A stretch of 33,853 nt of DNA from Culturomica sp. (GTDB taxonomy: Bacteria; Bacteroidota; Bacteroidia; Bacteroidales; Marinifilaceae): assembly GCA_031262745.1 (NCBI GenBank), contig JAISHE010000017.1:1-33853 (forward strand). Reading direction: 5' to 3'. Below, piece after piece: positions 1 to 33,853 of the stretch. The notes under the pieces are model-generated. The model was not told the origin of the DNA. It saw only the letters and a program-made list of their open reading frames with translations, and made no database searches. Position numbers and translations under genes: made by a program. How positions within the stretch are numbered: position 1 is the stretch's first letter; each line of letters begins with the position of its first letter.

Positions 1-1
1 C

Positions 2-2782
2 CATGTATTTCGAAATTTTTTAATTTGTGCCTGTATCTTGTTGAGCACAAATGTTTTAGCTAATAATGTGAGGTTCAATTCAAAGCCGTCTGTTGTTTTA
101 AGCGGCGACACAGTAATGATTTCATTTTCATTGTCTTGGGATCATTCGTGGCGCGATGACTTTAATTGGGATGCCGTTTGGTTATTCGGAAAATACAGCA
201 GTAGTATAGATGACAATTGGCATCATTTGAAACTTTTACCTACGGGACACAGAGTTCCCGCCGGTTTCACTTTCGATTTGGGTAATATTAGTAACTCATC
301 AGCAGGCGGTATTTTCCTGATGCGTTCCGAAAAAGGTGGTGGTAACGTTAATAGTCTGCAGTTTACAATAAAGGCTTTGCGTACCGATATGGGAGAAATA
401 ACGCAGGCGGATATTAACTATAATGAGTATTTCCTCAGTCTTTCTGCTATTGAAATGGTCTACATTCCTTACGGTGCATACTATCTTGGCGACGGAGCCA
501 CGGCAGACCGTCTCGGCACCGGCACCGGCGAACCTATTGCCGTTAGCAGCGAAGAAGCTTTGCCGATTTATAAGGTGGGAGACGACACGCTTGCAAGTAG
601 TGCCATCACAGTGCCCGCAACTTTCCCAAAGGGTTATAAGGGTTTCTATTGCATGAAATACGAAGTGAGTCAGGACGAGTACGTCAGCTTCCTCAACACT
701 TTGACCCGCTCTCAGCAGCAGGAGCGCATAGGCAATAATCTTGATTCTCTGAAAGTGGGAGAATACGTCTTCGGCAGTAAGTCGCAACCCGATCACCGTA
801 ACGGCATTTGTGTGCTTTCAAACGATTTGTCGAAGCCTGCAATATTCGGTTGCAATCTCAATCCTGCCGAGCCTTATTTCGGAGAGGATGACGGAAAATG
901 TATAGCCTGCAATTACCTTACGCCTTCCGATGTGTTGGCTTATTGCGATTGGGCTTGCCTCAGACCGATGAGCGAGTTGGAATATGAAAAGGCTTGCCGC
1001 AAGCCTTACCCGCAGCAGGCATTGGGAGGCGAGTTCGTTTGGAACTCTGCAAGCGGCGCAAGCAGTTTCACGGGTGCATCCGGTATTTCAAACAGTGGTA
1101 AGGTCAATGAAAAACCGTCTTCTCCACAGACTAACGTAAATTACAACAACGCCGCCTTTGGTCCCTTGCGCAGTGCGAGTTTCGGCACGTCTTCAACTAC
1201 GCAGACGCAGGCTGGTGCCACGTTTTGGGGCTTGATGGAGATGAGCGGCAACGTGGCGGAACTTTGTTATTCCGTTGATGCCGGCAGCAATTTCAATACT
1301 TCCGATATTTATGCTTCTCACGGCGACGGAGAAATAGCCTCTTCGGGAGCGAGCAACATTTCTACTTCCGTGTGGTCGGATGCAGCTGCTTCTTTTATCG
1401 CTAAGGGCGGGAGTTTTTCGAGCACAACCACTGATGAGTTAAGGATATCCGACAGGTCAATGGCAGCGGTTACGGACACAAGGGATGCCGGCATGGGTTT
1501 TCGTGCGGTGCACACCTTCGGCAGCAGTAGCGTGAATGTCAATGCGGGAATAATAACTGTGTCGGTACTAAATTGCACGGGGTTAATCACGGTTTCCGAC
1601 AGCGTTGGGGCAAGCGTAACGTGGAACGGTGCAGCTGTAGATGTTCCCGTCAGCTACGTTTGGTACGTCAAGGAAGGTTCAGCAACTTCTTGGACTTTGA
1701 TTCCCGATAAAGTGGAGGCGGATTTGGTTGACTACATACCCACAACTGCTGTTAGCGGAGCCGGCGGTACGGTTACGTTCAAACGTAAGGCAGTTAGTGC
1801 TGTGGGAGAAAGGGAAAGCGCAGAAGTTACCACTGCAATTCCTAATTTGGCTATTATCTTAAACCCTGCAAGTGCGAAACTCGACGCTTGCGGACCCGGC
1901 AGCGTTATAGCAAGTATTCCTTACTCGCCTATACCGCCCGTTTTCACTTGGACAACGGAAACGGGCACCAAAACCGGCGCAAGCTACACTCCTGCGTACA
2001 CTGATTTCACTGACGGCACTTTGACTAACAGGAACGTAACCATAGAATGTCTTGTGGAAGTGGGAATTTGCAGCAATAAGGATACTTTGACTGTGGCGGT
2101 TTCTCCGCTTGTGCCGAGACTTTCTTTCACTTGTGGCAACAGTTTTCTTGACACTCGCAACAGTAAATCTTATAAGACTGTGCTTATAGGCACCCAATGC
2201 TGGATGCAGAAAAACATTAATATCGGTACGCGTGTAGAGAGTACGGATTACACTACTCATCAAACAGCCGGCATTCAAAAGATATGTTATGATAATGATG
2301 AAAATAATTGTACAACTTACGGCGGACTTTACAGTTGGACAGAGGCAGTAAATGGAGAACAGACAGGTACAGGGAACTACTATGCCGCCACAGCTTATAA
2401 TAGAAAATGCGCTACTGACGGCTCCGGACATACTCAGGGCATTTGTCCTGACGGTTGGCATGTTCCGAGCGATGCGGAGTTTATGACTTTGGAAACGACT
2501 CTTGGAATGGCTGAGTCGGTTTTAAATAATACGGGTTATCGTGGCACTGATCAGGGTACTAAATTAAAAAGTATCTCTGGTTGGAACGGGCTTCTGGGTG
2601 GCTACCGGAATGCCTCCAGCGGTAAGTCCGAATACCTTGGCGCGAACGGCGCCTGGTGGTTGTCGTCAGAGAGCGGTTCTTCCAATGCGTGGGACCGGCT
2701 TCTGAGCTCCGGCGTCGCTACAGCCCGCCGTCTCAACGACACTAAGCCGTGGGGCTTCTCCGTCCGTTGTTTGCTAAATTAG
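2..2782 (+). CDS. Secreted FGE-like / FISUMP-domain surface protein (5' partial)
   Basis: Residue numbers count from the TTG at position 38. The frame is open from position 2, and the bases before 38 encode a basic then hydrophobic stretch (RNFLICACILLSTNVLA), which is a signal peptide. The true start therefore lies upstream of the window. After an N-terminal beta-rich domain (about 10-120), residues 136-493 form an FGE-sulfatase/SUMF1-like domain, with GLMEMSGNVAEL, GGSF and GMGFRAV blocks. Ig-like segments follow (about 505-690), then a C-terminal FISUMP domain (about 696-914) with IGTQCWMQKN, CPDGWHVPSDAEF and GFSVRC. The FGE block that normally carries the catalytic cysteine pair has none after GGSF, so it is probably a binding or structural fold. 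The protein is likely exported and surface-exposed; its ligand is unknown. The last ~180 bp shift sharply in base composition (see separate entry). The gene ends convergently with the HAD gene. Confidence 0.9.
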   Translation, partial: HVFRNFLICACILLSTNVLANNVRFNSKPSVVLSGDTVMISFSLSWDHSWRDDFNWDAVWLFGKYSSSIDDNWHHLKLLPTGHRVPAGFTFDLGNISNSSAGGIFLMRSEKGGGNVNSLQFTIKALRTDMGEITQADINYNEYFLSLSAIEMVYIPYGAYYLGDGATADRLGTGTGEPIAVSSEEALPIYKVGDDTLASSAITVPATFPKGYKGFYCMKYEVSQDEYVSFLNTLTRSQQQERIGNNLDSLKVGEYVFGSKSQPDHRNGICVLSNDLSKPAIFGCNLNPAEPYFGEDDGKCIACNYLTPSDVLAYCDWACLRPMSELEYEKACRKPYPQQALGGEFVWNSASGASSFTGASGISNSGKVNEKPSSPQTNVNYNNAAFGPLRSASFGTSSTTQTQAGATFWGLMEMSGNVAELCYSVDAGSNFNTSDIYASHGDGEIASSGASNISTSVWSDAAASFIAKGGSFSSTTTDELRISDRSMAAVTDTRDAGMGFRAVHTFGSSSVNVNAGIITVSVLNCTGLITVSDSVGASVTWNGAAVDVPVSYVWYVKEGSATSWTLIPDKVEADLVDYIPTTAVSGAGGTVTFKRKAVSAVGERESAEVTTAIPNLAIILNPASAKLDACGPGSVIASIPYSPIPPVFTWTTETGTKTGASYTPAYTDFTDGTLTNRNVTIECLVEVGICSNKDTLTVAVSPLVPRLSFTCGNSFLDTRNSKSYKTVLIGTQCWMQKNINIGTRVESTDYTTHQTAGIQKICYDNDENNCTTYGGLYSWTEAVNGEQTGTGNYYAATAYNRKCATDGSGHTQGICPDGWHVPSDAEFMTLETTLGMAESVLNNTGYRGTDQGTKLKSISGWNGLLGGYRNASSGKSEYLGANGAWWLSSESGSSNAWDRLLSSGVATARRLNDTKPWGFSVRCLLN
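2593..2775 (+). other. Candidate hypervariable region (DGR-target-like) at the 3' end of the FISUMP gene
   Basis: Counted directly, 2641-2760 has 78/120 G+C and 17 A, while 2281-2400 in the same domain has 48/120 G+C and 44 A. The segment is rich in NNC codons (2693-2740 includes GAC, AGC, TCC, GGC, GTC, GCC, CGC, CTC, AAC, GAC). These fall where FISUMP paralogues are, from memory, asparagine-rich just before GFSVRC. Positions 2746-2775 contain no A. NNC codons replacing AAC, at the end of a C-type-lectin-like domain, are the signature of adenine-directed mutagenesis by diversity-generating retroelements. No reverse transcriptase, Avd or template repeat is in the window, so this is an inference from pattern alone. 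Confidence 0.4.
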
Positions 2783-2842
2783 CAGAGGTTCCGTAGGGGC
2801 GTTGCATGCAACAGTTATGGAAATATCGCCTTTCGGGCGAAA

Positions 2843-2921
2843 CGTAGGGGCAACCCTTGTGGTTGCCCAAAACAACAATGGGGTAACCAACAATAGGGCA
2901 ACCACAAGGGTTGCCCCTACG
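2843..2921. repeat. Perfect 26-bp inverted repeat (REP/MITE-like)
   Basis: Bases 2843-2868 are the exact reverse complement of 2896-2921, separated by a 27-base spacer. Each arm contains GGGCAACC and GTAGGGGC. As RNA this would form a very stable hairpin, but no T-run follows on either strand, so it is a poor intrinsic terminator. The size and ends suit a non-autonomous palindromic repeat, probably multicopy in the genome; copy number cannot be judged here. Confidence 0.8.
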
Positions 2922-2947
2922 ATTTGCAAAATACCATGAAAATGGTT

Positions 2948-2999
2948 GGGCGTATGCCCGAAAATACGCAAAATAAACATCGGGCGTATACCATACGCC
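2948..2999. repeat. Pair of GGCGTAT-type hairpins
   Basis: GGGCGTATGCCC (2948-2959) is a short hairpin and GGCGTAT/ATACGCC (2983-2989 with 2993-2999) is a second built from the same core. They lie between the 26-bp inverted repeat and the 20-bp palindrome and are probably part of the same composite repeat element. Confidence 0.6.
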
Positions 3000-3000
3000 A

Positions 3001-3028
3001 AAAAATAACAATGGGTTTAAACCCATTG
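3001..3028 (-). terminator. Likely rho-independent terminator of the greA-HIT-HAD unit
   Basis: CAATGGGTTTAAACCCATTG at 3009-3028 is a perfect palindrome (8-bp stem, TTAA loop). On the minus strand it is followed at once by TTATTTTTT (3008-3000), giving stem plus U-tract. It lies 55 bp past the stop codon of the HAD gene, the last gene of the minus-strand unit. Confidence 0.65.
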
Positions 3029-3083
3029 TCAAAATCCTTTGCGAGAGACGGTTTTCGGGTAATGTTAACGTCTAAGGGTCGTG

Positions 3084-3737
3084 TCAAATCAGTAAGTCTT
3101 TCACATCTTTCAAACTATCAACAACCGGTAAACCCGTAGCTTCCAAACGAGAACGGGAATTATGACCGCCCGAATAGAGAATGCAATCGAAACCAAGCGC
3201 AGACGCAACTTCCGCATCGTGAAGCGTGTCTCCTATCATAACGGTTTCGGAAGGGATAATACCGGTTTCCGTAACAAACTGTTTGCCACGAGCTATTTTA
3301 CCTTCGGCATAAATATTATCGGAACCGTAAACGGCTGTAAAGAAACTATCTATACCCAAGTGATCTACTTCATGTTTCAACATCTTTTCACGCAATGCCG
3401 AAAGAATATATTGTCTTTTGCCGTTATCTTTCATATTTCCTAACACCTCCATCGCCTCCGGATTAAGCCTTGATTTGTGTTCGTAGCTCTCGTAAACTTC
3501 TACAAATTCTACGGAAATATCATGCAATGATTCTTTTGAGAAATCAAAACCGATTTTTTCATAGAAATCATTCACGGGAAATCCGAAATTATCTTTATAG
3601 TCCGCTGTTGTTAAAGGCAATAGATTGCGATGTTCAAGCATTTTATTTAGAGTCAAAACGCCCACTTGGAGATCATCCAAAAGCGTTCCGTTCCAGTCCC
3701 AAACTATATTTTTGTATTTATTCAAGATTACTTGCAA
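3084..3737 (-). CDS. HAD-superfamily hydrolase (phosphoglycolate phosphatase-like)
   Basis: This is a 217-residue cytosolic protein of the HAD fold. Motif I is WDWNGTLLDD near residue 13, motif II a Ser in ILSAL, motif III a Lys in EGKIARGK, and motif IV MIGDTLHD. It is therefore a probable phosphatase on a small phosphorylated metabolite, such as phosphoglycolate, but the substrate cannot be read from sequence. In motif I the position of the usual second aspartate (the general acid) is asparagine, as in a DWNGT subgroup. There is no ATG before motif I. The start taken is TTG at 3737, which overlaps the HIT gene by 20 bp; an in-frame TTG at 3725 would shorten the overlap. It is probably translationally coupled to the HIT gene. 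Confidence 0.85.
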   Translation of the reverse strand: MQVILNKYKNIVWDWNGTLLDDLQVGVLTLNKMLEHRNLLPLTTADYKDNFGFPVNDFYEKIGFDFSKESLHDISVEFVEVYESYEHKSRLNPEAMEVLGNMKDNGKRQYILSALREKMLKHEVDHLGIDSFFTAVYGSDNIYAEGKIARGKQFVTETGIIPSETVMIGDTLHDAEVASALGFDCILYSGGHNSRSRLEATGLPVVDSLKDVKDLLI

Positions 3738-4113
3738 TTGATGCAGATATATACTTCATCTCTTCGGATGAAAAGGTTTTACGGGGATTATTGAAATTCA
3801 AATCATGTTCTTCTATCAAGGGCACCAAATGAATGTGTGCATGAGGCACTTCCAGTCCGATTACCGCCATACCTACTTTTTTACAATCAACAGTTTTTTC
3901 TATTGCTCGTGCCACTTTTTTGGCAAACAGCACCATGCCGGCAAGCTCATCATCGGTCAAATCAAAAATGTAGTCCGTTTCTTTTTTAGGGACAACCAAG
4001 GTGTGTGCTTTTTGCAGGGGAGAAATATCAAGGAAAGCATAATAATTCGCATCTTCCGCGACCTTGTAGGAGGGTATCTCACCATTAATTATTTTTGTAA
4101 AAACAGACGGCAT
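3718..4113 (-). CDS. HIT-family nucleotide-binding hydrolase (HinT-like)
   Basis: This histidine-triad protein carries the HAHIHLVPL motif near its C-terminus (HxHxHxx) and the family N-terminus MPSVFTKIINGEIPSYKV. HinT-type members bind purine nucleotides and hydrolyse AMP-linked phosphoramidates in the cytosol. The ATG at 4113 is chosen because it gives the conserved family start. A TTG at 4131 would add six residues (MKFQIE) and begin 3 bp after the greA stop. The length of 131 residues is normal for the family. The gene lies between greA and the HAD hydrolase in a tightly packed minus-strand unit. Confidence 0.92.
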   Translation of the reverse strand: MPSVFTKIINGEIPSYKVAEDANYYAFLDISPLQKAHTLVVPKKETDYIFDLTDDELAGMVLFAKKVARAIEKTVDCKKVGMAVIGLEVPHAHIHLVPLIEEHDLNFNNPRKTFSSEEMKYISASIASNLE

Positions 4114-4134
4114 CTCTATTTGGAATTTCAATGT

Positions 4135-4611
4135 TTATAGACCTATATTCATTATCTCAAAATCCATAACTCCGGCAGGAACGGTAACGGTTACCTTATC
4201 TCCCACTTTTTTGCCGACCAAAGCCTGAGCGATTGGTGTGTTAATAGCAATTTTACCGGCTTTCAAATCGGCTTCCGTTTCGGAAACCAAAGTATATGTC
4301 ATGGTGGCACCGGTTTTCAGATTCTTTATCGTTACCTTATTTAATATCTGCACCTTCGATGTGTCGAGCATCGATTCATCTATCACTCTGCATTGCATGA
4401 TTTTTTCTTGCAACTGAGATATTTTTGCCTCCAACATGCCTTGCGCATCCTTAGCCGCATCATATTCCGCATTCTCCGAAATATCCCCTTTTTCGATAGC
4501 TTCTCCTATCGCTTTGGAAATTTTCGATCTTTCTTTCGTTTGTAACCGGTCTAATTCGTCCTGTAATTTTTTAAGACCTTCTTTGGTTACATACATAGGT
4601 TTTTCACTCAT
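4135..4611 (-). CDS. greA: Transcription elongation factor GreA
   Basis: GreA rescues backtracked RNA polymerase by stimulating cleavage of the 3' end of the transcript in the secondary channel. The 158-residue product has the full N-terminal coiled coil, with the tip sequence GDISENAEYDAAK. D43 and E46 correspond to the acidic tip pair that coordinates the catalytic metal. A C-terminal FKBP-like domain follows (about 85-158, with VGDKVTVTVPAG). The ATG at 4611 matches the family start. It heads a three-gene unit with the HIT and HAD genes. A good promoter lies at 4726-4756, and the leader between holds a hairpin and a small ORF that overlaps the start codon. Confidence 0.96.
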   Translation of the reverse strand: MSEKPMYVTKEGLKKLQDELDRLQTKERSKISKAIGEAIEKGDISENAEYDAAKDAQGMLEAKISQLQEKIMQCRVIDESMLDTSKVQILNKVTIKNLKTGATMTYTLVSETEADLKAGKIAINTPIAQALVGKKVGDKVTVTVPAGVMDFEIMNIGL

Positions 4612-4645
4612 GATAAAATTTATTTTTAAACATCCGTTTTAACAT
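4604..4645 (-). other. Possible 13-codon leader ORF overlapping the greA start
   Basis: An ATG at 4645 opens a 13-codon frame (MLKRMFKNKFYHE) that ends in TGA at 4606-4604, overlapping the greA start as ATGAGTGA. It lies in the predicted greA leader, downstream of a hairpin. So short an ORF could occur by chance in AT-rich DNA. Confidence 0.2.
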
Positions 4646-4656
4646 AAAATAAATGA

Positions 4657-4676
4657 CACTTATCCTCCAATAAGTG
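4657..4676 (-). terminator. Hairpin in the greA leader, possible attenuator or terminator
   Basis: CACTTAT (4657-4663) pairs with ATAAGTG (4670-4676) around a six-base loop. On the minus strand it is followed by TCATTTATTTTATG, a moderately U-rich tail. Because the promoter at 4726-4756 lies upstream, the hairpin would fall inside the greA leader. It could also end ttcA transcripts. Confidence 0.4.
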
Positions 4677-4725
4677 CCTTTATCAAAATAAAGAATTCCA
4701 TATATAAAATTCCTCACTCCAAGCA

Positions 4726-4756
4726 CAAAGGTAGGTTATTTTTTATTAAAACCAAA
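4726..4756 (-). promoter_or_regulatory. Bacteroidetes-type promoter for greA
   Basis: On the minus strand TTTG (4756-4753) and TACCTTTG (4733-4726) are separated by 19 bp. This matches the Bacteroidetes -33 TTTG / -7 TAnnTTTG consensus exactly. It predicts a leader of roughly 110 nt before greA. Confidence 0.65.
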
Positions 4757-4795
4757 AAAACAAACAAGTTTTTTATTATTTTGATTATACGACGT

Positions 4796-5551
4796 TTACA
4801 GTAAATACTCTTTATCTACACGACGCATTGAACCGAATAAATTACTACGCACTTGGGGAGAAAGTTTTTCCATAAACTCAATCACTTCTTGCACTGCACG
4901 ACGATTTGTGGCATGCTCATAAGGGCAAGTAGTTTTCTGCCGTTTAAAATTGCGATAGTCGGAATATCTGAGTGTTTCCTCATTCGTAAGATAGATCAGA
5001 GGGCGTATCAACGTTAAATCTCCGGAAAACATAGAAAGTTTAGCCGGCATGGATGCAATGCGAGCATTAAACATCATGCTCATAAGCAAACTTTCTACGG
5101 CATCATCTCTATGATGCCCCAAAGCCAATTTATTACAACCCGTTTCACGGGCTATTTCAAAAAGTGCCTTTCGCCTATTCCACGAGCAAACAAAACAAGC
5201 CGGCTTGTCCGAATCCTTCCTCACTTCGGCAGAGATAGTTCTATGGATTAGTTCAACTCCCAAACGCCTACAAAGTCCCTCTATGTATTCTCTGTCAACT
5301 TCGTATAAAACATTCTCAACCGCAATATGCGCCGCTTTAAGCGTATAGTTATATTTAGCATCCTTGCCCCTCATTGCAAGCACTTCCAATAATGAAAGCG
5401 AATCTTTACCACCCGACACTCCTACAAGAACATTATCACCGTTTTCAATCATCCCATAATCGAAAATAGCTTTACCGACTTTGCGAAAAAACGAACGATA
5501 AAACAATTTCTCTTCTTTTGATCTATCCATCTTCAATTCATTCATGCACAT
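4796..5551 (-). CDS. TtcA-like PP-loop ATPase, probable tRNA 2-thiolation enzyme
   Basis: The N-type ATP pyrophosphatase P-loop SGGKDS is at residues 46-51, followed by the cysteine pair C119/C122 (CFVC). LGHHRDD is at about 144-150, and a third cysteine, C209, sits in KTTCPYEH. This cysteine arrangement is that of TtcA, an Fe-S-dependent enzyme that thiolates cytidine 32 of tRNA, rather than of lysidine synthetase TilS. The 251-residue length suits the compact TtcA family. The ATG at 5551 is used; in-frame ATGs at codons 3 and 8 are possible alternatives. No promoter is evident in the short gap upstream, which holds a terminator-like hairpin, so it may be expressed by readthrough. Family assignment is good, but the exact tRNA target is inferred. 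Confidence 0.85.
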   Translation of the reverse strand: MCMNELKMDRSKEEKLFYRSFFRKVGKAIFDYGMIENGDNVLVGVSGGKDSLSLLEVLAMRGKDAKYNYTLKAAHIAVENVLYEVDREYIEGLCRRLGVELIHRTISAEVRKDSDKPACFVCSWNRRKALFEIARETGCNKLALGHHRDDAVESLLMSMMFNARIASMPAKLSMFSGDLTLIRPLIYLTNEETLRYSDYRNFKRQKTTCPYEHATNRRAVQEVIEFMEKLSPQVRSNLFGSMRRVDKEYLL

Positions 5552-5558
5552 TAAAATA

Positions 5559-5589
5559 AAGCCCTGTCATCACTAAGGATACAGGGCTT
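5559..5589 (-). terminator. Intrinsic terminator downstream of the small membrane protein gene
   Basis: AAGCCCTGT (5559-5567) pairs with ACAGGGCTT (5581-5589), a 9-bp stem with a 13-base loop. On the minus strand it is followed by TATTTTAA. It lies just after the stop of the membrane protein gene and just before ttcA. Confidence 0.7.
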
Positions 5590-5610
5590 ATTCCTTAAAC
5601 CGGATGATTG

Positions 5611-6066
5611 TTATTTCATTAATTTCAAATTCTTAGCGTAAAGAATAATGAAAATAACCGTAATTATTAATCCGAAGATATCAAATTTACTACCGAAGCA
5701 CATCGGCAAGCCTAATATAATTACTTGGGCAACCGAATAAATGTAGAAACCCAAACGTTTCATCATAAACATCATTATTGCACCAACCAAACTTGCGATA
5801 AACAACACTATCATGTAAGGAGCTTGCACCTTAGCAAGGTCAATAGCAACTGTCATAGTCTCCGCATCAACAACGCCCTGTTCGGCATAAATCTCGGTTA
5901 TTTGAGACATAAACGATTCGCCCACGAATGCTGTTATTGCCTGTCCTATTAATGAAAAACCGGAACCTATAAAAGTTAATATACAAAGCACTGTAAGCAG
6001 TGTAGGTCGTTTAGGTTTAACTTCCATGTCATTTTCAAATTCTTGTGTAGCAAAAGGATTTTCCAT
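5611..6066 (-). CDS. Small four-helix membrane protein, function unknown
   Basis: The product has 151 residues with a charged, proline-containing N-terminus and four predicted membrane segments at about 23-47, 84-102, 105-124 and 128-144. An acidic extramembrane stretch (about 50-80) separates helices 1 and 2. I do not recognise a named family and see no catalytic motif. Short tetraspanning proteins of this kind are common in Bacteroidetes. The gene is divergent from glyA, with a terminator directly behind it, so it is probably monocistronic. The ATG at 6066 begins a plausible cytosolic N-terminus. Confidence 0.8.
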   Translation of the reverse strand: MENPFATQEFENDMEVKPKRPTLLTVLCILTFIGSGFSLIGQAITAFVGESFMSQITEIYAEQGVVDAETMTVAIDLAKVQAPYMIVLFIASLVGAIMMFMMKRLGFYIYSVAQVIILGLPMCFGSKFDIFGLIITVIFIILYAKNLKLMK

Positions 6067-6103
6067 GTTATCAAATTTTTAGTTTATAATAAAAATATCA
6101 GGG

Positions 6104-6111
6104 CAAATGTA
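6104..6111 (-). promoter_or_regulatory. -7 box for the small membrane protein gene
   Basis: TACATTTG on the minus strand (6111-6104) matches TAnnTTTG and lies 38 bp upstream of the start codon. No clear TTTG is found at the expected -33 spacing. It lies back to back with the glyA promoter. Confidence 0.4.
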
Positions 6112-6119
6112 GAAAATAA

Positions 6120-6151
6120 TTTGATTAAATTAAAAGGATTATCTAACTTTG
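6120..6151 (+). promoter_or_regulatory. Bacteroidetes-type promoter for glyA
   Basis: TTTG (6120-6123) and TAACTTTG (6144-6151) are separated by 20 bp, an exact match to the -33/-7 consensus of the phylum. The start codon follows 32 bp after the -7 box. Confidence 0.7.
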
Positions 6152-6183
6152 AGCAAAATTAAATTAGAGTAATTAATAGAAAT

Positions 6184-7464
6184 ATGAAACGAGATACTGC
6201 TATTTTCGACATCATTGAAAAAGAATGTCGTCGTCAGAGAGAAGGGATAGAACTTATTGCTTCCGAGAACTTTGTAAGTGATGAAGTTATGGAAGCAATG
6301 GGATCGTGTTTAACCAATAAATATGCCGAAGGTTATCCGGGTGCACGCTACTATGGCGGTTGCCAATTTGTTGACCAATCGGAGCAATTAGCAATTGATA
6401 GGGCATGCCGTTTATTCGGTGCGGAATATGCTAACGTTCAGCCACATTCCGGCGCACAGGCAAATGCTGCCGTATTCTTCGCATGTATGAAGCCGGGTGA
6501 TACTTTTTTAGGGCTTGATCTCGTGCATGGCGGACACCTTTCACACGGTTCGCCCGTAAATCTTTCCGGTATAAACTATAATCCTATTGCATATCATGTT
6601 AAAGAAGATAGCGGTTTGGTTGACTACGATGAAATGGAGCAATTGGCTCTCGAACATCGTCCGAAAATGATTATTGCGGGAGCTTCCGCCTATTCAAGGG
6701 ACTGGGACTATAAGCGCATGCGTGAAACTGCCGATAAAGTAGGCGCACTTTTAATGTGCGACATGGCTCACCCCGCAGGACTTATTGCAAAAGGGCTGCT
6801 CAACAATCCGCTGGAATATTGCCACGTGGTAACCACCACCACCCATAAAACACTGCGCGGTCCGAGAGGAGGTATGATTCTCCTACCGAAAGATTTCCCC
6901 AATCCTTGGGGACTCACAACGCCTAAGGGAGAAGTGAAAATGATGTCGCAACTTATAAATTTTGCCGTATTCCCGGGACAGCAAGGCGGTCCGCTCGAAC
7001 ATATAATTGCAGCAAAAGCCATAGCTTTTGAAGAAGCCCTCTCCGATTCATATTCGGAATACGCAAAACAGGTTTTGAAAAATTCCAAAATGATGGCAAA
7101 AATCTTTATTGATAAAGGTTATAAAGTTGTTTCGGGAGGTACGGATAATCATTGTATGCTGATAGATCTTCGCACCAAATTCCCGGAACTCACCGGCAAA
7201 AAAGCAGAAACCACTTTGGTACGTGCCGATATAACTTTAAATAAGAATATGGTGCCATTCGACAGCCGTACTCCTTTCTCAACTTCCGGATTACGCGTGG
7301 GAACACCTGCAATCACCACAAGAGGTTTGAAAGAAGAAGATATGCCGGCAATCGTGGAATTGATTGACAGGGTTCTTAATAATATTGACAACGAAGAAGT
7401 TATTGCAGAGGTTAAACGAGATGTAAACGCTATGATGACTAATCGTCCGATGTTTGCATGGTAA
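6184..7464 (+). CDS. glyA: Serine hydroxymethyltransferase
   Basis: GlyA converts serine and tetrahydrofolate to glycine and 5,10-methylenetetrahydrofolate, the main source of one-carbon units, in the cytosol with PLP. The 426-residue product is full length. The PLP-binding lysine is K222 in [14 protein letters not shown]. Other family blocks are LIASENF near the start, [18 protein letters not shown] and [10 protein letters not shown] consensus promoter sits upstream and the ATG at 6184 gives the standard N-terminus. The stop codon overlaps the start of the DUF3667 gene by 7 bp (ATGGTAA), which suggests co-transcription and translational coupling. The glycine cleavage P-protein gene is also in this window, in a different unit. 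Confidence 0.98.
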
Positions 7465-8300
7465 GAAAAAAGAACAAAATATCGGAAGAGAAATTTATTG
7501 AGTGTAAAAATTGCGGCAACCGTTTTGAAGGAATATACTGCAACGAATGTGGTCAAAAACATAACGTAAACCGACTTACAATTAAATCGGTAGTTGAAAA
7601 CATATTCGTAGGCATCACCACCATCGACAGAGGTTTCCTTCACACGCTCATAATGCTTGTTCTGCACCCCGGAGAAATTATTACCAACTACATACAAGGT
7701 AAAAGGGTTCGTTATATGCGTCCCTTTTCCCTTTTGTTTATTATTTATGCCGTATATGGTATCATAATCTCAGTAGTAAACTTCTACTTTCCTGATATTT
7801 CTGAGGAGTTGTTGGTAAGCAAAGAAACTTTTGTTTCGGATTCTTTTGATTTCTACAAAGATCATCCTGTTGTATTCTCTTTAATAGAATTGCCTTTAAT
7901 GGCTTGGGCTATGAAAATTGTTTTCGGTAAATTGCTTAAAAGCAAATTTGCTTACAATTATACCGAACTTCTCTTTGCATCGGTATTTATAGTGTGTTTG
8001 GAAACTATGGTAACCATTGTTACGGTACCTTTAAAACTTTATGTGCTCAAAATCGGCAACGACTACACACTTATTTCGTGGTTATTGGGAGTTGTAGTAA
8101 CAGCGTGGTGTATACGTGGAATGTTTAATCTCGGTTTTATGCGCTCATTGTGGAAGTCCGTGCTTGTGATAATAACATCAAATTTTTTACTTGCATTCGG
8201 AATTATTGCAATAATTCTCACATTAATAGTTATCGGTGGTGTAATGATATTCTATATTCCGGAACCTATTAGGGATGTATTATTAAATATATTACGTTAG
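7458..8300 (+). CDS. DUF3667-family membrane protein with N-terminal zinc ribbon
   Basis: The 280-residue protein starts with a four-cysteine zinc ribbon (C16, C19, C28, C31, in CKNCG and CNECGQKH). The conserved DUF3667 block follows, with [23 protein letters not shown] and YMRPFSLLF, and then several hydrophobic helices (near 88-108, in the 140-190 region, 200-225 and 235-265). The function of DUF3667 is unknown; it is common in Bacteroidetes. The start ATG overlaps the end of glyA by 7 bp in another frame, so it is probably the second gene of a glyA transcript. Its stop lies only 5 bp from the end of the convergent serine hydrolase gene. Confidence 0.9.
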
Positions 8301-8305
8301 CAGCG

Positions 8306-9445
8306 TTATTTCAACATTTTAAGTGCAATATCCAGATAAGGCAACATGTCAATTGTGTTTTCACGTTCATGAATGTTGCTTCTTTCGTGTCCCAAACGAA
8401 CAATTATTGCATTCTGCTCCGGCAATATAAAAAGATACTGACCGTCTAAACCTTTAAACATAGGGAAAGTCATACCTTTATAGTGAATTATCCATATTTG
8501 AAAGCCGTAATAGTCAAGCTGACCGTCATTAAATTCGTTACGAAGATAAGAAGCGGGAGTTATAGCTTCATCAATATAAGATTCCGAGACGATTTGGGTG
8601 CCGTTCCAATTTCCGTGATTTAAAATCAATCTGCCGAAACGTGCAAAATCTCTTGCCGTTGTATTGAAGCAGCAGTATGTTTTTTCATCACCGCCTTTTC
8701 TGTCCAAATTCCAAAGTGCATCGGTACAAAACTGCATCGGTTGAGTTAATTTCTCCTGAGCATAACGGCTTAATGTCTTGCCTACGGCAGCTTCTATCAC
8801 GAATGAAAGCAACTGCGTATCACCACTTTTATAAGAATATTGTTCACCGGACGGCGTAACCACTCTAAGTCCCATAATAAGTTCCCGTATGTTATCACCG
8901 TAATAAGCCTGAGCAGTTGTAGAGAAAGGCGAAGTGTATGACTCTTCCCAATTCAATCCGGAACTCATAGTGAGAAGATTACGCACCGTTATTTTATCTC
9001 CGTCAACAAATTCCGGTAGATAAACGCTTACTTTGTCGTCCAAACTTTTGATATAACCCTCATCAAGAGCTATGCCGGCAAGAATACTCACAATGCTTTT
9101 GCTTGCTGAGAAAAGATTTGACAGTCGCTCGGCTTCCCAATTATCCCTATACTCCTCATGGATTACACTGTCATTTTGTATCACCAAAAAAGCAACCGTC
9201 TTATATTTATCCAAATACTCATCATCTTCATCGGAAAGCGTATATCTGTTATAATCGGGAGATTGTTTCCATTCCCAGCAATCGGAAGATGCTTTAACTG
9301 TGTCAGAATAAAAAATGTATGTTTGTGATATATCGGGATACCAATGAACTAAGGCTTCACTAAGATAAGTGGGCATCAAAAGAAAAAGCAATGCTATCAC
9401 GGTTAAAACTCCCGAAACAACAATCATTGTAACTCTTCTTTTCAT
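8306..9445 (-). CDS. Membrane-anchored serine hydrolase (beta-lactamase / class C esterase family)
   Basis: An N-terminal hydrophobic segment (about residues 6-24) is an anchor or signal peptide placing the catalytic domain outside the inner membrane. The nucleophile motif SxxK is S113-A-S-K116 (LFSASKSIVS), and the tyrosine motif is around Y203-Y205 in GEQYSYKSG. LLTMSSGLNW and ARDFARFG are typical of the class C beta-lactamase/NylB-type hydrolases. Such proteins act as esterases, amidases or D-peptidases; a beta-lactamase activity should not be assumed. The length of 379 residues is usual. The start ATG overlaps the coaD stop by 4 bp (ATGA), so the two are an operon. Confidence 0.9.
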   Translation of the reverse strand: MKRRVTMIVVSGVLTVIALLFLLMPTYLSEALVHWYPDISQTYIFYSDTVKASSDCWEWKQSPDYNRYTLSDEDDEYLDKYKTVAFLVIQNDSVIHEEYRDNWEAERLSNLFSASKSIVSILAGIALDEGYIKSLDDKVSVYLPEFVDGDKITVRNLLTMSSGLNWEESYTSPFSTTAQAYYGDNIRELIMGLRVVTPSGEQYSYKSGDTQLLSFVIEAAVGKTLSRYAQEKLTQPMQFCTDALWNLDRKGGDEKTYCCFNTTARDFARFGRLILNHGNWNGTQIVSESYIDEAITPASYLRNEFNDGQLDYYGFQIWIIHYKGMTFPMFKGLDGQYLFILPEQNAIIVRLGHERSNIHERENTIDMLPYLDIALKMLK

Positions 9446-9915
9446 GCTTTAAGATCTTCGGTTTTTAATGTTTTCGGCAAGAATCTTTCAACATTTCCGC
9501 CATTCATATAGATGTTTCTAACGATGCTCGAACTCACAAAAGTGTTATCCGTTGAGGTGAGTACGAAAAAAGTTTCAATTTCGGCATTTATAGCCCTGTT
9601 TGCCTGTCCCACCGAGCGTTCATATTCAAAATCGGCAGCAGTACGCAGACCTCTTATCAATACATGTGCACCTTCTTTCCGACAAAAATCTACCGTCAAT
9701 CCCGCAAATGCCTTAACCTCAATTCTCGGATTATCTGCAAACACTTTGTTTATCAATTGTATACGTTTCTCTACGCTTAAAAGTTCTTTCTTCAAAGGAT
9801 TTAAACCTATTGCTATAATAATACGGTCGAAAACCTTCAAACCTCTGTTCACAATTTCCTCATGACCAACGGTGAAAGGATCGAAAGATCCGGGGAATAC
9901 AGCCAATTTTTCCAT
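9442..9915 (-). CDS. coaD: Phosphopantetheine adenylyltransferase
   Basis: CoaD transfers AMP from ATP to 4'-phosphopantetheine, the penultimate step of coenzyme A synthesis, in the cytosol. The nucleotidyltransferase signature is at the N-terminus (FPGSFDPFTVGH, with the T/HxGH histidine H18). RGLRTAADFEYE and VSSSIVR near the end match the family. The 157-residue length is normal. It is the first gene of a two-gene unit with the serine hydrolase and is divergent from the MscS channel gene. Confidence 0.97.
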   Translation of the reverse strand: MEKLAVFPGSFDPFTVGHEEIVNRGLKVFDRIIIAIGLNPLKKELLSVEKRIQLINKVFADNPRIEVKAFAGLTVDFCRKEGAHVLIRGLRTAADFEYERSVGQANRAINAEIETFFVLTSTDNTFVSSSIVRNIYMNGGNVERFLPKTLKTEDLKA

Positions 9916-9946
9916 TATGCCTGTGTTTAATTATAAAAGTTGCCCA

Positions 9947-9954
9947 CAAACATA
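9947..9954 (-). promoter_or_regulatory. -7 box for coaD
   Basis: TATGTTTG on the minus strand (9954-9947) fits TAnnTTTG, 31 bp upstream of the coaD start. I see no good -33 element at the expected distance. Confidence 0.4.
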
Positions 9955-9975
9955 AACAAAAATCAGAAAATTCAC

Positions 9976-10005
9976 TTTAATTTTCACAAATATTAGGTAA
10001 GTTTG
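9976..10005 (+). promoter_or_regulatory. Promoter for the MscS-family gene
   Basis: TAAGTTTG (9998-10005) matches the -7 consensus. TTTA (9976-9979), 18 bp upstream, is an imperfect -33. The start codon follows 33 bp after the -7 box. Confidence 0.45.
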
Positions 10006-10038
10006 CGCACATTTTGTTGAAGATTATAGGTATTAGAT

Positions 10039-11247
10039 ATGGATTTTGCACATATAATGAATCATTTGGGTGTTAAAGACACCGAAACAATAGTTTACGT
10101 TCACGACTTCTTCCAATTGGTAGTCATGGGCTTGGTAGGATGGTTAACCTACGTCATTATAAGCCGTTTTATCAGTACTTTATTTATTAGAATTGCAAAA
10201 CGTACGGCTACGATTTGGGATGATAAAATAATGACTCCTGCTTTTTTTAAAAACATGGGTGTTTTTTTTGCTCCCATCCTTATTCGTATTGTTTCATCAC
10301 TAATCGGTTGGGAATACGACAAATTTGTCTACAATATTTTAGACGTATGGACAACGTTAGGTGTTATGTTGATCCTAATATCATTACTCGACGGGGTCAA
10401 TCGTATATATAATTCATATTCCATTTCACGCGAACGACCGATTACGGTTTTTATTCAAGTAATTAAAATAATCCTTTGGTGTGCTGCCGTAATTATAATT
10501 ATAAGTATACTTATTGAAAAAAATCCCAAGACTTTGCTTCTTAGCTTAGGTGCATTCGCAGCAGTCTTGATGTTGATTTTTCAAAACACACTACTTGGCT
10601 TAGTGGCAGGAATTCAATTGAGTGCCAACAATATGTTGCGTATAGGCGACTGGATAGAAATGCCGAGTAGTCGTGCCGACGGAGAAGTTCAAGAAATAAA
10701 TTTAACCACCGTGAAAGTACAAAATTGGGACATGACAATTACAACGATACCTACATATAAATTGGTTTCCGAATCATTCACAAATTGGCGAGGCATGCAA
10801 GAATCGGCAGGTAGAAGAATTAAACGTGCAATTCTTATTGACATTCATTCTATAAGGTATTTGGATGAAAAGGACTTTGAAAAATTGAAAGATTCAACAC
10901 TGCTTGGTGAATACATAAAGAAAAAGATTGATGAAGTTGAAAAGTTCAACGGCAAACAACACAATTCATTAGATAAAAGACGTCTTACTAATATAGGAAC
11001 TTTCCGCGAGTATTTGGAATCATGGATCGACTCCAATCCGGATATAAATAAGTCAATGACCCACATGGTACGTCAATTGGAACCGGGTCCTACCGGAGTT
11101 CCGTTAGAAATATATTGTTTTTCTGCAATTAAAGAATGGGTAGAATACGAAAGAGTACAATCCGATTTATTCGACCACTTTTTTGCCGTGATGGACTTGT
11201 TTGAACTAAAAGCTTTTGAGTACTCCGCCGCCGCCGTTGTTTCCTAA
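10039..11247 (+). CDS. MscS-family mechanosensitive channel, YbdG-like
   Basis: This 402-residue inner-membrane protein has about five hydrophobic segments (near 25-47, 70-90, 104-120, 137-158 and 163-190). The pore-lining helix and beta domain of MscS follow (FQNTLLGLVAGIQL, then RIGDWIEMP and the GEVQEINLTTVKV block). The long cytosolic insert and C-terminus resemble the YbdG/MscM type rather than the short MscS. Such channels open under membrane tension and protect against hypo-osmotic shock. The gene appears monocistronic, with a promoter at 9976-10005, and ends 20 bp from the convergent lpxA. Confidence 0.92.
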   Translation: MDFAHIMNHLGVKDTETIVYVHDFFQLVVMGLVGWLTYVIISRFISTLFIRIAKRTATIWDDKIMTPAFFKNMGVFFAPILIRIVSSLIGWEYDKFVYNILDVWTTLGVMLILISLLDGVNRIYNSYSISRERPITVFIQVIKIILWCAAVIIIISILIEKNPKTLLLSLGAFAAVLMLIFQNTLLGLVAGIQLSANNMLRIGDWIEMPSSRADGEVQEINLTTVKVQNWDMTITTIPTYKLVSESFTNWRGMQESAGRRIKRAILIDIHSIRYLDEKDFEKLKDSTLLGEYIKKKIDEVEKFNGKQHNSLDKRRLTNIGTFREYLESWIDSNPDINKSMTHMVRQLEPGPTGVPLEIYCFSAIKEWVEYERVQSDLFDHFFAVMDLFELKAFEYSAAAVVS

Positions 11248-11267
11248 GGTTTAAGACGGTTTTGCTT

Positions 11268-12062
11268 TTATTCTTTGCTTTTGCTCTTTTGATAGCCTTT
11301 CATGATGCCACGCTTACTACTGCGTACAAACATAATGATTTCATCCCTTTCACGAGATGCCATCATTTCAGCCTCAATACGCTCAATTGCATCGGAATTA
11401 TTCAAGCCTGATTGGTAAAGAATACGATAGATATTCTGTATTTCGCTGATTTTCTCGTTAGTGAAATCTCTACGACGCAAACCGATTGAGTTTATACCTG
11501 CGTATGAAAGCGGTAACCTGCCGGCTTTAACGTAAGGAGGAACATCCTTACCGATTAGGGAACCACCTTGTATCATCACATGTCTGCCTATATGCACAAA
11601 CTGATGAACTGCCGACATACCGCCGATAATAGCAAAATCATCAACCGTAACTTCACCCGCCAACTGACAGGCATTGGTTATTATACAATTGTTGCCTATT
11701 GTGCAATCGTGAGCAATGTGAACATAAGCCATTATGAGGCAATTATTTCCTATTTCCGTAACACCCTTAGCAGCCGTACCGCGATTAACAGTGGCACATT
11801 CTCTAATGGTTGTGTTATCACCTATACGAACTGTAGTTTTTTCTCCTCTAAACTTTAAATCTTGTGGAACTGCAGCAATCACCGCACCCGGAAATATTTT
11901 ACAATTCTTACCTATATGCGCACCTTCCATAATGGTTACGTTAGAGCCTATACGCGTGCCTTCTTCAATTATAACATTTTTATCTATAGTAACGAAAGGC
12001 TCAATAACTACGTTATCAGCTATTTGAGCCTCAGGGTGTACATACGCTAAAGGTTGTTTCAT
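11268..12062 (-). CDS. lpxA: UDP-N-acetylglucosamine acyltransferase
   Basis: LpxA transfers a 3-hydroxyacyl chain from ACP to UDP-GlcNAc, the first step of lipid A synthesis. The N-terminal part is a left-handed beta-helix of hexapeptide repeats. The catalytic histidine is H118 in VHIAHDC. The C-terminal alpha-helical domain begins near 190 (GLRRRDF). At 264 residues the length is normal. The start is ATG at 12062. It is the last of three lipid A genes (lpxD, lpxC-fabZ, lpxA) on the minus strand, 53 bp behind lpxC-fabZ. This is the usual order in Bacteroidetes. Confidence 0.97.
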   Translation of the reverse strand: MKQPLAYVHPEAQIADNVVIEPFVTIDKNVIIEEGTRIGSNVTIMEGAHIGKNCKIFPGAVIAAVPQDLKFRGEKTTVRIGDNTTIRECATVNRGTAAKGVTEIGNNCLIMAYVHIAHDCTIGNNCIITNACQLAGEVTVDDFAIIGGMSAVHQFVHIGRHVMIQGGSLIGKDVPPYVKAGRLPLSYAGINSIGLRRRDFTNEKISEIQNIYRILYQSGLNNSDAIERIEAEMMASRERDEIIMFVRSSKRGIMKGYQKSKSKE

Positions 12063-12115
12063 ACAAGTTTAATTTTGTTTATAAAAGTATCTTTCTATAA
12101 GCCACAAAGATAATA

Positions 12116-13510
12116 CTAATTCTTGGTTTTTATAACTTGCGCCATAAATTCTCCTTCACAGACTAAGTTCTTACCCACAAATGCAAAACCTTTCATCGTT
12201 ACGATTCCACGTTTAATCGGAGCTAATGTGATGAGTTTGAATACTAATGTATCTCCGGGCACTACCTTGCGACGGAATTTAACCGCATCAATCTTCATAA
12301 AGTATGTAGAGTAATTTTCAGGATCGGGAACGCTGTTTAATACCAAGATACCTCCGCACTGCGAAATTGCTTCGACAATCAAAACACCCGGCATAACCGG
12401 TTCGTCCGGAAAATGTCCCACAAAGAACGGTTCGTTCATAGTTACATTTTTACAACCGACAACCATGCTATCGGTAATAGTGTAGATCTTGTCAACCAAC
12501 AGGAAAGGCGGACGGTGAGGAAGCATAGACTTTATTTTATTAATGTCAAGAAGCGGTTCAGCCGTAACATCCACCCAATAAGGGTAAGCCTCATCTTTCT
12601 CTTTATCAACAATTTCTTTGTACATCATTTTTGCCAAAGAAGTATTTGCCTTATGACCGGGACGCTCTGCAATTACACGACCTTTTATAAAACGACCGCA
12701 TAATGATAAATCTCCGATCACATCCAGCATCTTATGGCGTGCAGGTTCGTTTTCATAATGAAGTTCAAGATTATTTAATATTCCTTCCTTCACTTGTATA
12801 TCCTCATGGTGGAAGATTTTACCTAATCTCTTCACCTCTTCTTCTGCCATAGGACGGTCTACAATTACTATCGCATTATCCAAATCACCGCCTTTTATCA
12901 GATTGTTGTTATGCAACATTTCCACTTCACGCAAGAAAACAAAAGTTCTTGACGGTGCCACTTCCTTTGCAAAATCAGTTTCTCCGTCAATATATGAAGC
13001 ATACTGCAATTTTAAATAAGGAGAATCATAAGCTGCTATAACACTGACACTGTATTTGTCATCGGGCAAAAGTGTTATTTTCGTATCACCGTTCACAAAT
13101 TCCAATTTACGGTCAACAACGAAATAACATCTATCTGCATTCTGTTCAACTAATTTGCTTTCCTCAATAGCTTTCACATAAGGCAAAGCACTACCGTCAA
13201 GAATAGGAAATTCCTCCGAATCAAGTTCCACTCTGCAATTATCAACGCCACAACCATACAATGCCGCCATTGCATGCTCCATAGTGAAAAGCCTAACCCC
13301 ATCTTTAATCAAACAACTTGCTCTATCCGTAAATTCCACATATTTTGCTAACGCAGGCACTTCCGGTGCTCCTTCCAAATCGGTACGAACAATCACAATG
13401 CCCGTATTTTCAGCTGACGGTTTAAAAGTTACCTGCACATTCTTACCTGTGTGCAATCCCTTACCTTTCAAAGAAAATTCTTTTGCTAATGTTTGTTGTT
13501 TAACTGACAT
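12116..13510 (-). CDS. lpxC-fabZ: Bifunctional LpxC deacetylase / FabZ dehydratase fusion
   Basis: Two enzymes are fused in 464 residues. Residues 1 to about 310 are LpxC, the zinc deacetylase that makes the committed step of lipid A synthesis, with zinc ligands H79, H259 and D263, base E78 and H286 in GHKAN. Residues from about 320 are FabZ, the 3-hydroxyacyl-ACP dehydratase of fatty-acid elongation, with [11 protein letters not shown] and the active-site H366 and E380 in [16 protein letters not shown]. The fusion is characteristic of Bacteroidetes/Chlorobi and couples lipid A commitment to fatty-acid synthesis, two pathways competing for the same hydroxyacyl-ACP. The start overlaps the lpxD end by 11 bp. 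Confidence 0.97.
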
Positions 13511-14546
13511 TTTTATCTTGATTTTTTATTAGTTCAACTTCTTTTTTCAAATCACGCAATTGATCATAAATCTCCGGTAGTTTCTTAAACAAGGCATATA
13601 CCTTGTAGTATTTACTCATCTCAAAAGCCGGTGCACCCATTAAAATAGCATTATCTTTAAGATTTGAACCGACTCCCGATTGTGCGCCTAATTTCACACC
13701 GTTTCCTATTGACAAATGACCGGCAATACCTACCTGACCGCCGAACATACAGTTCTCACCGACTTTTGTGCTACCTGCCACTCCCGATTGTGATGCTATC
13801 ACCGTATTTTTACCTACAACAACATTGTGTCCTATCTGTATCAGATTATCCAATTTCACTCCTTCACTGATACAAGTAGCACCCATCATTGCACGGTCAA
13901 TACAAGTGTTTGCACCTATTTCAACATTGTCTTCAAGAACAACAATACCTATTTGCGGGATTTTATCATAACCACTACCGGTTGGAGCAAATCCGAAACC
14001 ATCGGCACCAATCACTGCTCCGCTGTGTATCACACAAGATTTACCTATCTTACAACCTTTATAAACCTTTGCTCCTGCATAAATAACAGTGCCGTCATCT
14101 ATTTTAACTCCATCACCTATGTAAACCTGAGGATAAATTTTCACATCTTTACCCAAAACACAATCCTTACCGATATAAGCAAAAGCACCAACATAATGAC
14201 CTTTGCCCAAAACCACATTATCAGCAATAAAACAAGGTTGCTCCACGCCCACAGGTTTAGGCTGCATGCTCTCATACATGCGCAGCAAAGCCGCAATAGC
14301 CTCATAAGCAGAATCAACCCTAATTAATGTGGTACTCACCGGTGCTGTGGGAACAAAATCACGGTTCACCAAAACTGCCGATGCCTTAGTTGTGTAAAGA
14401 AAATGTTCGTACTTGGGATTAGAAAGAAAAGCCAAAGTACCTGACTTACCTTCCTCTATTTTAGAAACATTGTGCAATATAACCTCTCCATCACCCTCAA
14501 TTTCCCCTTTTAATAAAGATGCAACATCCTTTGCTTTGAACTCCAT
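13500..14546 (-). CDS. lpxD: UDP-3-O-(3-hydroxyacyl)glucosamine N-acyltransferase
   Basis: LpxD adds the second hydroxyacyl chain in lipid A synthesis, after LpxC. The 348-residue product has the N-terminal uridine-binding domain (about 1-100, with [12 protein letters not shown]), a long hexapeptide beta-helix and the catalytic H240 in [10 protein letters not shown], then a C-terminal helix ending in a short coiled segment. It is the first gene of the lpxD / lpxC-fabZ / lpxA unit and overlaps the next gene by 11 bp. Confidence 0.97.
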
Positions 14547-14563
14547 AAATCTGAAAATTTTCG

Positions 14564-14571
14564 CAAACTTA
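14564..14571 (-). promoter_or_regulatory. -7 box for the lpx unit
   Basis: TAAGTTTG on the minus strand (14571-14564) fits TAnnTTTG, 17 bp upstream of the lpxD start. No TTTG is seen at the normal -33 distance. The rest of the 169-base gap up to the GH28 stop is AT-rich and holds only a weak hairpin, ATGGTA/TACCAT (14686-14705). Confidence 0.4.
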
Positions 14572-14715
14572 GTAATTTTATTTAAAAAAATCTTATCGCA
14601 AAAAAAATTATTTACATGATTTCCTTAGCAGAATCATCGTCATAGACTGTTCTTTTATCCTTTTCAATGTGATTCCCATTTGTGTATGGTAGTTATATAT
14701 ACCATTGTCCGATTT

Positions 14716-16239
14716 CTACTGTTTCACATTTTCCGAAAACATGATATTAACCGCATCACCCTTTGCATTATGTATTTTCACATTTTCTAATGTAACGTTG
14801 CGACTATAAATAATTTCCGCACCGAGTTCGGACGTAATTTCAAGATTCTTCAAATGGACATTCTCAATGGGCATTTCAGGTAGACCGTTGAAATATAAAG
14901 CTCTACGAGCACCGGAACAAACAATGTTTTCTATGTAAATATTACGGAAACAAGGAGTGGTTTCATCAACCGGCATAGGTGCAACTTCTACTGGAACAGT
15001 TTCGCCGCTTTCGAGTACTTCAACAGCCGACTTACCACCATAGTAAAGATTGAAAGTAACTGGTTCCGTAGCTATGTCCATCATTGAAGTATTTTGTATC
15101 CAAATGTTTTCAACCACACCGCCTCTACCTCTTTTACTCTTGAAACGTAAACCTACATCCGTACCCAAGAATTGGCATTTGTCTACAAACACATTACGTA
15201 CACCCCCGCTCATTTCACTGCCCACAACGAAACCACCATGACCGGCAAAAACACTACAACCGTAAACCACAATGTTTTCACAAGCTCTACCGCGTTTTCT
15301 ACCGTCGGCATCTTTACCGCTTTTGAGGCAAATACCGTCATCGCCAACATCAAATGAGGAGTTCACAACCAATACATTTTTGCACGATTCAATATCAATG
15401 CCGTCTCCGTTTTGTGCATAACTCGGATTACGCACCTGCACTTCTTCAACCAACACATTTTCACACATTAAAGGATGTAAATTCCATGAAGGTGAATTTT
15501 GGAAAATCACGCCCTGCAACCAAACATTCTTACATTCCACCAAACTAACCATCACCGGACGCAAAAAATGACGTATACTTTGCCACTCTTCTTCTGTACG
15601 CACACCATACGGAACGTTCATATCACTCAACGTATCACCCTTCAAAGTTTCGGCATAAGGGAACCAATAATCCGGACGTTTAAAAACACCTCTTTTTGAA
15701 GTGAACTTTTTCCACACACCTTCGGTTACCTTACCCTTTTTCAAAGGTCTCCACGCATGACCGCTACCGTCGATGGCTCCTTTGCCGGTTATTGCAACAT
15801 TTGTCAAACCTCTGCCCGAAATCGGTGATTGGCAACGACGTGTTGATAAACCTTCAAAACTCGTTTCCACCAAAGGATACATATCTACGTCCGGAGAAAA
15901 AAGTATTATAGCTCCTTCCTCTACATGCAAATTAATATTACTCTTTAAAACAATGGGCCCCGTGAGCCAAACTCCCGTCGGTACGATTAAATGCCCGCCA
16001 CCATTTGCCGTCAAAGCATCAATCGCTTTTGCAAAAGCATCGGTACACAACGTGATTCCATCACCTACCGCACCAAAATCTTTTAACATCACCTTATTAT
16101 CCGGAAAAACCGGTTTTGTTACCTTAGTCACTTCAAAAGGTACCTTTGCGTAGATATGCGCATACGAATCTACGTCTTTCTTTTGCAAACAACTAATTGC
16201 CAACAAACTCACGGATAAGAGGATAAAAAGTCTCTTCAT
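14716..16239 (-). CDS. GH28-family glycosidase lipoprotein (polygalacturonase-like)
   Basis: Glycoside hydrolase family 28 enzymes cleave galacturonic-acid or related linkages in pectin-type polymers by inversion. The four family motifs are present: NGDGID (D279, D282), GDDG (D300, D301), GHGG (H334) and RFK (R365, K367), in a right-handed beta-helix. The ATG at 16239 gives a lipoprotein signal, MKRLFILLSVSLLAIS before Cys17. An upstream ATG at 16272 would place eleven residues before it and spoil the signal, so it is rejected. The product is probably anchored in the outer membrane or periplasm. No SusC/SusD or other carbohydrate genes adjoin it, which is unusual for a Bacteroidetes pectin enzyme. 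Confidence 0.93.
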   Translation of the reverse strand: MKRLFILLSVSLLAISCLQKKDVDSYAHIYAKVPFEVTKVTKPVFPDNKVMLKDFGAVGDGITLCTDAFAKAIDALTANGGGHLIVPTGVWLTGPIVLKSNINLHVEEGAIILFSPDVDMYPLVETSFEGLSTRRCQSPISGRGLTNVAITGKGAIDGSGHAWRPLKKGKVTEGVWKKFTSKRGVFKRPDYWFPYAETLKGDTLSDMNVPYGVRTEEEWQSIRHFLRPVMVSLVECKNVWLQGVIFQNSPSWNLHPLMCENVLVEEVQVRNPSYAQNGDGIDIESCKNVLVVNSSFDVGDDGICLKSGKDADGRKRGRACENIVVYGCSVFAGHGGFVVGSEMSGGVRNVFVDKCQFLGTDVGLRFKSKRGRGGVVENIWIQNTSMMDIATEPVTFNLYYGGKSAVEVLESGETVPVEVAPMPVDETTPCFRNIYIENIVCSGARRALYFNGLPEMPIENVHLKNLEITSELGAEIIYSRNVTLENVKIHNAKGDAVNIMFSENVKQ

Positions 16240-16292
16240 GCTCAATTTATCACAATTGCTATATATTTCCATTGATTAAAAAGCTAATATTA

Positions 16293-19163
16293 TCACTCTC
16301 CTCCGCTAAAAGTGTCGTTAGTTACAACCAAATTTCTATCGCCGTAACCGTCATCAACACGACCCACCTGAGTCCAGAACTTATTTTCTGCCACCCATGC
16401 CAAAGGATAAGCGGCTTTACTGCGTGGATAAGCGTGAGACCATTCATCTGCCGTTAGAACTTTGTGTGTATGCGGTGCATTTTTCAACACATTATCCGTC
16501 TTATCTGACTTGTCTTCAGCTATTTCAATGATTTCATTTCTTATGGTCATCAAAGCTTCAATAAAACGGTCGAGTTCTTCTTTCGGCTCGCTCTCGGTAG
16601 GCTCAATCATCAAAGTACCATGAACGGGGAATGATAAGGTGGGCGCATGGAAACCAAAGTCCATCAAACGTTTGGCTATATCCGCTTCGCTAATACCTTG
16701 TTCTTTAAACGGAGCACAATCCCAAATCATTTCATGTCCAACCCTACCCTTAGCACCTTTGTACAGTATCTTAAAACCTAATTTCTCAAAAGATGAAGCT
16801 AAATAGTTGGCATTCAATATTGCTGTTTCCGTAACTGCCTTCAAGCCTTCACTTCCAAGCATCAATAAATATGCGTATGTGATGGGCAACAAACTTACCG
16901 AACCGTAGGGAGATGATGAAACCGCATGTATCCCGTGTTCACCACCGGTTTTCACTACCGAATGAGTGGGTAGAAATTCAACAAGATGTTTGGCGGCACA
17001 AATGGGACCAACTCCGGGACCACCACCACCATGAGGCATTGCAAAAGTCTTGTGAAGATTCAAATGACAAATATCGGCACCTATGAATCCGGGACTTGTC
17101 AAACCACATTGTCCGTTCATGTTTGCACCGTCCATGAAAACCAAACCACCGTTTGCATGAATTATTTCTACCAATTCCTTTATTGATTCCTCAAAGATAC
17201 CGTGAGTTGAAGGATACGTGATCATCGCTCCCACAAGTTTGTCTTTGTTCTCTTCTGCTTTACGGCGAAAATCATCAACATCAATATTACCTTCGGCTGT
17301 GGATGCCACCACTTTTATGTCGAAACCTGCCATTGTGCTCGTTGCAGGGTTAGTTCCGTGAGCCGATGCAGGTATGAGCACTACGTCTCTGAAACTTTCT
17401 CCCCTCGATTCATGATATTTTCTTATCACCATCATTGCCGCATACTCTCCTGCCGCACCGGAATTCGGCTGCAAACTACATCCGGCAAAACCGGTTATCT
17501 CAGCCAACATAGCTTCTGTTTCTTTTATTATCTGCTGATAACCCGCAGCCTGATCTTTCGGCACAAACGGATGAATACCGCCAAATTCGCTCCATGACAA
17601 CGGAAACATTTCAACCGCAGCATTCAATTTCATCGTGCATGAACCTAAGGATATCATAGAAGTAGCAAGAGAAATATCTCTCCTTTCCAAATTTTTCATA
17701 TAGCGCATAATCGCCGTTTCCGAATGATATATATTGAAAACCGACTGCGAAAGTATGTCATCTCCACGCAACATCTCCGGATCAAGCACCGTGCGATCAT
17801 CCAAAAACTGCACATTCTCCGCTTGTTCTCCTGTTGCTTCCGCAAAGATGCGTACAAGCGTATTTATTTCTTCCTCAGTTATTTTCTCATCGGTAGACAA
17901 ACCTACCTGTTCTCCCGAAGGTGAATAATAAAGGTTAATCTCATTTGCCAAAGCCTTTGAGCGAAGTACATCTACTGTAACTCCTTTCGGAAGTGAAAAG
18001 CGCAACGTATCAAATAACTTCTCATTCAATAAAGTGTAACCGTATTTTACAATTTCTTCCGACAAAATCACGGCTGCCGAATGAATATGTCGAGCGATAC
18101 GCTCTAATCCTTCTCTGCCGTGATAAACGGCGTAGAAACCTGCCATAGTGGCATTCAACGCTTTAGACGTGCATATATTCGATGAAGCTTTTTCTCTCTT
18201 AATATGTTGTTCCCTGCTCTGCAAAGCCAAACGCAAAGCCTTGTTGCCCTGTGCATCCACAGTTACACCTATGATTCTTCCGGGAAGATTTCTTTTGTAT
18301 TCCTCTTTTGTTGCGATATATGCGGCACTTGGTCCACCGTAGCCCATGGGTATACCGAATCTCTGTGTGGAACCTACGGCAATGTCAGCACCCCACTCTG
18401 CCGGTGGTGTCAACAACACCAAACTCATCACGTCGGCAATAGCAGTAAACATTGAACCGTTGTTATGCACCTTGTCTACAAATTCCTTATAATCTCTCAC
18501 TTCTCCGTTTGCTGCCGGATATTGTACAATTGCACCGAACACATCGGGAGTAAATTCAAAATCCTTATAATCACCAAACACCAATTCTATACCGAAAGGT
18601 ACAGAACGAGTGATTAAAACGTCTTTCGTTTGTATAAAAACTTCATTATCCACAAACAGCTTAGCCGCACCGGCTTTTTTCATCTCTTTACTTCTCAATG
18701 CAAACATCATCTGCATAGCTTCGGCAGTAGCAGTACCTTCATCCAAGAGTGAACAATTGGTCATATTAAATCCGGTCAAACTTATAATCATTGTCTGGAA
18801 ATTCAGCAAAGCTTCCAAACGTCCCTGCGAAATTTCCGCCTGATAAGGAGTGTAGGACGTGTACCAAGCAGGATTTTCCAATATATTTCGCACAATAACA
18901 GCCGGAGATACCGTATCATAATAACCTTGACCTATAAAAGTGCGGTAAACCTTGTTCTTAGCTGCAATGGATTTGATTTTCGCCAAACATTCCCACTCAG
19001 TAAGCGGTGTCGGCAACTCTAATGCCTTATTCAAACGTATTGAATCCGGCACAGTCTGCGAAATCAATTCATCCATAGATTTAACTCCAACTGTTTCCAA
19101 CATTTCATCAATGTCTTCCGGTCTTGGTCCCAAATGCCTCCATAAAAAATTATCAGTAGCCAT
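16293..19163 (-). CDS. gcvP: Glycine dehydrogenase (decarboxylating), P-protein
   Basis: This is the P-protein of the glycine cleavage system. It decarboxylates glycine with PLP and passes the aminomethyl group to the lipoyl arm of GcvH. The 956-residue chain is the fused form (N- and C-terminal halves in one protein). The PLP lysine is K705 in NLHKTFAMPHGGGGPGVG. The N-terminal DNFLWRHLGPRPEDIDEML and the FIGQGYYDT block match the family. GcvT and GcvH are not in the window. It lies 59 bp behind tRNA-His on the same strand and may share its transcript. The GH28 gene follows 53 bp downstream. Confidence 0.98.
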   Translation of the reverse strand: MATDNFLWRHLGPRPEDIDEMLETVGVKSMDELISQTVPDSIRLNKALELPTPLTEWECLAKIKSIAAKNKVYRTFIGQGYYDTVSPAVIVRNILENPAWYTSYTPYQAEISQGRLEALLNFQTMIISLTGFNMTNCSLLDEGTATAEAMQMMFALRSKEMKKAGAAKLFVDNEVFIQTKDVLITRSVPFGIELVFGDYKDFEFTPDVFGAIVQYPAANGEVRDYKEFVDKVHNNGSMFTAIADVMSLVLLTPPAEWGADIAVGSTQRFGIPMGYGGPSAAYIATKEEYKRNLPGRIIGVTVDAQGNKALRLALQSREQHIKREKASSNICTSKALNATMAGFYAVYHGREGLERIARHIHSAAVILSEEIVKYGYTLLNEKLFDTLRFSLPKGVTVDVLRSKALANEINLYYSPSGEQVGLSTDEKITEEEINTLVRIFAEATGEQAENVQFLDDRTVLDPEMLRGDDILSQSVFNIYHSETAIMRYMKNLERRDISLATSMISLGSCTMKLNAAVEMFPLSWSEFGGIHPFVPKDQAAGYQQIIKETEAMLAEITGFAGCSLQPNSGAAGEYAAMMVIRKYHESRGESFRDVVLIPASAHGTNPATSTMAGFDIKVVASTAEGNIDVDDFRRKAEENKDKLVGAMITYPSTHGIFEESIKELVEIIHANGGLVFMDGANMNGQCGLTSPGFIGADICHLNLHKTFAMPHGGGGPGVGPICAAKHLVEFLPTHSVVKTGGEHGIHAVSSSPYGSVSLLPITYAYLLMLGSEGLKAVTETAILNANYLASSFEKLGFKILYKGAKGRVGHEMIWDCAPFKEQGISEADIAKRLMDFGFHAPTLSFPVHGTLMIEPTESEPKEELDRFIEALMTIRNEIIEIAEDKSDKTDNVLKNAPHTHKVLTADEWSHAYPRSKAAYPLAWVAENKFWTQVGRVDDGYGDRNLVVTNDTFSGGE

Positions 19164-19222
19164 AACGATTTTAGATTATTTATTAGAAAAAAAGCAACTG
19201 AATAATCAGCTGCCCTCATTTG

Positions 19223-19297
19223 GGTGGAAGATCGGGCTTGAACCGACGACCTTCGGAACCACAATCCGACGCTCTAACCTACTGAGCTACATCCACC
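19223..19297 (-). tRNA. tRNA-His (GTG)
   Basis: The minus strand folds as a full cloverleaf. The D stem is GCTC/GAGC, the anticodon stem TCGGA/TCCGA with loop TTGTGGT (anticodon GTG at 19262-19260), and the T arm is GTCGG-TTCAAGC-CCGAT. The acceptor has the extra 5' G-1 paired with C73, the identity element of tRNA-His, which supports the assignment. Pair 6-67 is a U-U mismatch. A full 3' CCA is not encoded. Confidence 0.95.
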
Positions 19298-19317
19298 GTC
19301 TTGCTTTTTTTGCGCTG

Positions 19318-19348
19318 CAAAGATAACGACATTTCTCTGCAAAGCAAA
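19318..19348 (-). promoter_or_regulatory. Bacteroidetes-type promoter for tRNA-His (and perhaps gcvP)
   Basis: On the minus strand TTTG (19348-19345) and TATCTTTG (19325-19318) are 19 bp apart, an exact consensus match. The predicted start lies about 15 bp before the tRNA 5' end. Confidence 0.7.
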
Positions 19349-19369
19349 AGAAAAGTAACTTTTTTTATC

Positions 19370-19377
19370 TACCTTCG
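19370..19377 (+). promoter_or_regulatory. Weak -7 box for rubredoxin
   Basis: TACCTTCG is one base from TAnnTTTG and lies 53 bp upstream of the rubredoxin start. There is no matching -33 element. Confidence 0.3.
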
Positions 19378-19430
19378 TACACGAGAGAACGTAAAAAAAT
19401 TGTAAAATTTCTAACTAAAAAAGACACAGT

Positions 19431-19592
19431 ATGAAAAAGTATGTTTGTACAGTTTGCGGTCATGTATATGACCCCGCTATGGGTGATCCGGATAGCGGCA
19501 TTGCACCAGGCACTCCATTTGAAGCAATTCCTGAAGATTGGGTATGTCCTATTTGTGGAGTTACCAAAGGCGATTTCGAACCGCAAAGCTGA
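19431..19592 (+). CDS. Rubredoxin
   Basis: This 53-residue redox protein binds one iron through four cysteines: C6 and C9 in VCTVCG, C39 and C42 in VCPICG. The family sequences [27 protein letters not shown] and [10 protein letters not shown] are all present. Rubredoxins carry single electrons in the cytosol, often to oxygen- or peroxide-reducing enzymes in anaerobes (rubrerythrin, rubredoxin:oxygen oxidoreductase), which fits an anaerobic or microaerophilic host. The ATG at 19431 gives the standard MKKYVC start. It is monocistronic, diverges from tRNA-His and is closed by a strong terminator. No partner oxidoreductase is in the window. Confidence 0.97.
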
Positions 19593-19642
19593 ACTTTATT
19601 AAATTTGTGATACCGGCAAATCAGATTAGTTTGCCTATCGAG

Positions 19643-19675
19643 TGAGAGTGTTGGATGCAACGCTCTCATTTTTTT
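19643..19675 (+). terminator. Rho-independent terminator of rubredoxin
   Basis: TGAGAGTGTTG (19643-19653) pairs with CAACGCTCTCA (19658-19668), an 11-bp stem with one G-U pair and a GATG loop. Seven T follow directly (19669-19675). It lies 50 bp past the rubredoxin stop. Confidence 0.92.
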
Positions 19676-19708
19676 ATTACCAAAGCACTGAAAAAAAAGT
19701 TAATTATC

Positions 19709-20374
19709 TTACCAACGGGCAATACTAACAACACTTTTAACCATTGCGTAATCAAGAATGTCGGAAAAAGGAATATCGTAAGGCTGGTAACCGGAATCGG
19801 GATTGAGCGCAATACAACTAACATAACCTGCCTTATCCGAAGAACTTAAAATCTTAACAGATATTCCGACCTTAGTGATAAAAGCATAAACTTCACCCCA
19901 TTGTATAGCAGATGATTTATCGCAAAACTTGCATGTAAGCAAATCTCCGTCTTTAATACTTCTATCGCCTGCGGGATTATACATACTGTTTCCTCTCATT
20001 TCCAAAGAAAAATCGTAATTATTTACAGGTAAAAACAATTTTTTACTAACACCTTTAGATAATAACGATTTGAAATCTACTATATTGCCTTCATCAGCAA
20101 CAATGTGAGGCTTAGGATTAATATTCTGAGCTATAATAGGTTCATAAAGAAAATTAGGAGCATCTTTAATCATATTAACATCATCTCTCAACAACCAGTC
20201 AAGATTTAGCTCAGGATAAACTCTTGCGATATTTTCAAGCTTATCGGACATAATGTTTCCTTTACCTTTCAAAAGTTTCTGAATTGTGGCATTGGGAGCA
20301 TTGATGCTTTTTTCAAATTTTCCCATAGACATACCTTTGTATTCGATAAACGACATTAGTTTATTTAAGCTCAT
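19709..20374 (-). CDS. XRE-type HTH regulator with S24 (LexA/CI-like) C-terminal domain
   Basis: An N-terminal helix-turn-helix (about residues 1-65: KGMSMGKFEKSINAPNATIQ, then KLENIARVYPELNLDWLL) is joined by a linker to a peptidase-S24-like domain. That domain carries the nucleophile S130 in MRGNSM and a candidate lysine K174 in GISVKIL. This is the build of phage CI and LexA-type repressors. I see no Ala-Gly or Cys-Gly cleavage site in the linker (about 66-110), so self-cleavage is uncertain; many Bacteroidetes carry such proteins as stand-alone regulators. No phage genes adjoin it. It has a consensus promoter of its own and is convergent with rubredoxin. Confidence 0.88.
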   Translation of the reverse strand: MSLNKLMSFIEYKGMSMGKFEKSINAPNATIQKLLKGKGNIMSDKLENIARVYPELNLDWLLRDDVNMIKDAPNFLYEPIIAQNINPKPHIVADEGNIVDFKSLLSKGVSKKLFLPVNNYDFSLEMRGNSMYNPAGDRSIKDGDLLTCKFCDKSSAIQWGEVYAFITKVGISVKILSSSDKAGYVSCIALNPDSGYQPYDIPFSDILDYAMVKSVVSIARW

Positions 20375-20684
20375 ATCTACTTGTTTTTAATTGTCTTCTA
20401 TGCAAATGGAGACAATCGGATTAATTTTATATTAAATCACATTAATAGTGAGCGCAAAGGTACAATAATTTTTATTCTATGCAAAAAATTGAACTACTTT
20501 TTACGGCAACCGCATGAAATTCGCATAAATATTTGAATATTAGCAAAACAAGCATATTTTTATTTGTTTAATTCGGCGATGTAGAGAAAAAGTGGAATAT
20601 TCGGAATAACTACAACCTATTTATTTTTCCAATACTTACTACTAAATATTTTAATTAATATATTTAATAATAACCTCGCCTAAC
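20375..20684. other. AT-rich intergenic region upstream of the S24 regulator
   Basis: This 310-base gap separates the regulator start from the antiporter stop. The left part holds the regulator promoter (20455-20485) and a leader of about 75 nt. The right part (20486-20684) is very AT-rich. It shows only weak AT hairpins such as AAATAT/ATATTT near 20644-20665 behind the antiporter, and no gene or strong terminator. Confidence 0.7.
20455..20485 (-). promoter_or_regulatory. Bacteroidetes-type promoter for the S24 regulator
   Basis: On the minus strand TTTG (20485-20482) and TACCTTTG (20462-20455) are 19 bp apart, matching the -33/-7 consensus exactly. It lies about 80 bp upstream of the start codon. 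Confidence 0.7.
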
Positions 20685-22814
20685 TTATCTTCTTTTAAAA
20701 AGCCTACCTATTTCGGATGCCAAATCACTTTCTTCATAATAACCGAGCAAAGAAAAGTTATTCTCATTTTCGTCATCGCCCACTCCGGTTTGTATAGGAT
20801 AAATTAGTAAACAATTATTCCCGTTATAATACTCATTCATATATTTAGGTATGAGCATCATAGATTTAAAATAGGATGAGTATTTGCGGCGACTCATCAC
20901 AACCGCAAGAGCATCGTTTTCACGCAAATCGTGTGAAATTATCGTAAGAAAATCGTGCCAATTCGTAAATTCCACAAACTCGGCATCTATCGAATGTCGC
21001 TTGCGAATTTCTTTCAATATTGTTATCATTGATTTGCTGCCGTAAAAAACTATCTTACTGCCTGTGTTTTGTGTCAAGTTCCATAAGCGTTCAACCAAAT
21101 AGGGGAACCCTATTTCCACTTCCGCATTCAACGGTAAAACAACAAGATAACGTTTTATGGTAGAGAGCGGTTGCACGGGACGATAAACAAAAGTCGTGGT
21201 GGCACACTTTGCAAGCACATTCTCCGTCAAATTACCGAGAAAAGTGTCCGTGATTTCCGACTCTTTATGCAAACCGAGCACAACGTCGGTCATCTTATAC
21301 TGCCTCACAACGTTCTTTATGCCGTTGGAAATTTCACTGTCATACCGGATGAGCGGTTCCATCTTATTATCGGAAGCTGAAGCGGTTTTAATTGCCTTGT
21401 CCAAAAGTCGTTGAGAGCGTCTTTCGGCTGTCGGGTCATTCGATTCGGAACGTATGATACTCAAAACTTTCATAATCCCCTTACTATGAGCCGATTTTAT
21501 GGTAACGCCCAAATTAACAAGTTCTTCAACCGTTTCCGTATTGCTGACGGGTATTAATATTCTGTCGGTTTCGTCCTCCTCTTCGTTTTCGTCGGTTATT
21601 TCCGCCAATGCAACGTTGCGCGCTCCTTTTTGAGTAACAAACGATGATATTGTGCATGTTACCAATATCATAATCACAGCTCCGTTAAGCACCTCATCAT
21701 TAAGTAGTCGCAAAGGCGAACCATCGGCTTCATGCCCGATAATCACGTTGTAGGCAACCATAACCGCTGCCAAAGTGGCTGCAGCCTGAGAGTTACTCAA
21801 ACCGAAGAGCAATCTCCCCTCGTCTCTACTGTAACCTAATGTTTTTTCCGTGATAAATGCCGCAATATATTTTGAACCGACTGCCACAACACACATCACA
21901 ATTGCCACTTTAATAGCTTCCCAACCGTCGGTGAATATTCTGTAATCCACCAACATACCCACTCCTATAAGGAAAAAAGGAATGAATAATGCGTTACCTA
22001 CAAATTCTATGCGATTCATCAAAGCAGATGTGTTGGGTATCAACCTATTTAATGCCAAACCCGCAAAAAATGCTCCTATCACATCTTCCAAGCCTGCAAA
22101 ATCAGCCAAAAACGAAGCAGCAAACACTAATGCAAGTACAAAAATATACTGTGTTATGCTATCATTTATGCGTTTCAATATCCAACGGGCAATAATAGGA
22201 AATGTCCACATTACTACTAATAGAAATATCGCCGTTGAAATACCTAATTTCCACCAGAAAAGATTATTAACCACTCCCGTTTCCATACCCACGACAACAG
22301 CGAGCACCAATAACGAAAGTATGCACGTTATTATAGTGGCACCTATGGAAATATTCACGGCTCTGTTGCGTGCCACGCCGTAGCGACTAACTATCGGGTA
22401 AGTAATTAAAGTGTGGGATGCGTACAAACTTGCAAGAAGTATGGAAGATGAAATAGAAAATTTGAGAATATAAAAACTTGTAAAATAACCGATTAACATC
22501 GGTAACAAGAATGTGAGTAAACCGAAATATCCGCTTTTGAGAAAATTCTTCTTCAAATCGGCAAGGTCTATTTCCAAACCGGCGATAAACATAATGTAGA
22601 GCAAACCAACTTTACCGAAAAGTTCGATACTGCTATCGCGTTCCAAAATCCCGAAAGCGTTGGGACCGATGATTGCACCCGCAAGTATGAGCACTATCAA
22701 TTCGGGTATCCTCAGCCGATGCAGAAGCAATGGTGCCAAAAGAATGATTACCAGTATCAATGCAAATATCAACACCGGATCTTTCAGTGGAAAAGCTAAC
22801 AGCAAAGGCGGCAT
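20685..22814 (-). CDS. CPA2-family cation:proton antiporter with C-terminal universal-stress-like domain
   Basis: The 709-residue inner-membrane protein has about twelve helices over residues 1-400 (PELIVLILAGAIIGPNAFG, YIMFIAGLEIDL, DVIGAFFAGLALN, FGLSNSQAAATLAAVMVAYN), followed by a cytosolic region of two UspA-like halves (about 410-700). Such proteins exchange Na+ or K+ for H+. In the helix where CPA2 proteins carry the ion-binding aspartate, this one reads ATIITCILSLLVLA, with C164 at that place, so transport may be altered. It ends the long minus-strand cluster, 6 bp behind purA. Confidence 0.9.
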   Translation of the reverse strand: MPPLLLAFPLKDPVLIFALILVIILLAPLLLHRLRIPELIVLILAGAIIGPNAFGILERDSSIELFGKVGLLYIMFIAGLEIDLADLKKNFLKSGYFGLLTFLLPMLIGYFTSFYILKFSISSSILLASLYASHTLITYPIVSRYGVARNRAVNISIGATIITCILSLLVLAVVVGMETGVVNNLFWWKLGISTAIFLLVVMWTFPIIARWILKRINDSITQYIFVLALVFAASFLADFAGLEDVIGAFFAGLALNRLIPNTSALMNRIEFVGNALFIPFFLIGVGMLVDYRIFTDGWEAIKVAIVMCVVAVGSKYIAAFITEKTLGYSRDEGRLLFGLSNSQAAATLAAVMVAYNVIIGHEADGSPLRLLNDEVLNGAVIMILVTCTISSFVTQKGARNVALAEITDENEEEDETDRILIPVSNTETVEELVNLGVTIKSAHSKGIMKVLSIIRSESNDPTAERRSQRLLDKAIKTASASDNKMEPLIRYDSEISNGIKNVVRQYKMTDVVLGLHKESEITDTFLGNLTENVLAKCATTTFVYRPVQPLSTIKRYLVVLPLNAEVEIGFPYLVERLWNLTQNTGSKIVFYGSKSMITILKEIRKRHSIDAEFVEFTNWHDFLTIISHDLRENDALAVVMSRRKYSSYFKSMMLIPKYMNEYYNGNNCLLIYPIQTGVGDDENENNFSLLGYYEESDLASEIGRLFKRR

Positions 22815-22820
22815 TATGTT

Positions 22821-24095
22821 TTAATCTCTATCTTCTAATTTTATTGTTTGTTCTCTATCAGGACCAACGGAAACGATATATACAGGCACTCCCGTTTCTT
22901 CTTCTATAAATGAAATGTAATCATTAAATTCTTCCGGAAACTCATTTTCGGAAGTCATGGCGGTCATATCCGTTTTCCAACCTTGAAATTCGGTATATTC
23001 CGGTACAACGGCATCATTCAATTCATACGGAAATTCTTCCGTTGTATTTCCGTTTATATTATATGATGTGCAAATCTTTATCACATCGAAATCATCCATC
23101 ACGTCGCTTTTCATCATAATCAACTTGGTTACTCCGTTAATCATGATTGCATACTTCAAAGCCACCAAATCAAGCCAACCGCAACGACGCGGTCTGCCCG
23201 TTACGGCACCGAATTCGTTACCTTTTTTTCTCAATTCCTCTCCTGTTTCGTCAAAAAGTTCCGTAGGGAAAGGTCCGCTACCTACGCGGGTACAATATGC
23301 TTTGAAAATTCCGTAAACTTCGCCTATATTCTTAGGTGCCACACCCATACCGGTACAAGCGCCTGCACACACAGTGTTTGAAGATGTAACAAAAGGATAT
23401 GAACCGAAATCAACATCGAGCATAGTGCCCTGTGCTCCTTCCGCAAGTATACTCTTATTGTCTTTCAGTGCATTATTTATAAAATTCTCGCTATCAATTA
23501 ATTTGAAGTCTTTCAAATATTCTATTGCATCAAACCATTCTTTTTCGAGTTCGGCGATGTCGTAGGAGTAATTCAAAGATGCAAGAATACGCTCATGTTT
23601 GGACTTTGCTGCCGAGTATTTGTCGTGAAAATCCGCAGCCAATATATCGCCGGCACGCAATCCGTTGCGACTTATTTTATCGGTGTAGGCAGGTCCTATT
23701 CCTTTGCCGGTGGTACCGATTTTTCCATCACCTTTTGCTGCTTCGTATGCTGCATCCAGAATACGGTGGGTAGGCAATATCAAATTTGCTTTCTTTGAAA
23801 TGTACAACTTTGTAACCACATTCACGTTTTTCGTCTTTAACTCTTCCGTTTCCTTGCGAAAAAGTATAGGATCAAGAACAACGCCGTTGCCGATTATATT
23901 AATCTTATCGTCTTGAAATATTCCCGACGGAACAGAGCGCAAAACCTGCTTATGACCGTTAAAAACCAACGTATGACCGGCATTAGGTCCGCCTTGAAAA
24001 CGTGCAACCAAGTCATACTGCGGGGTTAACACATCCACAACTTTACCTTTGCCTTCATCTCCCCATTGTAATCCTAATAATACATCTACCTTCAT
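22821..24095 (-). CDS. purA: Adenylosuccinate synthetase
   Basis: PurA joins IMP and aspartate with GTP to give adenylosuccinate, the first committed step to AMP. The GTP-binding GLQWGDEGKGK motif with catalytic D13, and H41 in GGPNAGH, are present. So are TTGKGIGPAY, EGAQGTMLDVDFGSYPFVTSS and the C-terminal GTP loop SVGPDREQTI. The 424 residues are full length. It follows fur by 24 bp and precedes the antiporter by 6 bp, so it is read as part of the long cluster. Confidence 0.98.
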   Translation of the reverse strand: MKVDVLLGLQWGDEGKGKVVDVLTPQYDLVARFQGGPNAGHTLVFNGHKQVLRSVPSGIFQDDKINIIGNGVVLDPILFRKETEELKTKNVNVVTKLYISKKANLILPTHRILDAAYEAAKGDGKIGTTGKGIGPAYTDKISRNGLRAGDILAADFHDKYSAAKSKHERILASLNYSYDIAELEKEWFDAIEYLKDFKLIDSENFINNALKDNKSILAEGAQGTMLDVDFGSYPFVTSSNTVCAGACTGMGVAPKNIGEVYGIFKAYCTRVGSGPFPTELFDETGEELRKKGNEFGAVTGRPRRCGWLDLVALKYAIMINGVTKLIMMKSDVMDDFDVIKICTSYNINGNTTEEFPYELNDAVVPEYTEFQGWKTDMTAMTSENEFPEEFNDYISFIEEETGVPVYIVSVGPDREQTIKLEDRD

Positions 24096-24119
24096 GTTAA
24101 TATTATCTATTATGTTATA

Positions 24120-24605
24120 TTAATTTGTCTTTTTTGTTTTATCACTATTCTTCTTTTCTGCTTTTATTTTGCATTCACGACAAATGCCGTGTAAATAAAG
24201 TATATGGTTTTCCATTGTAAATCCCCGTTTTGAAGAAATATCATTTAAAGTTTCTTGTACTTCCGTATACGGAAACTCTTCCATTCTACCACATTCGGTG
24301 CAAACCAAATGATCATGTTTAACGGTATTATGAGCATTCTCATATTGAGATTTGTTACCTTTGAAAACATGTTTCACCACCAAACCGAGTTTAACAAAAA
24401 GCCTCATATTATTATACAAAGTCCCTGTACTAACACGGTAGTTGTTTTTCATAATGTTTTCATACATGCTTTCTATAGTAAAATGACCGCTATTTGAATA
24501 AATCTCTTCAAGAATTGCATAACGTTCAGCCGTTTTACGCAAATTATTAATTTCGAGATATTTAGTCAGTTTCTCTTCTGCAAACTTTTTAACCGATGCT
24601 TCCAT
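24120..24605 (-). CDS. Fur-family transcriptional regulator
   Basis: This 161-residue metal-responsive DNA-binding protein has an N-terminal winged helix (about 15-85: LRKTAERYAILEEIY, YRVSTGTLYNNMRLFVKLGLV). The dimerisation domain carries the H97-D-H99 metal site and two CxxC zinc pairs, C102/C105 (CTECG) and C142/C145 (CRECK). Whether it senses iron (Fur), zinc (Zur) or peroxide (PerR) cannot be settled from this sequence. It sits 6 bp behind rel/spoT and 24 bp before purA, inside the cluster, rather than beside metal transport genes. The Lys-rich tail is short and probably disordered. Confidence 0.93.
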   Translation of the reverse strand: MEASVKKFAEEKLTKYLEINNLRKTAERYAILEEIYSNSGHFTIESMYENIMKNNYRVSTGTLYNNMRLFVKLGLVVKHVFKGNKSQYENAHNTVKHDHLVCTECGRMEEFPYTEVQETLNDISSKRGFTMENHILYLHGICRECKIKAEKKNSDKTKKTN

Positions 24606-24611
24606 AATTCG

Positions 24612-26798
24612 TTAATTCACTTGATTTTCAATCCTATTAACCTGTTTAACACCCTCTATATCGGCTATTTTTGCAATAAGACTGTTTAAATCTTTTGTGT
24701 TATGAATATATATATGCAAAATTCCCTCAAAGATACCGTTTTTTGTGTCAAAATGAACGGTTTGCATATTCACGTCGCTTTCTTTTGAAATCACTCCGGT
24801 TACATCGTTAACAATGCCTATCCTGTCTATACCTTTTATCTGTATTATTGCGGGAAACGACATTACTTTATGTGTTACCCATTCCACCGGCACGATTTTA
24901 TCGCCATGACTTGCCATCAATCTTATCGCTTCGGGACATTTTCTCTTGTGTACCATCACTTTACCTCCCATGCTTATTCCGACAACATCATCTCCGGGTA
25001 TGGGATTGCAACAAGGAGAAACAACTATCTCATCACCGGCTACGGAATCATGCTTTTCTTCATCTTTATGCTCGTTCTTATTGGAACGGAAGAATTGCAA
25101 TTTCCAGTATTTCATAAACTTATTGTCGGCACGCTGTTTCAGTTCAGCCACAATTTCTTCTTTTGTGATGTTCTTCTCGGCAAGACTAACGTATAAATCT
25201 TCTTTGTTTTTAAGCTTGAAGTGCGTGAGGATTTTTTTCAATGGTTCCGATGTCGGAGGCAATTCCAATTCTTTGATAATAGACTCGAAAATATGTATGC
25301 CGTATCTCACCAATTCTTTGTGATCACGACGAAATGCCGCCATAATATTCGATTTTGCTTTGGCTGTTACTACGAAATCGAGCCACTCGCGTTGCGGTCG
25401 CTGCTTGTCGCTTGTGAGTATCTCTACTTGGTCGCCACTTTGCAATTTATGGCTCATCGGTACCAACTTATGATTCACCTTTGCACCTATGCAAGTGTCT
25501 CCTATTTCGGTATGTATCTCGTAGGCAAAATCCAAAGCGGTAGCACCTTTGGGGAGAGTTTTCATATAGCCTTTGGGAGTAAAAAGACGTATCTCCTTTT
25601 CATATAAATTCATCTTGAAATCATCAAGAAAATCCAAAGCATTGGCATCTCTCAATTCAAGCATCTCTTTCATGCTTGCCAACCATTTGTCTAATTCCGA
25701 GTTGCGTTCATCCCCGTCGGTTTTATACTTCCAGTGAGCTGCCAAACCTTTCTCGGCAATTTCGTCCATACGTTTGGAGCGGATTTGCACTTCAATCCAT
25801 TGACCGGTCGGTCCCATAACTGTTAAATGCAATGCCTCGTAGCCGTTTGCCTTAGGTGTGCTAACCCAGTCTCGTATCCTTTCGGGTTTCGGATTATAAA
25901 GGTCGGTTATCAAAGAATAAATGTTCCAACACTGCCATTTCTCAGGCAATTCGGGCAATGCTTCAAAAACAATACGCACCGCAAGTATATCGTAAATCTC
26001 GTCAAAACCGATATTGCGCCTTTGCATTTTGTTCCAAACCGAGTAAACACTTTTCGTTCGGGCTGTTATCGTGTGTTTATATCCGTTTTTATTAAGACTT
26101 TCTTTTATCGGCTCAATGAAGTTTTCGTAAATTAGGGTGTTTTCTCTCTCGTAATCCCTTATTTTGTCGGCAATGACTTTATATTCTTCCGGATGTTCAT
26201 ACTTCAAACTCAAATCTTCGAGTTCGGTTTTTATGGCATGCAAACCCATACGGTGAGCCAAAGGTGCATAGATATAAAGCGTTTCTCCGGCAATCTTTAT
26301 CTGCTTGTGCATGGGCATTGACGAAAGGGTACGCATGTTATGCAAACGGTCGGCTATTTTTATTAGTATAACCCTCACATCTTCTGCAAGAGTAAGCAAA
26401 ATCTTACGAAAACTTTCGGCTTGTATGCTGCGGTTTTCGGTACTCATGACCTCACTGATCTTTGTGAGACCGTCTACAATAGAAGCTATTTTCGGACCGA
26501 AAAGTGATTCAATGTCCTCAACGGTGTAGTCCGTATCCTCAACCACGTCGTGGAGCATTGACGAAATAACGGAAGTTGTGCCCAAACCTATTTCCGAAGT
26601 AACAATCTTTGCCACCGATATGGGATGTAAAATATAAGGCTCGCCGGAACGTCGCCTCACACCTTGATGGGCTTCATTAGCAAACTTGAATGCTTTAATA
26701 ACCTTTTGTTTGTTTTCTTCCGTCGTGTTTTTAGGCAAGGAAGCCAACAAATCTTCAAAAGCACTTTTTATCAATTCTTCATCGGTCATATACTTCAA
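24612..26798 (-). CDS. RelA/SpoT-family (p)ppGpp synthetase/hydrolase
   Basis: This 728-residue long Rel-type enzyme sets the level of the alarmone (p)ppGpp. The hydrolase domain is intact (HD phosphohydrolase: H59, then H83-D84 in MLHDVVEDT). The synthetase domain follows (about 240-350, RTKSVYSVWNKM, FDEIYDILAVRIVFE), then TGS (about 395-460, IRLFTPKGYMKTLPKGATALDFAY) and a C-terminal ACT domain (about 650-728). Both catalytic halves keep their motifs, so it is probably bifunctional (Rel/SpoT-like). Its start overlaps murI by 4 bp (ATGA), tying the stringent response to the envelope cluster. Confidence 0.96.
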   Translation of the reverse strand: MKYMTDEELIKSAFEDLLASLPKNTTEENKQKVIKAFKFANEAHQGVRRRSGEPYILHPISVAKIVTSEIGLGTTSVISSMLHDVVEDTDYTVEDIESLFGPKIASIVDGLTKISEVMSTENRSIQAESFRKILLTLAEDVRVILIKIADRLHNMRTLSSMPMHKQIKIAGETLYIYAPLAHRMGLHAIKTELEDLSLKYEHPEEYKVIADKIRDYERENTLIYENFIEPIKESLNKNGYKHTITARTKSVYSVWNKMQRRNIGFDEIYDILAVRIVFEALPELPEKWQCWNIYSLITDLYNPKPERIRDWVSTPKANGYEALHLTVMGPTGQWIEVQIRSKRMDEIAEKGLAAHWKYKTDGDERNSELDKWLASMKEMLELRDANALDFLDDFKMNLYEKEIRLFTPKGYMKTLPKGATALDFAYEIHTEIGDTCIGAKVNHKLVPMSHKLQSGDQVEILTSDKQRPQREWLDFVVTAKAKSNIMAAFRRDHKELVRYGIHIFESIIKELELPPTSEPLKKILTHFKLKNKEDLYVSLAEKNITKEEIVAELKQRADNKFMKYWKLQFFRSNKNEHKDEEKHDSVAGDEIVVSPCCNPIPGDDVVGISMGGKVMVHKRKCPEAIRLMASHGDKIVPVEWVTHKVMSFPAIIQIKGIDRIGIVNDVTGVISKESDVNMQTVHFDTKNGIFEGILHIYIHNTKDLNSLIAKIADIEGVKQVNRIENQVN

Positions 26799-27637
26799 AT
26801 CTTTATCTCCTTTGCTTCAACGCCTGACCCCATAAAAACGCCTGCCATGCCGTCAAATAATTCGGCTTTTTCTGTGGTGTAGTAACTAACGGATGAGCCT
26901 TTTGATAGTTTCCGATCCATTTCCGGATGCCGTTTCAAATAGTCTTTCAAACTTTCGGCAACTATCTGCCCCTGTTCCACAACCTTCACCCCTATAGGTG
27001 TGTATTTCAAGATCACATCTTTAAGTAACGGATAATGAGTGCATGCCAACACAATAGTGTCGATTTCACCGTCTTTCTCAAAGAGCTGCTCTATATATTT
27101 TTTAACGAAATATTCCGTTCCCTCTCCCGTCAACTCGTTACTTTCCACTAACGGCACCAACATAGGGCATGCCAATTGCGAAATATGTAGATGCTCATTG
27201 CCGTAAAGTTTTTCCGCCTCCATCAAGTAGGACTCGGAAATAACCGTACCGCGTGTCCCCAATATTCCTACGTGTTTATTCACCGATATATCGGCAATAC
27301 TTTCTACGCTCGGACGTATCACTCCTAAAACTCGGCGGTTGCCGCCCCATCGTGGAAGATCGTTTTGCTGTATACTGCGCAGAGCTTTGGCTGATGCCGT
27401 GTTGCATGCTAAAATTACCAATTCGCAACCCATCTCAATTAAACGGCGAACCGCTTCCCGGGTGTAGTCGTAAACCACATCAAAGGAGCGGGTACCATAA
27501 GGATTGCGTGCATTATCTCCCAAATAGACATAATCATATTCGGGCAATAGCTTTATTACCTCTTTTAAAACGGTAAGTCCGCCATAACCCGAATCAAATA
27601 TACCTATTGGGCTAAGATGACTATTCCGGCAATCCAA
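26795..27637 (-). CDS. murI: Glutamate racemase
   Basis: MurI interconverts L- and D-glutamate; D-glutamate is needed for the peptidoglycan stem peptide. The catalytic cysteines are C78 (LACNTAS) and C199 (LACTHYPL), with D15-S16 in GIFDSGYGG. The length of 280 residues is typical. The start is TTG at 27637, inside the end of ompH (17-bp overlap), because no ATG precedes the conserved PIGIFDSG block. The stop overlaps the rel/spoT start by 4 bp. Both overlaps suggest translational coupling. Confidence 0.95.
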   Translation of the reverse strand: MDCRNSHLSPIGIFDSGYGGLTVLKEVIKLLPEYDYVYLGDNARNPYGTRSFDVVYDYTREAVRRLIEMGCELVILACNTASAKALRSIQQNDLPRWGGNRRVLGVIRPSVESIADISVNKHVGILGTRGTVISESYLMEAEKLYGNEHLHISQLACPMLVPLVESNELTGEGTEYFVKKYIEQLFEKDGEIDTIVLACTHYPLLKDVILKYTPIGVKVVEQGQIVAESLKDYLKRHPEMDRKLSKGSSVSYYTTEKAELFDGMAGVFMGSGVEAKEIKI

Positions 27638-28145
27638 GTTGTTTTTTTACTAACGGCAATATGTCCTGAGATTGTTCGGAATGATAAAGAACTCCACCTG
27701 CATTCAGGTCTAAAATATAGGTGAATCCATTAGCCTTTGCCACGCTCTGAATAGCGTTGGTAGCTTTTTCATAAATAGGACGCAACAAATCTTCCTGAGT
27801 TTTCCTCAATTCGTTTTCAGCTATTTCTTCAAAACGGCGGATACGTTCTTGCAATTCCTGTAGTTCCTGTTCTTTTGAAGTGCGGATTATTTCTGAATAT
27901 GTGTTCACATTTTTAGTATAATCCACTACTTTGGTTTGGTATTGTTCACGCAAACTTGTGCTTTCCTTTTGAACCTCTGCTTGTTTAGCTTCCAAAGTTT
28001 TACGGGCTTCTGCCATTTCGGGCATTGATGAGATCAGTTTTTCACTTTCGACATGACCGATTTTCAGTGTTTGTTGAGCCGAAGCCGTCATACCTCCTAA
28101 CATAATCATCAATACTGCTGCTACAATTTTCATTGAATTTTTCAT
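27621..28145 (-). CDS. OmpH/Skp-family periplasmic chaperone (second copy)
   Basis: Skp/OmpH proteins hold unfolded outer-membrane proteins in the periplasm and hand them to BamA. The 174-residue precursor has a signal peptide ending near ASAQ (residue 24), a beta start (KIGHVESEKL), a long charged coiled-coil pair of tentacles (about 45-135) and a returning beta strand (YILDLNAGGVLY). It is the second of two tandem ompH genes behind bamA. Its end overlaps the murI start by 17 bp. A 112-base gap with a heptamer repeat separates it from the first copy. Confidence 0.92.
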   Translation of the reverse strand: MKNSMKIVAAVLMIMLGGMTASAQQTLKIGHVESEKLISSMPEMAEARKTLEAKQAEVQKESTSLREQYQTKVVDYTKNVNTYSEIIRTSKEQELQELQERIRRFEEIAENELRKTQEDLLRPIYEKATNAIQSVAKANGFTYILDLNAGGVLYHSEQSQDILPLVKKQLGLPE

Positions 28146-28229
28146 ACTTAATATTTTAATTTAAATGTTCTTTTATTACTCTTAGGCACACCTGCCTATT
28201 TCTCTATATATATGTATTAATCTCTTCCA

Positions 28230-28255
28230 CTCTAAACTCTAATATCTATACTCTA
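28230..28255 (-). repeat. 7-bp tandem repeat (TAGAG-NN), four units
   Basis: On the minus strand TAGAG, TAGAT, TAGAG and TAGAG start exactly 7 bp apart (28255, 28248, 28241, 28234). They begin 2 bp after the TAG stop of the first ompH gene. With a period of 7, TAG appears in all three frames. A longer copy of the same repeat lies at 32126-32179. The rest of the 112-base gap is AT-rich without clear signals. Confidence 0.75.
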
Positions 28256-28257
28256 AT

Positions 28258-28788
28258 CTATTTCTCCTCCTTCTCCGGTGTGTAGCCCATCTTTCTAAGC
28301 ACCGTTGTACTCCTATCCAACTTCGGATCAAAATAAAGTATCGAACGACTCACCGATATATCCTGTATAGCTGCAAAGTTACCCTCTTTTGCTATGTCTT
28401 TTATCACCTCGTTTATTTCGTCCAATATCGGTTTAAATAACTCTTCTCTCTTTGCCGACAAATCACCTTTCGGTCCGAAATACTTTTCTTGCAATAAACG
28501 TGCCTTATTTTCTTGCTCTGCAATGTCTTTCTCACGCTTTTCTCTCATGACCGGCGTCAGAAACACTTTCTCACTGTTATACTTGCTTTGGGCTTCCGTG
28601 ATTTGCTTATAGAGTTCATCCACTTCCCCTTGCAGTTTCAAAGAATAGACGTTGAGTTCTTCCTTTGCCTTGGTGTAGTCCGGAATATTGTTCAGGATAT
28701 ACTCCATATCAACATATCCGATGCGTGTTTGTGCTTGACAGTAAAAAGCAACTGAGGACAAAAATACGAAAATTAAAAACTTCTTCAT
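28258..28788 (-). CDS. OmpH/Skp-family periplasmic chaperone (first copy)
   Basis: This is a 176-residue precursor with signal peptide MKKFLIFVFLSSVAFYCQAQ and mature start TRIGYVDMEYIL. A long coiled coil (about 35-125) and returning strands (FAAIQDISVSRSILYFDPKLD) follow, typical of Skp. The ATG at 28788 is chosen for the signal peptide; a longer frame from 28884 runs into bamA and has no family match. It lies 11 bp behind bamA, its partner in outer-membrane protein delivery. The stop codon TAG is followed by the heptamer repeat at 28230-28255. Confidence 0.94.
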   Translation of the reverse strand: MKKFLIFVFLSSVAFYCQAQTRIGYVDMEYILNNIPDYTKAKEELNVYSLKLQGEVDELYKQITEAQSKYNSEKVFLTPVMREKREKDIAEQENKARLLQEKYFGPKGDLSAKREELFKPILDEINEVIKDIAKEGNFAAIQDISVSRSILYFDPKLDRSTTVLRKMGYTPEKEEK

Positions 28789-28799
28789 ATTAAGTGCTA

Positions 28800-31379
28800 T
28801 TAAAATTCCTGACCGAGTATGAAGTGAAAACGTGAACCGGAAGCATTCTGTCTGCCCGTAACGTCGTCGAAACCATAGCCCCAATCAAAACCGAGCAATC
28901 CGAACATAGGCAGGAAGATACGTACACCCATACCGGCGGAACGGTAGAGATTAAACGGATCGAAATCCGCAAGCTTTGCCCAAGAGTTACCAGCTTCAAA
29001 AAATGCAAGTCCGTAAATCGTTGCCGACTGTGCAAGCGAAATCGGATAACGCATTTCCATTACCCACTTGGAATAAAGAGCAGCGTCCACCGCATTTGAT
29101 GCCATAAAGTTACTACCGGCATTGGTCAACGAACCGTTTTCATAACCGCGCAAACCTATGTAATCACGACCGTAAAGACTATAGCCCGACATTCCGTCGC
29201 CACCTAATTCAAATCCCTCAAAAGGTGAACGCTTATGACTATTGTAGCTACCGAGATAACCGTATTGTACGCCTGTATATAGCACCAACTTCTCATCCCT
29301 GTCAAGAGGCATAAACATCTTTCCGTTGAAAACCCACTTATGGTATTCTATCCACTTATAACGTTCCGAATCATCCAAACCTTTCGAGTCATATTCATTA
29401 TTGTCAAAAAGCGAATAAGGCGGAGTGAGCGTGATTGAAAGAGAAATATCGCTACCCTTGCGGGTGTAGATCGGATTATCTATCGAAGTTCTTTGAAGTG
29501 TGGTCTTAAAAGCAAAAGTATTGGATGTACCGTTGGAAATTATATAGTATGGCCAGTTTTTCAGATGGTAAATATTATAAGAAATTTCATTATACATAAC
29601 AAAATAGTCATCAGGCCACTTTAATCGTCTTCCGAGTCCCACACTCACACCGAATGTCGTCATCAACTGAGAAGCATCATAAATATCTTCGGCATTACCC
29701 GTGTAGTAAGAATTATAGTAACTTGAAGAATAACCCGTTTGACGCGAATAATAAGTAGACACGCTCAAAGAATTAGGTTTCTTACCTCCTAACCACGGTT
29801 CACGAAACGACATACTGAATGAAGAATAGTACTTACCGTTGGTTTGCGCCTTGAATGAAAGTGATTGACCGTCGCCCTGAGGCAAAGGACGATAGGATTC
29901 AAGATTAAAAATATTTCTTATAGAAAAGTTTGTAAACGTCAAACCGACAGAACCGATGATCATACCTGCTCCCCAACCGCCTGACACTTCTATACGATCA
30001 TTAGATTTCTCTTTCAACTTAAAATTTATGTCAACAGTACCGGTTTCATAATCCGGTTTAGGTTCCGGCACTATCTCTTCCGGTTCGAAATGACCGAGAT
30101 TTGCCAACTCTCTAACGCTTCTCACAATGTCTTCACGACTGAAAAGTTCTCCCGGATACACACGCAACTCACGGCGTGCCACATGCTCATAAGTACGATC
30201 ATTACCTTGAATAAGAACCCTGTTAATAGTTGCTTGCGGTCCCTCGAAAATGCGGATTTCCATGTTTATTGAGTCGTTACCCACAATTGTTTCCGTAGGC
30301 ATTGCTCTGAAAAACAAATAACCGTTGTTCACATAAAGCTTGTTTACCGCCGAATTTTCATCGTCCTGCAAACGTTCATTGAAATATTTCTTATTATATA
30401 CCTCACCCTTTTTGATGTTCAAAATTCTATTCAAAAATTCGCTGTCGTAAATAGTGTTACCAAGCCACGTAATGTTATTGAAATAGTATTTGCTACCTTC
30501 GTCTATATTGATGTGAAGCCTTATTCGTTTATCGGAAATTTGCTCCACACTATCGGAAATAATCATCGCATCACGGTAGCCTTTTTCGTTATATTTATCA
30601 AGCAAGTTAATCTTATCGTCATCATAATTGTTCTCTATGTATTTCGACGAACTGAAAAAGTTGCGCAAAGATTTTTCCTTAGTCTTTTTCATGCTGCGTT
30701 TAAGCACCGATGCTTTAACACCCTCGTTACCGTTTATTATGATTTTATCAATCTTGATTTTCTCTTTTCTTTCTCCGATTACGTCAAGGATCACAAAGTT
30801 ATCTTTTTCGGGGTCATCACGTTTCACAACTCTCACGCTTGTATTATAGAAACCTTTTTCTTTCAGATACTTTTCCACTATTCGTTTGATGTTGCTCATC
30901 ATATTGTCTGTTACCTGCACTCCGGGAGTTGGGTTCAAACGTTCATTCAACTTATTGATCTCGCTCTTTTTGAAACCGACATACTCGATTTTGGAAAGTT
31001 TCTGACGTTCTTTCATTGCAAGCGAAATGTAAGCATCCGAGCCTACAACGCTATCAAGAAAAAGTTCTATATCACTGAAAAGTCCGTTGGAATACAAACG
31101 TTTAATCGCTCTTGTCATTTGTTCTCCGGGTATTTTCACTTCCATTCCCTCTTTAAGGCGGGTGAGTTGCAGAATTGTTTCCGGATCATAATGATCACCA
31201 AGACCTTTTACTTCTATTTTTTTGATTGTATACGTTTTGGGATACGAATAAAACACGTCGGCAGAGTTTTGTATCTCGGTTGTCTGAGAAAAAGCCGTAA
31301 ATCGGCATATAAATAAAAACAATGCAACCGAAATCAGTGCTTTCTCCGCAATACGTTTGAAATGTATATAATAACTCAT
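28800..31379 (-). CDS. bamA: Outer-membrane protein assembly factor BamA
   Basis: BamA is the core of the machine that folds and inserts beta-barrel proteins into the outer membrane. The 859-residue precursor has a signal peptide (about 1-31, ending FSQ), a periplasmic arm of POTRA repeats (about 50-445) and a C-terminal Omp85 barrel (about 460-859). The loop-6 motif reads LRGYENG, the family's VRGF-type element, and the chain ends in phenylalanine (FILGQEF), the barrel signal. It lies between uppS (15 bp) and ompH (11 bp), the usual Bacteroidetes order. Confidence 0.97.
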   Translation of the reverse strand: MSYYIHFKRIAEKALISVALFLFICRFTAFSQTTEIQNSADVFYSYPKTYTIKKIEVKGLGDHYDPETILQLTRLKEGMEVKIPGEQMTRAIKRLYSNGLFSDIELFLDSVVGSDAYISLAMKERQKLSKIEYVGFKKSEINKLNERLNPTPGVQVTDNMMSNIKRIVEKYLKEKGFYNTSVRVVKRDDPEKDNFVILDVIGERKEKIKIDKIIINGNEGVKASVLKRSMKKTKEKSLRNFFSSSKYIENNYDDDKINLLDKYNEKGYRDAMIISDSVEQISDKRIRLHINIDEGSKYYFNNITWLGNTIYDSEFLNRILNIKKGEVYNKKYFNERLQDDENSAVNKLYVNNGYLFFRAMPTETIVGNDSINMEIRIFEGPQATINRVLIQGNDRTYEHVARRELRVYPGELFSREDIVRSVRELANLGHFEPEEIVPEPKPDYETGTVDINFKLKEKSNDRIEVSGGWGAGMIIGSVGLTFTNFSIRNIFNLESYRPLPQGDGQSLSFKAQTNGKYYSSFSMSFREPWLGGKKPNSLSVSTYYSRQTGYSSSYYNSYYTGNAEDIYDASQLMTTFGVSVGLGRRLKWPDDYFVMYNEISYNIYHLKNWPYYIISNGTSNTFAFKTTLQRTSIDNPIYTRKGSDISLSITLTPPYSLFDNNEYDSKGLDDSERYKWIEYHKWVFNGKMFMPLDRDEKLVLYTGVQYGYLGSYNSHKRSPFEGFELGGDGMSGYSLYGRDYIGLRGYENGSLTNAGSNFMASNAVDAALYSKWVMEMRYPISLAQSATIYGLAFFEAGNSWAKLADFDPFNLYRSAGMGVRIFLPMFGLLGFDWGYGFDDVTGRQNASGSRFHFILGQEF

Positions 31380-31394
31380 TTAATCTTCTTCAAA

Positions 31395-32117
31395 TTACTT
31401 TTTCAATTGCTCTCCTGTCATACCAAAACGCCTTTCTCTCGTGGCAAAATTATGAATTGCCAAATATAAATCTTCTTTTTCAAAATCAGGCCAAAATTTA
31501 TCAATAAAATACATCTCCGAATAGGCGGATTGCCATAAAAGAAAATTACTCAAACGATAATCACCCCCTGTTCTTATAATTAGATCCGGATCAGGCATAT
31601 TTACCGTTGTAAGATACTTTGAAAATTCCGCCTCATCTAAGTTTGATAAGTCGCTTATTTTGCCGTTTTTATAGTCCTCTGCAATACGTTTTGCAGCATT
31701 TGTAATCTCCCAACGTGAACCGTAACTCAATGCAAGCACCACCGTAACACCCGTGTTGACCGATGTTCTTTCAATCAACTTGTTTAAAGGTCTCATCACC
31801 GCCACCGGCATATCGCTCATATCGCCTATCACTTTCATCACCACATTATTCTTCATCAAATCCTCTTCTTCTCTTAAAATGGCATCCACCATCAAAGCCA
31901 TAAGAATATTGATTTCTTCTTGCGGGCGTTTCCAATTTTCCATAGAAAACGTGTAAAGAGTAAGGAATTTAATACCCTTTTCTCCACAGGCTTCCACCAT
32001 TTTTTTCACAGTTTCTACCCCTCTACGGTGCCCCTCACTGCGATCAAGTCCTTTTTCTTTCGCCCATCTTCCGTTGCCATCCATGATTATGGCTATATGT
32101 ACAGGTAACTTCCCCAT
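31395..32117 (-). CDS. uppS: Isoprenyl transferase (undecaprenyl diphosphate synthase)
   Basis: UppS condenses isopentenyl diphosphate in cis onto farnesyl diphosphate to make the C55 carrier lipid for peptidoglycan and O-antigen synthesis. The 240 residues carry HIAIIMDGNGRWAKEKG with catalytic D13, TLYTFSMENWKRP, LALSYGSRWEI, PDLIIRTGGDYRLSNFLLWQSAYSE (split as family blocks) and the C-terminal RERRFG. It lies between the DUF6089 gene and bamA. The heptamer repeat fills the gap upstream. Confidence 0.97.
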   Translation of the reverse strand: MGKLPVHIAIIMDGNGRWAKEKGLDRSEGHRRGVETVKKMVEACGEKGIKFLTLYTFSMENWKRPQEEINILMALMVDAILREEEDLMKNNVVMKVIGDMSDMPVAVMRPLNKLIERTSVNTGVTVVLALSYGSRWEITNAAKRIAEDYKNGKISDLSNLDEAEFSKYLTTVNMPDPDLIIRTGGDYRLSNFLLWQSAYSEMYFIDKFWPDFEKEDLYLAIHNFATRERRFGMTGEQLKK

Positions 32118-32125
32118 TATACTTC

Positions 32126-32179
32126 TTCTAAACTCTATTCTCTAAACTCTATACTCTAATAACTAAACTCTACTCTCTA
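32126..32179 (-). repeat. 7-bp tandem repeat (TAGAG-NN), eight units
   Basis: On the minus strand eight units begin exactly every 7 bp (32179, 32172, 32165, 32158, 32151, 32144, 32137, 32130). Six are TAGAG, one TAGTT and one TAGAA, with variable A/T-rich dinucleotide spacers. The first TAG is the stop codon of the DUF6089 gene, and the array fills almost the whole gap to uppS. The same repeat occurs at 28230-28255. Confidence 0.85.
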
Positions 32180-32824
32180 AAGTTCATCAAACCAATTACA
32201 ATTATCCGGTATCGGAAAACGGTAAGAAAGCGTGCAACCGAATGTAAAAAACCAATCTTTATTAAAAAAGTTCGTTTCACCCGTTTGCCAAACATCTTCC
32301 AGTAAATCCAACCTATCCGTAAACATTTTGCGCCCGTTCCATTCAACACCTGCCGAAAGTTGCCGCCAGATATTCACCTTCACACCCACTCCAAACGGTA
32401 TCACGGCATTCATCTTATCATTCGCCGACAGCATACCCGCTCCCACAAATATATAAGGCGAATACAGGGACGATTTCTTGGTCTTAGGCACAAGAAAACT
32501 GCGAAAATTAAACTCCACCACTCCCGACACCTCCAACACATCGGTTGAAAAACTCGTAGGCAACGGATCCGGCGTAGACCATTTCTTATCTTTAATATCA
32601 ATGTCTCCCGAAATACACGTCATTCGTAGAGCATAACGATTGTTAAAGTTAATACGGTAGAAACCGCCTTTGAACGACGTCATATTCTTAAAATGATTTG
32701 TATTATATTCCCCTATATAGTAGCTGCCTCCGGCAATCACACCAATCTCCGCTCCCGGTTGGGAATAAGCCCCCAAAGATAAAAACAATAGAAATATAAA
32801 GATTACAATTTTTTTATAAAACAT
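32177..32824 (-). CDS. DUF6089-family outer-membrane beta-barrel protein
   Basis: The 215-residue precursor has a signal peptide (about 1-21, ending AYSQ) and then alternating beta strands of a small barrel. The family start is AEIGVIAGGSYYIGEYN, and the sequence includes FVGAGM and FTFGCTLSYRF. It is predicted to lie in the outer membrane; its role is unknown. It is found in Bacteroidetes next to nadK, uppS and bamA, as here (2 bp behind nadK), which hints at a link to envelope assembly. Its TAG stop is the first unit of the heptamer repeat. Confidence 0.88.
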   Translation of the reverse strand: MFYKKIVIFIFLLFLSLGAYSQPGAEIGVIAGGSYYIGEYNTNHFKNMTSFKGGFYRINFNNRYALRMTCISGDIDIKDKKWSTPDPLPTSFSTDVLEVSGVVEFNFRSFLVPKTKKSSLYSPYIFVGAGMLSANDKMNAVIPFGVGVKVNIWRQLSAGVEWNGRKMFTDRLDLLEDVWQTGETNFFNKDWFFTFGCTLSYRFPIPDNCNWFDEL

Positions 32825-32826
32825 GT

Positions 32827-33729
32827 TTACAAAACATAAAAATTATCATTTCTCTTGTCTTCTCCCCAATGCAATTTTTCCCTCAAAGTCTTGTAAAAAC
32901 TGTGATTTGGAAAATGCAGCATGTTTATTTCGGATGCCCCGTAGAATATTTCTACTTCTATTTTATCGGAAAGAATATAAGTCTGAGAATCAAGACTAAG
33001 TAAAAAATCTCTCGAACGACTCATTATTTTTAAGCGTACATTTGTTGCGGAAGGCACAACCAACGCCCTCACTCCGAGATTATGAGCACATAAAGGAGTC
33101 AGCAAAATACACCGACAAGATGGCGATATAATCGGTCCGCCGCTACTCAACGAATAAGCCGTTGAACCGGTGGGTGTTGCCACAATCAAACCGTCTGCCC
33201 AATAATTTGTCAGATATTCGCTGTCCACATAAGAATAAATATTGATTAACGAGGAAGTATCGGTCTTTTGCACGCTCACCTCATTCATTGCATAATGATA
33301 ACCTTCCATATCTCCACCGTGCAACTTAACATTAAGCAGTGAACGTTTCTCCATCTTATAATTGTCGCCGGCAAGCAAATCAACTGCCGTTTCGATTTCA
33401 TCGGTAGAAAAATCCGCAAGAAAACCCAAACGTCCGATGTTCATGCCGAGTAACGGAATTGATGTATTGCAAACATAATGAACGGCATGAAGAAAAGTGC
33501 CGTCGCCACCGACACTCAAAAGTAATTCCGCACCTTTTTGCTTAAAATCGGCAAGCGTGAAAACATCATCAAACATGCCGGTGCAACCGTATTTCTGTGT
33601 GAGACTTTGATAAAAAGATTGTTCGCACAATAACTTTACCGAACGTGATTTAAGCCCGCTAAGAAGTTGGTTAATACTTGGGAAGGCTCCTTCCTCAATA
33701 GTCCTACCGTATAGTGCAATCGTCCTCAT
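32827..33729 (-). CDS. nadK: NAD kinase
   Basis: NadK phosphorylates NAD to NADP in the cytosol. The catalytic GGDGT motif is at residues 74-78 (D76). LGMNIGRLGFLADF and the NAD-binding ATPTGSTAYSLSSGGPI block are present. The length of 300 residues is normal. The ATG at 33729 gives the usual short N-terminus (MRTIALYGRT). It is the first gene of the eleven-gene minus-strand cluster, 2 bp before the DUF6089 gene. Confidence 0.97.
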   Translation of the reverse strand: MRTIALYGRTIEEGAFPSINQLLSGLKSRSVKLLCEQSFYQSLTQKYGCTGMFDDVFTLADFKQKGAELLLSVGGDGTFLHAVHYVCNTSIPLLGMNIGRLGFLADFSTDEIETAVDLLAGDNYKMEKRSLLNVKLHGGDMEGYHYAMNEVSVQKTDTSSLINIYSYVDSEYLTNYWADGLIVATPTGSTAYSLSSGGPIISPSCRCILLTPLCAHNLGVRALVVPSATNVRLKIMSRSRDFLLSLDSQTYILSDKIEVEIFYGASEINMLHFPNHSFYKTLREKLHWGEDKRNDNFYVL

Positions 33730-33743
33730 TGTGAATAATTACA

Positions 33744-33751
33744 CAAAGATA
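33744..33751 (-). promoter_or_regulatory. -7 box upstream of nadK
   Basis: TATCTTTG on the minus strand (33751-33744) fits TAnnTTTG, 14 bp before the nadK start. A -33 TTTG is not seen at the usual distance. If real, it would drive the long envelope cluster. Confidence 0.4.
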
Positions 33752-33800
33752 GTACTTTTTATTTATAGTTTAGTTATCAATGGTTTTAAGATTAGCTAAC

Positions 33801-33853
33801 GGTGTAGACAACATTCCTAATAGGACAGACAGCATTCACAAGGCGGTAGACAA
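33801..33853. repeat. Degenerate 21-bp direct repeat running off the window edge
   Basis: AGACAACATTC (33806), AGACAGCATTC (33827) and AGACAA (33848, cut by the edge) start exactly 21 bp apart. The bases between are less conserved. The array begins upstream of nadK and its extent is unknown. Confidence 0.55.

What the first reader, a model, noticed from the sequence alone, without database searches (positions are those of the whole stretch)
2593..2775. Candidate DGR variable region at the 3' end of a FISUMP-domain gene
The end of the gene has 65% G+C and 14% A (2641-2760), against 40% and 37% in the same domain just upstream (2281-2400). Codons are mostly NNC at positions where FISUMP paralogues are, from memory, asparagine-rich, just before the fixed GFSVRC block. 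An A-free 30-nt stretch (2746-2775) follows, resembling an initiation-of-mutagenic-homology segment. Diversity-generating retroelements (established in Bordetella phage Mtd and Treponema TvpA) rewrite template adenines at the C-terminus of C-type-lectin/FGE-fold proteins and produce this pattern. The retroelement itself is not in the window, so it would act in trans or lie further left.
Basis: partly seen in the sequence, partly recalled or inferred. Interest (0 to 1): 0.75.

Follow-up and report, generated by a model that had tools for sequence, protein, structure and literature searches.

The report
Remote target of a genome-wide DGR
The end of this bacterial surface-protein gene is one of at least 31 scattered sites in the same genome that carry the mark of one retroelement, which copies a single template into them and scrambles its adenines, so one mutator appears to diversify a whole family of proteins from a distance.

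Summary
The retroelement is not in the window, but it is in the same genome. Contig C3 carries an Avd gene, a template repeat (TR) and a DGR-type reverse transcriptase in a row. Window 2599-2775 aligns without gaps to that TR: 28 of 49 template adenines are changed, against 17 of 128 other bases (p = 1e-8). Upstream of the VR, FISUMP paralogues show no adenine bias (21.9% vs 21.4%). The same TR matches the 3' ends of 31 complete FISUMP genes (29 individually A-biased) plus five cut at contig ends. Two VRs are flawless (21/49 and 28/49 A changed, 0/128 other); others are progressively older. Six of the window's 17 non-A differences are shared by most other VRs and help rebuild an older TR; against it the counts are 29/52 A and 11/125 non-A. 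So the window gene was rewritten from an earlier template state and is now an aged or rarely hit target. No target lies beside the cassette on its contig: the known regulon works in trans. DGRs with remote targets are known (7 in Treponema, 18 loci in Trichodesmium); this is an extreme case. Current activity was not shown.

The parts
2..2782 (+). Target gene, open at the contig's left edge; 926 aa held, signal-peptide-like start, internal FGE-sulfatase domain, C-terminal FISUMP domain
   Evidence: the paralogue L040 (ORF from 6812) shows that only a few codons are missing on the left
638..1510 (+). Internal FGE-sulfatase domain; not a variable region
   Evidence: PF03781 3.1e-12; no match to the TR or VR end of the second, FGE-type DGR
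2180..2782 (+). FISUMP (Fib_succ_major) domain
   Evidence: PF09603, TIGR02145
2599..2775 (+). DGR variable region (VR), ungapped match to the TR on contig C3 (L026 9538-9362, minus strand)
   Evidence: 28/49 A changed, 17/128 non-A changed, Fisher p = 1e-8
2713..2736 (+). Block keeping an older template state (bases 2713, 2716, 2719, 2721 and 2722 agree with most other VRs, and 2736 with a common alternative, against the present TR)
2753..2775 (+). IMH-like block, A-free, one difference from the TR; its 3' core TCCGTCCGTTGT is almost invariant in all VRs of the genome

Best explanation
Window 2599-2775 is the variable region of a FISUMP-domain surface protein. It was written by mutagenic retrohoming from the template repeat of a diversity-generating retroelement that lies elsewhere in the genome (contig C3: MutS_I-like ORF, Avd, TR, reverse transcriptase). 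Shown by sequence: the cassette, the ungapped TR-VR match, the adenine bias, its absence just upstream, and at least 30 further VRs of the same TR, two of them flawless. Inferred from the known DGR mechanism: the Avd-RT complex copies the TR RNA, misincorporates at adenines, and the cDNA replaces the VR from the shared 3' block (IMH), giving exported proteins with new binding surfaces. Also inferred: each target is rewritten at its own times. The window VR was last rewritten when the TR still read NYNNATVNRNNNN, and has since gathered ordinary mutations.
For: C3 cassette: bAvd PF22296 1.6e-17, Avd PHROG 2e-18, RT with IGNLTSQ and YVDD, TR ending about 20 nt before the RT start. Window VR 28/49 A vs 17/128 non-A; codon positions 1+2 only: 26/46 vs 10/72, p = 1.3e-6. 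Upstream control: no A bias, 932/4262 vs 2098/9815; VR: 473/1192 vs 709/4165. L035 and L036: 28/49 and 21/49 A changed with 0/128 non-A. Leave-one-out older TR: 29/52 vs 11/125, p = 8e-11; its peptide resembles the TR beside a related RT in a Cloacimonadota MAG, NYNNTQVNRNNNNKQNGFSVRC.
Against: The window VR has 13% non-A differences (9% against the rebuilt older TR), well above the 2.6% mean of published TR-VR pairs that contain any (PMC6642488). Eleven remain unexplained, six of them crowded at its 5' end. No variation between cells or strains could be examined. No 3' hairpin clearly set apart from other genes was found.
Confidence: 0.93

Rival explanations
1. Relic VR: the gene was once a DGR target but has lost access (worn homology, unsuitable position or orientation) and now evolves by ordinary mutation. 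This is a question of present activity, not of origin.
For: 17 non-A differences, 11 even against the older TR. The gene is the most strongly contra-directional of all targets by GC skew, -0.146, and a reconstituted BPP-1 DGR edits contra-directional targets poorly (PMC12875486).
Against: The reading frame and the IMH-like block are intact; many VRs of this genome are equally old or older. Across the 33 testable VRs, orientation does not predict age (Spearman -0.13, p = 0.47).
Confidence: 0.45
2. Ordinary paralogue divergence or diversifying selection on a C-type-lectin-like loop, without a retroelement.
For: FISUMP families are large in related genomes that lack a close relative of this RT.
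Against: Adenine bias is confined to the VR. Two VRs differ from the TR only at adenines, 28/49 and 21/49 with 0/128 others. A full Avd-TR-RT cassette is present.
Confidence: 0.03
3. Gene conversion between paralogues: DGR-made variants arise in a few genes and are spread to the rest, including this one, by recombination.
For: Many paralogues share 75-85% identity upstream, enough for recombination; shared older-template bases could travel this way.
Against: No other VR is close to the window VR; among the pairs listed its best VR match is 79%, and A-site states look independent between VRs.
Confidence: 0.12
4. The window VR belongs to a different, unassembled TR.
For: The assembly is 96.7% complete in 78 contigs, several broken inside VRs.
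Against: Only one non-genic copy was found; the other matches with readable context end target genes in frame. The older state is shared by most VRs, which fits one template that changed.
Confidence: 0.1

Closest known systems
Treponema denticola DGR (TvpA and remote targets; PMC4891356)
   Same: One RT and TR, several unlinked target genes, VRs at the gene's 3' end, exported lectin-like proteins, some VRs matching another TR type
   Different: Two to seven FGE-type targets with a local target in the core module; here at least 31 FISUMP targets and none beside the cassette on its contig
Cyanobacterial DGRs with remote variable proteins, e.g. Trichodesmium erythraeum (PMC7517822, PMC8867640)
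   Same: Dispersed paralogous C-type-lectin genes with 3' VRs; 18 loci with TR/VR homology in Trichodesmium
   Different: Two RTs and local targets plus remote ones; linked to signalling and transcriptional control rather than exported proteins
Human-gut DGRs with Fib_succ_major targets (PMC4159848)
   Same: FISUMP domain at the C-terminus as the diversified part of an exported protein
   Different: Found as compact cassettes on metagenome contigs
Second DGR of the same genome (contig C64)
   Same: DGR-type RT, TR and VR at the end of a target gene
   Different: HRDC accessory instead of Avd, single local FGE target, 18/34 A and 0/96 non-A changed
Bordetella phage BPP-1 DGR (Mtd)
   Same: avd-TR-brt order and adenine mutagenesis (PMC12875486)
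   Different: One local phage tail target

Membership tests
Diversity-generating retroelement (the C3 cassette) | Reverse transcriptase with the (I/V/L)GxxxSQ motif | tested here: met
   L026 7859-9340 minus: GLPIGNLTSQ and YVDDM; PF00078 55.8 bits; motif from PMC3521204
Diversity-generating retroelement (the C3 cassette) | Template repeat close to the RT | tested here: met
   TR L026 9542-9355 minus, RT start 9340
Diversity-generating retroelement (the C3 cassette) | Accessory protein such as Avd | tested here: met
   bAvd PF22296 64.4 bits, cut-off 40; PHROG Avd 2e-18; NCBIfam NF033474 57.9 bits, below its 80-bit cut-off
DGR variable region (window 2599-2775) | VR differs from the TR chiefly at template adenines | tested here: met
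   28/49 A vs 17/128 non-A, p = 1e-8; upstream control unbiased
DGR variable region (window 2599-2775) | Few or no non-adenine differences, as in a freshly written VR | tested here: not met
   17/128, or 11/125 against the rebuilt older TR; met by L035 and L036. This marks an old VR; the feature is not required of every VR in multi-target DGRs
DGR variable region (window 2599-2775) | VR at the 3' end of the target gene with a shared IMH block | tested here: met
   VR ends a few nt before the stop codon; 2753-2775 matches the TR with one difference. That it works as an IMH is inferred
DGR variable region (window 2599-2775) | Inverted repeat just downstream of IMH | tested here: inconclusive
   Stems of 8 bp or more within 110 nt: 15 of 35 VRs vs 36 of 155 other gene ends; no shared hairpin
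DGR variable region (window 2599-2775) | Variation between cells or strains at these codons | not testable with these tools
   No reads and no second genome of the species
FISUMP domain family | Score above curated cut-offs | tested here: met
   PF09603 109.7 (33.9); TIGR02145 104.8 (41.65)
C-type lectin fold | Structural match to a solved CLec domain | tested here: inconclusive
   AlphaFold2 model pLDDT 76.7, pTM 0.78. No PDB match below E = 0.3, but most of the weak top hits are C-type lectins and 4eps

The most novel reading that the evidence does not exclude
A DGR with no local target acts as a genome-wide mutator of a whole paralogue family (at least 31 genes, about 3% of a 2.1-Mb genome) from one evolving template. 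Because each VR freezes the template state of its last rewriting, the VR set is a dated record of both the template's history and each target's rewriting rate.
Probability: 0.6. Interest if true: 0.75.

Novelty: new variant of a known kind. Interest (0 to 1): 0.6.

Why it matters
Large metagenome surveys look for VRs near the RT and say they miss remote targets (PMC8144416). A single TR with at least 31 unlinked targets in one small genome shows how much can be missed. It is also a natural experiment: same RT, same TR, many chromosomal sites with graded ages. That lets one ask what decides how often a target is rewritten, a question recently opened in a reconstituted system (PMC12875486). Four other genomes with related RTs had only one or two clear targets per TR, so the expansion is not the rule.

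Tried and rejected
Replication-orientation hypothesis: GC skew of flanking contigs on the VR coding strand against non-A divergence gave Spearman -0.13, p = 0.47; skew is weak in this genome. Downstream hairpin as a target mark: no common hairpin; the freshest VRs (L035, L036, L057, L053) share about 90 nt of 3' flank, but they may simply be recent duplicates. Decay from the 5' end of the window VR: 8/54 vs 3/71 non-A, p = 0.055, not a general trend in other VRs. Same-genus and family genomes: no match to the TR in the other relatives searched and no close RT in the one other genus member held, which is only 77% complete, so orthologous VRs could not be compared. PDB sequence search: nothing. 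Viral contigs: five distant FISUMP relatives, none close.

Full report
Observation. The composition shift, the A-free stretch and the NNC-rich codons are all present at the stated places, and the composition shift is unique in the window. The gene (2-2782, open at the contig edge) encodes an exported protein with an internal FGE-sulfatase domain and a C-terminal FISUMP domain.

The retroelement. The window is contig C61 of a 2.12-Mb, 78-contig genome, 96.7% complete. A search of that genome for RVT_1 gave five places, none in the window. Contig C3 (locus L026, minus strand) carries in order a short ORF with marginal MutS_I similarity, an Avd gene (10185-9847), a template repeat (9542-9355) and a reverse transcriptase (9340-7859) with IGNLTSQ and YVDD. 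The TR was found because the window VR hits it. The region is not a target gene: only the FISUMP tail is present, squeezed between avd and RT.

TR against the window VR. The ungapped alignment TR 5-181 = window 2599-2775 has 28 of 49 adenines and 17 of 128 other bases changed (p = 1e-8). Restricted to codon positions 1 and 2, to remove most synonymous sites, it is 26/46 vs 10/72 (p = 1.3e-6). As a control, changes from the paralogue consensus were counted in the same way on both sides of the VR's start: upstream A 21.9%, non-A 21.4%; inside the VR A 39.7%, non-A 17.0%. The bias is therefore a property of the VR, not of FISUMP paralogues in general.

The regulon. The TR and FISUMP searches together give 36 places besides the TR. 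31 have a complete VR at the 3' end of an open FISUMP gene; 29 of these are individually A-biased (p at most 0.003), the weakest two being L046 3395-3628 and L066. Five more are cut by contig ends inside the VR. With 156 contig ends and about 6 kb of VR in 2.1 Mb, roughly half a contig end is expected there by chance (my arithmetic). This fits either repeats or population variation and is not decisive. On C3 no VR lies beside the cassette, as far as the contig reaches (less than 1 kb beyond the first cassette ORF on one side, about 8 kb past the RT on the other). The 31 target ORFs with a readable end, several of them incomplete, total 67 kb, about 3% of the genome.

Ages. The VRs form a series from 0 to 46 non-A differences. 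L035 and L036 (contigs C18, C1) are flawless. At seven non-A template sites most other VRs share a different base; at two more (sites 120 and 142) the VRs are mixed as if the template once had A. Putting these back, with the window left out of the count, gives a template reading NYNNATVNRNNNNKSNGFSVRC, close to the TR beside a related RT in a Cloacimonadota MAG (NYNNTQVNRNNNNKQNGFSVRC). Against it the window VR has 29/52 A and 11/125 non-A changes (p = 8e-11). The simplest reading is that the template changed, that only a few targets have been rewritten since, and that the window gene is not one of them. Whether it can still be rewritten is open.

Function. Several paralogues start with lipoprotein-like or ordinary signal peptides, and the variable codons fall in the last strands of the predicted domain. 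By analogy with TvpA and Mtd the VR should form a ligand-binding face; the fold search does not prove the C-type lectin fold.

Relation to what is known. This is a DGR by the features tested. Remote targets and VRs matching another TR type are known from Treponema denticola (PMC4891356), and 18 loci with TR/VR homology from Trichodesmium (PMC8867640); a bacterium with nine DGR loci has 15 targets and 21 VRs (PMC10907252). One survey mentions TRs with dozens to hundreds of VR copies, in its main example many within one gene (PMC6642488). I found no report of one TR with more than 30 separate target genes and no local one, but only an open-access library was searched. In four other genomes with related RTs each TR had one or two clear targets.

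Limits. One genome, no reads, no second strain. TR-VR alignments of the oldest VRs contain indels, so their counts are approximate.

Noticed in passing
L028 (contig C64) 177-4138, minus strand: A second, canonical DGR in the same genome: RT, HRDC accessory (PF00570), TR 1820-1949, VR at the end of a PEGA + FGE-sulfatase gene; 18/34 A and 0/96 non-A changed.
   Followed up: yes
L075, L077, L078 (Rikenella) and L060 (a genome of the window's family): Several TR-like FISUMP-tail open frames in a row next to one DGR-type RT (three in L060, at least three in L075, about ten weak ones in L077): possible multi-template cassettes.
   Followed up: partly
L029 (contig C52) 919-2451: A reverse transcriptase matching AbiP2 (PADLOC, 632 bits), an anti-phage type, in the same genome.
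   Followed up: no
L027 (contig C53) 418-1497 and L026 82-828: Group II intron-type reverse transcriptases; the C3 one looks truncated, seven kilobases from the DGR.
   Followed up: no
window 3007-3032, L026 9711-9736 and many other gaps between genes: A repeated palindrome, AACAATGGGTTTAAACCCATTGTCAA, next to the TR and downstream of several VR genes; also a frequent CGTAGGGGCGTTGCATGCAACGCCCC-type hairpin.
   Followed up: partly
L026 7859-8150: The RT frame runs on into tandem repeats, giving a repetitive C-terminal tail of about 100 residues beyond the usual DGR RT length.
   Followed up: no
G047, G057, G086 (same order): FISUMP families of 29 or more copies; in G047 the tested TR has only one clear target, so large FISUMP families need not be large DGR regulons.
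   Followed up: partly
L035, L036, L057, L053 downstream of the VR: The freshest VRs share about 90 nt of 3' flank with nested inverted repeats; either recent duplication or a target mark.
   Followed up: partly
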